Shown here: positions 1 to 64,000 of the stretch, in pieces
Layout of the letters: every line of letters begins with the position of its first letter
Position numbering within the stretch: position 1 is the first letter of the stretch
Source of the DNA: Streptococcaceae bacterium AF77-01CM03A
GTDB lineage: Bacteria > Bacillota > Bacilli > Lactobacillales > Streptococcaceae
DNA length: 64,000 bases
Assembly: GCA_027665725.1 (NCBI GenBank)
Contig: JAQDDS010000003.1
Span: 124,001 to 188,000 of the forward strand
Direction: 5' to 3'
Made by a program: the position numbers and the translations under genes
Notes under the pieces: generated by a model
Told to the model about the DNA's origin: nothing
Databases searched by the model: none
The model's input: the letters and a program-made list of their open reading frames with translations, nothing else

Positions 1-1
1 G

Positions 2-928
2 TTTGGTTTTTCGCGGTTTATGATGGATGGCGATGAGAATAAGGTCTTTGCGGATATTCGTGGTTTATATCAGAAAGAAGGAACCTTAAAGAACTTTGCT
101 GTTTATCAAAATCCATATGCCCTCTCCTTGGGATATTTAACAAATAAGGATCTTGCAATAAATGTAAGTTTTGAAAAGAACAAACCTGTTAATAATTTAA
201 ATCAATTGTTACAAGTTGTGGGGATTGCTGAGAAGGCAGGTCTTAAAGAAGTAAGTGTATCAGAAGCCCATGTTGAAAATTTAACGAAAAATGGTGACAA
301 ATACACAATTACTCAAGAGGGTACTCCGGTAAAAATTGAATGGAAGTTATCTCTTGAACCAAACAAGTTGTACTTTGTTGAAATTCCAGAAAGACAAGCT
401 GGTTCAATTATTAAATCAAAAGTGTTGGTAGACGGATTAAGTTATCCTTATGAAAATCGATTCAGAGAAAATCAATTATGGGTAGTTGGAAATGGAAACT
501 TAAACAAAACGCTTACATTTACAATTGATGAAGGAAAAGCCAAAGAATGGGATCTTCGTGGTTTTAAATTCTATTCAATCGATATACCAACTCTAACCAA
601 TACTTTGGAACGGTTTAAAAAAGCAAATGACATCACCATTGATTCTTATTCAAATTCAACAGTGAAAGCACACGTTAATGTTACAAATAGTGAACAATCC
701 TTTGCAACTTTCACTATTCCATACCATTCAGGTTGGAGTGTAACAGTAGATGGTCAAGCTCAAGAGGTTCAAAAATCGCTTGGTTTCTTTATGGGTGTAT
801 CACTAACGGAAGGAGAACATGAGATTGTATGGAGTTATAGCCCACCAGGGTTAAACTCTGGAATAGTACTTTCAATGACTTCTCTCATCGCACTCATTTA
901 TTTGTGGAAAAAGAAAAAAGTGGAGTAG
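2..928 (+). CDS. YfhO-family membrane protein, C-terminal part
   Basis: The reading frame is open from base 2, so the gene starts before the window; about 308 C-terminal residues are visible. They form a long extracytoplasmic beta-rich region followed by a Tyr-Ser-Pro-Pro-Gly-Leu stretch, one hydrophobic helix and a lysine-rich tail. This ending is typical of YfhO-type proteins, large multi-helix membrane proteins of the GT-C glycosyltransferase fold linked in Gram-positives to glycosylation of cell-envelope polymers. The family call rests on the C-terminus only. The catalytic N-terminal loop cannot be checked here. A terminator lies 28 bases after the stop. Confidence 0.75.
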   Translation, partial: FGFSRFMMDGDENKVFADIRGLYQKEGTLKNFAVYQNPYALSLGYLTNKDLAINVSFEKNKPVNNLNQLLQVVGIAEKAGLKEVSVSEAHVENLTKNGDKYTITQEGTPVKIEWKLSLEPNKLYFVEIPERQAGSIIKSKVLVDGLSYPYENRFRENQLWVVGNGNLNKTLTFTIDEGKAKEWDLRGFKFYSIDIPTLTNTLERFKKANDITIDSYSNSTVKAHVNVTNSEQSFATFTIPYHSGWSVTVDGQAQEVQKSLGFFMGVSLTEGEHEIVWSYSPPGLNSGIVLSMTSLIALIYLWKKKKVE

Positions 929-955
929 ATAACATATTTTGTTGCCTATTCCAAT

Positions 956-992
956 AAAAAAGGATGAAGTTCTTATGAACTTCATCCTTTTT
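956..992. terminator. bidirectional intrinsic terminator between yfhO-like gene and ilvD
   Basis: A 16-17 bp perfect inverted repeat with a 4-base loop (TTAT) is flanked by A-runs on the left and T-runs on the right. It can stop the upstream plus-strand gene and the converging ilvD transcript. Confidence 0.85.
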
Positions 993-1049
993 GCATGCTC
1001 ATTATATTAGACCGTAATAAGACAATCCTTTATAGAATGATATAAAAAT

Positions 1050-2753
1050 TTATTTTTTACCCGATTGTTCCATATTCCAGAAGTCTGTAACGGCACCACG
1101 GGATGCAGAAGATACGGTATGGGCATACTTACCGAGGACACCACGGCTATAGAGAGGTGGCAAGGTTGTTTCTGCTTTGCGTTTTTCAAGTTCTTCATCA
1201 GATACAGCCATGGAAATTTCTTTAGTATCTTGGTCGACAGTGACGATATCACCTGTACGGAGGTAGGCAATTGGTCCACCATCCTGAGCTTCAGGAGCGA
1301 TATGTCCGACAACCAGTCCATAAGTACCACCAGAGAAGCGTCCGTCTGTCAAGAGGGCAACCTTGTCTCCTTGACCTTTACCAACGATCATTGATGAAAG
1401 TGAGAGCATCTCAGGCATACCAGGACCACCCTTAGGACCGACGAAACGAACAACGACAACGTCGCCATCAACGATTTCATCTGACAAGACAGCTTGGATA
1501 GCATCTTCTTCTGAGTCAAAGACCTTAGCTGGACCAACGTGACGACGAACCTTCACACCTGACACCTTGGCAACGGCACCGTCAGGAGCAAGATTACCGT
1601 TCAAGATGATAAGCGGACCGTCCGCACGTTTAGGATTTTCAAGTGGCATGATGACTTTTTGACCTGGAGTAAGATCTGCAAAGTCAGCTAAGTTTTCAGC
1701 GACAGTCTTACCAGTACATGTGATGCGGTCTCCATGAAGGAATCCATTTGCCAGCAAGTACTTCATAACCGCAGGCACACCACCAACTTCGTAAAGGTCT
1801 TGGAAGACATACTGACCAGAAGGTTTTAAATCGGCCAAGTGAGGAACACGTTCTTGGATGGTATTAAAGTCCTCAAGTGACAAGTCAACATTAGCTGCGT
1901 GGGCAATAGCAAGCAAGTGAAGAGTGGCGTTAGTAGAACCACCTAGAGCCATTGTCACTGTAATGGCATCTTCAAAGGCTTCACGAGTCAAGATATCTGA
2001 AGGTTTGATCCCAAGTTCAAGCATTTTGACAACTGCACGACCGGCTGCTTCGATGTCTTCTTTCTTATCAGCAGATTCAGCTGGGTGAGAAGAAGAACCT
2101 GGTAAACTCAACCCCAAAACTTCGATAGCAGTAGCCATAGTATTGGCAGTATACATACCACCACAACCACCAGGGCCAGGGCAGGCATTACATTCCAGAC
2201 GTTTCACGTCCTCCGCAGTCATATCGCCGTGATTCCACTTACCGATTCCTTCAAATACAGAAACCAAATCAATGTCTTTGCCATCCAGTTTTCCAGGGGC
2301 GATAGTACCACCGTAAGCGAAAATAGCTGGGATATCCATATTGGCAATGGCAATCATAGAACCAGGCATGTTCTTGTCACAGCCACCGATAGCCACAAAG
2401 GCATCTACGTTGTGACCACCCATAGCAGCTTCGATGGAGTCCGCAATAATATCACGAGACGTCAAAGAGAAGCGCATACCAGGCGTTCCCATGGCAATCC
2501 CGTCTGCTACCGTAATGGTTCCAAATTGAACAGGCCAAGCACCAGCAGATTTGACACCTTCTTTTGCAAGCTTACCAAAGTCATGCAAGTGAATATTACA
2601 AGGTGTATTTTCTGCCCAAGTCGAAATGACTCCCACAATCGGTGTTTCAAAGTCTTTATCTGTCATCCCAGTCGCACGAAGCATAGCACGGTTTGGTGAT
2701 TTTACCATGCTGTCATAGACACTGCTGCGGTGGCGTTTATCTAATTCTGTCAT
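1050..2753 (-). CDS. ilvD: dihydroxy-acid dehydratase
   Basis: Catalyses dehydration of 2,3-dihydroxy-isovalerate and its methyl homologue to 2-oxo acids, the third common step of valine, leucine and isoleucine synthesis, in the cytosol. The 567-residue length fits the IlvD/Edd family. Cys52, Cys125 (in a CDKNMPG motif) and Cys197 (in a PGPGGCGG motif) match the three cysteines that ligate the Fe-S cluster. An open frame extends 60 codons upstream, but the ATG at 2753 is preceded by a GAGGG ribosome site at the right spacing and starts at the family's normal N-terminus. The gene stands alone: no ilvB, ilvN or ilvC lies in the window. It converges on the yfhO-like gene and diverges from rpmF. 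Confidence 0.97.
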
Positions 2754-2883
2754 TATGTTCCCTCTCATATCAGTTTTTACCATTATAGCATAATTTTCAT
2801 ATGAATAACAGAAGAAAATTTTTAAATTTTCAGACAATTCAACAGTGTACGATAAAAAAATACAACTTTTTTTGTCAAGTAAC

Positions 2884-2912
2884 TTTACTTTACAAAAAAG
2901 TTTTGATATACT
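2884..2912 (+). promoter_or_regulatory. rpmF-rpmG promoter
   Basis: TTTACT and TATACT are separated by 17 bases. The -10 is an extended one, with TG one base before it. The expected transcript starts about 50 bases before the rpmF ATG, which has an AAGGAG site. Confidence 0.6.
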
Positions 2913-2971
2913 ATTAAAGTTGATGAAAATCAAACCTAATTGAATTTATATCTTAAAAGGAGAAAAACGAA

Positions 2972-3154
2972 ATGGCAGTACCTGCACGTCGCACATCAAA
3001 AGCGAAGAAAAACAAACGTCGTACTCACTACAAAGTAACAGCTCCATCTGTAAACTTTGACGAAACTACTGGAGATTACTCACGTTCTCACCGCGTATCA
3101 CTTAAAGGATACTACAAAGGACGTAAGATCGCTAAAGCTGCATCAGCTGAATAA
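2972..3154 (+). CDS. rpmF: 50S ribosomal protein L32
   Basis: This 60-residue basic protein starts [17 protein letters not shown], the conserved L32 N-terminus. L32 binds 23S rRNA near the tunnel exit of the large subunit. No cysteine is present, so this is the zinc-independent form, without the CxxC pairs some L32 proteins use to bind zinc. It is followed after 15 bases by rpmG and shares its promoter. Confidence 0.97.
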
Positions 3155-3169
3155 TAGAAGGGAGATACC

Positions 3170-3319
3170 ATGCGCGTAAATATTACACTTGAACACAAAG
3201 AATCTGGTGAACGCTTGTACCTTACTTCTAAAAACAAACGTAACACTCCAGACCGTCTTCAATTGAAGAAATACTCACCAAAACTTCGCAAACACGTTGT
3301 GTTTACCGAGGTTAAATAG
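3170..3319 (+). CDS. rpmG: 50S ribosomal protein L33
   Basis: This 49-codon gene encodes a protein beginning [15 protein letters not shown] and ending HVVFTEVK, the standard L33 pattern; it binds 23S rRNA near the E site. A GGGAG site precedes the ATG. It contains no cysteine, so it is the zinc-free C-minus paralogue, matching its cysteine-free partner L32. The 3' end of rpmG is, to my knowledge, one of the recurring integration targets of streptococcal integrative elements, and integrase-arm-like repeats follow it here. Confidence 0.95.
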
Positions 3320-3414
3320 TGGGTCATTACGTTTCAGTACATGCTGAAAACATTGATTTCATGCGGTTTTTGAAATGTTGAATTTCATTACAAATCATTT
3401 GAAATCAGTTCTAT

Positions 3415-3439
3415 GGCAACCTTTTTGGCAACCTTTTTT
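3415..3439. other. paired 12-bp direct repeats downstream of rpmG (possible integrase arm sites)
   Basis: Two tandem copies of GGCAACCTTTTT with a 12-base period lie 96 bases after the rpmG stop. The 3320-3473 stretch holds no gene. The same layout (short paired repeats, 11-12 base period) occurs at the tRNA-Lys attachment sites in this window, so these may be arm-type sites left by an integrative element. This is inference from pattern. Confidence 0.4.
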
Positions 3440-3473
3440 GAAATAAAAAAGAAAGTCAACAATCGAAGAATGT

Positions 3474-3504
3474 AAAGTCCTAAGAATTTTCTAGGACTTT
3501 TTTT
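3474..3504 (+). terminator. intrinsic terminator downstream of rpmG
   Basis: AAAGTCCTA and TAGGACTTT form a 9-bp stem with a 9-base loop, followed by a T-run. It faces plus-strand transcription from rpmF-rpmG. Confidence 0.75.
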
Positions 3505-3556
3505 GTTCCTAAAAATTGTTGGAATAGCGCAAACTTTTCAATAAATTTTAGGAATC

Positions 3557-3594
3557 CAAAAAAACCTTCCTACAATAAGTAAGAAGATTTTTTA
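3557..3594 (-). terminator. terminator of the LPXTG surface protein gene
   Basis: On the minus strand a CTTCTTAC/GTAGGAAG stem is followed by a run of T. It lies just after the 3599 stop codon. Confidence 0.65.
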
Positions 3595-3598
3595 TTTT

Positions 3599-6232
3599 TT
3601 ACTTTCTTAAGTTCTTTTTGGTATACCCTAATCCTAAACTTGCTAATAAGCTAAAACCTAATAAGCCTAGCATCGTCTCCTTTGTTCCTGTATTTGGAAG
3701 TTGCTTCTTAGATTCTGCTTTTACATTTGTGTTTTTTGTAGGAGCTTGATATGTTTTATCGTCTTTAGTTCCCACTGTAGCTACATTTACAGGTTTGTTT
3801 TGAGCCTTAGCATCTACAATGTCAACAACCTTACCTGATGCGTCAGTAACTTCCTTAGGTTGACCACCTGCTTTACGGATTTCTTCAGCTTTGCGAGATA
3901 GTTCTTCCAAGCGTTTTTGTTCAGCAAGGTATGCATCATGGTCTGCTTTAAGTTGTTGCAAGTTAGCATGGATACGAGCCTTAGCTTCAGCGATACCCTC
4001 GAGACGAGCCAACTCGTCCTTAGCAGTCTCCAACTTAGCACGGAGTACACCAAGCTTAGCATTAGCGTCAGTAAGCTCTTTGTCCAAAGCCTTAAGGACT
4101 TCATCACGCTTAGTGAGAGCAAGTTCAAGAACTGTATGAGTATCAGTAGCCTCTTTAGACGCTTCACGTTTACGAGCAAGGTCTTCACCAGCTGACTTAC
4201 GAGCCAAGACTGCTACATCATGAGCCTTAGTAAGAACTTCCAACTCACCTTTGGCAGTAGTAAGTGATTGGTTAGCATTTGATTGTTCAGCCTTAGCAGT
4301 CTCAAGAGCTGATTTAGCTTCAGCAAGAGCCTTAGCTTTGTCTGTAGCGTTTGATTTAGCTAAAGCAAGCGATTCCTTAGCAGTTTGCAATGCTTTAATG
4401 TCTTCAGACAATTTAGATTGAGCATCAGCAAGAGCCTTTTCAAGAGCTGGAACGTCAATTTTGTTACCTAGCAAGTCTGACAAGTGTTTGCGAGCATTAG
4501 CAAGAGCTGTCTCTGCGTTAGTGTAGTCAGTTTGGGCTGATTGGACAGTTGATTTAGCTTCTTGAGAGGCTTTAAGTGAGTTGTCATAAGTTGATTGAGC
4601 CAAGTCTAGTTTTTCTTGGAGTTTGACAACTTTTTCAGCTGTGCTTGGAGCAGAGATTACCTTAGTTTTGTCGAACTTAGAGTTAGCAGAAACCATATTG
4701 TCTGAAATCTTAGTGTATTGGATTACAGACGTAAATGTAGCATTAGAACGGAAACCAAGACCAGTGTACTGCATGTACCCTTCGAGTTTATCCTTTGGCA
4801 ATACCCCTGATAGGCTAGTAGCATGCCCCCACTGAGCATGAGCGTCATCAAACAACATAGACAAGATATCGTCATAAATACGTTTCTTAACGTCTGCTAA
4901 AGTTGTAGCAGGCTCATCACTAAATCCTGCCAACTCACCAAGAAGAACACCGTTTTCTTTACCTACTTCATTCAAAGCTTTAAAGTCATGACCATACTCT
5001 TCTGTTGACTTACGAGCAACTTCATTTGCAATGCGGATTGAATCTTCAGTTACTTTTACATCTTCAGTACCAAACTGTTTACGGACTTGGTTGATAAGGT
5101 CAGCTGCGAACAATGATAGCTCTTTGCGAGTATTATAATCAAGGTTATTGATGTTTACCTTTGTAGCTAGGTCTTTCTTAGATTCTTTAGGATAAACTAA
5201 ATCATAACGATAGACTTCACCGTTTTTATCGAAAGTGATTTTACCAAACTTTTCGTACTCTTTAAAAGCAAGTGCTTTTAATTTGTTTGAAAGTTCTTGA
5301 CTTGGGTTAGCAAAATACTCTTTAAGAAGAGAAACATACTCAGAACCCAAATTAATGTTGTAGATACCCTCTTTGGCATCTTTCAATTCCTCTATAGCAC
5401 TGTTTAGGTTAGCTTTGGCTGTAGAAATGGCTTGGTCTTTGTTGACTTGGTCAGCTTTAGCGTTGGCAAGGGCTGTAGTGGCTTGAGTAAGATTAGCTTC
5501 AGCTTGGGATACCCCACCTTGAGCGTCCTTGATAGCTTGGTCTTTGTTAGATTGAGCTTTTTTACCATTATCAAGGTTAGTCTGAGCAGTCTCTACGGCT
5601 TTAGTGTCAGCACTAACTTGGTTAGTAAGCGTATCTACCTCTTTTTCAAGGGGAGCAACATCAGTAGTAGATGAAAGAGAATCTACTTTCTTCTGGGCGT
5701 TAGCAACCTTTTCAGCAGTTGCAGTTGCAGTTTTCTCAGCATTAGATACTACTTTTGTTTGGTCAGCAACCTTTTCAGCAGTAGTAGATACAGACTTATC
5801 AGCGTCAGCTACAGTCTTTTCAGCAGTAGCAAGCTCATTAGCTTTCTTATCAGCGTCTGCCTTAGCCTCAGCTACCTTTTCAGGTGTAACAGTCTTAGCC
5901 TCTTCTACCTTTTTAGTAGTTTCAGCGATAGTCTTTTCAGCATTAGCAATGTTTACTTCAGTAGATGCAACAACTTCTTTTTGCTTAGCTACATCCTGAT
6001 TAGCTTTATCTGATTCAGCTTTAGCCTTGTCAACATCAGCTTGACTAGGAACTTTAGGGACTACCTCGTCCTTAGCAACTACCCTAGTTGCAGGTTCGTT
6101 AACGGCTACTTCAGTCTCACTAGCAGATACCACAGTAGATACCCCTAGAGCCGAGATTGCAAGCGTTGAAATAACTGCACCTGTGCGTAGTTTCTTGATG
6201 GTACCGCGACCTTGAGTGTTTGATTCTAGCAT
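3599..6232 (-). CDS. LPXTG-anchored surface protein with SEC10/PgrA-type domain
   Basis: The 877-residue protein has a signal peptide (about residues 1-38, ending VVSASE) and a long Ala/Lys/Glu-rich coiled coil to about residue 285. A globular domain follows at about 285-530, then a second coiled coil to about 790, and an LPNTG sortase motif with a hydrophobic helix and basic tail. The globular domain has the pattern of SEC10/PgrA surface-exclusion proteins, which on conjugative elements block redundant mating; on streptococcal chromosomes the same domain occurs in surface adhesins. A good AGGAG site precedes the ATG. The gene diverges from an Xre regulator and sits beside the rpmG integration target, suggesting element cargo. 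A second protein with a similar central domain is encoded at 52272, but choline-anchored. Confidence 0.85.
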   Translation of the reverse strand: MLESNTQGRGTIKKLRTGAVISTLAISALGVSTVVSASETEVAVNEPATRVVAKDEVVPKVPSQADVDKAKAESDKANQDVAKQKEVVASTEVNIANAEKTIAETTKKVEEAKTVTPEKVAEAKADADKKANELATAEKTVADADKSVSTTAEKVADQTKVVSNAEKTATATAEKVANAQKKVDSLSSTTDVAPLEKEVDTLTNQVSADTKAVETAQTNLDNGKKAQSNKDQAIKDAQGGVSQAEANLTQATTALANAKADQVNKDQAISTAKANLNSAIEELKDAKEGIYNINLGSEYVSLLKEYFANPSQELSNKLKALAFKEYEKFGKITFDKNGEVYRYDLVYPKESKKDLATKVNINNLDYNTRKELSLFAADLINQVRKQFGTEDVKVTEDSIRIANEVARKSTEEYGHDFKALNEVGKENGVLLGELAGFSDEPATTLADVKKRIYDDILSMLFDDAHAQWGHATSLSGVLPKDKLEGYMQYTGLGFRSNATFTSVIQYTKISDNMVSANSKFDKTKVISAPSTAEKVVKLQEKLDLAQSTYDNSLKASQEAKSTVQSAQTDYTNAETALANARKHLSDLLGNKIDVPALEKALADAQSKLSEDIKALQTAKESLALAKSNATDKAKALAEAKSALETAKAEQSNANQSLTTAKGELEVLTKAHDVAVLARKSAGEDLARKREASKEATDTHTVLELALTKRDEVLKALDKELTDANAKLGVLRAKLETAKDELARLEGIAEAKARIHANLQQLKADHDAYLAEQKRLEELSRKAEEIRKAGGQPKEVTDASGKVVDIVDAKAQNKPVNVATVGTKDDKTYQAPTKNTNVKAESKKQLPNTGTKETMLGLLGFSLLASLGLGYTKKNLRK

Positions 6233-6252
6233 GTAAACTCCTTTATGTCTTA

Positions 6253-6385
6253 AAAGACTGTTTTATGAATAATATTATACCACATTTTACAGTCTTTAAA
6301 ATATTATTCCTTTAAAAATTTCAGTCTTTTGACAATGATTTATTCAATGAGATAAACTTGTATGATAGTTATGAGGTACTATCAT
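6253..6385. promoter_or_regulatory. divergent promoter/operator region with two inverted repeats
   Basis: AAAGACTGT (6253-6261) and ACAGTCTTT (6289-6297) form one inverted repeat, and a further CAGTCTTTT half-site lies at 6322-6330, touching a TTGACA -35 (6329-6334). A second inverted repeat, ATGATAG/CTATCAT (6362-6368 and 6379-6385), overlaps the start codon of the Xre gene. This is the layout expected for an autoregulated repressor that also controls the surface protein. Confidence 0.5.
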
Positions 6386-6719
6386 GACTGAAAAAATAAA
6401 TTTAAGAGAATTTGTTGCAAAACAAATCAGACTTCTAAGACTGAAAAGCGGGATGACACAAGAATATCTAGCAGAAAAAGCTGATCTTGGATTCAACTAT
6501 ATTTATAGGTTAGAAAATAAACAATTAAACGTTAAACTTGAAACTATTGAAAAAATCATACAAGCACTTGAAGTTGATATGAATACTTTTTTTAATATTG
6601 AAAATCAAAACCAAAGCGGAGAATTTTCACAACTCATTGAAGATATTAGAAACCTACCAACAGAAAAAAGAGAACCTACTGTAAAAGCTCTCCGAGATAT
6701 ATTAAAACAAATAAATTAA
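6384..6719 (+). CDS. Xre-family helix-turn-helix regulator
   Basis: A 111-residue protein with a Cro/C1-type HTH at about residues 11-65 (KSGMTQEYLAEKADLGFNYIYRLE). The C-terminal tail is charged. Cytosolic DNA-binding repressors of this size usually sit beside the operon they control. A GAGG site at 6373 serves the ATG. It is divergent from the LPXTG surface protein, and an inverted repeat overlaps its own start codon, so autoregulation and control of the surface protein are likely. The ligand or partner is unknown. It resembles regulators of integrative elements, in keeping with the repeats at both edges of this block. Confidence 0.85.
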   Translation: MTEKINLREFVAKQIRLLRLKSGMTQEYLAEKADLGFNYIYRLENKQLNVKLETIEKIIQALEVDMNTFFNIENQNQSGEFSQLIEDIRNLPTEKREPTVKALRDILKQIN

Positions 6720-6738
6720 GCCAAGTATTTTTGAATTT

Positions 6739-6762
6739 GACTTCAGATGGAAGTCTTTTTCT
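6739..6762 (+). terminator. terminator of the Xre gene
   Basis: GACTTC and GAAGTC form a short stem with a 5-base loop followed by a T-rich tract, 19 bases after the Xre stop. Confidence 0.55.
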
Positions 6763-6927
6763 TTTCTCTTCTTATTGATAGATCTCGTAAATATGATGAG
6801 TGTGAAAATGCAATTTTGACTTACCCTTAGTGAAACTATATAAGACTTAATCTTCATTATCAGTTATAAAATCTATTTCAAGCGTGTTTTCCCAATTTCA
6901 ATACATGTCACTATATTTCAGTTCAAT

Positions 6928-6953
6928 CTCTACCTTTTTCTCTACCTTTTTTT
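6928..6953. other. paired 12-bp direct repeats, possible right edge of the rpmG-linked block
   Basis: Two copies of CTCTACCTTTTT occur with a 12-base period in the gene-free stretch 6763-6987. Period and shape match the paired GGCAACCTTTTT repeats at 3415-3439. The bases before both pairs also resemble each other (a TCAGTTC stretch). They may be the two arm-site clusters of a relict integrative element. Confidence 0.3.
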
Positions 6954-6987
6954 GCCTCTAATTTGATTGATGTTATCAACTTGTTAT

Positions 6988-7215
6988 TTATTTTATCAAT
7001 GTACATTTCGCAGAGAAAAAAAGAATACAGGACAAACAAATTCCTGTATTCTTAAAATAACTTAGAGCAGCTTTATTTAACAAAACAGCGACTAATACGA
7101 TTATAGTGCAAATTATTTTTCCGATTTTTTCATGTTGCTTGAATAATTTATCAGAGAAAAGAATCAATACAAGCGCAACACCCATCAACGCAGTGCTTAA
7201 AGTTGGAGTAGTCAT
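6988..7215 (-). CDS. small two-helix membrane peptide, copy 1
   Basis: I do not recognise this family. The 75-residue protein has two hydrophobic segments joined by a short charged linker with LFSDKLFKQ. An AGGAG site lies before the ATG at 7215. It is a tandem duplicate of the next gene (7261-7413): about 150 bp align, with small indels shifting the 3' frame, so copy 1 reads past the point where copy 2 stops and gains a cysteine-containing tail. A 69-residue protein at 12415 shares the LFS[D/E]K[L/I]F pattern. It may be a membrane-active peptide or a small accessory membrane protein; nothing shows which. Confidence 0.6.
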   Translation of the reverse strand: MTTPTLSTALMGVALVLILFSDKLFKQHEKIGKIICTIIVLVAVLLNKAALSYFKNTGICLSCILFFSAKCTLIK

Positions 7216-7260
7216 GGTCCATACTCCTTTCGTTATTGTTAATCCAGCTCCTAAAATAAC

Positions 7261-7413
7261 TTAGAACAGAAGTGATAATGAAGCGACTAAAAAGATTATA
7301 GCGGAAATTATTTTTGCGATTTTTACATGTTGTTGTTTGAACAATTTATCAGAGAAAAGAGTCAATCCAATCGCAACACAAAGCAAAGTAATTCTTAAAA
7401 TAGAAATAGTCAT
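7261..7413 (-). CDS. small two-helix membrane peptide, copy 2
   Basis: A 50-residue protein, MTISILRITLLC at the N-terminus, with a helix, an LFSDKLFKQQ linker, and a second helix ending at a TAA at 7261. An AGGAG site precedes the ATG. It is the likely parent form of its tandem neighbour at 6988-7215; the two are closely similar at DNA level through the linker and second helix. Function unknown. Both face away from the YesL-type gene, with about 250 bases between 7413 and its GTG start. Confidence 0.6.
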   Translation of the reverse strand: MTISILRITLLCVAIGLTLFSDKLFKQQHVKIAKIISAIIFLVASLSLLF

Positions 7414-7602
7414 GGCTAGTACTCCTTTTGTTATTTTGTAAATCCAATAATTGATTTAAATAGTCATTAGTTTACCTGCAAAGATGTTTATCTTCTCTAT
7501 AAATCCCTTTTGTCATTAATCGGTATCTCTATCTATCTTTATTATAGTACAAACATCATTATTAAACCAATAAATGTATTTATTTTTTTACTGCTCCTAT
7601 TT

Positions 7603-7629
7603 TTGAGAGCGCTTGAAATATGTTATAAT
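7603..7629 (+). promoter_or_regulatory. promoter of the YesL/HK07/RR07 operon
   Basis: A perfect TATAAT (7624-7629) is preceded by TG one base upstream (extended -10). A TTGAGA lies 15 bases before the -10. The expected transcript start is about 24 bases before the GTG at 7660. Confidence 0.7.
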
Positions 7630-7659
7630 AAAACTAGATTAATGTATAGGAGGCAAACC

Positions 7660-8274
7660 GTGGGAAATTTCATTGAGCTAGTCTTTCATCGTTTCTTTTT
7701 GGGGATGATTGCGACAGCTTATTTTTGGTTATTGACACTAGCAGGAGGAGTGGTCTTTGGTATAGCACCCGCTAGTGCAACTCTCATGAGTTTATATGCA
7801 GAACACGGTTATTCTTATCGTGCTTATCGTTTCAAGGAAGCATGGGCTTTGTTTAAGAGCAATTTTGTAAAAAGCAATCTCAGCTTCTACACCTTTATAG
7901 GGATTGACTTCATCTTGATTTATGGTTTGTATCTGATGATTCAATTGCCAAATCAGACTATTATTCACTTGGCAGCAACCTTTCTAAATATCTTTTTAGT
8001 AGCCTTGGTATTTTTGGCCTATACGGTATCTTTAAAGTTGCAGGTTTACTTTGAATTATCCTATAAAAACACCCTAAAGCTTGCCTTTATCGGAATTTTT
8101 ATGAGCCTATCAGCTATGGCCAAGGTTCTTCTTGGTAGTGTCTTGTTGATTATTATTGGTTTCTACATGCCAGCCCTCCTTATTTTTGTAGGTATTGGAA
8201 TGTGGCACTTCTTTATTAGTGATTTATTGGAGCCTGTTTATGAAAGTATTCATGAAAAATTGGCAACCAAATAA
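7660..8274 (+). CDS. YesL-family (DUF624) membrane protein
   Basis: A 204-residue integral membrane protein with about five hydrophobic segments and the GMIATAYFWLLTLAGG opening typical of YesL/DUF624 proteins. The frame is open for 50 more codons upstream, but those overlap the promoter; the GTG at 7660 has a perfect AGGAGG 7 bases before it. YesL proteins are encoded with YesM/YesN-type two-component systems and sugar transporters. Here it opens such an operon and its 3' end overlaps the kinase gene. Its biochemical role is not known; a part in signal sensing at the membrane is a reasonable guess. Confidence 0.85.
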   Translation: MGNFIELVFHRFFLGMIATAYFWLLTLAGGVVFGIAPASATLMSLYAEHGYSYRAYRFKEAWALFKSNFVKSNLSFYTFIGIDFILIYGLYLMIQLPNQTIIHLAATFLNIFLVALVFLAYTVSLKLQVYFELSYKNTLKLAFIGIFMSLSAMAKVLLGSVLLIIIGFYMPALLIFVGIGMWHFFISDLLEPVYESIHEKLATK

Positions 8275-9925
8275 GACCAAACAATTCCGACTCCACTCAC
8301 TTCTCAGAATCTATAGTCTGGTAATGATTATCATCATCTCCTGCTTTGCTCTCTTGATTTCTTATGCAGACTGGGATATGCGTGAAAGGGAAGCCAATCG
8401 TGTTGGCCAGCGTGTCCTAGCCCGTACTATCGATGAAGTTGAGTATTATTATCGAGAGTCAACCCGCCTAGCCCAGAGTTTAGTGGATAATCAAGCTCGG
8501 ATTGAAGGGATTTACAAATATTTTAGCCTTAGTACGCCGGATTATTTTTACTGGCAGTTGGAACGCAAGGCGTCGCCTTATATTTCCGTTTCCATTTATG
8601 AAAATATTGATGATATATACGTGCGAAACGATTTTGTGACAGGTGTTTCGATTGTTCTACAGGATTCAACGGATGTATTTGTTTCCAAAAGAGAAAACCG
8701 AGGCGGACAGAAGATTCCAGCTGAGAACTTCAAACCAGATGCCAATAGTTTTGCGGTTCCAGTAGCTGATCCTATCTCGGACCAGCCTCTAGGGGTCATT
8801 TATATTTCCGTAGAACCAGAATTCCTCTATAAGGCGATTGACAACACCAGGGGAACAATTCCTGTAGCAGTAACTGTCATTGCACCATATGAAACAGATA
8901 TGTTCTATATAGGGGCAAAAGGGACGAATGAATCTTGGTTAGTAGGAACAACAGCCCATGGTTATCAAGTTCGAGTAGCTGTACCAAAGGATTATGTTTG
9001 GAGTGGGACTTTAGCGAGTTCGGCACTTATTTTAGGTTTGAGTGCACTCTTTATCATCATTTTATATATGACCTTAAGAAGGACTTTTTCTGACTATCAA
9101 AGTCAGGTTGTGGACTTGGTGGACTCTATCCAAGCCATTACTAAGGGAGAGCAGACTAAGAGAATCGACACAGATAAGAAGGACCAGGAATTGCTACTGA
9201 TTGCTGAGTCGACAAATGATATGTTGGATCGACTGGAAAGTAACATTCACGATATTTATCAACTGGAACTCAATCAAAAAGATGCCAACATGCGAGCGCT
9301 ACAAGCTCAGATTAATCCGCATTTCATGTACAATACTCTGGAATTTTTGCGGATGTATGCGGTGATGGAAAATCAAAATGAACTAGCTGATATCATCTAT
9401 GAGTTCAGTAGTCTCCTACGCAATAATATCTCTGACGAGCGAGAAACGACCCTCAAACAAGAAGTGGAGTTTTGTCGGAAGTACAGTTATCTCTGTATGG
9501 TTCGCTATCCAAAATCCATTGCCTATGGATTTAAAATTGATCCTGAATTGGAAGAAATGCGTATTCCAAAGTTCACCCTCCAACCTTTAGTGGAAAACTA
9601 TTTTGCCCATGGAGTTGATCACAAAAGAACAGATAATGTTATCAGTATCAAGGCTTTGAAAAAAGATGGCTATGTCGAAATCTTGGTAACCGATAATGGC
9701 CGTGGGATGTCTGCTGAAAAACTAGCAGAAATTCAAGCTAAACTGGCTCAAAGAACCTTTGAACACACAGCAGATTATAAGGGGCAGCGACAGTCTATTG
9801 GGATTGTGAATATCCACGAACGCTTTGTGCTCTACTTTGGAGACCGGTATAACATTAGTGTAGAATCTACCGAAAAGATGGGTGTTCAATATAGAATCAC
9901 CATTCAGGACGAAGAGAAAGGATAA
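8240..9925 (+). CDS. hk07: YesM/LytS-type sensor histidine kinase (HK07-like)
   Basis: A 561-residue membrane kinase. A helix at about 22-42 and another at about 255-285 enclose an extracellular sensor domain. A HAMP linker, a dimerisation helix with His361 in a QINPHFMYN motif, and an HATPase domain (N-box LVENYFAHG, G-box TDNGRG) follow. This is the HPK8-type architecture of YesM. Upstream in-frame codons exist, but a GGAG at 8228 favours the ATG at 8240, inside the 3' end of the YesL gene (translational coupling). It pairs with the response regulator starting 2 bases after its stop. Order and neighbours match pneumococcal TCS07, reported to affect host N-glycan use. Confidence 0.92.
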   Translation: MKVFMKNWQPNKTKQFRLHSLLRIYSLVMIIIISCFALLISYADWDMREREANRVGQRVLARTIDEVEYYYRESTRLAQSLVDNQARIEGIYKYFSLSTPDYFYWQLERKASPYISVSIYENIDDIYVRNDFVTGVSIVLQDSTDVFVSKRENRGGQKIPAENFKPDANSFAVPVADPISDQPLGVIYISVEPEFLYKAIDNTRGTIPVAVTVIAPYETDMFYIGAKGTNESWLVGTTAHGYQVRVAVPKDYVWSGTLASSALILGLSALFIIILYMTLRRTFSDYQSQVVDLVDSIQAITKGEQTKRIDTDKKDQELLLIAESTNDMLDRLESNIHDIYQLELNQKDANMRALQAQINPHFMYNTLEFLRMYAVMENQNELADIIYEFSSLLRNNISDERETTLKQEVEFCRKYSYLCMVRYPKSIAYGFKIDPELEEMRIPKFTLQPLVENYFAHGVDHKRTDNVISIKALKKDGYVEILVTDNGRGMSAEKLAEIQAKLAQRTFEHTADYKGQRQSIGIVNIHERFVLYFGDRYNISVESTEKMGVQYRITIQDEEKG

Positions 9926-9927
9926 AC

Positions 9928-11214
9928 ATGTATAAAGTACTATTAGTAGACGATGAGTACATGATTACAGAAGGACTCAAGCGTTTGATTCCTTTTGAAA
10001 AATGGGATATGGAAGTTGTCGCAACAGCTAATCATGCTGACGAGGCTTTGGACTATGTTCGAGAGCATCCCGTAGACATCGTCATTTCTGATGTCAACAT
10101 GCCTGACAAGACAGGACTTGAAATGATTGGGGAAATGAAGGAACTCTTGCCAGAGGCGTACTATATCCTCCTCTCAGGTTATCAAGAATTTGATTATGTC
10201 AAGAAAGCCATGAACCTCAATGTTGTAGACTACCTTGTCAAACCAGTTGATAAGGTTGAACTGGAGCATTTACTTGAGAAAATCCTTGGTCAACTTCGTG
10301 AGAAAGTGCATGAACCAGAAATGTTAAGTCAAAAGTTAGACAACGAAGCATTTAAAGCACACCTATCTCAAAAAGAAAACTGGTGGATTGGCCTTTCCCA
10401 AGAAAAACAAGGGGATTTTGTCATCCCTTACTACGTTTTAGGTCAGGGCTGGCAAATTGTGATTGCAGAACAGAAATTCGACGGTCTACTCGTTCTGCCT
10501 TTTGAGGCACCTTATCAGGCCAACTTTGAAAAATGGAAGTTTGACGTTGAAAAAGCACTTTTCTATGGGACTGTAAATCTAGATCAGTCTGAAAGTCTCT
10601 TCTCATATTATGAACCCATCTATCGGGTGATTATCCAGGGAAATCTTCAGCAGATTATCGATGAGTTAAACCTACTCGAGAAGATTGTGCTAGAAAACAC
10701 ACCTAGAGTATCCATCACCAAGCAACTCTTTACTCAGTTTGTTATGGATGTCTTTCATCTCTTTGAGCATTTGAAAGCAGACGATATGACAGATATCGTC
10801 AAGAATATTCATGCCATCACAAACTTTGAGGACTTAGTCGCTTATACAAAAGAAACCTTGACTTCCTTCTTTGGTCAATACCGCATGAATGAAAATGTCG
10901 TCAGTGTACTCGAAGTCATTGGAAGAGACTATAAAAAAGAGCTTTCTCTCAAGGATATCAGCAAGGATCTCTTTATCAATCCTGTTTACTTAGGTCAGTT
11001 AATCAAGAAGGAAACCAATTCAACCTTTGCGGAGCTTCTCAATAAGCAACGTATCAAGGCAGCCCAGCAACTTTTACTATCTACAAATGATAGTATCGAG
11101 GATATTTGCTATACGGTTGGTTATAGTAATGTAGGCTATTTCTACAAGGTCTTTCGAAAACTATGTGGAAAATCTCCTAAGGCTTACCGCAAGCAGATTG
11201 ATGTAACCCTCTAA
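9928..11214 (+). CDS. rr07: YesN-type response regulator (RR07-like)
   Basis: A 428-residue DNA-binding regulator. The receiver domain (about 1-120) has acidic residues Asp8/Asp9, phospho-acceptor Asp55 (ISDVNMPD) and Lys105 (LVKPVDK). A linker domain of about 200 residues follows, then an AraC-type double HTH at about 325-428 (DICYTVGYSNVGYFYKVFRK). It is expected to be phosphorylated by the kinase just upstream and to activate sugar-uptake genes. No sugar transporter or glycosidase operon lies beside it in this window, so its targets are probably elsewhere. Confidence 0.93.
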   Translation: MYKVLLVDDEYMITEGLKRLIPFEKWDMEVVATANHADEALDYVREHPVDIVISDVNMPDKTGLEMIGEMKELLPEAYYILLSGYQEFDYVKKAMNLNVVDYLVKPVDKVELEHLLEKILGQLREKVHEPEMLSQKLDNEAFKAHLSQKENWWIGLSQEKQGDFVIPYYVLGQGWQIVIAEQKFDGLLVLPFEAPYQANFEKWKFDVEKALFYGTVNLDQSESLFSYYEPIYRVIIQGNLQQIIDELNLLEKIVLENTPRVSITKQLFTQFVMDVFHLFEHLKADDMTDIVKNIHAITNFEDLVAYTKETLTSFFGQYRMNENVVSVLEVIGRDYKKELSLKDISKDLFINPVYLGQLIKKETNSTFAELLNKQRIKAAQQLLLSTNDSIEDICYTVGYSNVGYFYKVFRKLCGKSPKAYRKQIDVTL

Positions 11215-11240
11215 CTTTTGTTATCCATTTTAAAATATGC

Positions 11241-11246
11241 TATAAT
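11241..11246 (+). promoter_or_regulatory. -10 element upstream of the four-helix membrane protein
   Basis: A TATAAT preceded by TGC (extended -10) stands 27 bases after the RR07 stop. The following gene has a GAGGAGG ribosome site. Confidence 0.6.
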
Positions 11247-11276
11247 AAGTTTAAAAAATATGAGGAGGTTACTTTT

Positions 11277-11801
11277 ATGAAAAAGAAACCAATCTATCTA
11301 TGGGTATTACTGATTTTTTCAGCCTTACTCTCAGCAATGTCACTATTTGGGATCATCTCTCCAGTACCTACTGCAGAAAGTATGGGTAATATTGAGACAT
11401 CAGGTGTAGATGCTACTTATGCTAAGGAATTGATTGCCTACACGATTAAAGCAGCTGAACATAGTCATTCAATTATCAACATTATCTTAGTTATCTTATC
11501 AGCTATTCTAGTTGTTGTTGCTTTGATTTTCCTCGTACGTAAAAATATTCAGTTGGCCAATTATACCTATATCGGCTATGTCTTTCTAGCTATCCTTGGT
11601 TCTATCTACAACTTTGTAGGAGTCCAAGATGCACTTTTACTTTTTACAGACCCTAATGTTCGTATGGGGGCTGAACTAGGTGTTAAAGGTTCTGCTATTT
11701 TTGGGATTGTACTCAATGTTATCTTCCTAGCAATCGTCTTCTATAAAATATGGCGTCAGCAAAAAGAATTAACAGAATCTCAAGAGGAAGAACTCGCCTA
11801 A
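11277..11801 (+). CDS. four-helix membrane protein of unknown function
   Basis: The 174-residue protein has hydrophobic segments at about 7-27, 62-85, 94-116 and 138-157 and a short acidic C-terminus (TESQEEELA). The loop after helix 1 is the likely external region. I recognise no catalytic motif. It has its own promoter and a strong GAGGAGG site and ends at a terminator, so it is probably a single-gene unit. In pneumococcus the corresponding gene also sits between RR07 and a NrdI-family gene, so the position looks conserved in the group. Confidence 0.8.
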   Translation: MKKKPIYLWVLLIFSALLSAMSLFGIISPVPTAESMGNIETSGVDATYAKELIAYTIKAAEHSHSIINIILVILSAILVVVALIFLVRKNIQLANYTYIGYVFLAILGSIYNFVGVQDALLLFTDPNVRMGAELGVKGSAIFGIVLNVIFLAIVFYKIWRQQKELTESQEEELA

Positions 11802-11814
11802 GAGTTGACAAAGG

Positions 11815-11851
11815 ATAACTATCAAGATACAATCTTGGTAGTTATTTTTTT
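11815..11851 (+). terminator. intrinsic terminator
   Basis: ATAACTATCAAGAT and ATCTTGGTAGTTAT form a 14-bp stem (one G.T pair) with a 3-base loop, then seven T. It ends the preceding gene; the NrdI-family gene starts 26 bases later. Confidence 0.85.
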
Positions 11852-11876
11852 GGATTCGAGAAAGAGGGAGGAAAAG

Positions 11877-12344
11877 ATGAAAAAAATTTCCTTAGTTTAT
11901 ATCAGTCTAAGTGGCAACACGGAGAGTTTCGTAACACGTTTGAAAGCTTATTTGTTAGAGCAGTATAAGAATATTGATGTTGAGAAGGTTGACATCAAAG
12001 AGTTGGTCAAGGAAGAACGAGGATTCTATGAAATGTCAAATCCTTTTGTCACTTTTTTACCAACTTATTTAGAAGGTGGCAATGGTGTTGACAATGGAGA
12101 TGTAGAAATCTTAACGACTCCTGTAGGTGATTTTATCGCCTATGGTGACAATGCTAGTAAGTGTTTTGGTGTTGTAGGATCAGGGAATCGAAACTTCAAT
12201 AACCAATACTGTTTAACTGCAAAGCAATACAGTCAACGCTTTGGATTTCCTGTACTAGCTGACTTTGAAATGCGAGGAATGCTTGGAGATATCAAAAAGG
12301 TTGCTGGGATTATTGCAGAGCTTTATGAACTTGAATCCTTGTAA
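11877..12344 (+). CDS. nrdI: NrdI-family flavodoxin-like protein
   Basis: A 155-residue flavodoxin-fold protein. The SLSGNTESF loop near residue 10 is the FMN-phosphate-binding loop, and the FGVVGSGNRNFNNQYC segment matches the NrdI isoalloxazine loop. NrdI reduces oxygen for assembly of the manganese-tyrosyl radical cofactor of class Ib ribonucleotide reductase (NrdF). The true start is the ATG at 11877 after a GGGAGG site; the open frame runs 24 codons further through the terminator. No nrdE or nrdF is nearby, so this is a stand-alone copy whose partner is encoded elsewhere. Confidence 0.88.
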   Translation: MKKISLVYISLSGNTESFVTRLKAYLLEQYKNIDVEKVDIKELVKEERGFYEMSNPFVTFLPTYLEGGNGVDNGDVEILTTPVGDFIAYGDNASKCFGVVGSGNRNFNNQYCLTAKQYSQRFGFPVLADFEMRGMLGDIKKVAGIIAELYELESL

Positions 12345-12414
12345 GAGGATAGAGTTGCTGGGCTAAATTTTTATCTCCTGGATCATAGAATTATTTCAAA
12401 AGAGAACAGTTCAA

Positions 12415-12624
12415 ATGAGTAAATTACAGAGATCATTTTTAAAGTATATAAAACGAAAACCAAGCTTCAAGGATATTATGCTATGCAGTGCTTTGCTACT
12501 ATTAGCGATTGCTCTGCTACTGTTCTCTGAGAAAATTTTTGATGAAAATGTAGCACCAGTTGGAACCATGGTATCCTTAGGGATTGTTATCCTGGTAGGA
12601 ATCTTAGCTGTCAGAAATAAATAA
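12415..12624 (+). CDS. small membrane protein sharing the LFS[D/E]K[L/I]F motif
   Basis: A 69-residue protein with a basic N-terminus (about 19 residues) and a hydrophobic helix ending in LLLFSEKIF. A short polar loop with a conserved-looking Pro-Val-Gly and a second helix ending AVRNK complete it. The helix-LFS[D/E]K[L/I]F-linker-helix layout matches the two small peptides at 6988-7215 and 7261-7413, suggesting one family. The ribosome site is weak. Its own terminator follows directly. I do not recognise the family; function unknown. Confidence 0.6.
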   Translation: MSKLQRSFLKYIKRKPSFKDIMLCSALLLLAIALLLFSEKIFDENVAPVGTMVSLGIVILVGILAVRNK

Positions 12625-12625
12625 A

Positions 12626-12657
12626 GAGACTCGAGAAATGTCATCTCGAGTCTTTTT
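12626..12657. terminator. bidirectional terminator
   Basis: AGACTCGAGA and TCTCGAGTCT form a perfect 10-bp stem with a 7-base loop, flanked by T and A tracts. It separates the converging genes ending at 12624 and 12659. Confidence 0.85.
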
Positions 12658-12658
12658 G

Positions 12659-12907
12659 TTAGTTGCGAATTTCGTCAACGATTTCTTTTGAAATGGGAAT
12701 CCCTAAACGGTAGCCTTTATTCACGTAATCAATGACATCATTGATATTTTCTATCGTTTGGATTTTTTCTTTGATAGTTGCACGAAAAGCTGGATCTTTC
12801 AATAGTTGGTCCTGAAGCAGTCTTTGAAGTTTCTCTTTTTCATATTTGTTGACAAGAAAGAGAAAAAGAAGACTGATAACAACTAGAATATAAGCGTATT
12901 GGCTCAT
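12659..12907 (-). CDS. small single-helix membrane-tethered protein
   Basis: An 82-residue protein: one N-terminal hydrophobic helix (about 5-20), then a charged cytosolic part with KEKLQRLL and a helical segment ending SKEIVDEIRN. The start at 12907 follows an AGGGAG site; the frame runs upstream but into the hairpin array. It may be read from the argS promoter through the array, since no clear T-tailed terminator lies between. I do not recognise the family. A membrane-tethered adaptor is possible but unproven. Confidence 0.6.
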   Translation of the reverse strand: MSQYAYILVVISLLFLFLVNKYEKEKLQRLLQDQLLKDPAFRATIKEKIQTIENINDVIDYVNKGYRLGIPISKEIVDEIRN

Positions 12908-12979
12908 AAAAATTCTCCCTAGGTGATAAAGAAGTAAGTGGTTAGAGAAAAACGAATATCCTTCGCCTTTCGAGTGATG

Positions 12980-13306
12980 ATACTGTAAGCGCCTAGCCAA
13001 AGTCCAAATAGGATTTGGCGTTAGTTACTTAGCTTGCTTAGTAATAAATTAATTTAATAGATCACGACATGCATCCAAATAAGTCGATATTATTTATTTG
13101 GATGCATTAGTAAGGCGTTTAGGCAAATCGCCTGATAGCGATTGCCGTCAAGAGACTAGGAACTTTAGTTCCAGTAATTTGAAGATTACGACGTTCTATA
13201 ACATAAATCGATGTTATTTATGTTATAGAACTAGTGAAGCAGTTAGCTAGTCCGCATAAAAGCGGCTAGCGTCCAACAATTAGGAACCTTTAGTTCCAAT
13301 TGTTGG
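12980..13306. repeat. tandem 124-bp units made of successive hairpins
   Basis: This gene-free stretch downstream of argS holds two full units with exact 124-base offset and a decayed third. Unit A stems: 13069-13082/13094-13107 (14 bp perfect), 13122-13131/13138-13146, 13159-13163/13168-13172. Unit B stems: 13193-13208/13216-13231 (16 bp perfect), 13246-13255/13262-13270, 13273-13287/13293-13306. Stem sequences differ between units yet pair; linkers and the first loop (TCGATRTTA) are shared, as is the GGAAC/GTTCC hairpin. Stem 12996-13005/13011-13019, with an AAGCGCCTAGCC linker before it, looks like the second stem of a third unit. No T-run follows the stems, so they are not ordinary terminators. 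Confidence 0.8.
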
Positions 13307-13313
13307 TACTGAA

Positions 13314-15005
13314 TCACATCTTCTCTGGTGCCTCTACACCCAGCAAACGGAGGGCTTCTTTAAGGACAACTGCTGTTGCATAGCTGAGAGCTAGACGGCT
13401 ATCACGCTCTGGACTTTCATCCAAGATACGAGTGTGGGCATAGTATTTATTAAAGGCTTGAGCCAAACTAATCGCAAATTTAGCGATGATAGAAGGCTCG
13501 TAGTTATCAGCTGCACGTTTAATGATACGTGGGAAGTCTTGGATTAGCTTGATAATTTCCCAGCTTTCGGCATCGTTCAAACTATAGTTGGCACCTGCTT
13601 CGGGTTTGAAATCAGCTTTACGCAAGATTGATTGGATACGAGCATAAGCATATTGGACATAAGGACCAGTTTCCCCTTCGAAGGATACCATAGCTTCAAG
13701 GTCGAAGTCGTAGCCATTTGTACGGTCAGTTTTAAGGTCATAGAATTTAATGGCCCCAACTCCAACAGCATGAGCGACTTGGTCTTTGTTTTCAAGTTCA
13801 GGATTTTTTGCTTCGATCTGAGCTTTTGCACGGCTGATGGCTTCTGCGACAGTTGGCTCTAGCAAGATAACATTTCCTTTACGAGTAGAAAGTTTCTTTC
13901 CTTCTTTTGTTACCAAACCAAACGGAACATGGACAATGTCTTGGCTCCAATCATAGCCCATCTCTTGTAGTACTGCCTTGAGTTGTTTGAAATGAGCAGA
14001 TTGTTCTTGACCAACGACATAGATAGATTTGGCAAATTGATACTCGTTTTTACGGTAGAGGGCTGCAGCCAAGTCACGTGTGATGTAGAGAGTCGCACCG
14101 TCAGATTTCTTGATAAGAGCTGGGTGTTCAATTCCGTATTTTTCAAGATTCACAACTTGAGCACCTTCTGATTCGACCAAAAGTCCCTTTTCGGCGAGGA
14201 TATCTACAACTGCATCCATTTTATCGTTGTAGAAGGCTTCTCCGTTGTAGCTGTCGAATTCAACTTGTAATTCATCGTAAAGGCGGTTAAATTCTACCAA
14301 GCTTTCATCACGGAACCATTGCCAAAGAGCAAGAGCTTCCTCATCGCCGTTTTCAAGTTTGCGGAACCATTCGCGTGCTTCTTCATCCAAACTTGGGTCG
14401 TTCTCAGCTTCAGCATTAATGCGGACATAGAGCTTAAGGAGTTCATCGATTGGATGAGCTTTGACAGCTTCTTCATTACCCCATTTTTTGTAGGCAACAA
14501 TCAACATCCCAAACTGTTTGCCCCAGTCTCCCAAGTGGTTGACCTTGACAGTTTTATAGCCGATTTTTTGGAAGATATGTGACAAGCTATCTCCGATAAC
14601 TGTTGAACGAAGGTGACCGATTGAAAATGGTTTAGCGATATTAGGGCTAGACATATCAATAACGACATTTTCTTGATTGCCAATCTCTTGGTCAGCGTAG
14701 TGCTCTTTTTCAGTGATAACGTTTTGTAGAACTTGACCAGAAATGGCAGCCTTATCAAGGAAAAAGTTGACGTAAGGACCTGTTGCTACAACCTTTTCAA
14801 AGGCTTGACTATTGATCTTTTCAGCGATGTCAGCAGCAATCATTTGAGGAGCTTTACGTTCGACCTTTGCCAATGAGAAGGCAGGGAAGGCGATATCTCC
14901 CATATCTGAGTTTTTAGGTGTTTCTAGTAAATTTAAAATAGCCTCTTGGTCCAGGCTATCAATGACGCTAGCCAACTCGCTAGCAATCAATTCTTTTGTA
15001 TTCAT
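13314..15005 (-). CDS. argS: arginyl-tRNA synthetase
   Basis: This 563-residue class I synthetase charges tRNA-Arg in the cytosol. The N-terminal tRNA-binding (Arg-S N) domain is about residues 1-90. The catalytic core carries SIGH (128-131, the HIGH box) and a KLSTRKG sequence in place of KMSKS. The DALR anticodon-binding domain follows at about 440-563, ending EAPEKM. Length is normal. The start has an AGGAG site (AAAGGAGCC). It diverges from argR, the arginine regulator, 153 bases away. The gene ends 8 bases from the 124-bp hairpin array. Confidence 0.97.
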
Positions 15006-15078
15006 TTAAGGCTCCTTTAGGGCTTTTCTACTATTTTATCATAATTTACTACATTTTTTTTGAAAGAAGAGATATTTT

Positions 15079-15106
15079 TTGAAATATCCAGTTTTTTTGA
15101 TATAAT
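15079..15106 (+). promoter_or_regulatory. argR promoter
   Basis: TTGAAA (15079-15084), 16 bases, then TATAAT (15101-15106), also with TG one base upstream. The AT-rich stretch 15120-15145 just after it could hold an arginine-box-like operator, but I see no clear one. Confidence 0.6.
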
Positions 15107-15158
15107 GTTCTTACTAAAAAAATGTAAAATGTTATAAATATGCAATCGAAAGGATCTT

Positions 15159-15605
15159 ATGAGAAAAAGAGAACGTCATCAGCTCATCAAGCGAATGATT
15201 ACAGAAGAAAAATTAGGAACTCAAAAGGAAATTCAGGATCGATTGGAAGCCTGTGATGTCTTTGTGACACAGACGACCTTATCCCGTGATTTGCGAGAGC
15301 TTGGCTTAACCAAAGTTAAGAAAAACGATGTTGTCTACTATGTGCTAGCAAATGAGACAGAGAAGATTGATCTGGTCGAATTCCTTTCACATCACTTAGA
15401 GGGTGTTGCAAGAGCCGAATTCACCTTGGTGCTCCATACGAAACTTGGAGAAGCATCCGTTTTAGCCAATGTAGTAGATTCAAATAAAGATGAATGGATT
15501 TTAGGAACGGTTGCAGGAGCGAATACCTTGTTGGTCATCTGTAAGGATCAACATGCTGCTAAAGTCATGGAAGAACGCTTGCTAGAGTTAATGGAAGATA
15601 GATAA
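15159..15605 (+). CDS. argR: ArgR-family arginine repressor, atypical ligand site
   Basis: A 148-residue regulator with a winged-helix N-terminus (about 1-70, TQTTLSRDLRELGL recognition region) and an oligomerisation/ligand domain (about 80-148). In arginine-responsive ArgR/AhrC the ligand loop reads GxxAGDDT, the two aspartates binding arginine. Here it reads GTVAGANT, so both acidic residues are missing. Streptococci often have several ArgR paralogues, and this one may work without arginine or in a hetero-oligomer with another. It lies upstream of mutS and diverges from argS, an unlinked pairing seen in related genomes. DNA-binding role confident; arginine response doubtful. Confidence 0.9.
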   Translation: MRKRERHQLIKRMITEEKLGTQKEIQDRLEACDVFVTQTTLSRDLRELGLTKVKKNDVVYYVLANETEKIDLVEFLSHHLEGVARAEFTLVLHTKLGEASVLANVVDSNKDEWILGTVAGANTLLVICKDQHAAKVMEERLLELMEDR

Positions 15606-15651
15606 GGTCTTGAGAGCTTCTCTCAGGACTGTTTTTACAAGGAGAGAGTAA

Positions 15652-18186
15652 ATGACTACTGAAAAATTATCACCGGGTATGCAACAGTATGTGGATATCA
15701 AAAAACAATATCCAGATGCTTTTTTGCTTTTTCGTATGGGTGATTTTTATGAGTTGTTTTATGAAGACGCAGTCAATGCTGCCCAGATACTAGAAATCTC
15801 ACTAACTAGTCGTAATAAAAATGCTGAAAATCCTATTCCTATGGCTGGTGTTCCTTATCACTCTGCCCAACAGTATATAGATGTCCTCGTTGAGCGTGGC
15901 TACAAGGTTGCCATCGCTGAACAGATGGAAGACCCTAAACAGGCTGTGGGTGTCGTTAAGCGTGAGGTCGTTCAGGTCATTACACCAGGAACGGTTGTTG
16001 ATAGTAGTAAGCCAGATAGCCAAAATAACTTTTTGGTAGCTATTGATCGTGATGGCTCTCAATATGGTTTGGCCTATATGGACCTAGTGACAGGTGACTT
16101 CTATGTAACGGGATTATCAGATTTTTCTCTAGTCTGTGGTGAAATCCGTAACCTCAAGGCTAGAGAAGTAGTGATAGGCTACCAATTATCTGAAGCGGAA
16201 GAGCAGATTCTCAGTCGTCAAATGAATCTAGTCCTTTCCTACGAACAGGAAGCATATGAAGACCTTCATCTGTTGGATTCAGGATTGGCGCCTGTTGAAC
16301 AAGTTGCTAGCAGTAAACTACTCCAGTATGTTCATCGGACGCAGATGAGAGAGTTGAATCACTTAAAACCTGTTATTCGTTATGAAATCAAAGATTTCTT
16401 GCAGATGGATTTTGCGACCAAGGCTAGTCTGGATTTGGTTGAAAATGCTCGCTCAGGTAAGAAACAAGGCAGTCTTTTCTGGTTGCTAGATGAGACTAAA
16501 ACTGCAATGGGGATGCGTCTTCTACGTTCTTGGATTCAACGTCCATTGATTGATACGGACCGTATCCTTGAACGTCAGGAAGTTGTACAAGTCTTCCTGG
16601 ATTATTTCTTTGAACGCAGTGATTTAACGGAAAGCCTCAAGGGAGTTTACGATATCGAACGTCTGGCTAGTCGTGTTTCTTTTGGGAAAAGCAATCCCAA
16701 AGACCTCTTGCAATTAGCGACTACCTTGGGAAGTGTTCCACGAATCCGAGCAATTTTAGAAGGAATGGAGCAACCAGCTCTAGCCTATTTGATTGAACAG
16801 CTGGATGCTATTCCTGAGTTGGAGAGTCTTATTAGCGCAGCCATTGCTTCGGAAGCTCCTCACGTGATTACCGAAGGTGGTATTATTCGAACGGGCTTTG
16901 ATGAGACCTTGGATAAATACCGTCGTGTTCTCAGGGAAGGGACCAGCTGGATTGCTGAGATTGAAGCCAAGGAAAGAGAAAACGCTGGCATCAATACTCT
17001 CAAGATTGATTACAATAAAAAAGACGGCTACTATTTCCATGTAACCAACTCGCAGCTAGGCAACGTACCAGCCCACTTTTTCCGCAAGGCTACGCTGAAA
17101 AACTCTGAGCGATTTGGGACAGAGGAATTGGCGCGTATCGAAGGAGAAATGTTAGAGGCGCGTGAGAAATCAGCAAATCTAGAGTACGAAATCTTTATGC
17201 GTATCCGTGAAGAGGTTGGTAAGTATATCCAACGTCTACAGGCTCTGGCTCAAGGAATCGCTACTGTTGATGTCTTGCAAGGCTTGGCAGTAGTTGCAGA
17301 AAATCAACACCTGATTCGACCAGAGTTTGGGCAAGAGTCGCGGATTGATATCCAGAATGGTCGTCACGCAGTTGTTGAAAAGGTCATGGGAGCTCAGACC
17401 TATATTCCCAATAGTATCCAGATGGATGAAGATACCAGTATCCAGCTGATTACAGGACCTAACATGAGCGGGAAGTCAACCTACATGCGTCAACTAGCCA
17501 TTACAGCGGTTATGGCTCAGATGGGTTCTTATGTCCCTGCAGAAAGTGCTCGTTTGCCAATTTTTGATGCGATTTTTACACGTATCGGAGCGGCAGATGA
17601 CTTGGTTTCAGGCCAATCTACCTTTATGGTAGAGATGATGGAAGCTAACAATGCCATTAGTCATGCGACAAAGGATTCATTGATTCTTTTTGATGAGCTT
17701 GGTCGAGGAACCGCAACTTATGATGGTATGGCTCTAGCCCAGTCTATTATCGAGTATATCCATGAGCATATTGGTGCCAAGACTCTCTTTGCAACGCACT
17801 ACCATGAATTAACCAGTCTGGAAGCTAGTCTTGAACATCTAGTAAATGTACACGTGGCTACACTTGAGCAAAATGGCCAGGTTACCTTCCTTCATAAGAT
17901 TGAACCAGGTCCAGCTGATAAATCATACGGTATTCACGTTGCTAAGATTGCAGGATTGCCAGCAGATTTGCTAAAAAGAGCGGATGCGATTCTAACTCAA
18001 CTAGAGAGCCAAGGTCAGGAAAATCCAATTTCTATCAATCAAAGGAATGTTATCAATGAACAAATGTCACTCTTTGATGAAAAAGAAGAAAATCCTATTC
18101 TAGCAGAATTAGCAAATATAGATGTTTACAATATAACGCCTATGCAAGCCATGAATCTCTTATTAGAGCTGAAACAAAAATTATAA
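15652..18186 (+). CDS. mutS: DNA mismatch repair protein MutS (HexA)
   Basis: An 844-residue ATPase that recognises base mismatches and small loops. The N-terminal mismatch-binding domain has GDFYELF (about 26-32; the Phe-x-Glu motif inserts at the mismatch). The C-terminal ABC-type ATPase has Walker [10 protein letters not shown] at about 602-610, a Walker [11 protein letters not shown] and a signature STFMVEM. Length is normal. A GGAGAG site precedes the ATG. In streptococci the protein is called HexA and also acts during transformation. It follows argR after 46 bases with no terminator, so the two may be cotranscribed. No mutL lies in the window. Confidence 0.97.
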
Positions 18187-18190
18187 GTTA

Positions 18191-18222
18191 AAAACCCACT
18201 CCGTTTTGTGAGTGGGTTTTTA
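18191..18222. terminator. terminator between mutS and the DUF3021 gene
   Basis: AAAACCCACTC pairs with GAGTGGGTTTT around an 8-base loop, with a T-tail. It can serve both converging transcripts. Confidence 0.85.
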
Positions 18223-18226
18223 GGTC

Positions 18227-18685
18227 TTATTTTTTCTGAGCCAATAATTGGTTGATATGGGCAACCTTCTTTGATTCTCTTTTATAGAGAATCGCCCAAA
18301 TGATGAGGTAAACGATGGCAAACTCTGGGATGAGTTGAAGGATGAAAGTCCAGTGAAGCGGGAACCAGCCTGCTAGGATTGCTAGAGGTACAAAACCTAG
18401 CAACATAAGGAAGAAGTGAGTGACAGTAGCTCGAAGGAGACTCCAGTCTTGAGCAAATAGACGGCTACCAAAACTAAAGAGGACTCCAATAGCTGACCAG
18501 ATAAGCAGACAGTAAAGTAAGACGAGTGATCCATGCACCTGATGTTGGGTCATGAATTGCCCAATTAAAGAGTTGGGGTTGAGAGGTGCGTAGTTACTTG
18601 GTGAGTGGATAAAAGAAAAGATAATAGATAGGATGAGGCCGATGAGGATACCAGTTGTGGCATCGTGAAATACTTGTTTTTTCAT
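18227..18685 (-). CDS. DUF3021 membrane protein
   Basis: A 152-residue protein with four hydrophobic helices (about 10-28, 50-72, 83-106, 112-132) and a basic tail. The pattern and its position directly after a LytTR regulator mark it as a DUF3021 protein. These pairs form small streptococcal regulatory systems in which the membrane protein is thought to restrain the LytTR partner. Its ATG overlaps the stop of the regulator (ATGA), so translation is coupled. Confidence 0.8.
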   Translation of the reverse strand: MKKQVFHDATTGILIGLILSIIFSFIHSPSNYAPLNPNSLIGQFMTQHQVHGSLVLLYCLLIWSAIGVLFSFGSRLFAQDWSLLRATVTHFFLMLLGFVPLAILAGWFPLHWTFILQLIPEFAIVYLIIWAILYKRESKKVAHINQLLAQKK

Positions 18686-19122
18686 AGTTCTAATTTCTCC
18701 TTAATAGTTTTGAGGTAACGGCGAGATGAGTAGGTGAAACTTTCGTTTTTAAGATAAATTTCAATCAAGCCGTTAGAGGTTAGTTTTAGATGACTAATTG
18801 CATCAATGTTGACAATTTCCGATTGGGAAATTTGGATAAAGGAAGCAGGTAGAATTTCACTTGCTTGGTAAAGACGAATGTCAAGTGCATAGGTTTGGCT
18901 ATCCGTTTCGGCCAGAACCTTACGATTTTCAATGTATACACGCTGAATCTTGCTAATCTGAATCAAGTAGACCTGGTCTTGGAATTTTCCTTTAAGAGTT
19001 TCTTTTTGTTCAAGATTTTGTACAAAGTCCTGAACCTTTTGAACTCTAGGGGACAAGGTCGGTGCCTCTATGATGATTTGCTCTTCGGTGTATTGCTGAT
19101 CAATATCAAGTCTGACTTTCAT
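18682..19122 (-). CDS. LytTR-domain DNA-binding regulator
   Basis: A 146-residue protein with a LytTR DNA-binding domain at about 45-146 (FIQISQSEIVNIDAISHL, then YSSRRYLKTIKEKL). It has no receiver domain, so it is not a classical response regulator. The ATG at 19122 has an AGGAG site; the open frame runs 20 codons further without one. It pairs with the DUF3021 membrane protein just downstream. Such pairs are generally autoregulated and often control cell-envelope or competence-related genes; targets here are unknown. Confidence 0.85.
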   Translation of the reverse strand: MKVRLDIDQQYTEEQIIIEAPTLSPRVQKVQDFVQNLEQKETLKGKFQDQVYLIQISKIQRVYIENRKVLAETDSQTYALDIRLYQASEILPASFIQISQSEIVNIDAISHLKLTSNGLIEIYLKNESFTYSSRRYLKTIKEKLEL

Positions 19123-19298
19123 AATTTCTCCTTTATAAAGTTGTAATAGAGATCTCTTACTTACAAATCTATTAAACACCATTTTGTCGACAAATACAAG
19201 AAGCTCTGTCTATGTGGTCGGTTGAAGAGACTATCTGGTAGGCGAACGTTCTCAACTAAATTTAAGAGCAAAGAAGTCAAAAAATAAGAAGAAATATA

Positions 19299-19328
19299 TT
19301 GACAAAAATAGAAAAAACGTGGTACAAT
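19299..19328 (+). promoter_or_regulatory. rpsL-rpsG promoter
   Basis: TTGACA and TACAAT are spaced by 18 bases. Transcription should begin near 19335. Confidence 0.75.
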
Positions 19329-19334
19329 GTTAGA

Positions 19335-19465
19335 CGGTACTTTTTACTTTTGGTCTCTCAAAAGTGTACAGGGACGTGCTGACAAATGTTGCAAAAGTAC
19401 ACACAGATGGTAGCTGTCACCAAGTGTATCATCACCAAAAATAAAAAAAACACAGGAGAATGTAG
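19335..19465 (+). promoter_or_regulatory. structured 5' leader of rpsL
   Basis: About 130 untranslated bases precede rpsL. GTGTAC (19364-19369) can pair with GTACAC (19398-19403), and ACTTTTG with CAAAAGT around 19348. The leader could carry autoregulation by S7, as in other str operons, but no known site is recognised. The rest of 19123-19298 shows nothing. Confidence 0.4.
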
Positions 19466-19879
19466 ATGCCTACAATTAACCAATTGGTTCGCAAACCGCG
19501 TAAATCAAAAGTAGAAAAATCTAAATCACCAGCTTTGAACGTTGGTTACAACAGTCATAAAAAAGTTCAAACAAACGTTTCTTCACCACAAAAACGTGGT
19601 GTAGCAACTCGTGTTGGAACTATGACACCTAAAAAACCTAACTCTGCCCTTCGTAAATTTGCTCGTGTACGTTTGAGCAACCTTATCGAAGTTACTGCTT
19701 ACATCCCAGGTATCGGACACAACTTACAAGAGCACAGCGTGGTGCTTCTTCGTGGTGGACGTGTAAAAGACCTTCCAGGGGTACGTTACCATATCGTCCG
19801 TGGTGCACTTGATACTGCAGGTGTTAACGATCGTAAACAAGGCCGTTCTAAATACGGTACTAAACGTCCAAAAGCATAA
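19466..19879 (+). CDS. rpsL: 30S ribosomal protein S12
   Basis: The 137-residue protein is near identical to streptococcal S12: [12 protein letters not shown] at the start, then the conserved [17 protein letters not shown] and [14 protein letters not shown] segments around the decoding centre. The residues at the classical streptomycin sites are lysines in KKPNSA and near [13 protein letters not shown], the sensitive-type sequence. It sits in the small subunit and affects decoding accuracy. An AGGAG site precedes it, and rpsG follows 19 bases after its stop. Confidence 0.98.
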
Positions 19880-19898
19880 GGAAAGGGGATAAAGAGAA

Positions 19899-20369
19899 AT
19901 GAGTCGTAAAAATAGAGCTCCAAAACGTGACGTATTGCCAGATCCGCTTTACAATTCACAACTAGTTACTCGTCTTATCAACCGCGTTATGCTTGATGGT
20001 AAACGTGGTACAGCTGCTTCAATCGTTTACGGTGCTTTTGAGCAAATCAAAGAAGCTACTGGTAACGATGCACTTGAAGTATTTGAAACAGCTATGGAAA
20101 ACATCATGCCTGTACTTGAAGTACGTGCACGTCGTGTTGGTGGATCTAACTACCAAGTCCCAGTTGAAGTTCGTCCAGAACGTCGTACAACACTTGGACT
20201 TCGTTGGTTGGTAACAATCGCTCGCCTTCGTGGTGAACACACAATGCAAGACCGTCTTGCAAAAGAAATCTTGGATGCTGCTAACAACACTGGTGCAGCA
20301 GTTAAGAAACGTGAAGACACTCACCGTATGGCTGAAGCTAACCGTGCCTTCGCACACTTCCGTTGGTAA
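19899..20369 (+). CDS. rpsG: 30S ribosomal protein S7
   Basis: A 156-residue primary 16S rRNA-binding protein that nucleates the head of the small subunit. [16 protein letters not shown] at the N-terminus and the [15 protein letters not shown] ending are standard. It is the second gene of the rpsL operon. Downstream are a long hairpin and then a terminator, which separate it from fusA, so fusA has its own promoter here. Confidence 0.98.
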
Positions 20370-20382
20370 AATCATGATGCTA

Positions 20383-20474
20383 GGAACGGCAAGGATGCAA
20401 AGTGAAAATAGGAAACTGACGCAGTATTCGACGAATACAAGGAAGTTTATCTTTTTCACACAGCATCCCGTTCC
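20383..20474 (+). ncRNA. long imperfect hairpin between rpsG and fusA
   Basis: Five successive helices stack into one ~92-base rod: GGAACGG/CCGTTCC, GGATGC/GCATCC, GTGAAAA/TTTTTCAC, AAACT/AGTTT and GTATTC/GAATAC, with small internal loops and a 3-base tip. It lies 14 bases after the rpsG stop in a 277-bp gene-free gap. It could be an mRNA-stabilising or RNase III processing structure, or a copy of a dispersed streptococcal repeat. Confidence 0.6.
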
Positions 20475-20563
20475 GGCTCAAATCGGCTAACTAACTTTAG
20501 CCCGAGTTCAATTCAACTTCCCATCTCACAAGTTGAAACCAACTAAACAAGATAAACACTGAG

Positions 20564-20592
20564 AACGGGTGGGTCCTGCCTATCCGTTTTTA
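20564..20592 (+). terminator. terminator of the rpsL-rpsG operon
   Basis: AACGGGTGGG pairs with CCTATCCGTT (two G.T pairs) around a short loop, followed by five T. It precedes the fusA promoter. Confidence 0.65.
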
Positions 20593-20601
20593 TTGAAATC
20601 G

Positions 20602-20610
20602 TGTTATAAT
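20602..20610 (+). promoter_or_regulatory. extended -10 promoter of fusA
   Basis: TGTTATAAT is a perfect extended -10. fusA starts 37 bases downstream with an AGGAG site. Confidence 0.65.
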
Positions 20611-20646
20611 AGAATAGAAATAAAAAATATAGGAGAAACAAACCTC

Positions 20647-22728
20647 ATGGCACGCGAATTTTCACTTGAAAAAACTCGTAATATCGGTATCATGGCTCAC
20701 GTCGATGCCGGTAAAACAACTACAACTGAGCGTATTCTTTACTACACTGGTAAAATCCACAAAATCGGTGAAACTCACGAAGGTGCGTCACAAATGGACT
20801 GGATGGAGCAAGAGCAAGAACGTGGTATCACTATCACATCTGCTGCGACAACAGCTCAATGGAACAACCACCGCGTAAACATCATCGACACACCAGGACA
20901 CGTGGACTTCACAATCGAAGTACAACGTTCTCTTCGTGTATTGGACGGTGCGGTTACAGTTCTTGACTCACAATCAGGTGTTGAGCCTCAAACTGAAACA
21001 GTTTGGCGTCAAGCAACTGAGTACGGAGTTCCACGTATCGTATTTGCCAACAAAATGGACAAAATTGGTGCTGACTTCCTTTACTCAGTAAGCACACTTC
21101 ACGATCGTCTTCAAGCTAATGCACACCCAATTCAATTGCCAATCGGTTCTGAAGATGACTTCCGTGGAATCATCGACTTGATCAAGATGAAAGCTGAAAT
21201 CTATACTAACGACCTTGGTACAGATATCCTTGAAGAAGATATTCCAGCTGAATACCTTGACCAAGCTCAAGAATACCGTGAAAAATTGGTTGAAGCAGTT
21301 GCTGAAACTGATGAAGAATTGATGATGAAATACCTTGAAGGTGAAGAAATCACTAACGAAGAATTGAAAGCTGCTATCCGTAAAGCAACTATCAACGTTG
21401 AATTCTTCCCAGTATTGTGTGGTTCTGCCTTCAAGAATAAGGGTGTTCAATTGATGCTTGATGCGGTTATCGACTACCTTCCAAGCCCACTTGATATCCC
21501 AGCGATCAAAGGTATCAACCCAGATACAGATGAAGAAGAAACTCGTCCAGCATCTGACGAAGAGCCATTTGCAGCTCTTGCCTTCAAGATCATGACTGAC
21601 CCATTCGTAGGTCGTTTGACATTCTTCCGTGTTTACTCAGGTGTTCTTCAATCAGGTTCTTACGTATTGAACACTTCTAAAGGTAAACGTGAACGTATCG
21701 GACGTATCCTTCAAATGCACGCTAACAGCCGTCAAGAAATCGACACTGTTTACTCAGGTGATATCGCTGCTGCCGTTGGTTTGAAAGATACTACAACTGG
21801 TGACTCATTGACAGATGAAAAAGCGAAAATCATCCTTGAGTCAATCAACGTTCCAGAACCAGTTATCCAATTGATGGTTGAGCCAAAATCTAAAGCTGAC
21901 CAAGACAAGATGGGTATCGCCCTTCAAAAATTGGCTGAAGAAGATCCAACATTCCGCGTTGAAACTAACGTTGAAACTGGTGAAACAGTTATCTCTGGTA
22001 TGGGTGAGCTTCACCTTGACGTCCTTGTTGACCGTATGCGTCGTGAGTTCAAAGTTGAAGCGAACGTAGGTGCTCCTCAAGTATCTTACCGTGAAACATT
22101 CCGCGCTTCTACTCAAGCACGTGGATTCTTCAAACGTCAGTCTGGTGGTAAAGGTCAATTCGGTGATGTATGGATTGAATTTACTCCAAACGAAGAAGGT
22201 AAAGGATTCGAATTCGAAAACGCAATCGTCGGTGGTGTGGTTCCTCGTGAATTTATCCCAGCGGTTGAAAAAGGTTTGGTAGAATCTATGGCTAACGGTG
22301 TTCTTGCTGGTTACCCAATGGTTGACGTTAAAGCTAAGCTTTACGATGGTTCATACCACGATGTCGACTCATCTGAAACTGCCTTCAAGATCGCGGCTTC
22401 ACTTGCCCTTAAAGAAGCTGCTAAGACTGCACAACCAGCTATCCTTGAGCCAATGATGCTTGTAACAATCACTGTTCCAGAAGAAAACCTTGGTGATGTT
22501 ATGGGTCACGTAACTGCTCGTCGTGGACGTGTAGATGGTATGGAAGCACACGGTAACAGCCAAATCGTTCGTGCTTACGTTCCACTTGCTGAAATGTTCG
22601 GTTACGCAACAGTTCTTCGTTCTGCATCTCAAGGACGTGGTACATTCATGATGGTATTCGACCACTACGAAGATGTACCTAAGTCAGTACAAGAAGAAAT
22701 CATTAAGAAAAACAAAGGTGAAGAATAA
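20647..22728 (+). CDS. fusA: elongation factor G
   Basis: A 693-residue GTPase that drives ribosomal translocation and, with RRF, recycling. The G domain has AHVDAGKTT (about 17-25), the switch II DTPGH motif and NKMD specificity residues; domains II-V follow with the conserved [13 protein letters not shown] in domain III. The open frame extends 26 codons upstream through the promoter, but the ATG at 20647 with AGGAG gives the canonical [14 protein letters not shown] start. It is normally part of the str operon; here a terminator and its own promoter separate it from rpsG. Confidence 0.98.
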
Positions 22729-22742
22729 TTCACCGTCACTTT

Positions 22743-22772
22743 AAAAGAAGTCACTTTGTGGCTTCTTTTTCT
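22743..22772 (+). terminator. fusA terminator
   Basis: AAAGAAGTCAC pairs with GTGGCTTCTTT around a 3-base loop, then T. A TGGTAAAAT extended -10 for polC follows at 22806-22814. Confidence 0.75.
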
Positions 22773-22841
22773 GTTTGGTAGAAATAGCTAAAATGGCCTC
22801 AAATATGGTAAAATAGAAGGAGTATATTGTGAGGAAAATGG

Positions 22842-25800
22842 ATGTCAACCACTTTTGAAATTTTAATGAATCAGTTGGGAATCCCCGCTGAGATAAGAAA
22901 TCATGAAGCCTTCTCCGAGGCAGAGATTGAACAAGTTATTGTACACAAACAAAGTAAAATTTGGGAGTTTCGTTTTGTCTTTGAGAATATCCTCCCCTTT
23001 GAACTCTTTTTAGCGTTGAAGAAGGGTCTGAAAGAAGAGTTTTCAAAAACAGGAAATCAAGCAACCTTTGAGATAAAAACTCGCCATCAAGACTTTACAA
23101 AAGAGCTTTTACAAGCCTACTATCAAGAGGCTTTTTCAGATGGGCCTTGTTCTAGCCAAGGATTTCGGACCATGTATCAGGACTTTCAAGTCCGATTTGA
23201 AAATGATCAGTTGATTATTGAAGCTTCTGAAGCAGCAGATACAGAGCATTTCAGAAAAAATCACCTCCCTAATCTTAGCAAACAACTTGAGCTCTTTGGT
23301 TTTCCTAAGTTTTCATGCCATTTAGAGAAAAATGAAGATTTGACCAAGGAAGAGCAAGAAGCTTTCCATTCAGAAAATCAAATGATTGTTCAGGCCGCTA
23401 ATGATGAGACCCTTCGTGCTATGGAGCAGTTGGAACAGATGGCACCACCTCCTCCAGTTGAGGACAAACCTGTCTTTGATTTCCAAGCCAAGAAGGCAGC
23501 TGCTAAGCCTAAACTTGACAAGGCAGAGATAACTCCTATGATCGAGGTCAATACTGAGGAAAACCGTCTGGTTTTTGAAGGTGTTGTCTTTGATGTTGAG
23601 CAAAAGGTGACTAGAACGGGTCGTATCTTGATTAATTTCAAGATGACGGATTATACATCTAGCTTCTCCATGCAAAAATGGGTTAAAAATGAAGAAGAAG
23701 CTCAGAAATTTGACATGATCAAGAAAAACTCTTGGCTTCGTGTTCGAGGAAATGTCGAGGTCAATAATTTTACACGAGATTTGACCATGAATGTTCAGGA
23801 CGTGCAGGAAGTTGTTCACTATGAACGTAAGGACTTGATGCCAGAAGGTGAACGTCGCGTTGAGTTTCATGCCCATACCAACATGTCGACTATGGATGCT
23901 CTGCCTGAGGTCGAAGAAATCGTTGGAACAGCAGCCAAATGGGGTCATAAGGCAGTAGCAATCACGGACCACGGTAATGTTCAATCCTTCCCTCATGGTT
24001 ATAAGGCGGCCAAGAAAGCTGGTATCCAGTTGATCTATGGGATGGAGGCCAATATCGTTGAAGACCGTGTTCCTATCGTCTATAACGAAGTGGAGATGGA
24101 CCTTTCTGAAGCTACCTATGTAGTCTTTGACGTGGAAACTACAGGTCTATCTGCTATCTATAATGACTTGATTCAGGTGGCGGCTTCCAAGATGTATAAG
24201 GGCAATATCATTGCTGAGTTTGATGAATTTATCAATCCTGGGCACCCCTTATCAGCCTTTACGACAGAATTGACGGGAATTACGGATGACCATGTAAAAA
24301 ATGCAAAACCCTTGGTCCAAGTTCTGAAAGAATTCCAAGAATTCTGTAAAGATACCGTTCTTGTAGCTCACAATGCAACCTTTGACGTTGGCTTTATGAA
24401 CGCCAACTACGAGCGTCATGGTCTTCCAAAAATTACTCAACCTGTCATCGATACGCTAGAGTTCGCTAGAAATCTCTATCCAGAGTACAAGCGACATGGT
24501 TTGGGACCCTTGACCAAACGTTTTGGTGTAGCTCTAGAACACCACCATATGGCCAACTATGATGCGGAAGCAACTGGCCGTCTGCTCTTTATCTTTATCA
24601 AAGAAGTAGCAGAAAAACACGGTGTGACGGACTTAGCACGATTAAACCTTGATTTAATCAGTCCGGATTCTTATAAGAAAGCTCGTGTCAAGCATGCGAC
24701 AATCTATGTGAAAAATCAAGTGGGCTTGAAAAATATTTTTAAGCTGGTTTCTCTCTCAAATACCCAGTATTTTGAAGGAGTTCCACGGATTCCACGTACG
24801 GTTCTAGATGCCCATCGAGAAGGTTTGATCTTAGGTTCAGCCTGTACGGAAGGGGAAGTCTTTGATGCAGTCGTATCACAAGGTGTAGATGCGGCAGTCG
24901 AAGTAGCTAAATACTATGATTTTATCGAGGTGATGCCTCCGGCTATCTATGAACCTCTGATTGCCAAAGAGCAGGTCAAAGATATGGAGGAGCTTCAGAC
25001 TATTATCAAGAGCTTGATTGAGGTCGGAGACCGTCTCGGTAAGCCCGTTCTTGCGACAGGAAATGTCCACTATATCGAACCTGAGGATGAAATTTATCGC
25101 GAGATTATCGTGAGAAGTCTAGGTCAGGGTGCCATGATTAACCGGACGATCGGTCATGGAGAAGCTGCTCAACCAGCTCCGCTACCAAAGGCACACTTTA
25201 GAACAACTAATGAAATGTTGGATGAATTTGCCTTTCTAGGGGAAGACTTGGCTCGCAAGATTGTCATTGAGAATACCAATGCCTTGGCAGAAATCTTTGA
25301 GCCTGTTGAGGTCGTTAAAGGCGACTTGTATACACCTTTCATTGAACAAGCCGAGGAAACGGTCGCCGAGTTAACCTATAAAAAAGCTTTTGAAATCTAT
25401 GGAAATCCACTCCCAGATATCGTTGATTTGCGGATTGAAAAGGAATTGACTTCTATTCTGGGGAATGGATTCGCCGTGATTTATCTGGCTTCGCAAATGC
25501 TAGTGCACCGTTCCAACGAACGAGGTTACCTGGTTGGTTCTCGTGGATCTGTCGGATCTAGTTTCGTTGCGACCATGATTGGGATTACAGAGGTTAATCC
25601 CCTATCCCCTCACTATGTCTGCAGCCAGTGTAAATACAGTGAGTTTATCACAGATGGTTCTTATGGTTCAGGCTTCGATATGCCTAATAAGGACTGTCCA
25701 AACTGTGGCCACAAGCTCAGCAAGAATGGACAGGACATTCCTTTCGAGACCTTCCTTGGTTTTGATGGGGATAAGGTACCCGATATCGATTTGAACTTTT

Positions 25801-27236
25801 CAGGTGAAGACCAACCGAGCGCCCACTTGGATGTTCGTGATATCTTTGGTGAAGAGTATGCCTTCCGTGCAGGAACGGTTGGTACGGTGGCTGCTAAAAC
25901 AGCCTATGGATTTGTTAAAGGTTACGAGCGTGACTATGGCAAATTCTACCGAGAAGCCGAAGTTGAGCGTCTAGCCCAAGGAGCTGCTGGTGTTAAACGG
26001 ACGACCGGTCAGCACCCAGGAGGAATCGTTGTTATCCCTAACTATATGGATGTCTATGACTTTACTCCAGTGCAGTATCCTGCAGATGATGTCACTGCTG
26101 AATGGCAGACCACTCACTTTAATTTTCACGATATCGATGAGAACGTCCTCAAGCTCGATGTCCTTGGTCATGATGATCCTACTATGATTCGCAAGCTCCA
26201 GGACTTGTCAGGCATTGATCCAAATGATATTCCTATGGATGATCCTGATGTCATGGCTCTCTTTTCGGGAACCGATATTCTGGGAGTGACGCCTGAACAA
26301 ATTGGGACTTCGACTGGTATGCTTGGTATTCCAGAGTTTGGAACTAACTTTGTTCGAGGCATGGTGGATGAAACCCATCCGACGACCTTTGCGGAGTTGC
26401 TCCAGCTTTCAGGTCTGTCTCACGGGACAGACGTGTGGTTGGGAAATGCCCAGGATTTGATTAAGACTGGAATTGCGGACCTATCAACCGTTATCGGATG
26501 TCGGGATGACATCATGGTTTACCTCATGCACGCGGGTCTAGAACCAAAGATGGCCTTTACCATCATGGAGCGAGTGCGTAAGGGATTGTGGCTTAAAATC
26601 TCAGAAGAAGAGCGCAATGGTTATATAGAAGCCATGAAGGCCAATAATGTGCCTGAGTGGTATATCGAATCTTGTGGAAAAATCAAGTACATGTTCCCTA
26701 AAGCCCATGCGGCAGCCTACGTTATGATGGCCCTTCGCGTGGCCTACTTCAAGGTTCACCATCCGATTTATTATTATTGTGCTTACTTCTCCATCCGTGC
26801 TAAGGCCTTTGATATTAAAACCATGGGTGCAGGCTTGGATGCTATCAAACGTAAGATGCAAGAAATTGCTGAAAAGCGTAAGAACAATGAAGCTTCCAAC
26901 GTAGAAATTGACCTCTATACAACTCTTGAGATTGTTAATGAGATGTGGGAACGTGGCTTTAAGTTCGGTAAATTGGACCTCTATCGCAGTGATGCAACTG
27001 AATTCATCATCGATGGAGACACCCTTATCCCACCGTTTGTCGCTATGGATGGTCTGGGAGAGAACGTTGCCAAACAATTGGTTCGTGCCCGTCAAGAGGG
27101 AGAATTCCTCTCTAAAACTGAATTGCGCAAGCGTGGAGGACTCTCATCAACCTTGGTTGAAAAGATGGATGAAATGGGAATTCTCGGCAATATGCCAGAG
27201 GATAACCAGTTGAGCTTGTTTGATGATTTGTTTTAA
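22842..27236 (+). CDS. polC: DNA polymerase III alpha subunit, PolC type
   Basis: A 1464-residue replicative polymerase of Gram-positives. Order of domains: N-terminal region, OB fold (about 245-330), PHP domain beginning [17 protein letters not shown] (about 340). The DEDD 3'-5' exonuclease is inserted in the PHP (VFDVETTGL near 428, then [10 protein letters not shown] and YDAEATGRL). The polymerase core follows, with a four-cysteine zinc module (CSQCKYSEF...CPNCGHK near 930), GSRGSVGSS and PDIDLNF. Full length. It has its own promoter after the fusA terminator. The next small gene starts 18 bases after its stop. Confidence 0.98.
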
Positions 27237-27254
27237 GATCTTGGAGGATATTTC

Positions 27255-27407
27255 ATGAAACTAAGAATTTTCGCGGAAGACAAGCCGGCTGAGAAGATGT
27301 TTGAGTATCAATTGGAACTTGCTGATCAGACAATTCTTCTATCGACAGCTCTTTTGTCTTGCGCCATTGCTTTAGCAGGATTATTGTCTGCTTTGAAAGA
27401 AAAATAA
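27255..27407 (+). CDS. small membrane-associated protein downstream of polC
   Basis: A 50-codon gene with a strong TTGGAGG site 8 bases before the ATG. The product starts MKLRIFAEDKPAEKMFEYQL, has a hydrophobic helix at about 27-45 and ends LKEK. It lies between polC and pepS, 18 bases after polC with no terminator, so it is probably cotranscribed. The family is not recognised. The good ribosome site and tight spacing argue that it is translated. Confidence 0.7.
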   Translation: MKLRIFAEDKPAEKMFEYQLELADQTILLSTALLSCAIALAGLLSALKEK

Positions 27408-27427
27408 AAATAGAAAAGAGAAACAAG

Positions 27428-28669
27428 ATGGTTTTACCAAATTTTAAAGAAAATCTAGAAAAATACGCTAAGCTTTTGGTTGCAAACGGAGTGAACGTGC
27501 AACCTGGTCATACCTTGGCTCTCTCTATCGATGTGGAGCAACGCGAGTTGGCTCACTTAATCGTAAAAGAAGCCTATGCACTTGGAGCGCACGAAGTTAT
27601 CGTTCAATGGGCAGATGACTTTGTAAACCGTGAGAAATTCCTTCACGCGCCGATGGAGCGTTTGGACAATGTGCCAGAATACAAGATCGCTGAGATGAAC
27701 TACCTTCTTGAAAACAAAGCAAGTCGTCTCGGTGTTCGTTCTTCTGATCCAGGTGCCTTGAACGGAGTAGATGCTGAAAAGCTCTCAGCTTCTGCCAAAG
27801 CTATGGGAATTGCCATGAAGCCAATGCGTATCGCAACTCAATCTAACAAGGTTAGCTGGACTGTAGCAGCAGCAGCTGGACTTGAGTGGGCTAAGAAGGT
27901 CTTTCCAAATGCTGCAAGCGACGAAGAAGCAGTGGACCTCCTTTGGGACCAAATCTTTAAGACTTGCCGTATCTACGAAGAAGATCCAGTTAAGGCTTGG
28001 GAAGAACATGCAGCAATCTTGAAGAGCAAGGCACAAATGCTCAACAAAGAGCAATTCTCAGCTCTTCACTACACTGCTCCTGGAACAGACTTGACACTTG
28101 GCTTGCCGAAGAACCACGTTTGGGAATCAGCTGGTGCTATCAATGCTCAAGGCGAAGGTTTCTTGCCAAATATGCCAACAGAAGAGGTCTTTACAGCCCC
28201 TGATTTCCGTCGCGCAGATGGTTATGTAACGTCTACAAAACCTCTTAGCTACAATGGAAATATCATCGAAGGCATCAAGGTGACCTTTGAAAATGGTCAA
28301 ATCGTTGATATCACAGCTGAAAAGGGTGATCAAGTAATGAAGGACCTCGTCTTTAAGAATGCTGGTGCGCGTGCCTTGGGTGAATGTGCCTTGGTACCAG
28401 ATCCAAGCCCAATTTCTCAGTCAGGGATTACCTTCTTTAACACACTTTTCGATGAAAATGCTTCTAACCACTTGGCTATTGGTGCCGCGTACGCAACTAG
28501 CGTTGTTGGTGGAGCAGAGATGAGCGAAGAAGAGCTGGAAGCTGCAGGACTTAATCGTTCAGATGTTCATGTTGACTTTATGATTGGTTCGAACCAAATG
28601 AATATCGATGGTATCCGTGAGGATGGGACACGCGTACCACTCTTCCGCAATGGAGATTGGGCAATTTAA
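27428..28669 (+). CDS. pepS: aminopeptidase PepS (M29 family)
   Basis: A 413-residue cytosolic metallo-aminopeptidase of family M29 that trims short peptides from the N-terminus. The core has SRLGVRSSDP (about 100), YTAPGTDLTLGLP, NMPTEEVFTAPDF (metal-binding Glu), ALGECALV (Glu), HLAIGAAY (His) and HVDFMIG (His, Asp), covering the expected two-metal ligands. The start at 27428 follows AAGAGA; the upstream open frame overlaps the small gene and is discarded. The GlsB-type gene follows after 9 bases. Confidence 0.95.
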   Translation: MVLPNFKENLEKYAKLLVANGVNVQPGHTLALSIDVEQRELAHLIVKEAYALGAHEVIVQWADDFVNREKFLHAPMERLDNVPEYKIAEMNYLLENKASRLGVRSSDPGALNGVDAEKLSASAKAMGIAMKPMRIATQSNKVSWTVAAAAGLEWAKKVFPNAASDEEAVDLLWDQIFKTCRIYEEDPVKAWEEHAAILKSKAQMLNKEQFSALHYTAPGTDLTLGLPKNHVWESAGAINAQGEGFLPNMPTEEVFTAPDFRRADGYVTSTKPLSYNGNIIEGIKVTFENGQIVDITAEKGDQVMKDLVFKNAGARALGECALVPDPSPISQSGITFFNTLFDENASNHLAIGAAYATSVVGGAEMSEEELEAAGLNRSDVHVDFMIGSNQMNIDGIREDGTRVPLFRNGDWAI

Positions 28670-28678
28670 GGAGAAACT

Positions 28679-28909
28679 ATGATTGGAAGTATGTTTGTCG
28701 GTCTTTTGATCGGACTATTAGCAGGAGCTATCACCAATCGTGGAGAACGGATGGGATGCTTCGGGAAAATGTTCCTGGGTTGGATTGGTGCTTTCCTGGG
28801 TCAAATGCTTTTTGGAACTTGGGGGCCTATCTTAGCTGATACGGCTATTATCCCATCAGTTTTAGGAGCCATGATTTTATTAGCCATCTTTTGGAAAAAA
28901 GACAGCTAG
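28679..28909 (+). CDS. GlsB/YeaQ/YmgE-family membrane protein
   Basis: A 76-residue protein with three hydrophobic segments and the glycine-rich opening GSMFVGLLIGLLAGAI of the GlsB/YeaQ/YmgE (transglycosylase-associated) family, small stress-linked inner-membrane proteins of unclear mechanism. AAGGAG precedes the ATG, 9 bases after pepS, so it is the last gene of that transcript. A strong terminator follows. Confidence 0.8.
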   Translation: MIGSMFVGLLIGLLAGAITNRGERMGCFGKMFLGWIGAFLGQMLFGTWGPILADTAIIPSVLGAMILLAIFWKKDS

Positions 28910-28931
28910 TTTTAACTTGCTAGAACAGATA

Positions 28932-28962
28932 AAGAGGTTGGAAATCATCCAACCTCTTTTTT
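28932..28962 (+). terminator. terminator after the GlsB-type gene
   Basis: AGAGGTTGGA and TCCAACCTCT form a 10-bp stem with a 5-base loop followed by six T. Confidence 0.9.
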
Positions 28963-29052
28963 ATGAGCCGCAAAAAAAGACTGATATGCGGCTAGCTTGG
29001 CTTTCAGTGACTGTTCCTTTTTATATTGCCTCAAGTATGGTACAATAAAAAC

Positions 29053-29961
29053 ATGAGAATTCAACAATTACACTATATTATCAAAATCGTAGAAACTGGT
29101 TCGATGAATGAGGCTGCCAAGCAACTTTTCATTACACAACCGAGTCTATCAAATGCCGTTCGTGATCTAGAAAATGAGATGGGAATTGAGATTTTTATCC
29201 GAAATCCTAAGGGAATTACCCTTACACGTGATGGGATGGAGTTTCTATCCTATGCCCGTCAGGTTGTCGAGCAAACGCAACTTCTAGAAGAACGTTATAA
29301 GAATCCAATCGCTCATCGCGAGCTTTTTAGTGTGTCTTCGCAGCACTATGCCTTTGTAGTTAATGCCTTTGTTTCCTTGCTTAAGAAAAGCGATATGGAA
29401 AAGTACGAGCTTTTTTTGCGTGAAACCAGAACTTGGGAAATCATCGACGACGTCAAAAACTTCCGAAGTGAAGTAGGGGTCCTCTTTTTAAATAGCTATA
29501 ACCGGGACGTTCTTTCGAAGATGTTGGATGACAACCATCTGGTTGCCCACCATCTCTTTACAGCTCAACCCCATATCTTTGTCAGCAAGACCAACCCTCT
29601 TGCTAAAAGAGACAAGGTGGAGTTGGCAGATCTAGAAGACTTCCCATACTTGAGCTATGACCAAGGGACCCATAATTCCTTCTACTTTTCAGAAGAGATT
29701 TTGTCTCAGGAACACCACAAGAAATCCATCGTTGTTAGTGACCGTGCGACCTTGTTTAATCTCTTGATAGGTTTGGACGGCTATACCATCGCGACTGGTA
29801 TCCTTAATAGTAATCTTAATGGAGACAATATCGTTTCTATTCCACTTGATATTGATGATCCCATTGAACTGGTTTATATCCAGCATGAAAAGACAAGCTT
29901 GTCTAAGATGGGTGAACGTTTCATCGAGTACCTACTTGAGGAAGTTCGCTTTGATAAGTAA
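29053..29961 (+). CDS. LysR-family transcriptional regulator
   Basis: A 302-residue regulator: N-terminal winged HTH (about 1-60, SMNEAAKQLFITQPSLSNAVRDLE) and a periplasmic-binding-like effector domain (about 90-295). The effector is unknown; related streptococcal regulators of this type act on methionine/cysteine supply or polysaccharide genes. A TACAAT at 29041-29046 places the likely transcript start on the ATG itself, and no ribosome site precedes it, so the mRNA may be leaderless. An upstream TTG at 29026 is inside the promoter and is rejected. queA follows after 28 bases. Confidence 0.9.
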   Translation: MRIQQLHYIIKIVETGSMNEAAKQLFITQPSLSNAVRDLENEMGIEIFIRNPKGITLTRDGMEFLSYARQVVEQTQLLEERYKNPIAHRELFSVSSQHYAFVVNAFVSLLKKSDMEKYELFLRETRTWEIIDDVKNFRSEVGVLFLNSYNRDVLSKMLDDNHLVAHHLFTAQPHIFVSKTNPLAKRDKVELADLEDFPYLSYDQGTHNSFYFSEEILSQEHHKKSIVVSDRATLFNLLIGLDGYTIATGILNSNLNGDNIVSIPLDIDDPIELVYIQHEKTSLSKMGERFIEYLLEEVRFDK

Positions 29962-29989
29962 TTTGAGTAAATGAGAAGAGAAAAGAAGA

Positions 29990-31027
29990 ATGACGACATT
30001 AAATACAAATGATTTTGATTTTCACTTGCCGGAGGAATTGATTGCTCAGACACCTTTGGAAAAGCGCGATGCCTCTAAACTCTTGATGGTCAATCGCAAA
30101 ACAGGTGAATTTCAAGATCGCCACTTTCACTCCATTATTGAAATGCTAGAGCCAGGTGATGCCCTGGTTATGAATGATACCCGCGTTTTGCCAGCTCGAC
30201 TTCATGGTCAAAAAGAAGAAACAGGGGGCCATGTTGAACTCTTGCTTTTGAAAAATACAGCAGGAGACGAATGGGAAGTCTTGGCAAAACCTGCCAAACG
30301 TCTCAAGGTCGGCACCCGTGTTATTTTTGGTGATGGTCGACTTAGCGCAGTCGTGACTGAGGAATTAACCCATGGCGGTCGTATTGTCCGTTTTGAGTAT
30401 GAAGGAATTTTCCTAGAAGTACTTGAAAGTCTTGGAGAAATGCCTTTGCCTCCTTATATTCACGAAAAATTGGATGACCGTGAACGTTACCAGACAGTCT
30501 ATGCCAAGGAGAGTGGATCAGCAGCAGCTCCAACTGCAGGTTTGCATTTTACCAAGGAATTACTGGAAGAAATCCAGCAAAAAGGCGTTCACCTAGTCTA
30601 CCTGACCTTGCACGTTGGGCTTGGAACCTTTAGACCTGTTTCAGTAGATAATCTGGATGAGCACGAGATGCACTCAGAGTTTTATCAATTGTCTGAGGAA
30701 GCCGCAGCGACCTTGCGTCAGGTCAAAGAAAATGGTGGCCGTGTCATTGCTGTAGGAACAACCTCTATCCGTACACTAGAGACTATCGGAAGCAAGTTTG
30801 ACGGCCAAATCCAGGCCGATTCTGGCTGGACCAATATCTTTATCAAGCCAGGCTATGACTGGAAGGTTGTAGATGCTTTTTCTACTAATTTCCATTTGCC
30901 GAAGTCTACCTTGGTCATGCTTGTCTCAGCTTTTGCAGGCCGTGAATTGGTCCTCCAAGCCTACCAACATGCTATCGATGAAAAATACCGTTTCTTTAGC
31001 TTTGGCGATGCCATGTTTATCTACTAA
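29990..31027 (+). CDS. queA: S-adenosylmethionine:tRNA ribosyltransferase-isomerase
   Basis: A 345-residue enzyme that transfers and isomerises the ribosyl part of S-adenosylmethionine onto 7-aminomethyl-7-deazaguanine in tRNA, making epoxyqueuosine. Conserved segments include the N-terminal [42 protein letters not shown] and [10 protein letters not shown]. Full length. It follows the LysR gene after 28 bases with AAGAGA upstream. Other queuosine genes are not in the window. Confidence 0.96.
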
Positions 31028-31054
31028 AAAACGAGCAAATCAAAACTAGAAATA

Positions 31055-31091
31055 AAAGGGCTAATTCCTACTTGGATGAGCCTTTTTTCTA
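31055..31091 (+). terminator. probable queA terminator
   Basis: AAAGGGCT and AGCCTTTTTT can pair across a long loop, followed by T. The loop is large, so strength is uncertain. Confidence 0.4.
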
Positions 31092-31213
31092 TGTAGGGTA
31101 GCTATTGAATAAAAACGAAATAAATGATAAACTGAAAGCAATGAGTTAGCCATCAAAATTATATGTAAAACTAGGCTAGCCACTTTAAACGACATATGTC
31201 AAAGGAGATTTTT

Positions 31214-31777
31214 ATGACTAACAAAACATTGCGCTATACAAGTCTATCATTACTAACCTTGTTAGCTGCTATTACATTAGCTGCTTGTGGTGGAAAGGCT
31301 GACAAGAATACTTCAGCTTCAAATCAAAAGGAAACAACAACTCAAGTAACGACGGCTTCAGCAAGTAAAACAGAAGCAGGCCAAAAAGAGGGGCAGAAGT
31401 CTGAGGCAAGTAGTGGGTCAGATGCTAAAACGACGCAAGCAGAACAAAAGGAAGATAAGCAAAAGTCACAAGAAGCTTACGCTAAATTTGTGGGAACTTG
31501 GGAAAATTATGCAGGGACAACTGCAACAGTTACATCTGATGGAATTGTAACAATCCAAAGTTCAAAAGGAACCTTTAATTATGAGATGGGTCGAGTAGAG
31601 GAAAAAAATGGTTATTACTCAGCAGGAATCCAACTTGTTGATGGTGGAGAAGGTGCTCGCCTTATCTACACTCCAGCGGGAGTCCAAAATGAATTGACAG
31701 GTACAGATGGTAGCCAAGAAGTCTTGTCTATCGGCCAATCACCAAGTGACAAGGATAGTCATTTTTACCGTAACTAA
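31214..31777 (+). CDS. lipoprotein with C-terminal beta domain (DUF6287-like)
   Basis: A 187-residue precursor with a lipoprotein signal peptide and LAAC lipobox (Cys at about residue 25). A Thr/Ser/Lys/Gln-rich linker to about 95 is followed by a compact domain opening KFVGTWENYAGTTATVT. That opening is of the kind seen in streptococcal DUF6287 lipoproteins. AAGGAG precedes the ATG at 31214. The protein should be anchored on the outer face of the membrane. Role unknown. The domain call is tentative; lipidation is clear. Confidence 0.8.
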   Translation: MTNKTLRYTSLSLLTLLAAITLAACGGKADKNTSASNQKETTTQVTTASASKTEAGQKEGQKSEASSGSDAKTTQAEQKEDKQKSQEAYAKFVGTWENYAGTTATVTSDGIVTIQSSKGTFNYEMGRVEEKNGYYSAGIQLVDGGEGARLIYTPAGVQNELTGTDGSQEVLSIGQSPSDKDSHFYRN

Positions 31778-31845
31778 GAATACCAGTAAGAAGTAAGGAT
31801 GTAGAAACGCCCTTGCTTTTTAAACAGTTTTAAAAGGAGTATAAA

Positions 31846-32403
31846 ATGATAATGCCTTTTGTTTTTTTCTTTATCATCTTTATGTTATTCATCTTTGTTA
31901 TAGCAGGGATTGTTTATTGGGCCATTAGCTACGCCAATAAACACAACAAAGAATACCAAGCATTTGCAACTGCGCATGGCTATCAATTTGACCAAGCTCA
32001 AGGTAGAGACAACTATAGGGATTACTCAAGCGGAACGATGTCTAGTACGCTTACTATAACTCCTACACAAAGTCCCTATGTAGAAAAATATGCTAATTTT
32101 AGCCATTTTCCTTTTGGGTGTGGTCATGAGAGAAAAGTTGTCTATGTCATCTCTGGTAACTACAATGGGAAGCAATTCCGGGCTTTCACTTATCATTTTA
32201 GAGGCAATGCAATCGAGGGTACAGGAACAGCTGTTGTCTTTAATGTTGTTATGATTGAGTGCCCAAATACACCAAAAGGTCAATTGTCAGATAAGATGTT
32301 CTATGAAAATGGATTTCTTTGCGAATACCAACATGGAAATCTAAACGTGGAAACCATTCATGATCGAGTGAACCAACTAGGAAAAATTGCTCAAGGTTTA
32401 TAA
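31846..32403 (+). CDS. membrane-anchored protein of unknown function
   Basis: A 185-residue protein with one long N-terminal hydrophobic helix (about 3-28) followed by a soluble domain with a YDHF-like spread of aromatic residues and a single CGHERK segment. An AAAGGAG site supports the start. The helix-plus-domain layout is like DUF3137-type streptococcal proteins, but I cannot confirm the family. It lies between a lipoprotein and two paralogous membrane proteins, a run of genes that look envelope-related. Confidence 0.7.
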   Translation: MIMPFVFFFIIFMLFIFVIAGIVYWAISYANKHNKEYQAFATAHGYQFDQAQGRDNYRDYSSGTMSSTLTITPTQSPYVEKYANFSHFPFGCGHERKVVYVISGNYNGKQFRAFTYHFRGNAIEGTGTAVVFNVVMIECPNTPKGQLSDKMFYENGFLCEYQHGNLNVETIHDRVNQLGKIAQGL

Positions 32404-32469
32404 TTCTTTCATTTTTTATCTCTCTTTGGGAAAAAATCTATCAATTGTGTCATAAAATTGGAGGAATAA

Positions 32470-32547
32470 ATGAAGAAAAAATCTCTTTTTCAGGGAAGTT
32501 TTAAGAAAAACAGTTGGTTAGAGGAGAAAGACAAGCATGCTTTTTAG
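32470..32547 (+). CDS. 25-residue leader peptide overlapping the next gene
   Basis: A 26-codon frame (MKKKSLFQGSFKKNSW at the start) with a GGAGG-like site just before the ATG. Its stop codon lies 8 bases inside the next gene, whose own GAGGAG site (32521-32526) is within this frame. This layout allows translational coupling. The peptide is basic and has no hydrophobic segment. It may be a real small protein or only a leader; translation is not proven. Confidence 0.4.
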   Translation: MKKKSLFQGSFKKNSWLEEKDKHAF

Positions 32548-33196
32548 GAAAGTGATTTATATAGGGGAGAGCGAAGGTCAGGCTATTTATGTCCATGTCG
32601 ATGAGCCACGAAATCCTCTAGCAGCTCCTAAGAGTAAACTCTTAAATACAGATGTGGCGCGTGGGAATCGAAAACATATCATCTTGTCGATTTGTACTCT
32701 TTTAGCGGTTAGTAGCATCATGCAGTTTTTTCCCGCAACACGCTTTTTTACGGGTGTCTATAGCTATGGAACTCTGATTTATTTTCTGCTAATTTGGTTG
32801 CTGGAAGCCATTTTACTATTGGTGATCGTGGAGCGAGCACTCTACAAAAATGTTGCATTAGCGCAACTTACCAGCAAGGAAAACTTCAGAAGAGCCGTCA
32901 ATAGCAATCTCTTTTGGAATAATTTTTCAGATAAGAAGGTTACCCTTGGCAAGAAGCTATTTGCCTGGATTTTCACAGTCCTTATAGCTGTCATGGGCTT
33001 GGTGGGTCCGATTTCTGTCCTTTCCATGCTCGTTTTGAAGATGATGGGAACACAAATCGGCAGTGAGCTATTCCCTTTAAGCCTGATGGGGATTTTGCCG
33101 GCTGTCGCAGCTCTATTGCTGTGGCAAAATAATATGATTCGATGGCTGAAGGCAGTTGAACGGTACAGAAATAGTCGAGTTAAGAAGGAAATATAA
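32537..33196 (+). CDS. membrane protein, paralogue 1 of a tandem pair
   Basis: A 219-residue protein. A short N-terminal cytosolic part has IGESEGQAIYVH and LAAPKSKLLNT, followed by hydrophobic helices at about 50-68, 75-98, 137-165 and 175-195 and a basic tail. The next gene (33221) shares the IGE-x-x-GQA-x-Y and LAAPKS-x-LLNT motifs and an ERALYKNV segment, so the two are ancient tandem duplicates. I recognise no known family. Start chosen for the GAGGAG 10 bases upstream. Confidence 0.7.
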   Translation: MLFRKVIYIGESEGQAIYVHVDEPRNPLAAPKSKLLNTDVARGNRKHIILSICTLLAVSSIMQFFPATRFFTGVYSYGTLIYFLLIWLLEAILLLVIVERALYKNVALAQLTSKENFRRAVNSNLFWNNFSDKKVTLGKKLFAWIFTVLIAVMGLVGPISVLSMLVLKMMGTQIGSELFPLSLMGILPAVAALLLWQNNMIRWLKAVERYRNSRVKKEI

Positions 33197-33220
33197 CAAA
33201 GGAAATAGAAAGAGGTATGT

Positions 33221-33904
33221 ATGTTTTTTCTGAGACGCCGTCGTGTCTTTATCGGTGAATGTGATGGACAGGCTGTTTATTATGACCGAAAGACAGGAGA
33301 GGCTCTAGCTGCTCCAAAGAGTAGGTTGCTCAATACTGAAAAAGCTGGTGACACGAATGCCTTTATTCCTGACTTGGTAATTCTCTTACTAGCAGGTGGT
33401 CCTGCAATTTCGGGCTTCTTTTCCCTCAAGTTTATTGGTGTTTATAACTGGTTTAGTCAAGCTTGTATTTTTCTATTTTGGTTGATGCAGTTTTTCTCGT
33501 TGGTTGCTTTACTTGAACGAGCACTTTATAAAAATGTTCGCAAAGCACAGCCGACGACAGAGAAAGTCTTTTACTATGCTGCATCTCATAATTTGCTTGT
33601 GAAAAACCAGTTTGATCCCAGACAACTGTCTGCTTTACCTTATCGATTTGCTCGCTTTGTAGTAAATATAGTGTCTATCTATTATTTTTTGTATTTCTTG
33701 ACTCTTCCTCTAAAATTTGGTCAACCGATTGATGAAGGCTATGGTTTGTGGTTTGCGGGCTTGTTATTCTTTGCAGTATTTCTTTTGTACAACCAAAACA
33801 ATCCAGTTCGCTTTGTGAAGATTATGAGATTATACAGCCAAGGAAAAGTACGATTTAAGGAAGAAGTGGAACATTGGGAAACTGTCTTTGGTGGTGTATC
33901 CTAA
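33221..33904 (+). CDS. membrane protein, paralogue 2 of a tandem pair
   Basis: A 227-residue paralogue of the gene just upstream: IGECDGQAVYYD and LAAPKSRLLNT at the N-terminus, ERALYKNV at about 105, and helices at about 50-70, 75-98, 145-165 and 170-188. The C-terminal tail is longer and charged. It starts 24 bases after its neighbour with AAAGAGG upstream. It is the last gene before the first attachment-site copy at 33918, so it probably marks the host side of the tRNA-Lys hotspot. Confidence 0.7.
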   Translation: MFFLRRRRVFIGECDGQAVYYDRKTGEALAAPKSRLLNTEKAGDTNAFIPDLVILLLAGGPAISGFFSLKFIGVYNWFSQACIFLFWLMQFFSLVALLERALYKNVRKAQPTTEKVFYYAASHNLLVKNQFDPRQLSALPYRFARFVVNIVSIYYFLYFLTLPLKFGQPIDEGYGLWFAGLLFFAVFLLYNQNNPVRFVKIMRLYSQGKVRFKEEVEHWETVFGGVS

Positions 33905-33917
33905 ATACTTAGATAAA

Positions 33918-33970
33918 CAAAAAAGCCTTAAAATCAAGGCTTTTTCCTGTTGTTTAGATGCCCCCTGCAG
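33918..33970. repeat. tRNA-Lys attachment-core copy 1
   Basis: About 53 bp repeat the 3' end of tRNA-Lys and its terminator hairpin (AAAAAGCCTT/AAGGCTTTTT). The copy differs from the others at a few bases. About 50 bases on, ATTTCAAAATGGGGTAAAAG matches the arm region after copy 3 with a 5-base loss. The remaining gene-free stretch 34040-34517 shows nothing I can name. Confidence 0.85.
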
Positions 33971-34517
33971 GCTCTTTGAAAGAAACTTAGAAAAATCTAA
34001 AATGAAATTATTTCAAAATGGGGTAAAAGCAAAATTTCCCTCCCTACTTTCTCAATTATTCCTAATTTTAGTTCCAAAAAGCTTCAATTCATAATCTAAT
34101 TATAATATGGGTAATGGGTACTATCTTATTACATTCAGATTTTTGTTCTCTTCAAAGAGTTATGTAGGCTTTATGGTTTTAAATAGGTAAAAAGTTGAAC
34201 CATAGGGAATATTGTGTCATAATAGGTAATAGATGAATAATTAATAGATTGGAAATAATGCTTTCTTACCTTAACAAGTTGAATTGGTTATACATTTTTT
34301 CGTCGCAATTGTGTCTATCTCTCGAGTTTAGCTAGTTTTTATAAGCTCTGGCTTCTAATCAATATAACAAATTTTAGAAGTGCATAAGACAAGATGGTGA
34401 CATTACTACAGTCATTTCTAGTCACCATATGTTGCTGGCACAGGCTGTTTGTAGTGTTGGCTATTTACTAGTCAGTTTAATCGGAGTGTTTAATTTTTAT
34501 TGTTGAAAGGTTTTTAT

Positions 34518-35807
34518 ATGGCGAAAATTCTATCTTTAGGTCTGACAGGTAAGAAATTACTTGCTCAGGGGTTCTTGTTTGTTCTGCTAGGTCTCATCTT
34601 GATGGTCACGGGGACTTGGTTGCCAGTAAAGGTTATTCGACTGGTTCTGTTTTTAGCTTGGATAGCAACGGTCTTAGATTTAGTATTACGTATTTTCAAA
34701 AAAAGTCAGTCAACGGACACCTTGGGAGTTGCACTGGTTAAATTGTTAGTGCTGGGATATTTGCTTGGCTCCAATCTTGCGACGGATGTGCCGATTTATA
34801 TTTTGGCTCTTGTGATTGGAGTTTATCAGATTTTTCATGCTAGTATTAACCTTGTCACCTATGTTCTCTACCGCAAAAACAAAATTCGACCTCGTTTTCG
34901 TCTCTTACTAGATGGACTCGTACTAGTTTTTCTTGGTGGGACTAGTCTTTTGTCCTCTACAGGAAATTCTGTCTTTCAACTCTTTGTATTAGGGGCTTAT
35001 TTTTTCCTTTATGGTGTGTCCAATATCCGTGATGGTTTCTTGTTTGAGGAGGAAATTGGGAAAAACCATCTCAAACGTCGCATTAGAATTAGCTTACCTA
35101 TTGTCCTAGCCGCTCTCATCCCTGCAAGAACTTTAGCAAAAATCAACAAATTCATGCAGGAAAATGCTGATGAGAGAGAGGATATCCATCTTGGAATGGT
35201 GAAGTCTGGTAAGACAGCGGAGCTTGAAATTTTTGTTCATACAGCTGAGACCTCTCTGTTTTCGGCAATTGGTCATGTGGATATCTGCTATCAAGGCCGT
35301 GTTATTTCTTATGGCAACTATGATCCGTCTTCTGAGACCTTATTTGGCATGGTAGGAGATGGTGTCTTATATTTCTGTGATCGTGACAAGTACATTGACC
35401 TATGTAAACGTGAGAGTCAAAAAACGCTTTTTGGTTATGGGATAGATTTGACGCCTGAAATGGAAAAAGCAGTTCAGAAAAAGTTGGCTGAATTGAAACA
35501 ACTGACGATTCCATGGGAGCCAAGTGCAGATAAAATCATGACAGGTGATGGTAAGGAAGACTACACCTACGCTTATAAAATCAGACATGAGACGGATGGG
35601 GAACTTTATAAATTTATCAAATCTAAGTTTAAATCCTACTTTGTCTTATCTACAAACTGTGTGCTCTTGGCTGATACCATAGTCGGTCAGGCTGGCACCG
35701 ATATCCTCTCACCCAAAGGATTTATCGCTCCAGGAACTTACCAAGCCTACCTTAATCGAGAGTTTGAAAAACCAAATAGTATAGTCGTATCTAAACATGT
35801 TTATTAA
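34518..35807 (+). CDS. HdeD-like membrane domain fused to a permuted papain-like domain
   Basis: A 429-residue protein. The first ~190 residues form about six hydrophobic helices in the style of HdeD/DUF308 proteins. The soluble C-terminal ~220 residues contain GHVDICYQGRVISYGNYD (about 255-272) and, near 380, STNCVLLADTIVG. A His before a Cys, in that order and context, is the signature of permuted papain-fold (YiiX/C92-like) hydrolases acting on peptides or lipids. The fold call is inference from motif order. AAAGG precedes the ATG. It lies 10 bases upstream of the AI-2E family gene, in segment I of the tRNA-Lys hotspot. Confidence 0.65.
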   Translation: MAKILSLGLTGKKLLAQGFLFVLLGLILMVTGTWLPVKVIRLVLFLAWIATVLDLVLRIFKKSQSTDTLGVALVKLLVLGYLLGSNLATDVPIYILALVIGVYQIFHASINLVTYVLYRKNKIRPRFRLLLDGLVLVFLGGTSLLSSTGNSVFQLFVLGAYFFLYGVSNIRDGFLFEEEIGKNHLKRRIRISLPIVLAALIPARTLAKINKFMQENADEREDIHLGMVKSGKTAELEIFVHTAETSLFSAIGHVDICYQGRVISYGNYDPSSETLFGMVGDGVLYFCDRDKYIDLCKRESQKTLFGYGIDLTPEMEKAVQKKLAELKQLTIPWEPSADKIMTGDGKEDYTYAYKIRHETDGELYKFIKSKFKSYFVLSTNCVLLADTIVGQAGTDILSPKGFIAPGTYQAYLNREFEKPNSIVVSKHVY

Positions 35808-35816
35808 GGAGAATTT

Positions 35817-36905
35817 ATGAACTTAGTAAAAAAATACACCCCGTTAATACTTTTTATAGGGCTGGTTGCTCTTGTAATTCTGAATGCATCGAGCTTTATA
35901 TCAGGAGCAATCTCTCTCTTTGATGTAATATCAACCTTGATTTATGGTGCTGTTATTGCTTTTGTGCTCAATGTTCCCATGAAAAAAATTGAACAGTACT
36001 TAGTTAAATTGAAGGTAAAGGCAGAGTTGCGTCGTCCGATTGCCATGGTACTTGTTTTCCTAGCTCTTATCTTAATCGTGATTGCTCTTTTGGTTTTGGT
36101 GCTGCCAACCCTAGCCCAGACTATTAGTCAGCTGGGAACAGTCCTTTCAACAGTCCTTACTCAACTTGGGAAATTGCTAGGCAGCTCGGAATTTGTAACC
36201 AAAGACATGTTGTCAACTATCGTATCAGGAATTCAGGGACAGTCTAGCTCTATTAGCCAAGCTTTGATAGGTTTTTTATCAGGTCTGACTAGTAATATCG
36301 GCAATATTTTTTCAAGTTTGATGAATGCCTTTTTGATTATAGTCTTCACCTTTTTATTTTTATCCAGTAAGGAACATTTGGCAGCGATGACGAGTCGACT
36401 TCTAAAAGTTTTTCTTCCAGAGAAGGTGGTGATAAAGTTGACTTACATTGGACAAGTAGCACTAGAGACTTATGACCAATTTTTGATGAGTCAGCTGATT
36501 GAAGCAGTCATCATAGGAGTTATGGTAGCGGTTGGCTATAGCCTATTTGGACTACCTTATGGGGTAATGACAGGTATCTTTGCAGGAGTGCTGTCTTTCA
36601 TTCCTTATGTTGGTCCTATGATTGCTTGTGTGCTAGGAGCGATTTTTATCTTTACAGTCAGTCCAAGTCAAGCTTTACTGTCTATCCTTCTTTATCAAAT
36701 TATACAGCTGATTGAGGGAAACCTTATCTATCCCAAAGTTGTGGGTCAATCTATCGGCTTACCAGCTCTCTTCACACTTGCAGCAGCTAGTATTGGAGGA
36801 AATCTATTTGGCTTACTTGGAATGATATTCTTTACACCCATATTTGCTGTTATCTATCGATTGGTTAAAGAATTTGTCGTTGCAAAGGAAAATCAGGTAG
36901 ATTGA
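35817..36905 (+). CDS. AI-2E family transporter (PerM-like)
   Basis: A 362-residue protein with about eight hydrophobic helices and the family's typical tail, where GLPYGVMTGIFAGVLSFIPYVGP precedes QLIEGNLIYPKVVGQSIGLPAL. Members export small molecules or ions; TqsA exports autoinducer-2, others act as Na+/H+ antiporters, and substrate cannot be told from sequence. AAGGAG precedes it. It is coupled with the preceding HdeD/papain-like gene, which may supply or process something handled at the membrane. Confidence 0.88.
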   Translation: MNLVKKYTPLILFIGLVALVILNASSFISGAISLFDVISTLIYGAVIAFVLNVPMKKIEQYLVKLKVKAELRRPIAMVLVFLALILIVIALLVLVLPTLAQTISQLGTVLSTVLTQLGKLLGSSEFVTKDMLSTIVSGIQGQSSSISQALIGFLSGLTSNIGNIFSSLMNAFLIIVFTFLFLSSKEHLAAMTSRLLKVFLPEKVVIKLTYIGQVALETYDQFLMSQLIEAVIIGVMVAVGYSLFGLPYGVMTGIFAGVLSFIPYVGPMIACVLGAIFIFTVSPSQALLSILLYQIIQLIEGNLIYPKVVGQSIGLPALFTLAAASIGGNLFGLLGMIFFTPIFAVIYRLVKEFVVAKENQVD

Positions 36906-36934
36906 GAAAGACTGAATTTAATAAGATATACTAA

Positions 36935-36962
36935 GAAGAGAGTGAAAGATTCTCTTCTCTTT
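36935..36962 (+). terminator. terminator after the AI-2E gene
   Basis: AGAAGAGA and TCTCTTCT stem with a loop of about 10 bases, then T-rich. Confidence 0.55.
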
Positions 36963-37215
36963 TATTTCTAAATGACTTGCTCTTGTTCTGTTGCGAAAAT
37001 TTATGAATTCATAATAGCCCATTTTAATCTCTATGCGGATTGGCCATGTAATATGGGCACAAATTAGTATAGTTTAGTTAATTATAGACTAGCTCTGTAC
37101 TGTAAAAAACAGTTGGTCTTATCAAATATTGCTAGCAATTGATTGAGAATAAATGATAAGTTTGATAAGGTTGGAAAACCTTTATAATGATTTGCTACAA
37201 AAAGTTATTTGACAT

Positions 37216-37268
37216 CAAAAAAGCCTTGAAATCAAGGCTTTTTCCTGTTGATTTAGATGCCCCCTGCA
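37216..37268. repeat. tRNA-Lys attachment-core copy 2
   Basis: The ~53-bp core recurs, ending GATGCCCCCTGCATG. Downstream, GTGGCAAAAGT and GGGGCAAAAAC (37373-37394) form an 11-base-period pair, as after copy 3. The ~120 bases following the core resemble those after copy 3 (GCATGGATTT, then CATATTGAAAATAAA). Apart from these, 36963-37568 holds no gene. Confidence 0.85.
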
Positions 37269-37568
37269 TGGATTTGTAAGAACTTTTCATATTGAAAATA
37301 AACAAAAGTGTTGAAATATAGCTGATTTTAGGGAAATACTTTTAGGTGTTTTCACTGTCAGGCTTTAAAAACGTGGCAAAAGTGGGGCAAAAACGAATGA
37401 CTCACATTTGGTTTGAAAATCTATAATACCTAATGATTATGCCATACTAGATATATAGTGTTGTTATAAATAAATGTCAGTGCGAGTTCAAATCGGAGGA
37501 TAAAATGGAAAAACAAATTAATGAAAAAAAAGCCTTGGTTCCCAAAGCTTTTTTATGTTATAAACTCA

Positions 37569-38714
37569 TTAAAAGAACCCCCAGTTAGATTTGGAATATT
37601 TTTTATTCTGTGTCATATAAAAATAAATAAAATGAGTGGCTATAGCTAGAGCTAAAATGGTTGTTATACTCACTACTATTATAGGATTAGAAGCAAAGAT
37701 TAAAGAGAGAATCAAGGCAGCCAGATAGAGTGTCGCTTGGACACAGTAGTAACTTTTCGAATAGCGAAGATAGTTTTTGTTATAGGGCCCATTTACTAGG
37801 ACAGCAGCTTGAAAGAGGCCAAATCCGATATAAGAGAAGCTGGTTGCAAAGAGACGATTAGCTTCAGGATTCAGAAGAAAACTCATCGATACAGTCATCA
37901 TCATAAGCCCAATGAAAATAGGATAGTGACTGTAAATTAGAAATAGTCCCTTTTGATTAGATTTTTGATCAATAGCATGGTCGAATTGACCAAAATAAAA
38001 CAAGAACAGAGAAATCATAATTATGAAATAAAGAACCGAATAAATCGAGAAATTCTCGATTGTAAAGAAGTTAGCTAGCCCCATAATCATCTCTCCAAAC
38101 GTAATAATGACAAGAAGGGAGATGCGCTCGATTAAATGGGGGAGATTTACCTGGTAATGCTTATCTTTACTAAGCAAGATAATTGGCATAATAAATGTTA
38201 GCAGAATACTAGCAAATAAGATAGAGACCCCAACGTAAATAGGAAGAAGAGCTGCTAGATAGACTCCTAAACTTCCTAGACCTGTTATCCATAGAAAACC
38301 TTTGATACTTTCCCGATTAGCATTATCGGTTGATTTTCTAAAAAATTCAACCAAATATTGTAAAAATAAGGTAAAGGTTAATGTACCAATAGCCCAACAG
38401 AGATAATGAAAATATTGTTGCCAATCAGGTCCCATCATATTGGCTATAAAGAGTAAAATTCCCATTTTGATAAACATGATTACCATGTTAAATAAAGAGT
38501 TCTTTCCATAGCGATTGGTATAAAGGGTTTGAATCATCCAGGAATCGGTGAGAACCAAGACAGCTATGAAAAAATCAAGGAAAGAATTCCAAGTCAAAAT
38601 ACCGTTATGAAGATGCTCAATTAAAGTAGTTACTTTTGAAATTGCAAAAACAAAAACTAGGTCATAAAAAAGTTCTGAAAATTCTACACGTTTATGCTTA
38701 ATAAGAGTTGTCAT
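37569..38714 (-). CDS. ltrA: low temperature requirement protein A (LtrA) family
   Basis: A 381-residue membrane protein with about ten helices. The N-terminal VEFSELFYDLVFVFAISKVT is the LtrA signature. The family was named from a cold-sensitive Listeria mutant and its mechanism is unknown. It is in segment II of the hotspot, on the minus strand, after the aldo/keto reductase gene. The ATG has an AAAGGT-like site. AT-rich composition is similar to its neighbours. Confidence 0.85.
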   Translation of the reverse strand: MTTLIKHKRVEFSELFYDLVFVFAISKVTTLIEHLHNGILTWNSFLDFFIAVLVLTDSWMIQTLYTNRYGKNSLFNMVIMFIKMGILLFIANMMGPDWQQYFHYLCWAIGTLTFTLFLQYLVEFFRKSTDNANRESIKGFLWITGLGSLGVYLAALLPIYVGVSILFASILLTFIMPIILLSKDKHYQVNLPHLIERISLLVIITFGEMIMGLANFFTIENFSIYSVLYFIIMISLFLFYFGQFDHAIDQKSNQKGLFLIYSHYPIFIGLMMMTVSMSFLLNPEANRLFATSFSYIGFGLFQAAVLVNGPYNKNYLRYSKSYYCVQATLYLAALILSLIFASNPIIVVSITTILALAIATHFIYFYMTQNKKYSKSNWGFF

Positions 38715-38877
38715 ATTAATACCTTTCTATTTTAGAAATACAATACATTATAACAGAAAGTGGTAATGAAAGAAAAGGATATGCTTAAATAATTTCATGT
38801 GGCGCGAATTGTCAAAACCTTGACTTCTTTTGTCATTTACTTGAAAAAGCAACCCTGACGAGTTGCTTAAAATCCTA

Positions 38878-39720
38878 TTAAAAATTAACTGTGTCAGGAT
38901 CATTCTGAGTTTTGATGCCTTGAATCTTATCCAAGACTGCCATATCTTCCTCTGATAAGTCGAAGTCGAAGATATCCAAGTTGGCTTCAATATTTTTAGG
39001 TGTCACAGACTTAGGTAGTGGCAAGAAACCTTTTTGAAGGCTCCAACGCAGAGCAACTTGTGCTACAGATTTACCGTTACGTTCAGCCACTGCTTCAACA
39101 TCTTCATTTCCAAAAATGCTACCTGTACCTAGTGGACTATAGGCTTCAAGAAGGATATCGCGCTCTTGGCAATAGGCAACTAAGTCTTTTTGGTCACAAC
39201 CTGGAGCCAAGAGGATTTGATTGACATGTGGCACAATTTCAGCCGTTTCAAGAAGAGCTTCTAGGTGATGTTGCATAAAGTTAGACACACCGATAGCACG
39301 CACCTTACCTTCTTTGTAGGCTTCTTCCATTGCCTTCCAAGCGCCTGCATTACCAGACTTCCAAGCATCATTCTCACGAAGCGCCTTTGGATTAGGCCAA
39401 TGGATAAGCAAAAGATCCAAATAATCCACACCTAATCTTTCGAGAGATTCATCGATAGAAGTCTTAGCCAAATCGTAATCGTGCTTATCATTCCAAAGTT
39501 TGGTAGTTAGGAAAATATCCTCAGGTGCCAAATTACTATCAGCAATCGCCTTACCTACAGAAACCTCGTTACCGTAAATTTGTGCGGTATCAATATGTGT
39601 GTAACCCGCCTTAAGTGCGAAGCTAACGCTGTTATAGGCTTCTTCGCCTTCAGCAATTTGCCAAGTTCCAAAACCAATTTTAGGAATAGCAACCCCATTT
39701 GCAAGTGTATATGTTTCCAT
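38878..39720 (-). CDS. aldo/keto reductase (2,5-diketogluconate reductase type)
   Basis: A 280-residue NADPH-dependent oxidoreductase with a TIM barrel. The tetrad is visible: Asp in HIDTAQIYGNE with its Tyr, Lys in LTTKLW, His in LLIHWPN. GFGTWQI near the start and LPLPKSVTPKNIEANLDIFDF near the end (coenzyme loop) are typical. The substrate is unknown. The ATG at 39720 starts the conserved METYTLANGV; the frame extends 20 codons upstream without support. It precedes ltrA on the same strand with a 163-base gap. Confidence 0.93.
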   Translation of the reverse strand: METYTLANGVAIPKIGFGTWQIAEGEEAYNSVSFALKAGYTHIDTAQIYGNEVSVGKAIADSNLAPEDIFLTTKLWNDKHDYDLAKTSIDESLERLGVDYLDLLLIHWPNPKALRENDAWKSGNAGAWKAMEEAYKEGKVRAIGVSNFMQHHLEALLETAEIVPHVNQILLAPGCDQKDLVAYCQERDILLEAYSPLGTGSIFGNEDVEAVAERNGKSVAQVALRWSLQKGFLPLPKSVTPKNIEANLDIFDFDLSEEDMAVLDKIQGIKTQNDPDTVNF

Positions 39721-39774
39721 GATTTTCACCTTTTCTTTTTTTAATAGTACTATCTTAAAAAAGATAAGACAAAA

Positions 39775-40164
39775 ATGCAAAGATTTGCTACGGCTATTAT
39801 TATGAATAGTTCCTTACTTCTTTTTCCGCTGTTCGTAACAGCTTTTGGAGATATTATTACTTGGGAAGAGAATGAATTTGTTGGTATTGTAAAATACAAT
39901 CTTCAAAACTGCGACATTATTATCAAGAGCTTGAAATATTTTCTTCAGTATTTAGATAACTCATATGTGACTGATAACTTTGAACTGGATTTATATAGAC
40001 AGGCTGTGTTAAAACATGGTCCCTTGTCTTATAACCAATGTTTCGGTTTTGTTCCTTTACTAGCCTTGGGAGGCGTAAAAGATGTGGATCATATGGATAA
40101 GGTAAAAACCTTGGAACACATTTACCTCATGTACCAACTCACAGGCGGAGTGTTTGACGATTGA
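39775..40164 (+). CDS. DUF1851/Tdi1-type immunity-like protein, N-terminally short
   Basis: The 129-residue frame contains LFPLFVTAFGDIITWEENEF and, near the end, NQCFGFVPLLALGG followed by DVDHMDKVKTLEHIYL. These are the usual segments of the DUF1851 (GAD-like/T6SS immunity Tdi1) family. The family's N-terminal part is missing and no ribosome site precedes the ATG, so this may be a fragment or start elsewhere. No toxin gene adjoins it. It would be an orphan immunity gene carried in segment II, if functional. Confidence 0.5.
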   Translation: MQRFATAIIMNSSLLLFPLFVTAFGDIITWEENEFVGIVKYNLQNCDIIIKSLKYFLQYLDNSYVTDNFELDLYRQAVLKHGPLSYNQCFGFVPLLALGGVKDVDHMDKVKTLEHIYLMYQLTGGVFDD

Positions 40165-40169
40165 TAAAA

Positions 40170-40196
40170 AAGAACCACCCTCGCGGTGGTTTTTTC
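40170..40196 (+). terminator. terminator after the immunity-like gene
   Basis: AACCACC and GGTGGTT form a stem with a 5-base loop, followed by six T. Confidence 0.8.
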
Positions 40197-40269
40197 GATG
40201 AAAACGAGATGTTAGATAAATAGCGAGTCTTTGGATGAGACTCTCTAATTTGGTGAATATAAATTATTT

Positions 40270-40291
40270 GGTACAAAATTTGGTACAAAAA
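40270..40291. other. paired direct repeats, relict integrase-side arm of segment II
   Basis: GGTACAAAATTT and GGTACAAAAAAC have a 12-base period and stand 14 bases before attachment copy 3. The intact integrase gene at 44246 is followed by an equally spaced pair before copy 4, so this looks like the right end of an element whose integrase gene is gone. Confidence 0.55.
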
Positions 40292-40304
40292 ACAAAATGA
40301 CAAG

Positions 40305-40357
40305 CAAAAAAGCCTTATAAATCAAGGCTTTTTCCTGTTGATTTAGATACCCCTGCA
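40305..40357. repeat. tRNA-Lys attachment-core copy 3
   Basis: The core recurs with AAGCAAAAAAGCCTTATAAA at its start, identical to copy 4 over that part, so it is the likely left end (attL) of segment III. The pair GGGGCAAAAGT/GGGGCAAAAAT (40462-40483) follows. The rest of 40165-40526 shows no gene. Confidence 0.88.
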
Positions 40358-40526
40358 TGGATTTGGGAGGAATTCTCATATTGAAAATAAATAAAATAGT
40401 TGAAATATAAGTGATTTTCGGAAGATAATTAAAGAGAATTTAAATGTAATTATTTCAAAATGGGGCAAAAGTGGGGCAAAAATTATTTTATCAGTAACCT
40501 AGGCCCGATTAATTGCTTACATCATC

Positions 40527-41219
40527 TCAATGTTTCTTATTCCAGACGAATCCCGTATATACAAGTGCGGACATTAACATGATCCAAAGTAACAATGTTA
40601 AAATTTGTATATTATAAAGACTGAAGGCAGAGATATCGTTAAAATATAGATTATGCGCTCCTAATAGAGAAAAATCTGTTAATAATTTAGCAAATTTATT
40701 TATGCTCGAAAACATAGGGAGAGTCATAATGACAAGATAGAATATTAGACTTACAGCAGAGGCTTGTGTTTGATTCTTACAAAACAAAGCTATTGCAAAG
40801 TTGACCAATATAAAACAAAGTATCGTAAGGCAGGTTACTAATGAATATAGAGCAAGATTAGGTATTGAGATGCCAAAAGTAATAGGCATCACCCAAACAC
40901 CTATAATTGAAAATAGAAATGGAAATAAGATTGTAGAAAAAATATATTCTGGAATTTTGACTCCTGTTAAAATCAACGTTCTTAAATTCTTTTTATCTTT
41001 TTCTTCGCTGATGATTAGTGTAGTAAAAGTTCCAGCAGTCAGACTATAGATGGTAATAATTGCCATACTCATTAAAAAGACCGAACCACGAACGTCTGGT
41101 ACAAAGTTTAAAAGTGAGAAGTCGACTATTGGTGTGAATACACATACAAATAGAATTATTTTGTTATGAAGAAGGTATCTATACCGTAACCATAACAAAC
41201 TAAAAAATCGATTAAGCAT
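40527..41219 (-). CDS. ABC-2 type permease of a drug/peptide exporter
   Basis: A 230-residue membrane protein with six hydrophobic segments in the ABC-2 permease pattern; the EEKDKKNLRTLILTGVKIPEY stretch after helix 2 is the coupling region typical of the family. It pairs with the ATPase gene just upstream (1-base gap). It carries cargo of the mobilizable element in segment III; such pairs usually give self-protection or export of a peptide. Because the ATPase gene is broken, the exporter may be dead. Confidence 0.8.
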   Translation of the reverse strand: MLNRFFSLLWLRYRYLLHNKIILFVCVFTPIVDFSLLNFVPDVRGSVFLMSMAIITIYSLTAGTFTTLIISEEKDKKNLRTLILTGVKIPEYIFSTILFPFLFSIIGVWVMPITFGISIPNLALYSLVTCLTILCFILVNFAIALFCKNQTQASAVSLIFYLVIMTLPMFSSINKFAKLLTDFSLLGAHNLYFNDISAFSLYNIQILTLLLWIMLMSALVYTGFVWNKKH

Positions 41220-41220
41220 A

Positions 41221-42048
41221 TTATAATTTGTCTCCTGTTAATTGAATAAAGATACTCTCAAGGCTTGTTTCTAGAGTATTGATTGTTTTAGTATTCTCTC
41301 CTAGATATTTATAAGCCTCCTCTTTAGGAACAATAATCTCTCTTCCATCAAAATAGCTTATTTTCACCTTATCAGTCTGACTGTACTTATCGATAATCTC
41401 CCGAGGCGAACCTTGCTCGACGATTTTTCCTTCATGAAGTAAAGCTATTGAATCACATAATTTGGTCGCCTCATCCATGTTATGAGTTGTTAAAAAAATA
41501 GTTGTCCCGGAGTTTTTAATTTCTAGTAGTAGTTCATGAACGATTTGAGATAGGGTTGGATCCATTCCAGAAGTTGGTTCATCTAAAAAAATTACTTTTG
41601 GTGAATGTAGAATTGACCGAATTAACAACATTCGTTGTTTCATTCCAGTTGATAACTTCTCTGCTTTATTAAATCGATCATCATATAACTTCAATCGCTT
41701 TAATAAATGATCTAGATATGATATTTCTACATTGTGGAATTTAGCAAAAAATAAAAGATTATCGTACAGAGATAGTCTATCATAGAAGCCTACATTATCA
41801 CTCATAATTCCTAATTCTAAAAAATCGTCAGAGGTTAATTGGGTGCAATCTTTTCCTAAGATTTTAACCTTTCCTTAATCAGGTGGTAACTGACCGGTTA
41901 AAATATTGATTGTCGTAGTTTTGCCAGCACCAGATGGTCCTAAAAAACCAAATATTTTTCCACTACTTATTGAGAGACTGATTTCCTTGAGTGCTGTTTT
42001 GTCTTTAAATTTTTTGGTAAGATTTGAAATTAAGATACTATCGTTCAT
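41221..42048 (-). pseudogene. ABC transporter ATPase gene with an in-frame stop
   Basis: Read from the ATG at 42048, the frame gives a normal ABC ATPase start, with Walker A GPSGAGKTT near residue 40, then a TAA at 41875-41877 (codon 58, after LPPD). The same frame continues with the rest of the domain: LSTGMKQRMLL signature, VIFLDEPTSGMDP Walker B, and the His-loop LTTHNMDE. Total length without the stop would be 275 residues. A re-start at Met 41805 would give 194 residues lacking Walker A. One base change accounts for the break; a sequencing error is the alternative. Confidence 0.85.
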
Positions 42049-42121
42049 TTTATATCTTTCTTTTAGAAAATTATTACGTGACTTGTTAGCATCACGATAA
42101 ATTGGAATACAGGAACTTTAC

Positions 42122-42631
42122 TTAATCTAATAGGTCCTTATTTTCAATTAAGAGTTCTATTGGGGATCTATCTCTTGCTACAACAAGACCTGGCTCATAT
42201 TGAGTGTATAAGGTTTGGCTGTTAGAGGTAGGATCAATATATAATGCTTCACCATCATCGGTATAGAGTTGTTTTCCTTTTGTAAGATAGAGTATCTCTT
42301 CTAGCTGTTGTCCATCAGTATGTAGGAAATGTTCGATGTATTTGACAGCTTTTAAAATTTCACTTACTTTATCAGAGTATTCATTCGATTCAAGAACACT
42401 CTTTTCTAATTCAATCTCTTTACTTGTTCCAAAAAGTTGAGTTGGAGTTGCATTAAAATATTCTGCTATCTTATCTAAATTTGCAAAGGTAGGATAGCTT
42501 TTTTGTTTTTCATAATCAGAGATGGACTGTTTACCAATTCCTAAGTCTTCAGCTAGTTGAGTTTGACTTACTCCTTTTTCTATGCGTAGTCGTGCCAAAT
42601 TGGGTCCAAAATTTTGAATAATAAAGGTCAT
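42122..42631 (-). CDS. Xre-family regulator of the mobilizable element
   Basis: A 169-residue protein with a Cro/C1-type HTH at about 12-66 (VSQTQLAEDLGIGKQSISDYEKQKSYP), followed by a C-terminal domain of about 90 residues with no known motif. It is divergent from the initiator/integrase genes and upstream of the ABC genes, the usual place of an element's master regulator. It probably controls excision and transfer genes and itself through the 42632-42840 region. Confidence 0.85.
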   Translation of the reverse strand: MTFIIQNFGPNLARLRIEKGVSQTQLAEDLGIGKQSISDYEKQKSYPTFANLDKIAEYFNATPTQLFGTSKEIELEKSVLESNEYSDKVSEILKAVKYIEHFLHTDGQQLEEILYLTKGKQLYTDDGEALYIDPTSNSQTLYTQYEPGLVVARDRSPIELLIENKDLLD

Positions 42632-42844
42632 TGGAAACTCCTGTTTTTATTTTAAACTTATTCTATCACCTATAAACTTACAAATCAAGTTTTTAGTTGA
42701 CTATCCCAAAAAATTTTTATAAAATATATTTATAACTTATAAATAAGTTATAAATGATACAAAATAGCTCATATGTTTAGGAATAGTGAGTGAGGAGGAA
42801 GTTGAAGACGAGACTATGACTTATGACTATTCGAAGCCTTGGAG

Positions 42845-42961
42845 CTAGAAATTGTGTGGACAAGGACAAGGGACGAGCCTGACGGGAAGTCAGGCGAAGT
42901 CCTGCAGACTGCCGTCCAGACAATTTCTAGCCAAGCAAAAACTGGCTATTCTAACAGCCAG
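42845..42961. other. hairpin-rich putative origin (oriT/dso) of the mobilizable element
   Basis: CTAGAAATTGTGTGGAC (42845-42861) pairs with 42914-42930 at 16 of 17 positions. Within it, GCCTGAC/GTCAGGC (42877-42883/42889-42895) forms a second stem with a 5-base loop. CTGGCT/AGCCAG (42942-42961) makes a third. This gene-free stretch (42632-43066) precedes the Rep_trans initiator, where a nick site or double-strand origin is expected. Confidence 0.55.
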
Positions 42962-43066
42962 CAAAAAGGGACACTTAGGACAACGTCCAAAGAACGACGG
43001 AACGAGCAAACGTTGATTTGACGGTGCTTCTGAGGCCTAAAAAATCTAAAAGAAGGGGGGACAATT

Positions 43067-44044
43067 TTGTTGGTTTCTATACAAGATTTAAGAAGCATTC
43101 AAGAACGATGTGATGTAGGAGAATTAGTACAGAGGTTAGATGTCAGTATCGATAGACTAACGGTTATCTGGGATACAGATACTGGTTCTCTAAGACGGAT
43201 TTTCAAAAATCTGAAACAGGCAATAAGTACAAGAGTTGATTCATTTGAAATATATGATAATGTTCGAGATGATGTCTTTACTTTAGCTAAAGTTTTTAAT
43301 GAGTATGATTCGATCAATATTATATTTTTTCAATTATCCATTTATGGAGGTGAACAATTGATTCGGATTGATTTCAATCCTAACACTTTAAAAGAATTTG
43401 ATGGAATGAAAGTATGGAGGCAATTAATGTACTTTGCTAGATTGAATTCATTGACGGTACGTTTGTCTCGTTTTGATTTGGCATTTGACATTTTCAACAG
43501 GCCTGAGATCGTTAATTTGCAACATATTAAAGGTGGTGTTACCCATAAGGTCTTCTATGGTCGAGGGGGTGAATTAGAGACGAAATATTGGGGTTCTAGC
43601 GGTAGTAATGTACAAGTTAGGTTATATGATAAGAACAAAGAAATCATTGCTCATAAGCGCGAAGAGAAGCTAGATTTGGCTGTAAATCCGTTTTGGTGGA
43701 GACTGGAGTTCCAACTTAGAACCAAAGCGATTGGTGAGGAGATGGTCCAAGATATTATGAATCGACTTGATAATTTCGGATTTTATAAGCTAGAACATAT
43801 TCGAGTGGAGCAAAGAGCATTTACAATTATCTTTCTCAACAATCCTGAACTGTTATCATTGGCTTTTCCAAATTTAAAATCAGACAGCATCAAAAAGAAA
43901 AAAACAAGAGTCCGCAAACTATTGAGAGAAGAAACAAACCAATTTGCGGAAGAATTAAAAGAAGTATTAATACAGAATCTCCCTAAATTAAATAAAGAAT
44001 TAGAATTACTTGTAGGTGAGTTTCTGAATTTAGAAAATCAATAA
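43067..44044 (+). CDS. Rep_trans-family initiator/MobT-like relaxase
   Basis: A 325-residue protein of the replication-initiation-factor (Rep_trans, PF02486) type: RFDLAFDIFNR (about 138), SNVQVRLYDKNKE (tyrosine at about 190) and FWWRLEFQLR (about 212) are the family's typical segments. In streptococcal mobilizable elements such proteins act as rolling-circle initiators and relaxases, nicking the origin through a tyrosine. The start is a TTG at 43067 after a GGGGGG site; a second TTG follows directly. It stands downstream of a hairpin-rich region and upstream of excisionase and integrase. Confidence 0.85.
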   Translation: MLVSIQDLRSIQERCDVGELVQRLDVSIDRLTVIWDTDTGSLRRIFKNLKQAISTRVDSFEIYDNVRDDVFTLAKVFNEYDSINIIFFQLSIYGGEQLIRIDFNPNTLKEFDGMKVWRQLMYFARLNSLTVRLSRFDLAFDIFNRPEIVNLQHIKGGVTHKVFYGRGGELETKYWGSSGSNVQVRLYDKNKEIIAHKREEKLDLAVNPFWWRLEFQLRTKAIGEEMVQDIMNRLDNFGFYKLEHIRVEQRAFTIIFLNNPELLSLAFPNLKSDSIKKKKTRVRKLLREETNQFAEELKEVLIQNLPKLNKELELLVGEFLNLENQ

Positions 44045-44055
44045 GGAGGATAACT

Positions 44056-44244
44056 ATGGATAATAATTTAATTAGTAACAAAGAATTAATTGAAATGGGC
44101 TATCGCCCTCATACAGCGAATGATATCATTCATCAGGCAAGAGAATTACTTGTATCACGAGGCTATACATTTTATAATCGCAAACGTTTGATGGTTGTTC
44201 CAAAAAGTGTTGTAAATGAGATTCTAGGAACAGAGGTGGCGTAA
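44056..44244 (+). CDS. xis: DUF3173 excisionase
   Basis: A 62-residue protein of the DUF3173 type: ISNKELIEMGYRPHTANDII, then a RGYTFYNRKRLMVVPK segment and a helical end. These small proteins lie directly before tyrosine integrases in Gram-positive integrative elements and serve as recombination directionality factors. GGAGG precedes the ATG. The integrase ATG begins 1 base after its stop. Confidence 0.88.
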   Translation: MDNNLISNKELIEMGYRPHTANDIIHQARELLVSRGYTFYNRKRLMVVPKSVVNEILGTEVA

Positions 44245-44245
44245 T

Positions 44246-45385
44246 ATGGCAAGTGTTCGTTACCGAAAGCGAGGAGATAGTAATTTATGGACCTATGAAA
44301 TTCGTAACGAAGGAAAAACTGTTGTTCATAATAGCGGTTTTAAAACAAAAAAACTTGCAGAGTCAGAAGCTGAACCGATTCTGCAAGAACTTCGTTTAGG
44401 AAAAAGAATTTCTAGAGATATTTCTCTTGTCGATCTATATCAAGAATGGCTTGAACTAAAAATTCTACCGAGTAGTAGGTCGGAAGAGACAAAGAAAAAA
44501 TATCTTCTCCGTAAAAACACAATTGAAAGATTATTTGGAAATAAAAAAGTCACTCAAATTCGTGCGAGTGAATACCAAAGAATTATGAATAAGTATGGAC
44601 AAACAGTTGGTAGAAATTTTCTTGGTAGATTGAATACTGGGATTCATCAGAGCATCCAAATGGCAATTGCAGACAAAGTTCTAATAGATGATTTTACACA
44701 ACATGTCGAGTTATTTTCATCCAAAGAACAACAGATGACAGAAGAGAAATATTTACATACAGAAAAGGACTATCTGGATTTACTTTTAGCAGTAAAGAGA
44801 AAATTTGATTACCAACGTTCAATTGTTCCTTATATTGTCTATTTTCTATTAAAAACAGGCATGAGGTTTGGAGAGTTAATAGCGTTAACTTGGAATGAAG
44901 TTGACTTTGACAGAGGACTGCTAAAAACATATAGGAGGTTTAATACCCTTTCTCATAAATTTGTCCCTCCAAAAAATAAAACGTCTATTCGGATGGTACC
45001 GATAGACGAAGAATGTATTAAGATATTACAAGTCCTAAAAATTGAACAGGAGAAGGCTAATAAAGAGCTAGGAATCAAGAATAGGTATAAAATGATTTTT
45101 CAGCATTATGGATATATTCACTTGGTACCAGATATTGCAAGTGTCAATAAAGCTTTGAGTGTTCTTTTAAATGAATTAGATATTTATCCAATTATCACGA
45201 CAAAAGGAGCACGTCATACCTATGGAAGCTACCTCTGGCACAAAGGATTTGACCTTGGAGTTATTGCAAAAATTCTAGGGCATAGAGATATTTCAATGTT
45301 AGTAGAAGTATATGGACACACTTTAGAAGAGAAAATTTTTGAAGAATTTAATCAAATTAGAGATGTTTGGAAAGATTGCTCATAA
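44246..45385 (+). CDS. int: tyrosine recombinase/integrase
   Basis: A 379-residue site-specific recombinase. The N-terminal arm-binding domain (about 1-55) and SAM-like core-binding domain (about 60-155) precede the catalytic domain. That domain has Arg in KTGMRFGELIALTW, His-x-x-x in KGARHTYGSYLWHKG, an HRD (GHRDISM) arginine, and Tyr in LVEVYGHT. It should integrate the element at the 3' end of tRNA-Lys: attachment copy 4 and the tRNA are only about 45-90 bases downstream. Two GGGGCAAAT repeats at 45394-45417 are likely arm sites it binds. Confidence 0.95.
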   Translation: MASVRYRKRGDSNLWTYEIRNEGKTVVHNSGFKTKKLAESEAEPILQELRLGKRISRDISLVDLYQEWLELKILPSSRSEETKKKYLLRKNTIERLFGNKKVTQIRASEYQRIMNKYGQTVGRNFLGRLNTGIHQSIQMAIADKVLIDDFTQHVELFSSKEQQMTEEKYLHTEKDYLDLLLAVKRKFDYQRSIVPYIVYFLLKTGMRFGELIALTWNEVDFDRGLLKTYRRFNTLSHKFVPPKNKTSIRMVPIDEECIKILQVLKIEQEKANKELGIKNRYKMIFQHYGYIHLVPDIASVNKALSVLLNELDIYPIITTKGARHTYGSYLWHKGFDLGVIAKILGHRDISMLVEVYGHTLEEKIFEEFNQIRDVWKDCS

Positions 45386-45393
45386 AAAAATGT

Positions 45394-45417
45394 GGGGCAA
45401 ATGATGGGGCAAATCAG
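45394..45417. other. integrase arm sites at the right end of segment III
   Basis: GGGGCAAATGAT and GGGGCAAATCAG sit at a 12-base period between the integrase stop and attachment copy 4. GGGGCAAAAGT-type pairs after copies 2 and 3 share the GGGGCAAA core. Confidence 0.6.
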
Positions 45418-45428
45418 TTATAGACAAG

Positions 45429-45482
45429 CAAAAAAGCCTTATAAATCAAGGCTTTTTCCTGTTGATTTAGATGCCCCCTACA
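45429..45482. repeat. tRNA-Lys attachment-core copy 4 (attR) with tRNA terminator
   Basis: This copy is fused to the intact tRNA: the last bases of the gene (from 45472) and its downstream hairpin AAAAAGCCTT/AAGGCTTTTT lie within the core. On the minus strand the hairpin ends in T and is the tRNA terminator, so every integration restores both the tRNA end and its terminator. Confidence 0.9.
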
Positions 45483-45544
45483 GGGCTCGAACCTGTGACC
45501 CATAGATTAAGAGTCTACTGCTCTACCAACTGAGCTAAGGAGGC
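45472..45544 (-). tRNA. tRNA-Lys (anticodon CTT)
   Basis: A 73-base cloverleaf on the minus strand: acceptor GCCTCCT/AGGGGGC (one U.G), D-arm GCTC/GAGC, anticodon arm GTAGA/TCTAT with loop CTCTTAA (anticodon CTT) and T-arm ACAGG/CCTGT with TTCGAGC. The discriminator is A and CCA is not encoded. Its 3' end is the integration target for the elements to its left. It lies about 6-10 bases after the 3' end of the probable 6S RNA. Confidence 0.95.
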
Positions 45545-45549
45545 AAATA

Positions 45550-45744
45550 AAAAGCTGTATTGGTGCCGAAACTTCACGGTTTGTATTGAACCCGCGCAAT
45601 TAAGCAGGTGGGCAACTCGCTCTAACTGAAGCTGTTTCCGTGTGAGACGGCCTACATGCTGTTAGAAGACTTTTGTTTCCCTAATAATACAAAAAATAGT
45701 CGGTCAACACTTAAATGTGAAGTCGTACACCACAGCGTTTCTAT
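45550..45744 (-). ncRNA. ssrS: probable 6S RNA
   Basis: About 195 bases fold into a long rod with a central bubble. The ends pair: CUGU-GGUG-ACUUCAC near the 5' end with GUGAAGU-CACC-ACAG near the 3' end, and UUUGUAUU with AAUACAAA further in. 6S RNA binds the sigma-A RNA polymerase and inhibits promoters in stationary phase. Size fits the ~190-base 6S-1 of Bacillus, whose gene also lies close to rarA (yrvN). A minus-strand promoter, TTGATT with an extended TGGTATCAT -10 (45751-45759), places the start near 45744. Call rests on structure and position. Confidence 0.75.
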
Positions 45745-45806
45745 GATTATATGATACCACTTTTTCAAAAAAAATCAAGGGAAAATTAAAATTTTTGAAA
45801 AGGATT

Positions 45807-47078
45807 TCACAATTTTTTATGTTTATCAATGGTTTCCTTACGTTGAGCCAGGGCCCGTTCGTATTTTCCACTATCTTCTGGAGAAAAGTACTGATGGTCA
45901 CGGATTTTTTCTGGTAGGTATTCTTGCTTGACCCAGTGACCAGGATAATTATGTGGATAGAGATAATTTTGGGCGTTACCTAGTTCCTTGCTACCGCTAT
46001 AATGTCCATCTCGCAAGTGACGCGGAATCGGCAGATGCCCCGATGTTTTAAGGTCAGCCAAGGCCTTATCTATAGCCACGTAGGCTGAGTTAGACTTAGG
46101 CGAAAGAGCCAGATCAATGACGACATTGGCAATGAGGATGCGGGCTTCTGGAAAGCCGATTCTTTGCGCAGCATCCAAAGCAGTTACGGTATGAATCTGA
46201 GCTTCGGGATTGGCTAAGCCAATATCTTCATAAGCAATCACAGTCAAACGACGAGCTAGGCTAGGAAGGTCACCAGCTTCTATCAAGCGAGCAGCATAGT
46301 GGAGACTAGCGTCCACATCTGATCCGCGGATAGACTTTTGAAGGGCAGAAAGGACATCATAGTGTCCGTCTCCATCCTTGTCCATAGTAATGTAGCTTCT
46401 CTGAAGACTATTTTCCATGATGTCAAGCGTGATATGACGGATACCGTCATCATTTTCTGGAGTGGAGAGAACTGCCAAATCCAGCGAGTTAAAGGCAGAA
46501 CGGAGGTCTCCATTGGTCGATGTTGCGATAAAATCAAGGGCATCATCATCTAACTCAACAGGGAAATCAAAACCTCGTTCAGGGTCAGTTATGGCTATTT
46601 GAATGGCTTCTTTGACATCTTGGTTAGACAAGGGTTCCAACTCAAAAATCTGAACACGACTGCGGATGGCTGGGGTGACAGAAAAGAAAGGATTTTCTGT
46701 CGTAGCCCCAATCATGATGACCAGTCCACTTTCTAAGAGAGGCAAGAGAAAGTCTTGCTTGGTCTTGTCAAGACGGTGGATCTCGTCTAGTAGCAGTACA
46801 AGGCCACCTGAGAATTTAGCTTCTTCAGCAATCTCTTGTAGACGTTTTTTACTATCAACAGTGGCATTGAAGGTTCGAAAGGCATATTTGGTCGTTCCAG
46901 CGATGGCTGAAGCGATACTGGTTTTTCCGATACCCGGAGGTCCATAGAGAATCATGGAGGACAAGCGGTTAGCCTCCACCATACGGCGGATGATTTTTCC
47001 TGGGCCTACCAGATGCTCTTGACCGATAACCTGGTCGATGGTTTTGGGGCGCATACGAAGCGCGAGATTGTCTGGCAT
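45807..47078 (-). CDS. rarA: replication-associated recombination protein RarA (MgsA)
   Basis: A 423-residue AAA+ ATPase acting at stalled replication forks. Walker A GPPGIGKTS near residue 45, Walker B LLLDEIHRLD near 100, sensor 1 GATTEN, and an arginine finger region SRVQIFEL. The C-terminal tetramerisation domain is intact (GHLPIPRHLRDGHY). The start at 47078 follows AAAGGA; six upstream codons from 47096 are less likely. It is oriented toward the 6S RNA and tRNA-Lys. Confidence 0.95.
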   Translation of the reverse strand: MPDNLALRMRPKTIDQVIGQEHLVGPGKIIRRMVEANRLSSMILYGPPGIGKTSIASAIAGTTKYAFRTFNATVDSKKRLQEIAEEAKFSGGLVLLLDEIHRLDKTKQDFLLPLLESGLVIMIGATTENPFFSVTPAIRSRVQIFELEPLSNQDVKEAIQIAITDPERGFDFPVELDDDALDFIATSTNGDLRSAFNSLDLAVLSTPENDDGIRHITLDIMENSLQRSYITMDKDGDGHYDVLSALQKSIRGSDVDASLHYAARLIEAGDLPSLARRLTVIAYEDIGLANPEAQIHTVTALDAAQRIGFPEARILIANVVIDLALSPKSNSAYVAIDKALADLKTSGHLPIPRHLRDGHYSGSKELGNAQNYLYPHNYPGHWVKQEYLPEKIRDHQYFSPEDSGKYERALAQRKETIDKHKKL

Positions 47079-47193
47079 AGCAGTCCTTTCTAACATGGAT
47101 TTTCTGATACTAATGTGGTAATATGGTAGTATCTATTTTAGCATATTTCCGAGTATTCGGGGCGATTAAAGAGTCGTATAGAAAGAGGACAAA

Positions 47194-47664
47194 ATGGCAA
47201 CATATGGATTTTTAGATGTTTTACAAGAAGAGTTGGATAAAAACTTTCCTTTTGATTATGAGATTAGCTGGGACAAGCGCAATCATGCGGTTGAAGTGAG
47301 CTTCTTGCTAGAGGCACAAAATACTGCAGGAGTGGAGATGCTGGATGAGGACGGGGAGGTGTCATCAGACGATATCCTCTTTGAAGAAGCAGTGCTCTTT
47401 TACAATCCTGCCAAGTCAACTGTTAATGAGGAAGACTATTTGACAGTCATCCCTTACCTGCCAAAGAAAGGTTTTTCTCGTGAATTCTTAGCTTATTTTG
47501 CACTATTTCTCAAAGATACTGCAGAGGTTGGGCTAGATGCTCTCATGGACTTTTTGGAAGACCCAGAAGCAGAAGAATTCGTCATGGAATGGAACCAAGA
47601 AGTCTTTGAAGAAGGAAAAGTCGGCTTGGAAGAGGGAGAATTTTACCCTTATCCGAGATACTAG
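47194..47664 (+). CDS. DUF3013 family protein
   Basis: A 156-residue acidic cytosolic protein beginning MATYGFLDVLQEELDKNFPFDYEISWD, the pattern of the streptococcal DUF3013 family. It has no catalytic motif that I can identify. It opens a plus-strand run through Nudix, a membrane protein, prmA and rsmE with very short gaps or overlaps, so it is probably the first gene of that operon. AAAGAGG precedes the ATG. Function unknown. Confidence 0.8.
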   Translation: MATYGFLDVLQEELDKNFPFDYEISWDKRNHAVEVSFLLEAQNTAGVEMLDEDGEVSSDDILFEEAVLFYNPAKSTVNEEDYLTVIPYLPKKGFSREFLAYFALFLKDTAEVGLDALMDFLEDPEAEEFVMEWNQEVFEEGKVGLEEGEFYPYPRY

Positions 47665-47673
47665 GAGCTTGTA

Positions 47674-48102
47674 GTGGATATAGACATTTCAGATTTTACT
47701 GGCTGCAAGATTGCTCTCTTTTGTGGAGATAAGCTACTGACCATCTTGCGTGATGACAAGGAAAATATCCCTTGGCCCAATATGTGGGAGTTGCCAGGAG
47801 GTGGTCGCGAAGGGGATGAAAGTCCTTTCGAGTGCGCAGCGCGTGAAGTTTATGAAGAACTAGGAATTCATCTGACTGAGGATTGCCTGCTCTGGAGCAA
47901 GGTCTATCCCAGCATGCTCTTTGAAGGTCGTCAGTCTGTCTTTATGGTCGGGCAGTTAAGTCAGGATCAATTTGACAGTATCACCTTTGGGGATGAAGGA
48001 CAGGCCTATAAACTGATGCCTATTGAGGAGTTTTTGAAGTCTAAACAGGCAGTGCCTCAGCTACAGGGGAGATTGAGGGATTATTTGGAGGAAGTAAAAT
48101 GA
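47674..48102 (+). CDS. Nudix hydrolase
   Basis: A 142-residue protein with a full Nudix box, G-(5x)-E-(7x)-REVYEELG, in GGGREGDESPFECAAREVYEE (about 41-64). Such enzymes hydrolyse nucleoside diphosphates linked to another group; the substrate (damaged nucleotide, sugar or cofactor) cannot be told. The start is a GTG at 47674 after AGGAG. It overlaps the next gene by 4 bases (ATGA). Confidence 0.92.
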   Translation: MDIDISDFTGCKIALFCGDKLLTILRDDKENIPWPNMWELPGGGREGDESPFECAAREVYEELGIHLTEDCLLWSKVYPSMLFEGRQSVFMVGQLSQDQFDSITFGDEGQAYKLMPIEEFLKSKQAVPQLQGRLRDYLEEVK

Positions 48103-48500
48103 TTTTTGCGATTGCAACAACGACGTTAAACAAGGAAGTTAAACGCAAACTAAAAACTGGACAATACTCTAGGGAAGAACCTGTATTTATTTATATGGAA
48201 TATTTAAAGCTAAAGAAGCAGAGAGAAAGTGGTACGAAAGTAGCTGGGATCTCTATGGCTGTTATTTGGGGATTAATGCTTGTTTTACCCTTACTGAGTG
48301 GTAGAGGTCTCGTACTGCCTCTTTCAGTACATTTTTTATTTTTGCTACTGCTTGCAGGAATTGTTCTATTTGTTTATTATCTTATGTTTGGTATTTTTAA
48401 ACAGCAGATTCATAGCGCAATGAAAGAACACTATACAGATGTGATTGAAGAATTTAAGAAGAATAAGGAAAATACAAAATGGAAACATGGCAAGAGTTAA
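48099..48500 (+). CDS. two-helix membrane protein of unknown function
   Basis: A 133-residue protein: a basic cytosolic N-terminus (about 1-45), two hydrophobic helices (about 48-67 and 74-98) and a basic C-terminal tail. It overlaps the Nudix gene at its start and prmA at its end by 22 bases, so it is translated as part of the operon. I recognise no family. Confidence 0.75.
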
Positions 48501-49429
48501 AAGTTACAGTCAAGCGTGAGGGAGAGGAGTTAGTCTCTAATCTCTTGATTGAGCTGGGTGCCCAAGGGGTAGCAATCGAAGACAGCATGGACTATGTTGG
48601 AAATGTGGACCGCTTCGGTGAGATTTTCCCTGAGGTCGAACAACAAGAAGAAATTGTGGTGACAGCTTACTATCCCGAAACGGTTGATGTGGTAGCGGTT
48701 GAAGCGGATTTGCAGGCTCGTTTAGCAGAATTGACAGACTTTATGGATTTGGGAGAAGTCAAGATGGGGACGACTGCCTTGGCTGAGGAAGACTGGGCGG
48801 ACAACTGGAAGAAATACTATGAACCAGCTCGCATCACTCATGACTTGACCATTGTGCCATCATGGACGGACTATGAGGCGACGGCGGGAGAAAAGATTAT
48901 CAAGCTGGACCCTGGCATGGCCTTTGGAACAGGAACCCACCCGACGACCAAGATGAGTCTTTTTGCCTTGGAGCAGGTTCTTCGTGGTGGCGAAACAGTG
49001 CTAGATGTAGGGACTGGTTCAGGGGTTCTTTCTATTGCTAGCTCTCTTCTAGGTGCTAAGGAAATCTTCGCCTATGATCTGGATGATGTAGCGGTTCGAG
49101 TCGCTCAGGAAAATATTGAGCTCAATCCTGGCATGGAAAATATCCATGTGGCGCCAGGTGATTTGCTCAAGGGCGTGGAGATTGAGGCAGATGTCATCGT
49201 GGCTAATATCTTGGCGGATATCCTCATTCATCTGACGGATGATGCTTATCGCTTGGTCAAGGATGAAGGCTATCTCATCATGAGTGGCATTATTAAGGAT
49301 AAGTGGGACATGGTGCGTGAGTCAGCAGAAACGGCTGGGTTTTTCCTTGAAACCCACATGATCCAAGGGGAGTGGAATGCCTGTGTCTTCAAAAAAACTA
49401 AGGATATCTCTGGTGTGATTGGAGGCTAG
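48479..49429 (+). CDS. prmA: ribosomal protein L11 methyltransferase
   Basis: A 316-residue class I methyltransferase that trimethylates lysines and the N-terminus of L11. The substrate-binding N-terminal domain (about 1-100) is followed by [16 protein letters not shown], the SAM motif [14 protein letters not shown] and the [10 protein letters not shown] catalytic motif (NxL[A/D]P-like). The ATG lies within the 3' end of the upstream gene. rsmE starts 1 base after its stop, the usual prmA-rsmE pair. Confidence 0.96.
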
Positions 49430-49430
49430 C

Positions 49431-50174
49431 ATGCAACAGTATTTTGTAAAAGGTTTGGCTAGCTCCCCAGTCACGATTGAGGATAAGGAAACCAGCAAGC
49501 ACATGTTTCAGGTCATGCGCTTGAAAGAAGATGACCAGGTGACCCTAGTCTTTGATGATGGGATCAAGCGTTTGGCGCGCGTGGTTAATGTGGAGGCGCG
49601 TCAGTTGGAGTTGATTGAAGAATTAGCTGACAATGTAGAACTACCAGTCCAAGTGACCATTGCATCAGGCTTTCCCAAGGGAGATAAACTGGAGTTCATC
49701 ACTCAAAAGGTGACGGAGCTAGGTGCTAGTCAGATTTGGGCCTTTCCTGCAGACTGGTCAGTCGCCAAATGGGACGGCAAGAAATTGGGCAAAAAGGCCG
49801 AGAAACTAGAAAAAATCGCCCTTGGAGCGGCAGAACAAAGCAAGCGGAATCTTGTCCCAAGCATTACCCTTTTTGAGAAAAAGGCAGACTTTCTAGCCCA
49901 ACTTGACCAGTTTGATCGCATCGTAGTGGCCTATGAAGAGTCGGCCAAAGAAGGCGAATCAGCAGCGCTCATACAAGCAGTATCGGGTCTTGAAAAAGGA
50001 GCTAAACTGCTCTTTATCTTTGGTCCAGAAGGAGGTCTATCACCTGCAGAAATCGAATCTTTTGTAGCTAAAGGAGCGATTCTCGCAGGATTTGGGCCTC
50101 GCATCCTACGAGCTGAAACAGCACCACTTTATGCCTTATCAGCCATCAGTGTTTTGCTAGAATTAAAGAAATAA
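49431..50174 (+). CDS. rsmE: 16S rRNA (uracil1498-N3)-methyltransferase
   Basis: A 247-residue SPOUT methyltransferase: an N-terminal PUA-like domain (about 1-70) and a trefoil-knot domain with FIFGPEGGLSPAEIE (about 195) and LGPRILRAETAPLYAL-like GPRILRAETAP (about 220). It methylates U1498 of 16S rRNA. The ATG at 49431 has a GGAGG six bases upstream; the frame runs 4 codons more without support. It follows prmA directly. Confidence 0.95.
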   Translation: MQQYFVKGLASSPVTIEDKETSKHMFQVMRLKEDDQVTLVFDDGIKRLARVVNVEARQLELIEELADNVELPVQVTIASGFPKGDKLEFITQKVTELGASQIWAFPADWSVAKWDGKKLGKKAEKLEKIALGAAEQSKRNLVPSITLFEKKADFLAQLDQFDRIVVAYEESAKEGESAALIQAVSGLEKGAKLLFIFGPEGGLSPAEIESFVAKGAILAGFGPRILRAETAPLYALSAISVLLELKK

Positions 50175-50184
50175 GAGGAAGAAA

Positions 50185-51981
50185 ATGGAACAAAAACACC
50201 GTTCAGAATTTCCCGAAAAGGAACTTTGGGACTTGACAGCCTTATATCAAGACCGTGAGGATTTCTTGCGTGCGATTGAGAAAACACGCGAAGATATTAA
50301 CCAATTTAGCCGTGACTACAAGGGCAATCTTCACACTTTTGAGGATTTTGAGAAGGCTTTTGCGGAATTGGAACAAATCTATATTCAGATGAGTCATATC
50401 GGGAATTACTCCTTTATGCCTCAGACGACGGACTATAGCAACGAGGATTTTGCCAATATCGCCCAAGCAGGAATGGATTTTGAGACAGATGCCAGTGTAG
50501 CCTTAACCTTCTTTGACGATGCCTTGGTAGCAGCAGACGAAGAAGTCTTGGATCGTTTGGGTGACTTGCCACATTTGACTGCAGCTATTCGTCAAGCAAA
50601 AATAAAAAAAGCTCACTATCTTGGGGCTGATGTGGAGAAGGCCTTGACCAATCTGGGTGAGGTTTTCTATAGTCCGCAGGATATCTATACTAAAATGCGA
50701 GCTGGGGACTTTGAAATGGCTGACTTTGAAGCCCATGGAAAAACCTACAAAAATAGCTTTGTAACCTATGAGAATTTCTACCAAAACCACGAGGATGCTG
50801 AGGTTCGTGAGAAATCTTTCCGCTCCTTTTCAGAGGGACTTCGTAAGCACCAAAATACAGCTGCGGCAGCCTATTTAGCCCAAGTCAAGTCTGAAAAACT
50901 ATTGGCAGATATGAAGGGCTACGACTCCGTCTTTGATTGTCTTCTGGCTGAGCAAGAAGTAGACCGTGCCATGTTTGATCGTCAGATTGACCTCATCATG
51001 AAGGACTTTGCGCCAGTTGCTCAGCGATATCTCAAGCATGTTGCCAAGGTTAATGGTCTTGAGAAGATGACCTTTGCTGATTGGAAGTTGGACTTGGATA
51101 GTGCTCTGAATCCAGAGGTTAGCATTGATGATGCCTACGATTTGGTCATGAAGTCTGTCGCACCACTAGGGCAAGAATATTGTCAGGAAGTTGCTCGCTA
51201 TCAAGAAGAACGCTGGGTGGACTTTGCTGCCAATAGTGGCAAGGATTCTGGTGGCTATGCAGCTGATCCATACCGTGTGCACCCTTATGTACTCATGAGC
51301 TGGACAGGCCGTTTGAGTGATGTTTATACCTTGATTCATGAAATCGGGCATTCTGGTCAATTCATCTTTTCAGACAATCACCAAAGCTATTTTAACGCCC
51401 ACATGTCGACCTACTATGTCGAAGCACCATCAACCTTCAATGAATTGCTTCTCAGCGATTACTTGGAACACCAATCTGACGATCCGCGTCAAAAACGCTT
51501 CGCTCTTGCTCACCGCTTGACAGATACCTACTTCCATAATTTCATCACCCACCTCTTGGAAGCAGCTTTCCAGCGTAAAGTTTATACATTGATTGAAGAA
51601 GGGGAAACCTTTGGGGCAAGCAAACTTAACAACATTATGAAGGAAGTCTTGACAGACTTCTGGGGAGATGCCATTGAGATTGACGACGATGCGGCTTTGA
51701 CTTGGATGCGCCAAGCTCATTATTACATGGGCTTGTATAGCTACACCTACTCTGCCGGTCTTGTAATTTCAACTGCTGGCTATCTCCATCTGAAACGTTC
51801 AGAAACTGGAGCTGAAGACTGGCTCAATCTTCTCAAGTCAGGAGGTAGCAAAACACCACTTGAGTCAGCTATGATTATTGGAGCTGATATCTCAACGGAT
51901 AAACCACTCCGTGACACGATTCAATTCTTGTCTGACACAGTTGACCAAATTATCAACTACAGTGCGGAGTTGGGGGAATAA
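50185..51981 (+). CDS. pepF: oligoendopeptidase F
   Basis: A 598-residue M3-family zinc metallopeptidase, cytosolic, cleaving peptides of about 5-20 residues. The HEIGH zinc motif (HExxH, about 385-389) is followed by a Glu ligand in STFNELL 25 residues on. Length is standard. GAGG precedes the ATG, 10 bases after rsmE. The following 290 bases (51982-52271) hold no gene; a TGTTAAAAT extended -10 near 52228 probably starts the next gene. Confidence 0.96.
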   Translation: MEQKHRSEFPEKELWDLTALYQDREDFLRAIEKTREDINQFSRDYKGNLHTFEDFEKAFAELEQIYIQMSHIGNYSFMPQTTDYSNEDFANIAQAGMDFETDASVALTFFDDALVAADEEVLDRLGDLPHLTAAIRQAKIKKAHYLGADVEKALTNLGEVFYSPQDIYTKMRAGDFEMADFEAHGKTYKNSFVTYENFYQNHEDAEVREKSFRSFSEGLRKHQNTAAAAYLAQVKSEKLLADMKGYDSVFDCLLAEQEVDRAMFDRQIDLIMKDFAPVAQRYLKHVAKVNGLEKMTFADWKLDLDSALNPEVSIDDAYDLVMKSVAPLGQEYCQEVARYQEERWVDFAANSGKDSGGYAADPYRVHPYVLMSWTGRLSDVYTLIHEIGHSGQFIFSDNHQSYFNAHMSTYYVEAPSTFNELLLSDYLEHQSDDPRQKRFALAHRLTDTYFHNFITHLLEAAFQRKVYTLIEEGETFGASKLNNIMKEVLTDFWGDAIEIDDDAALTWMRQAHYYMGLYSYTYSAGLVISTAGYLHLKRSETGAEDWLNLLKSGGSKTPLESAMIIGADISTDKPLRDTIQFLSDTVDQIINYSAELGE

Positions 51982-52271
51982 AATCATAAAAGTGCAACAA
52001 TAGAATTATATTGTTGAGATTTTAGAATGATATTTATTTTTGGTGGTGATTAAAAAAAATTGAAGCAGGAATAGTATTGGTATTCTCTTTACTTTTATTT
52101 ATACTATATAATAAGATCGTCCTAAAAATAGCTGAAGTCTGTACTCCTAAATAGACTCCTGAGAAGGAGTTATGTAGAGAGTACAGATGAAGAGTTACTC
52201 GTTTTATTTTGAAATATAAGTAAATATGTTAAAATTAATAATGTAAACGTTTTTAAAGAAAGGTTAATTTT

Positions 52272-54896
52272 ATGAAAAAGGAACAAGTGCTGATTGGTTT
52301 GGGAGTTGCAACTGCAATAGTAACTGCTTTTAATGGTCATGCCCAAGCAGATGAGGTTACAAATAAACAATCGAATAAAACTACTGTCAGTCAATCAGAG
52401 ACCAAAAAGGATGTTGAAGTTTCAGAATCAGATGTAAAAAATGCAGAAGTAAAACTGAATCAAACAATTGAGGAAGAAAAGAATGCTCAGAAGATTGTTG
52501 ATAAAACGCAACAAGAGTATGCATCTGCTGTAACAAATAAGAACAAAGCAGATGACGCTTTGAAACAAGCTCAAGAATTTGCTAAGCAAGCTACACCTGA
52601 GAAAATTAAAAATGCAGAAAAGGATCTTGCCGCAAAACAAGTAACTGTCAAGAAAGCCGAAGAAAATTTGGCTGGAGTAAAACAAGGTGAGAAACAAGCT
52701 CAGACAAGTGTCGAGAACCAACAAACAGTTGTTAATAAGGCAAAAACTCAGGTTGATCAAAGAGCAGCAGATGTAAAAAAGGCACAAGACAAAGTAAGGG
52801 TAGCAGAGAAAGCTTTTGATTGGAATACATTACGTGAGGTCCAACAAACTGCTGGGAAATTGGATGCGAAGGTGAAAGCTGACCAAGCTAAAGTGAGTTC
52901 TTTAACTAGTGAGTTCTCAAAAGCACAACAAGAAAGAAAAGCACTTGTAGAAAGAGGAAATAAGAACCGTTCTACTCTTGAAAAGAATTTAAAATCAGCT
53001 GGGAATGAGTTTTTAACAGTTACGGTTCCTCACGAGATTCAATCAAATTCTGTTAGCGAGAGTGATTCCAAGACTCCTCCACTTAAGGAAAAAACTTTTG
53101 TAGGAAGAGATGGAAAGACCCTTTATGTTGCTGCGAACGAAGATGTGAATTTTAGCGGAGAAAGAACAGAAACTATCGTTGTCTCATCTAAAGATTATGT
53201 CAACGTTCCTCATGTGGTCGATTATAAAAAAGTTTCTGAAGAAGTTCGTAAATACTTAATTGAATTGCGTAGAATCAATGGTATTGATATTCCAGTGCCA
53301 GCTGTGACTGACAAGGCTTTGAGATATGGAAAAGCAAGAGCGGATGAAATGGTGGCAAAAAATGAATTGTCACACGATACAAAATTAAAAAATCAAGATT
53401 TTGGTTTTAAGGATGCGACTGAAAATGCAACAGCTGGTTCGGTTCCAGAAAAGAGTGTATTAAGTGAAAAAGAACTTGCTTATAAAGAGGTTCTATCTTA
53501 CTTTAATGATTATAGTAATGCCTCGTTATATGGCTCATCAACTCCGAAAGAAGCAAATACATTTAACTATGGTCATAGAATTCCATTGCTAGCAGCTTCT
53601 GGGACAGGGATGGCTGTCGGAGCATCCTCTAGCGAAAAAACAAGCTATGGAAATTATGGAGTATTAACATTTATTAGTGAAAATAAAGATGTTTATAGTA
53701 CCCTACCTTCTGTGATTAGTCCATCTGAAAGAAGAAGTTATGTTTATAATGGTGAGACATATTATTATGATCCAAGCGATTCATATTCTCTAGCAAGAGC
53801 AGAAAATAAAGATAGTAATCCAGATTATAGCGAATTTTACTTTAATGGGAAACGAGTAAAATTCTTACCTAAAATAACCTTCCGTTATGTTTGGAATGAA
53901 ATCACACATCCTAAAAATCCAGTTTATACTAAAGCTAAAGAGGCTCTGGATAATTTTAACAGAAAACAAAGGAATGAAGAGACCATAGTAAATGGAAAAA
54001 TATCGTCTTTCAACAATAATCTTACTGTTGTTAAAACAACTTTAAATAAAGATCAAAAAGAACTAGACAAAAATAAAAAGCGTCTTGCAGATTTAACAAA
54101 ACAAAATCAATCTAAGTTAAACGTTTTAAAATTTGCTAAATCTGAGTTGAGTAAACAACAAACTCTGCTAAATGCTGCTAAATCTGAACTTTCGAAGCAA
54201 GAATCTCAATTAAATCGATTGAAAGCAATCAAGAATGATAAATCTCATGCTAGTAAGAATGCGGAACAGTCATTAGCTAATGCTAAAAAGGATTTGACAA
54301 AGGCGCAACAAGGTGTCATTGACCTCAAAAATGCTCCAAGAAAACTCGACGATGCTAAAAAACAATTGATTAGAGCTAAACAAAAGGTTGAGGAATCTAA
54401 AAAAGCACTTGAAAATGCAAATATTAAACTAAAAAATGCAAAAGCTAAAAAAGATGCTGTTAAGAAAGAATACACGAAAGTATCTGAAGCATATAAACAA
54501 TATTTATTGTTAAAACAAAAAGCGGCTTCGAAAGGAAGTTGGATTCAATCCTCTGGTCGTTGGTGGTACAGACACAACAATGGTTCTTATACAACTAATG
54601 GTTGGGAACTAATCGACAGTACATGGTATTATTTTGACAGTTCAGGATGGATGCAAACAGGCTGGGTAAAAACAGGCGGTTCATGGTATTATCTTAATTC
54701 TTCAGGTGCAATGAAAACAGGCTGGGTAAAAACAGGTGGATTATGGTATTACCTCAATTCTTCGGGAGCAATGCAAACAGGTTGGTTTAGTGTCTCAGGG
54801 AAATGGTACTATGCATATGGTTCAGGTGCCTTAGCAATCAGTACAACTACACCAGATGGTTATAAAGTGAATTATAACGGGGAATGGATCAGATAG
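52272..54896 (+). CDS. choline-binding surface protein with SEC10/PgrA-type domain
   Basis: An 874-residue secreted protein. Signal peptide to about 27 (HAQADE), a Lys/Ala/Glu coiled coil to about 240, and a globular domain at about 300-475 (RKYLIELRRINGIDIPVPAVT, SHDTK, GHRIPLLAASGTG). A second coiled coil runs to about 750, and at least five choline-binding repeats (GWVKTGGSWYYLNSSGAMKT type) to the end. The globular domain has the CAP-like/SEC10 arrangement of the LPXTG protein at 3599. The repeats hold the protein to phosphocholine on teichoic acids, so the same plan is anchored non-covalently here. It may be an adhesin; mating exclusion is less likely. Confidence 0.88.
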   Translation: MKKEQVLIGLGVATAIVTAFNGHAQADEVTNKQSNKTTVSQSETKKDVEVSESDVKNAEVKLNQTIEEEKNAQKIVDKTQQEYASAVTNKNKADDALKQAQEFAKQATPEKIKNAEKDLAAKQVTVKKAEENLAGVKQGEKQAQTSVENQQTVVNKAKTQVDQRAADVKKAQDKVRVAEKAFDWNTLREVQQTAGKLDAKVKADQAKVSSLTSEFSKAQQERKALVERGNKNRSTLEKNLKSAGNEFLTVTVPHEIQSNSVSESDSKTPPLKEKTFVGRDGKTLYVAANEDVNFSGERTETIVVSSKDYVNVPHVVDYKKVSEEVRKYLIELRRINGIDIPVPAVTDKALRYGKARADEMVAKNELSHDTKLKNQDFGFKDATENATAGSVPEKSVLSEKELAYKEVLSYFNDYSNASLYGSSTPKEANTFNYGHRIPLLAASGTGMAVGASSSEKTSYGNYGVLTFISENKDVYSTLPSVISPSERRSYVYNGETYYYDPSDSYSLARAENKDSNPDYSEFYFNGKRVKFLPKITFRYVWNEITHPKNPVYTKAKEALDNFNRKQRNEETIVNGKISSFNNNLTVVKTTLNKDQKELDKNKKRLADLTKQNQSKLNVLKFAKSELSKQQTLLNAAKSELSKQESQLNRLKAIKNDKSHASKNAEQSLANAKKDLTKAQQGVIDLKNAPRKLDDAKKQLIRAKQKVEESKKALENANIKLKNAKAKKDAVKKEYTKVSEAYKQYLLLKQKAASKGSWIQSSGRWWYRHNNGSYTTNGWELIDSTWYYFDSSGWMQTGWVKTGGSWYYLNSSGAMKTGWVKTGGLWYYLNSSGAMQTGWFSVSGKWYYAYGSGALAISTTTPDGYKVNYNGEWIR

Positions 54897-55174
54897 ACAA
54901 ATAAAAAGCTATATAATGTTACTTAGTATATATTATTTAAGGTATTTGTAAAGAATTACACATGAATATAGGTTACCAACTATAACAGATTTTGAGAACA
55001 ATTTTAAAACAAGAATAATAGTCAACACCTTTTTAGAATGTATAGGTCGAATAGTTCACAATTTAAGGAAAAATTGAAATTAATTTTTCAATCATATTTT
55101 TTAAGCACATTTCTTGAAACCCTTTCCTCCTTCTGATAGACTAATACATAGTTTTTGAAAAAAGGAGACTTAAC

Positions 55175-55843
55175 ATGAAAAAATTTGTTGCTGAATTAAT
55201 CGGTACTTTTATGCTTGTGTTCATCGGAACAGGAGCTGTTGTTTTTGGAAATGGTGTTGAAGGACTTGGACACCTTGGAATTGCTCTTGCTTTTGGTTTA
55301 GCAATCGTAGTCGCAGCCTTCTCAATCGGAACTGTTTCAGGTGCTCACTTGAACCCAGCTGTTTCTATCGCTATGTTTGTTAACAAACGTTTGTCATCTT
55401 CAGAACTTGTAAACTACATCCTTGGACAAGTAGTTGGTGCTTTCCTTGCATCTGGATCTGTCTTCTTCCTCTTGGCAAATTCAGGTATGTCAACTGCAAG
55501 CCTTGGTGAAAATGCCTTGGCAAATGGTGTAACTGTCTTTGGTGGTTTCTTGTTTGAAACAATCGCAACATTCTTATTTGTTTTGGTCATCATGACTGTA
55601 ACTTCAGCAAGTAAAGGTAATGGCGCAATTGCTGGTTTGGTCATCGGTTTGTCATTGACAGCTTTGATTCTAGCTGGCTTGAACATTACTGGACTTTCAG
55701 TAAACCCAGCTCGTAGCTTGGCTCCAGCTGTCTTGGTAGGTGGCGCAGCTCTTCAACAAGTTTGGATTTTCATCCTTGCACCAATCGTTGGTGGAGTTCT
55801 TGCAGCTCTTGTTGCTAAAAACTTCCTTGGAACTGAAGAATAA
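55175..55843 (+). CDS. aqpZ: aquaporin (MIP family)
   Basis: A 222-residue channel with six helices and two NPA motifs, GAHLNPAVS (about 62) and SVNPARS (about 178). NPAR after the second, and the short length, favour a water-type (AqpZ) over a glycerol (GlpF) channel. Pneumococcal homologues in this position have been linked to H2O2/oxygen passage. AAAGGAG precedes the ATG. The 278 bases before it (54897-55174) contain no gene. Confidence 0.92.
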   Translation: MKKFVAELIGTFMLVFIGTGAVVFGNGVEGLGHLGIALAFGLAIVVAAFSIGTVSGAHLNPAVSIAMFVNKRLSSSELVNYILGQVVGAFLASGSVFFLLANSGMSTASLGENALANGVTVFGGFLFETIATFLFVLVIMTVTSASKGNGAIAGLVIGLSLTALILAGLNITGLSVNPARSLAPAVLVGGAALQQVWIFILAPIVGGVLAALVAKNFLGTEE

Positions 55844-55856
55844 TTGAAACTCAAAA

Positions 55857-55891
55857 AACCTACTCTTCACATTGGAGAGTAGGATTTTTTA
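55857..55891 (+). terminator. aquaporin terminator
   Basis: CCTACTCT and GGAGAGTAGG form a stem with a short loop, followed by six T. Confidence 0.8.
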
Positions 55892-55896
55892 TATAT

Positions 55897-55927
55897 TAAA
55901 ATCCCCCACATGAGAAGTGGGGGATTT
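55897..55927 (-). terminator. trxA terminator
   Basis: AAATCCCCCA pairs with TGGGGGATTT around an ~11-base loop, four bases after the trxA stop on the minus strand, with T-rich sequence beyond. Confidence 0.8.
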
Positions 55928-55931
55928 GTGA

Positions 55932-56246
55932 TTAACTCAATTCAGCAACGATAGCTTTGATTTGTTCAGCAGTGTGGACACCTGCCACTTGTTTAACAAC
56001 TTGTCCATCTTTCTTGAAGAGAAGAGTAGGGATAGACATAATGCCGAATGCACGAGCTGTATTCGGATTTTCGTCAACGTCCATTTTAACGATCTTCAAG
56101 ACATCTTCTGAAAGTTCTTCAGACAATTTGTCCAAGATTGGACCTTGCATACGACATGGACCACACCAAGTAGCCCAGAAGTCTACCAAGACCAATCCGT
56201 CTTTAGTTTCTTGTTCGAATGTTGCATCTGTAATTGCTTTTGCCAT
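55932..56246 (-). CDS. trxA: thioredoxin
   Basis: A 104-residue thioredoxin fold protein with WCGPCR at about 27-32, followed by a cis-proline IPT motif (SIPTLLF) at about 74. It reduces protein disulphides using thioredoxin reductase. The residue after the motif is Arg rather than the more usual Lys, a normal variation. It follows the DUF4649 gene after 14 bases on the same strand, so the pair is probably one operon. Confidence 0.96.
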   Translation of the reverse strand: MAKAITDATFEQETKDGLVLVDFWATWCGPCRMQGPILDKLSEELSEDVLKIVKMDVDENPNTARAFGIMSIPTLLFKKDGQVVKQVAGVHTAEQIKAIVAELS

Positions 56247-56260
56247 AGTATTTCTCCTTT

Positions 56261-56482
56261 TTAATTATATTGGCTTAAATCTTGTTTCATGAGATAGAAG
56301 AAAACATCTCCATAAGTCCCATGGTAGTCCAAATCATGTTCCTTGTAGGTTACTTTTTGGACAGGGTAGTAGTCTGCGACACCAATCAGGCAGGCATGTT
56401 GAGAACGTTCAAATTCTTCGTATGACTCGAAGGTTATGGTTCTCTCTTGCTTGCTGGCATCAAGATAAGTGATTTCAATCAT
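56261..56482 (-). CDS. DUF4649 family protein
   Basis: A 73-residue cytosolic protein starting MIEITYLDASKQERTITFESYEEFERSQ, the DUF4649 pattern, with aromatic-rich C-terminal half (VFFYLMKQDLSQYN). It opens the operon with trxA. An AGGAG site precedes it. A TTGCG-CA-CGCAA inverted repeat lies 68 bases upstream and recurs in the marR-lrgA promoter region, so MarR control is likely. Function unknown. Confidence 0.8.
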   Translation of the reverse strand: MIEITYLDASKQERTITFESYEEFERSQHACLIGVADYYPVQKVTYKEHDLDYHGTYGDVFFYLMKQDLSQYN

Positions 56483-56549
56483 AGGATTCTCCTTTGCTAA
56501 ATCATGTTTTCATTTTACTCCTCAGAAAAAGGAATGTCAAGAAAATTGA

Positions 56550-56561
56550 TTGCGCACGCAA
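56550..56561. promoter_or_regulatory. inverted repeat TTGCG-CA-CGCAA upstream of DUF4649-trxA
   Basis: The 5-bp half-sites are separated by two bases. The same 12 bases recur at 57014-57025. They probably form a MarR operator. Confidence 0.6.
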
Positions 56562-56578
56562 GTTTTTTTGTAAAAATT

Positions 56579-56959
56579 TTAGGAAAGCCAACTTGCTTTT
56601 GTTTCAAGGCTTTCTTCTACAGACTTTTGTAGATAGGCAAGAGTTGTCTGACCTTCCTTAGTGAGGCAGATAAAACTAGCTCGCTTATCCTGGTCACAAC
56701 ATCTCCGACTAAGTAAAGCACAGTTTTTGGCTTCTAGGCGTGCTACCATCCGTGAGACAGCACTTGGGCTCAGATGGAGTTTGTCAGGCAGGTCAATCTG
56801 TCTCAAAGATTTTTCTTGAGCCTGATGTAAAAAGTGCAAGAGATAGAATTCTTTGAGCGTTAGATTTTGGTCGCTCTGATCAGCGATCGTTTGCTCTAAA
56901 ATAGCTTCTAGCTCTACTTGTCGGCGGTTGAAGTCGAACCATTTTTCTAAGTAAGTCAT
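56579..56959 (-). CDS. MarR-family transcriptional regulator
   Basis: A 126-residue winged-helix repressor: LSPSAVSRMVARLEAKNCALLSRR is the recognition helix and start of the wing (about 65-90), with flanking dimerisation helices. CC at about 88-89 and Asp-Lys-Arg after it sit in the wing; the cysteine pair could be redox sensitive. It diverges from lrgA. The TTGCG-CA-CGCAA repeat lies in the shared promoter region and again before DUF4649-trxA just downstream, so it probably regulates itself, lrgAB and the thioredoxin operon. Confidence 0.88.
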   Translation of the reverse strand: MTYLEKWFDFNRRQVELEAILEQTIADQSDQNLTLKEFYLLHFLHQAQEKSLRQIDLPDKLHLSPSAVSRMVARLEAKNCALLSRRCCDQDKRASFICLTKEGQTTLAYLQKSVEESLETKASWLS

Positions 56960-57013
56960 GTTAATCTCCTTTCCTCTATAATAGTTATAAATAGCTTTAT
57001 ATATCTAAGATGC

Positions 57014-57025
57014 TTGCGCACGCAA
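57014..57025. promoter_or_regulatory. inverted repeat TTGCG-CA-CGCAA in the marR-lrgA promoter region
   Basis: It is identical to the repeat at 56550-56561 and lies between the divergent marR (start 56959) and lrgA (start 57141) genes, the usual place for a MarR operator. Confidence 0.65.
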
Positions 57026-57140
57026 TTAGTATACAACTTTTTCCATGAGATAGCAAGAAGGATGTTTCTTGTGTATTTCCTTGAAATTTTCTGAAAAAGG
57101 AGTAAACTGGTATGCAGAAAGTCTATTTTTGGAGTATTCG

Positions 57141-57515
57141 ATGAAGTTATATGTTCAGTTAATGATTCTCTTTGTGATTTCTCTAATCGGTGAAGGAATC
57201 TCCAGTTTTTTTCATTTGCCCATACCAGGAAGTATTATCGGTTTGATTATTTTATTTTTAGCCTTGCAGTTCAAGTGGTTGCGGGTACGGCATGTCAACA
57301 TGGTTGGGAATTTTCTCCTAGCTAATATGACTATTCTATTTTTGCCTCCTGCAGTTGGGATTATGGAGAAATTTGATGTGATTGCTCCCTATTTATTGCC
57401 CATTGTCTTGATTGTCTTTTTTGCAGCAGTCATCAATATTATCTTGATTGCGCTGGTCGTTCAATTTATCAAAAAGCGTTATGAAGGTGATTATGAAAAA
57501 GGAGGTGCCAAATGA
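57141..57515 (+). CDS. lrgA: CidA/LrgA-family membrane protein
   Basis: A 124-residue holin-like protein with four hydrophobic helices and the family's SFFHLPIPGSIIGLIIL segment (about 25-41). The LrgA/LrgB pair affects autolysis in staphylococci and takes up pyruvate in some Bacilli. The start at 57141 has a GGAG site; the upstream frame (24 codons) is untranslated leader. It overlaps lrgB by 4 bases. Confidence 0.92.
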   Translation: MKLYVQLMILFVISLIGEGISSFFHLPIPGSIIGLIILFLALQFKWLRVRHVNMVGNFLLANMTILFLPPAVGIMEKFDVIAPYLLPIVLIVFFAAVINIILIALVVQFIKKRYEGDYEKGGAK

Positions 57516-58207
57516 GCGAATTTGTATCCAATCCACTTTTTGGGATAGCCTTGTCAATCCTAGCTTATCTAGGAGGGATGATTATCTTTAGACGCTACCC
57601 TCATCCTCTGACAACTCCTTTACTGCTAGCAACCTTGTTTATCATAGCATTTCTGAAATTTACGGGTATTTCTTACGCTGCCTATTATCAAGGTGGGGTA
57701 TACCTCAATAACTTGATTGTTCCCTCAACAGTAGCTTTAGGAATTCCTCTTTATAAGAGTTTTCACCTCATGAAACACCATGTTAGAAGTATTCTACTCA
57801 GTAGTTTCCTTGCTGTTGTTGTAAATACAGTTTTTACAGCTTTAGTTGCAAAATTTTTCGGTATGGATTTCTTCTTGGCGATTTCGCTTTTCCCAAAGTC
57901 TGTAACGACGGCCATGGCAGTTGGAATTACGGATAAGCTACAAGGGATAGCGACGATCACTTTGGTAGTTGTGGTAGCAACTGGCATTTTGACTAGCGTT
58001 ATTGGACCAACACTTTTAAAATGGCTAAAAATAGACGACCCAGTAGCTGTTGGTCTTGCTCTTGGAGGAACTGGTCACGCAGTTGGGACTGGGACAGCTT
58101 TTCGCTATGGAGCTGTTGCGGGGGCTATGGGTGGCCTGGCTATCGGTGTCACCGGTATTCTCTACGTATTTGTCAGTCCCATCGTAGCAGGTTTGATATT
58201 GAGTTAA
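57512..58207 (+). CDS. lrgB: LrgB/CidB-family membrane protein
   Basis: A 231-residue membrane protein with about seven helices. FLAISLFPKSVTTAMAVGI (about 122-140) and GGTGHAVGTGTAF (about 186) are typical LrgB motifs. It forms a pair with lrgA, translationally coupled through the ATGA overlap. The likely role is pyruvate or related transport across the membrane, or control of lysis; sequence does not decide. A strong terminator follows. Confidence 0.93.
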   Translation: MSEFVSNPLFGIALSILAYLGGMIIFRRYPHPLTTPLLLATLFIIAFLKFTGISYAAYYQGGVYLNNLIVPSTVALGIPLYKSFHLMKHHVRSILLSSFLAVVVNTVFTALVAKFFGMDFFLAISLFPKSVTTAMAVGITDKLQGIATITLVVVVATGILTSVIGPTLLKWLKIDDPVAVGLALGGTGHAVGTGTAFRYGAVAGAMGGLAIGVTGILYVFVSPIVAGLILS

Positions 58208-58239
58208 AAAATAATAATGTTATATTTCTTTGTGTAAAA

Positions 58240-58275
58240 AGAAGCCCCTAGCTTTATTTGCTAGGGGCTTCATTC
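58240..58275. terminator. bidirectional terminator between lrgB and the ABC operon
   Basis: GAAGCCCCTAGC and GCTAGGGGCTTC form a perfect 12-bp stem with a short AT-rich loop, flanked by A and T tracts. Confidence 0.85.
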
Positions 58276-58276
58276 A

Positions 58277-59008
58277 TTATTGTAAGTTTACTTTGTTCTT
58301 TAAAATATAGTAGGTTCCGAGATAGAAGCCGACGCTAAGGATTAAGTCTTTGAAAATTTCAAAGGATAATACCCAATTGTAGTCGAAATCGATGCGAAGA
58401 TTTAGGGTGATAAAACCAAGGACTATTTGGATAGCGATGTAGGCGACAACCGCAAGAGCTGTACGGTATTCATTAAAGAGTTGACCGATAGAGATAGAAA
58501 AGTAGATACAAAGGATACTTGCAAGAGTGTTAACGATATAGGAAATCAAGGCTAACCAGAAATCATCTCGATAATTTTTGAGAATAAACTCGGCAACGTT
58601 GGATATTAAGACGTCTGGTTGAATCATGGACATGATGATGTAAAGACTAAAAAGGAAAACCACTGTACTTGCCAAAGACCAAACAAAGGCTCCAAGAAGT
58701 TTAGCGGAGAGGATCTGGTGTTCAGATACTGGCAGGGTTAGGGTTAGATAGCCATGACGATCATAAACGCTTCCCTTAAACCGTTGAATAATCAAAATCA
58801 GGGTTGAGATACTCAAAGTAATAACCAGACCCCCAAAAACCAGAGATAGAAATACTAACATGACAACGCCCTTGTCTTGATAATAGGTGCTTGTAAGGGT
58901 GCTGCCCTGAATTCCTATGATGACAGATAGGGATAGTACAGCAGCATAGAGGGCTAAAAACCATTTGTTGACATTTTTAAATTCATAACGAACTAAATTC
59001 CAAAACAT
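58277..59008 (-). CDS. ABC transporter permease
   Basis: A 243-residue protein with six hydrophobic segments, charged loop RFKGSVYDRHGYLTLTLPVSEHQIL between helices 2 and 3, and the ABC-2-like pattern. It lies 15 bases after the ATPase gene and depends on it. The YtrA-type GntR regulator upstream suggests an envelope-stress or antibiotic-responsive exporter; substrate unknown. Confidence 0.85.
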   Translation of the reverse strand: MFWNLVRYEFKNVNKWFLALYAAVLSLSVIIGIQGSTLTSTYYQDKGVVMLVFLSLVFGGLVITLSISTLILIIQRFKGSVYDRHGYLTLTLPVSEHQILSAKLLGAFVWSLASTVVFLFSLYIIMSMIQPDVLISNVAEFILKNYRDDFWLALISYIVNTLASILCIYFSISIGQLFNEYRTALAVVAYIAIQIVLGFITLNLRIDFDYNWVLSFEIFKDLILSVGFYLGTYYILKNKVNLQ

Positions 59009-59023
59009 AAGAATCTCCTTTAA

Positions 59024-59719
59024 CTAGGCTTTGAATTCGTGACGGAAGAGCTGGTCGATAGACTCTCCTGATTCGTAGCGAATATCATCTACATTTCCTT
59101 GACGGACAACTTTTCCATCCTTGAGGAAGACAATCTCATCCAAGATTGGTTCGATATCTGAAATCAAGTGAGTTGAAATCAAGACAGTCGAAGTTGGAGA
59201 GTAGTTGTTGATGATGGTGTTCAAGATATAGTCACGAGCCGCAGGATCGACACCACCGATTGGTTCATCAAGGACGTATAGACGAGCATCACGACTCATG
59301 ACCAGAATCAACTGAACTTTTTCTTTGTTCCCTTTTGAGAGTTTCTTGAAACGGCTATTCTCATCGATACCAAGGTCACGAAGAAGACCTTGAGCACGCT
59401 CCAGATTGAAATCTTTATAGAAGGTCTTGAAAAAGGTAAGAGCTTCTTTGACCTTCATCTGTTCGTTGAGATAGGTCGTATCAGGTAGATAAGAAACGAT
59501 AGCCTTAGTTGCTGGGCTTGGTTCCATGCCATTGATGAGGATACGCCCTTGCTCTGGTTGGAGTAAACCGTTGATTAGTTTAATCAGGGTTGTTTTTCCG
59601 GAACCATTTGGACCAAGGAGTCCAACAATCTTTCCTGCTGGGATTTCAAGGGAAACATTTGCAAGAGCAGGGCTTGCTCCATAGAATTTTGAAACATTTT
59701 CAAACGTTAACAAGGTCAT
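59024..59719 (-). CDS. ABC transporter ATP-binding protein
   Basis: A 231-residue ATPase: Walker A GPNGSGKTT (about 36-44), a LSKGNKEK signature, Walker B YVLDEPIGGVDP, and an H-loop STHLISD. Length and motifs are intact. It is the second gene of the GntR-ATPase-permease operon, starting 3 bases after the regulator's stop. Confidence 0.93.
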   Translation of the reverse strand: MTLLTFENVSKFYGASPALANVSLEIPAGKIVGLLGPNGSGKTTLIKLINGLLQPEQGRILINGMEPSPATKAIVSYLPDTTYLNEQMKVKEALTFFKTFYKDFNLERAQGLLRDLGIDENSRFKKLSKGNKEKVQLILVMSRDARLYVLDEPIGGVDPAARDYILNTIINNYSPTSTVLISTHLISDIEPILDEIVFLKDGKVVRQGNVDDIRYESGESIDQLFRHEFKA

Positions 59720-59722
59720 AGT

Positions 59723-60088
59723 CTAAACTCCTTCAATATAATCTCTCAAAACAGTTGGTAGTTCTTCTTTTTCATAGCCAAATTCTACCATGCCTGTTAC
59801 AAATTGCTGCATTTGTTCTTCTGATAGTTGCTTCCGGGATTGGAGGATTAGGTCCAAGTCCTCGGTGACAAAACGACCTGCAGTCCGCTTGGTGTATACA
59901 AAGCCTTCTCTTTCTAGATCTGATAGGGCACGTTGGATGGTATTAGGATTGACGCCAGCCTCGTTAGCCAGTTCTCTGACAGTTGGCAGTTGTTGGTTGG
60001 GTTCTAGTTTATGGGAAACGATTTGCAGTTTGATCTTATCCATTATCTGCAAATAAATGGGTTTGTTGTTATCAAATGTCCAGGACAT
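59723..60088 (-). CDS. GntR-family (YtrA type) regulator
   Basis: A 121-residue regulator with a GntR winged HTH at about 10-78 (LPTVRELANEAGVNPNTIQRALSDLEREGF) and a short C-terminal tail, as in the YtrA subfamily, which controls adjacent ABC exporters. The ATG at 60088 has AAAGGAG; the open frame runs 16 codons upstream into the intergenic region without support. It heads the operon with the ABC genes and diverges from nrdR. Confidence 0.9.
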   Translation of the reverse strand: MSWTFDNNKPIYLQIMDKIKLQIVSHKLEPNQQLPTVRELANEAGVNPNTIQRALSDLEREGFVYTKRTAGRFVTEDLDLILQSRKQLSEEQMQQFVTGMVEFGYEKEELPTVLRDYIEGV

Positions 60089-60230
60089 CACGGTCTCCTT
60101 TCTACAACTTCTTTTTGTATCACTTAAATAATACAACTAAACAAAAAACTTGTCAAGCCAAAAGGAGAATTATTTTGGGAATTGCTCAAAAAATGGTATA
60201 ATGAAAAGAAAACGACAAGGAGGGGAAGGC

Positions 60231-60704
60231 ATGCGTTGTCCAAAATGTGGCGCTACTAAATCAAGTGTTATTGATAGCCGTCAGGCTGAAGAAGGAAATA
60301 CGATTAGAAGAAGACGTGAGTGTGAAGAATGTCAGCATCGTTTTACGACCTATGAACGTGTAGAAGAGAGAACGCTGGTTGTGGTCAAAAAGGATGGCAC
60401 ACGGGAGCAGTTCTCCAGGGATAAAATCTTTAACGGAATTATTCGTTCGGCTCAAAAACGTCCGGTGTCTAGTGATGAGATTGGTATGGTTGTCAATCGT
60501 ATCGAACAAAAACTCCTCAGTCGCAATGATAATGAAATTCAAAGTGAAGATATTGGTTCTCTCGTCATGGAAGAGCTAGCTGAACTCGACGAAATCACAT
60601 ACGTTCGTTTTGCTAGTGTCTATCGTAGCTTTAAGGACGTGAGTGAGCTCGAAAATCTTCTCAAACAAATTACGCAATCTTCAAAGAAGAAAAAGGAAAA
60701 ATAA
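60231..60704 (+). CDS. nrdR: transcriptional repressor NrdR
   Basis: A 157-residue repressor of ribonucleotide reductase genes. N-terminal zinc ribbon with CPKCG (3-6) and CEECQ (about 31-35), then an ATP-cone domain ([16 protein letters not shown]) that senses ATP/dATP. The true start is at 60231 after AGGGGAAGG; the open frame extends 27 codons upstream. It opens the operon with dnaB and dnaI. A nrdI gene is in the window at 11877, far away. Confidence 0.96.
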
Positions 60705-61874
60705 ATGAAGCCTAATGATCGTTTTTCTTTTCTAAAGAATAATCGGGTGTCGCAAGATCCCACAACTTTGGTGCAGTGCTACCTCCCGATTATCGGTCAG
60801 GATGCGCTGAGTCTTTACCTTTATACCTTAGCTTTTTGGGATGATGGACAAAAGGAACACCTGTTTGCAGCTATCCTCAATCATCTCAATTTTGGGATGG
60901 ACAGGCTGTTAAAGGCTTTTAAAATCTTATCAGCCTTCAATTTGCTTACCCTCTATCAAAAGGGTGACAGCTATGAACTTGCTATTCATCCAACGCTTTC
61001 TAGCTCAGATTTCTTGCGTCATACGGTTTATCGTACCTTATTGGAGAAAAAAATCGGTGAGCCAGCAGTTTCTGATTTGCGCCAAGAGCAGGCAGGCGGA
61101 GAGCCTTTGACTGTTCCTTTGAGTCAGGCCTTTCCAGAGATAGAAGAATTGGCTAGTCATGATGAGACACCAGTAACAGCTGATTTTAAAAATGATTTTG
61201 ATTTGGAGCATTTTCGTCAGCTCATGGCGAGAGATAATCTCCGTTTCCAAGATGAACAGTCAGATGTCTTGGAGTTATTTAAAATTGCTGATGAGAAAAA
61301 ATGGACCTGGTTTGAAACCTATCAACTAGCTAAAGGAACAGCTGTTTCACAAGTTATTTCTGTCAAACGTATGCGTGAAAAATTAGCACAAGAGTCTGTT
61401 TCATCGGACTTTAGTCCCCAAGAAGCGGCCATTATCCGAGAAGCTAAAAGCAAAACTGCCTTGCAATTTTTAGCGGGGATCAAACAAACCCGAAATGCTG
61501 GAATTATCCAAGCCGAACGTGATTTGCTAAAACAGATGGCGGACTTGGGCTTGCTTGATGAAGTCATCAATGTCGTTATACTCTTGACCTTCAATAAGGT
61601 TGATTCGGCCAATCTCAATGAAAAATATGCCATGAAAGTGGCCAATGATTACTCTTATAACAAGATTCGTTCTGCTGAGGAAGCTGTGCTTCGAATCAGA
61701 GAGAAGAATCAAAAGGGGCAAGAACAAAAACCAGCGAAGCCAAGCCAAGCCAAAAGCAATGTCCCAAAATGGAGTAATCCAGAATATAAAAATGAAACCA
61801 GCGAAGAAACTCGCTTGGAGTTAGAACGTAAGAAAAAAGAAATGTTAGACCGATTAGGAAAAGGAGGAGACTAG
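60705..61874 (+). CDS. dnaB: replication initiation and membrane attachment protein DnaB
   Basis: A 389-residue Firmicute DnaB (not the helicase), which with DnaD and DnaI loads the replicative helicase at oriC and restart sites. It has the DnaB N-terminal winged domain and a DnaB/DnaD (DDBH2) region near 285-350 with YAMKVANDYSYNKIRSAEEAV, then a low-complexity tail. It starts directly after nrdR's stop and ends directly before dnaI, with no gap either side. Confidence 0.94.
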   Translation: MKPNDRFSFLKNNRVSQDPTTLVQCYLPIIGQDALSLYLYTLAFWDDGQKEHLFAAILNHLNFGMDRLLKAFKILSAFNLLTLYQKGDSYELAIHPTLSSSDFLRHTVYRTLLEKKIGEPAVSDLRQEQAGGEPLTVPLSQAFPEIEELASHDETPVTADFKNDFDLEHFRQLMARDNLRFQDEQSDVLELFKIADEKKWTWFETYQLAKGTAVSQVISVKRMREKLAQESVSSDFSPQEAAIIREAKSKTALQFLAGIKQTRNAGIIQAERDLLKQMADLGLLDEVINVVILLTFNKVDSANLNEKYAMKVANDYSYNKIRSAEEAVLRIREKNQKGQEQKPAKPSQAKSNVPKWSNPEYKNETSEETRLELERKKKEMLDRLGKGGD

Positions 61875-62771
61875 ATGGAAAGTGTAGGAGATGTGCTTAA
61901 AGGTCATCCCAGCCGTTTTCAATACCAGGACCTGGTTCAGCAAATTGTAAAAGACCCTGATGTTGCGGCTTTTATCCAGAAGGAATCTCTCAGTCAAGAG
62001 GAATTGAATCGTAGTATCTCTAAGTTTAACCAATACATCACCGAGCGAGATAAGTTTCTTCGTGGAGATATCGACTATATCGCGCGTGGTTATAAGCCAA
62101 TTCTAGTTATGAATCATGGTTACGCAGATGTATCCTATGAGGAAACTCCGGAACTGATTGCGGCTGAGAAAGAAGCGGCTATCAAGAACCGTCTCAGACT
62201 GATTAATCTTCCAGCCAGTCTTAAAAAAGCTAGTTTGGCTCAAGTTGATTTGGATGATTTGGGACGTTTGCCAGTTTTTGAAAAGCTCTTTACCTTTGTT
62301 GAGCAATATCCAGAAGTCCGTAAAGGTCTTTATCTCTATGGAGACTTTGGAGTTGGAAAGAGCTTTATGGTGGCTGCCCTAGCCCATGATTTGTCAGAAA
62401 AACGTGGGGTTTCATCAACCCTTCTTCACTATCCTAGCTTTGTTATTGATGTCAAAAATGCTATTGGAGATGGGAGTGTTAAGAATTTGGTGGATGAAAT
62501 CAAGCAAGCAGAAGTCTTGATTTTGGATGATATTGGCGCCGAGCAATCAACGCCTTGGATTCGTGATGAAGTCTTGCAAGTCGTTCTCCAATATCGTATG
62601 CAGGAAGATTTGCCAACCTTCTTTACCTCAAATTTCAATTTTGAAGATTTGGAAAAACATTTTGCTAAAGGCAAGAACGGAAACGATGAAACATGGGAAG
62701 CTAGACGCGTTATGGAGCGTATCCGTTATTTAGCAGAAGAAACACAACTAGAAGGAGAAAATCGCCGATGA
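61875..62771 (+). CDS. dnaI: primosomal protein DnaI (helicase loader)
   Basis: A 298-residue AAA+ ATPase that loads the DnaC helicase. The N-terminal helical domain (about 1-130) is followed by Walker A GDFGVGKS (about 156-163), Walker B EVLILDDIGAE and sensor motifs TSNFN. The DnaI type differs from DnaC by the N-terminal zinc-binding region, here not seen clearly. It overlaps the nitroreductase gene by 4 bases. Confidence 0.95.
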   Translation: MESVGDVLKGHPSRFQYQDLVQQIVKDPDVAAFIQKESLSQEELNRSISKFNQYITERDKFLRGDIDYIARGYKPILVMNHGYADVSYEETPELIAAEKEAAIKNRLRLINLPASLKKASLAQVDLDDLGRLPVFEKLFTFVEQYPEVRKGLYLYGDFGVGKSFMVAALAHDLSEKRGVSSTLLHYPSFVIDVKNAIGDGSVKNLVDEIKQAEVLILDDIGAEQSTPWIRDEVLQVVLQYRMQEDLPTFFTSNFNFEDLEKHFAKGKNGNDETWEARRVMERIRYLAEETQLEGENRR

Positions 62772-63481
62772 GTGAAACAATCACCTTAATGAAATCTCAT
62801 ACCTCGGTTCGCAGATTTAAAGAAGAAGCGATCCCTCAAGAGGACTTGAATGAGATTTTATCAGCTGCCCAAATGGCTTCTTCTTGGAAAAATTTCCAAT
62901 CTTATTCTGTGATTCTAGTCAGAAGTCAAGAAAAGAAAGATGCTCTTTTTGAGCTGGTTCCTCAGGAAGCGATTCGTCAGTCTGCCGCCTTCCTCCTCTT
63001 TGTAGGAGATTTAAACCGTGCAGAAAAAGGGGCTCGTCTCCATACCGATACTTTCCAACCTAAAGGGGTGGAAGGACTCCTCATTACTTCAGTAGATGCA
63101 GCCTTGGCTGGACAGAATACCTTGCTTGCGGCAGAAAGCCTTGGCTATGGTGGAGTAATCATCGGTTTGGTGCGTTACAAATCTGTTGAGTTAGCAGAAT
63201 TGTTCAACCTTCCTGACTATACCTACCCAGTTTTTGGGATTGCACTCGGTGTGCCGAACCAAAAACATGATGTAAAACCAAGATTGCCACTAGAGAATGT
63301 TGTTTTTGAGGAAGAATATCAAGAACAAACAGCTGAGGCTATTGAAGCCTATGACCGTGTGCAGACCGAATATGCAGGAGCTCGTGCGACTACCACTTGG
63401 AGTCAACGTCTTGCAGAGCAATTCGGTCAGCCTGAACCAAGCTCAACTAGAGAAAATCTTGAACAAAAGAACTTATTGTAG
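62768..63481 (+). CDS. NAD(P)H-dependent nitroreductase family oxidoreductase
   Basis: A 237-residue FMN-dependent protein of the nitroreductase superfamily (NfsA/NfrA-like): SVRRFKEEAIPQEDLNEIL near the start, AAQMASSWKNFQSYS, and GYGGVIIGLVR (about 128) of the FMN site. It overlaps dnaI by 4 bases (ATGA) and precedes der, so it is part of the primosome operon in this group, a conserved but functionally unexplained position. Confidence 0.9.
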   Translation: MSETITLMKSHTSVRRFKEEAIPQEDLNEILSAAQMASSWKNFQSYSVILVRSQEKKDALFELVPQEAIRQSAAFLLFVGDLNRAEKGARLHTDTFQPKGVEGLLITSVDAALAGQNTLLAAESLGYGGVIIGLVRYKSVELAELFNLPDYTYPVFGIALGVPNQKHDVKPRLPLENVVFEEEYQEQTAEAIEAYDRVQTEYAGARATTTWSQRLAEQFGQPEPSSTRENLEQKNLL

Positions 63482-63494
63482 AAAGTGAGAAAAC

Positions 63495-64000
63495 ATGGCC
63501 TTACCAACTGTTGCCATCGTAGGACGTCCCAATGTTGGGAAATCAACTCTGTTTAACCGTATTGCAGGGGAACGCATCTCAATCGTAGAAGATGTCGAAG
63601 GAGTGACACGGGACCGTATCTATGCTACTGGTGAATGGCTTAACCGTTCTTTCAGTATGATTGATACTGGAGGGATTGATGATGTTGATGCTCCGTTTAT
63701 GGAACAAATCAAGCACCAGGCAGAGATTGCCATGGAAGAAGCTGATGTCATCGTTTTTGTAGTTTCCGGAAAAGAAGGCATCACAGATGCTGACGAATAC
63801 GTAGCACGTAAACTCTATAAAACTCATAAACCTGTTATCCTCGCTGTCAACAAGGTTGATAATCCAGAGATGCGAAATGATATCTATGATTTCTATGCTC
63901 TTGGATTGGGAGAACCATTGCCAATTTCATCTGTGCACGGGATTGGTACAGGGGATGTATTAGATGCCATCGTCGAAAATCTTCCACATGAAGTCGAAGA
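63495..64000 (+). CDS. der: ribosome-associated GTPase Der (EngA), N-terminal part
   Basis: The first 168 codons are visible; the gene runs past the window. The first G domain is clear: GRPNVGKST (G1, about 10-18), DTGG (G3), and NKVD (G4). Der is an essential GTPase with two G domains in tandem that helps 50S assembly. AAAGTGAG lies before the ATG, 13 bases after the nitroreductase stop. Confidence 0.96.

Follow-up and report, generated by a model that had tools for sequence, protein, structure and literature searches.

The two units and the decayed third unit that follow the essential arginyl-tRNA synthetase gene argS in the window, a stretch of 64,000 nucleotides from a Streptococcaceae bacterium, belong to a repeat family that extends across the genus Streptococcus. 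With a probability of about 0.48, we read the array as a set of non-coding, non-autonomous cassettes of single-stranded DNA (ssDNA) of about 125 bp, which resemble IS200/IS605 or REP elements in logic and are members of neither. This reading is the best one because linkage to a Y1 transposase, an integron integrase, similarity to BOX elements and a match in Rfam all fail. Docking on stop codons, a three-way junction, two alternating classes of the first stem (P1) and dispersed copies behind other genes are features that go beyond the first-pass annotation of this DNA.

The array at argS and the fold of its units

The three units lie in tandem at 12980-13317 on the + strand, flanked by the 3' end of argS and by the gene of an 83-aa protein (Table 1). 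The argS frame shares 99% identity with its orthologue in locus L001 over the part compared, and the 83-aa protein gave no NCBIfam match at E 1e-5. The first-pass annotation had described an offset of 124 bases at three stems, and the pairs 13069/13193 (P1), 13122/13246 (P3) and 13159/13283 (upper P4 stem, GGAAC/GTTCC) are all seen in the sequence. Its limits for the array hold in their coordinates and offsets, but the element extends as far as the stop codon of argS, and unit 1 is decayed as well: the lower P4 strand and P2' are lost or changed, and by our reading of the sequence only unit 2, which adjoins argS, is complete. The P1 stems had been given as 14 and 16 bp with a common span of 39 bases; the span stands, and both stems have 16 bp around a 7-base loop (16 + 7 + 16) if one G-T pair in the first is counted, with arms that are nearly unrelated between the two units. 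The suspected third, decayed unit, the oldest of the row, proved to be real and matches a unit of locus L006; because that unit still has its P1 intact, the P1 of the copy in the window was probably deleted.

Against shuffled sequences, the folding energy of the array gave z values of -11.2 and -12.4 on the two strands (0/200 shuffles for each). A covariance model of P1 and its flanks, R1, was made from 26 of 43 distinct stems, which had been collected by a pattern needing at least 11 of 16 pairs, with some poorly paired ones omitted by hand. When the whole window was scanned with R1 and filters off, only the P1 sites of units 1 and 2 matched well, and the next-best match (16.7 bits) was the reverse strand of one of these two sites. 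Elsewhere in the window, two adjacent genes at 8195-11214 (+) resemble, by eye, a sensor histidine kinase and an AraC-type response regulator.

Table 1. Features of the array at argS and of its neighbours, in positions of the window
Feature	Position	Strand	Parts or content	Evidence
Gene of 83-aa small protein, next gene downstream of argS beyond the array	12659-12910	-		tblastn; beside the array in 30/30 loci (L001-L030)
Decayed unit	12980-13059	+	P1 missing; P3 hairpin 12996-13019 retained; P4 remnant	sequence; P1-bearing counterpart in L006
Unit 1 (class with A-T closing pair)	13062-13189	+	5' site TCAC 13062-13065; GAC; P1 13069-13107; guide GTAA 13110-13113; P2 strand CGTT 13116-13119; P3 13122-13146; decayed P4 13149-13181; end TTAC 13186-13189, common to unit 2	R1 match 78.6 bits; sequence
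Unit 2 (class with G-C closing pair, complete)	13190-13317	+	P1 13193-13231; guide GTGA 13234-13237; P2 13240-13243 with 13308-13311; P3 13246-13270; P4 13273-13306; 3' TCAC 13314-13317	R1 match 84.5 bits; structure parse; fold covariation
argS stop codon, the 3' end of the element	13314-13316	-	TGA (TCA on +)	ORF; stop-codon register across loci
argS (arginyl-tRNA synthetase)	13314-15005	-		ORF; L001 orthologue matches TIGR00456 argS

Folding and a structure parser showed that a full unit consists, on the + strand, of a 16-bp P1 hairpin with the loop CGATNNT and a three-way junction of P2, P3 and P4, in the order 5'-TTAC GAC - P1 - TA GTRA G - P2 - TA - P3 - GT - P4 - P2' - NN - TYA(C)-3'. 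P3 comprises about 5 bp, one extra base and 4 bp; P4 comprises about 9 bp, one extra base and 5 bp, with a loop that is often TTTA. Full units measure about 125 bp and shortened inner units about 75 bp. At the 3' foot of P1 lies the guide GTRA, which is complementary to both the TTAC of the 5' end and the TYAC of the 3' end. The length of P1 is near-constant, most R1 matches spanning 66-68 positions, and the linkers between the stems are invariant in the aligned units. The parser recovered the full fold in 66 of 174 units, the rest being truncated, overlapped by the next unit or beyond the limits of the parser.

The claim that shape is kept while sequence changes was borne out by covariation, both in P1 and in the whole fold. 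In the whole-fold alignment, which holds 28 of 31 listed units, 91.6% of 1329 cells were paired, both sides had changed in 41 of 48 pairs, and 457 double-change cells were counted, compared with 70-119 when the partner was slid by 1-3 columns. For P1, 95.4% of cells were paired, with 154 double-change cells versus 26-50 in the slid controls.

Distribution, docking on stop codons and turnover

A plain DNA search found matches in 70 of 118 Streptococcus genomes; in all 30 loci fetched by DNA search, argS and the 83-aa protein flank the array, and weaker matches are dispersed. R1, applied in the Streptococcus scan that the first-pass annotation had named as the check on its claim, matched in 104 of the 118 genomes, with covariation, and leaves that claim standing. 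Outside the genus set, matches were obtained in 25 of 198 genomes of the order and in 2 of 299 of the phylum, every one of them in Streptococcus, and none was found in any other genus (54 genera of the order and 214 of the phylum) under stricter filters, with which weak matches are lost. An exact pattern scan of a species genome collection gave at least 115 stretches, and among the matches listed with names, 80 of 80 were Streptococcus. Most genomes had fewer than 20 R1 matches at 43 candidates scored per genome, which are lower bounds; G037 and G099 had at least 97 and at least 104, respectively, at 150 candidates scored. The genome sample consisted of species-level genomes, and p-values are overstated because matches within one genus share descent. 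A phage or plasmid origin was rejected: viral contigs held no unit by pattern scan, and phage and plasmid collections gave no blastn match to the array.

The relation to genes was assessed by a register test, in which the opposite-strand gene ending beyond the unit was taken for each gene-proximal unit. The unit patterns behind this test, and behind the guide, TTAC and alternation counts below, cover P1 stems of 15-16 bp only. Such a gene lay within 1.5 kb for 274 of 296 gene-proximal units, and in 170 of these 274 (repeated places included) its reversed stop codon fell 120-129 nt from the flank that opens P1, while other 10-nt bins held at most 8. With unique sequences, the same bin held 107 of 193 gene-proximal units and other bins at most 6; in over half of the unique gene-proximal units, the element ends 3' in a TYA that reads as the neighbouring gene's stop codon in reverse complement. 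The wider range of 108-140 nt comprised 115 unique units in 16 of 35 gene clusters, namely, 52 at argS, 24 at prfC, 3-7 in each of six clusters, 2 in one and 1 in each of seven. Because argS and prfC dominate (76/115), the other genes are represented by 1-7 units each. Of the 16 docked clusters, two are unnamed ORFs and 14 were matched by an NCBIfam model, 10 of them above the cut-off (argS, prfC, obg, pheS, dnaK, groEL, ruvA, pyrF, grpE and sufB); below it were nrdE and parE, both clipped by locus ends, pyruvate dehydrogenase E1 alpha and a GlnQ-like ABC ATPase.

ORFs of at least 90 aa were called mechanically, and among 71 distinct contexts the right-hand ORF was antisense to the element in 59, and both neighbouring ORFs were so, in one direction, in 39; the latter include pheT behind pheS, parC behind parE, dnaK behind grpE, dnaJ behind dnaK, pyrE behind pyrF and nrdF behind nrdE (named by eye). 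The C after TYA is present in 82 of 109 units only, and pheS and parE are among those without it. The guide base facing the middle letter of the stop codon varies together with it, in the way that pairing on the antisense strand of the gene would predict: 109 unique units gave the combinations G/TCA 33, G/TTA 41, A/TTA 31, A/TCA 3 and A/CTA 1 (Fisher p 1.7e-4 on the first four classes, with shared descent ignored). In the five genomes of L088 and L337-L340, PheS ends in SEQF, versus SEQFK in many other streptococci compared, and judging from the sequence the element seems to supply the pheS stop one codon earlier there.

Two classes of unit are distinguished by the first base of P1. Among 336 unique units, 157 begin with A, usually with G.A mismatches (31 perfect), and 174 with G (103 perfect). 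The classes alternate in 91 of 137 neighbouring pairs from 80 distinct arrays, compared with 65.7 on average, and never more than 86, in 5000 permutations, although related arrays are non-independent. The test for unlike neighbours was weak: 4 of 132 neighbouring units were alike, the permutation mean was 9.9, and a value this low arose in 49 of 2000 permutations. Going from an A unit to a G unit, the step is mostly about 75-80 bp; from a G unit to an A unit it is mostly 120-130 bp. TTAC precedes GAC in 242 of 319 unique units, and tandem neighbours share a single TTAC; the TTAC or TYAC found at both unit ends could be a target-site duplication. When arrays were read by eye, the complete three-way junction adjoined the gene and the inner units were often shortened or hybrid.

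Over a stretch of 395 bases, pheS of four genomes shares 93-96% identity with pheS of G268, and the units at this stop codon are unlike. Since unlike units occupy one site and copies are dispersed, exchange or insertion of units is favoured. A clean empty site was not found at dnaK-dnaJ, where species lacking a whole unit show partial or other sequence and decayed copies were seen. This region is highly variable in L306-L335, where a common ACAGAGG...CCTCTG hairpin is followed by several deletion derivatives and by other repeats.

If the units are non-autonomous ssDNA cassettes, the folded + strand would be the mobile form, and GTRA would recognise cleavage or target sites by base pairing, as do the guides of IS200/IS605. 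Insertion at a stop codon would spare the gene, so that such sites would survive, and exchange may be performed by an enzyme supplied in trans or by host repair enzymes. Why stop codons are chosen is the least certain step, in that a site of 3-4 bases is too unspecific; there may therefore be wider recognition, selection that keeps such sites, or an effect on how the upstream gene is expressed. That the units represent a new mobile or exchangeable cassette addressed by host stop codons, with a guide of the antisense strand pairing with the reversed stop, arrays of alternating classes and an unrecognised enzyme, is a rather doubtful possibility. A genus-wide repeat family sits on the stop codons of housekeeping genes (argS, prfC, groEL, dnaK, nrdE, pheS, parE and more) in well-studied bacteria. 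If the pairing of guide and stop is targeting, a selfish element would have a means of finding harmless sites; if its effect is on expression, a control point between genes would be widespread. Whether an enzyme acts on such ssDNA hairpins in streptococci that have neither a linked Y1 transposase nor an integron integrase, and which one, thereby becomes a testable question.

Strand and chemistry of the folded form

Mismatches in P1 comprised 153 G.A versus 12 C.T (174 unique rows). A second model, R2, gave 178 matches in 80 named loci, and alignment A5 was made of the 109 unique rows of at least 118 nt from the best 150 of the 178; its variable pairs, from full-length R2 matches, showed 222 G.A versus 30 C.T. 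In the GTRA/TYAC helix, 54 G-T versus 3 A-C were counted. The pairing pattern fits the + strand, antisense to the gene, and not mRNA. As a control, RNase P was taken from 18 of 30 loci fetched in the same genus, with an RNAalifold structure and 40 variable pairs, and G-T was found in 73 of 711 cells (10.3%), with 1 A-C, 9 G.A and 1 C.T. RNase P, an RNA, also has more G.A than C.T, and the G.A bias therefore tells the strand, not DNA versus RNA. In the variable pairs of the element, G-T amounted to 34 of 1135 (3.0%) with 11 A-C in A4, and to 156 with 86 A-C of 4641 in A5, counts that lean toward G-T because the parser admits G-T and not A-C and covariance models favour G-U. The rarity of G-T pairs points to an element that resembles folding DNA more than RNA. 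The first-pass annotation had left the choice between RNA and ssDNA open, and the evidence now tends towards ssDNA, with the antisense strand of argS as the folded one.

In the mRNA, these palindromes would fold into a highly stable structure directly behind the stop codon, which may lower translation or protect the upstream message, effects that have been reported for REP elements in E. coli. The copies could be gene-end elements of the sense mRNA, kept for their function, in which the structure after the stop stalls ribosomes or blocks 3' decay and thereby tunes the upstream gene in an operon. The stop-codon register in 16 of 35 gene clusters and the 39 of 71 contexts with both neighbouring ORFs in one direction, antisense to the element, speak for such a role. 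According to PMC12306157, ribosomes of E. coli stall at REP elements that lie within 15 nt of a stop, and an nrdAB transcript is named there; here nrdE carries the element. However, sense-strand mismatches would be C.U and A-C, not G.A and G-U, the guide-stop pairing obeys the rules of the + strand, and different species have different units at one site; an origin in sense-mRNA function thus appears unlikely.

A structured RNA from the + strand, antisense to the upstream gene, would agree with the strong covariation and with the strand asymmetry, which points to this strand and has its like in the G.A bias of RNase P. It seems distinctly improbable, since G-U pairs occur about a third as often as in RNase P and A-C pairs more often, Rfam at gathering score gives one tRNA in the window and nothing at the array, promoter-like sites in 12600-13400 are at chance level, and many arrays lie between genes running the opposite way.

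The low G-T share could also stem from the correction of palindromes by template switching, and the absence of strand bias in P3 and P4 alone (8 G-T and 8 A-C in A4) also fits palindromes kept alike in this manner. The units may then be decaying palindromic repeats without present function, the stems being perfect because template switching copies one arm onto the other at replication, and the presence of decayed copies, together with the pair counts just given, is consistent with this. Nevertheless, template switching leaves the near-constant P1 length, the invariant linkers, the stop-codon register and the class alternation unexplained, and we regard such an origin as very unlikely.

Candidate identities and comparison with known systems

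PF01797 (Y1 transposase) was present in 13 of 19 genomes tested and absent from G001 and G030, both of which bear the element, and none of 20 fetched Y1 loci held an R1 match; a Y1-transposase element was rejected because the gene is unlinked in the loci tested and absent from these two genomes. An integron was also rejected, as no integrase scored above the TIGR02249 cut-off in 59 genomes, with sub-threshold matches in all 59. G007, G030, G031, G034, G042 and G046 have tyrosine recombinases in frames of about 300-325 aa; with the integron integrase model, the C-terminal part of these proteins reaches 72-80 bits, which is under the cut-off. A common flanking transposase was dismissed too: ORF clustering around 138 loci brought up housekeeping genes in the flanks, and no transposase was obvious by eye among the clusters listed.

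The earlier view that the hairpins are not simple terminators stands for the 16-bp stems and fails for the short GGAAC/GTTCC stem, which in a consensus scan is terminator-like on both strands, with a weak T tail. As an identity for the array, a simple terminator was rejected; the region 12600-13400 gave three terminator-like matches (0.4 in shuffles), one at 12627-12653 and two that are the GGAAC/GTTCC stem. By eye, several of 30 species instead have a T-run hairpin behind argS. All six Rfam matches in 12900-13400 were sub-threshold, and seven other loci gave two sub-threshold SSRC8_2 matches only (L110 and L118). No family of this form, and no published name, was found in our searches of the open-access literature.

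In G037 and G099 (L110, L111, L113, L118, L121 and L124), units lie, as seen by eye, within longer palindrome-rich composites with ends TGATACTTTC and GAAAGTATCA, some of which hold two units in opposite orientation. These composites are probably a separate miniature transposon that acquired units. The SSRC8_2 (Streptococcus sRNA 8) matches, at L118:2867-2974 (+) and L110:1578-1641 (-), fall in the composites and outside the R1 matches. Units inside longer repeats with such ends would be expected if the family were a miniature transposon with inverted repeats, of the BOX type or another, that a cut-and-paste transposase moves, and S. suis has BOX-type families according to PMC3049150. We consider this highly improbable, as the units of the window show no terminal inverted repeats by eye, and two BOX-like stretches of the fetched loci, recognised by a core motif, gave no blastn match at E 0.01 to 274 units. 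BOX-like elements sit in L188 and L225 and are unlike the docked hairpin family.

Integron attC cassettes are folded single strands conserved in shape, arranged head to tail and bearing the core boxes RYYYAAC / GTTRRRY. The Streptococcus units share with them a folded single strand in which shape rather than sequence is conserved, as well as head-to-tail arrays, but they have no obvious gene and no integrase above cut-off in 59 genomes. Like BOX, RUP and SPRITE, they are interspersed Streptococcus repeats with strong secondary structure. PMC3049150 describes BOX as modular, with a varying number of middle modules, and reports few instances of BOX, RUP and SPRITE outside S. pneumoniae and S. 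mitis, save the BOX types of S. suis. The units had no sequence match to the two BOX-like stretches here.

REP elements and their BIME arrangements are palindromic interspersed repeats that are associated with RAYT transposases and have GTAG at the hairpin foot. The likeness lies in palindromic, interspersed copies, some of them beside stop codons, and in alternating classes within arrays. Where REP hairpins have GTAG at the foot, the aligned units carry TAG or something close to it ahead of P3, and the base in front of it varies. The Streptococcus units differ in their size of about 125 bp, their direct orientation in arrays and their anatomy, and Y1 genes are unlinked in the loci tested. IS200/IS605 elements have a Y1 transposase, a strand-specific folded ssDNA and a guide at the hairpin foot. 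The Streptococcus element resembles them in its strand-specific folded DNA and in a short guide at the foot of a hairpin that can pair with a TTAC-like site; IS608 is described as recognising a tetranucleotide by base pairing (PMC5934647). In contrast to IS200/IS605, no Y1 gene is linked to the Streptococcus element in the loci tested, and it is distinguished by a three-way junction, a covarying P1 of 16 bp, docking on stop codons and tandem arrays of two alternating classes.
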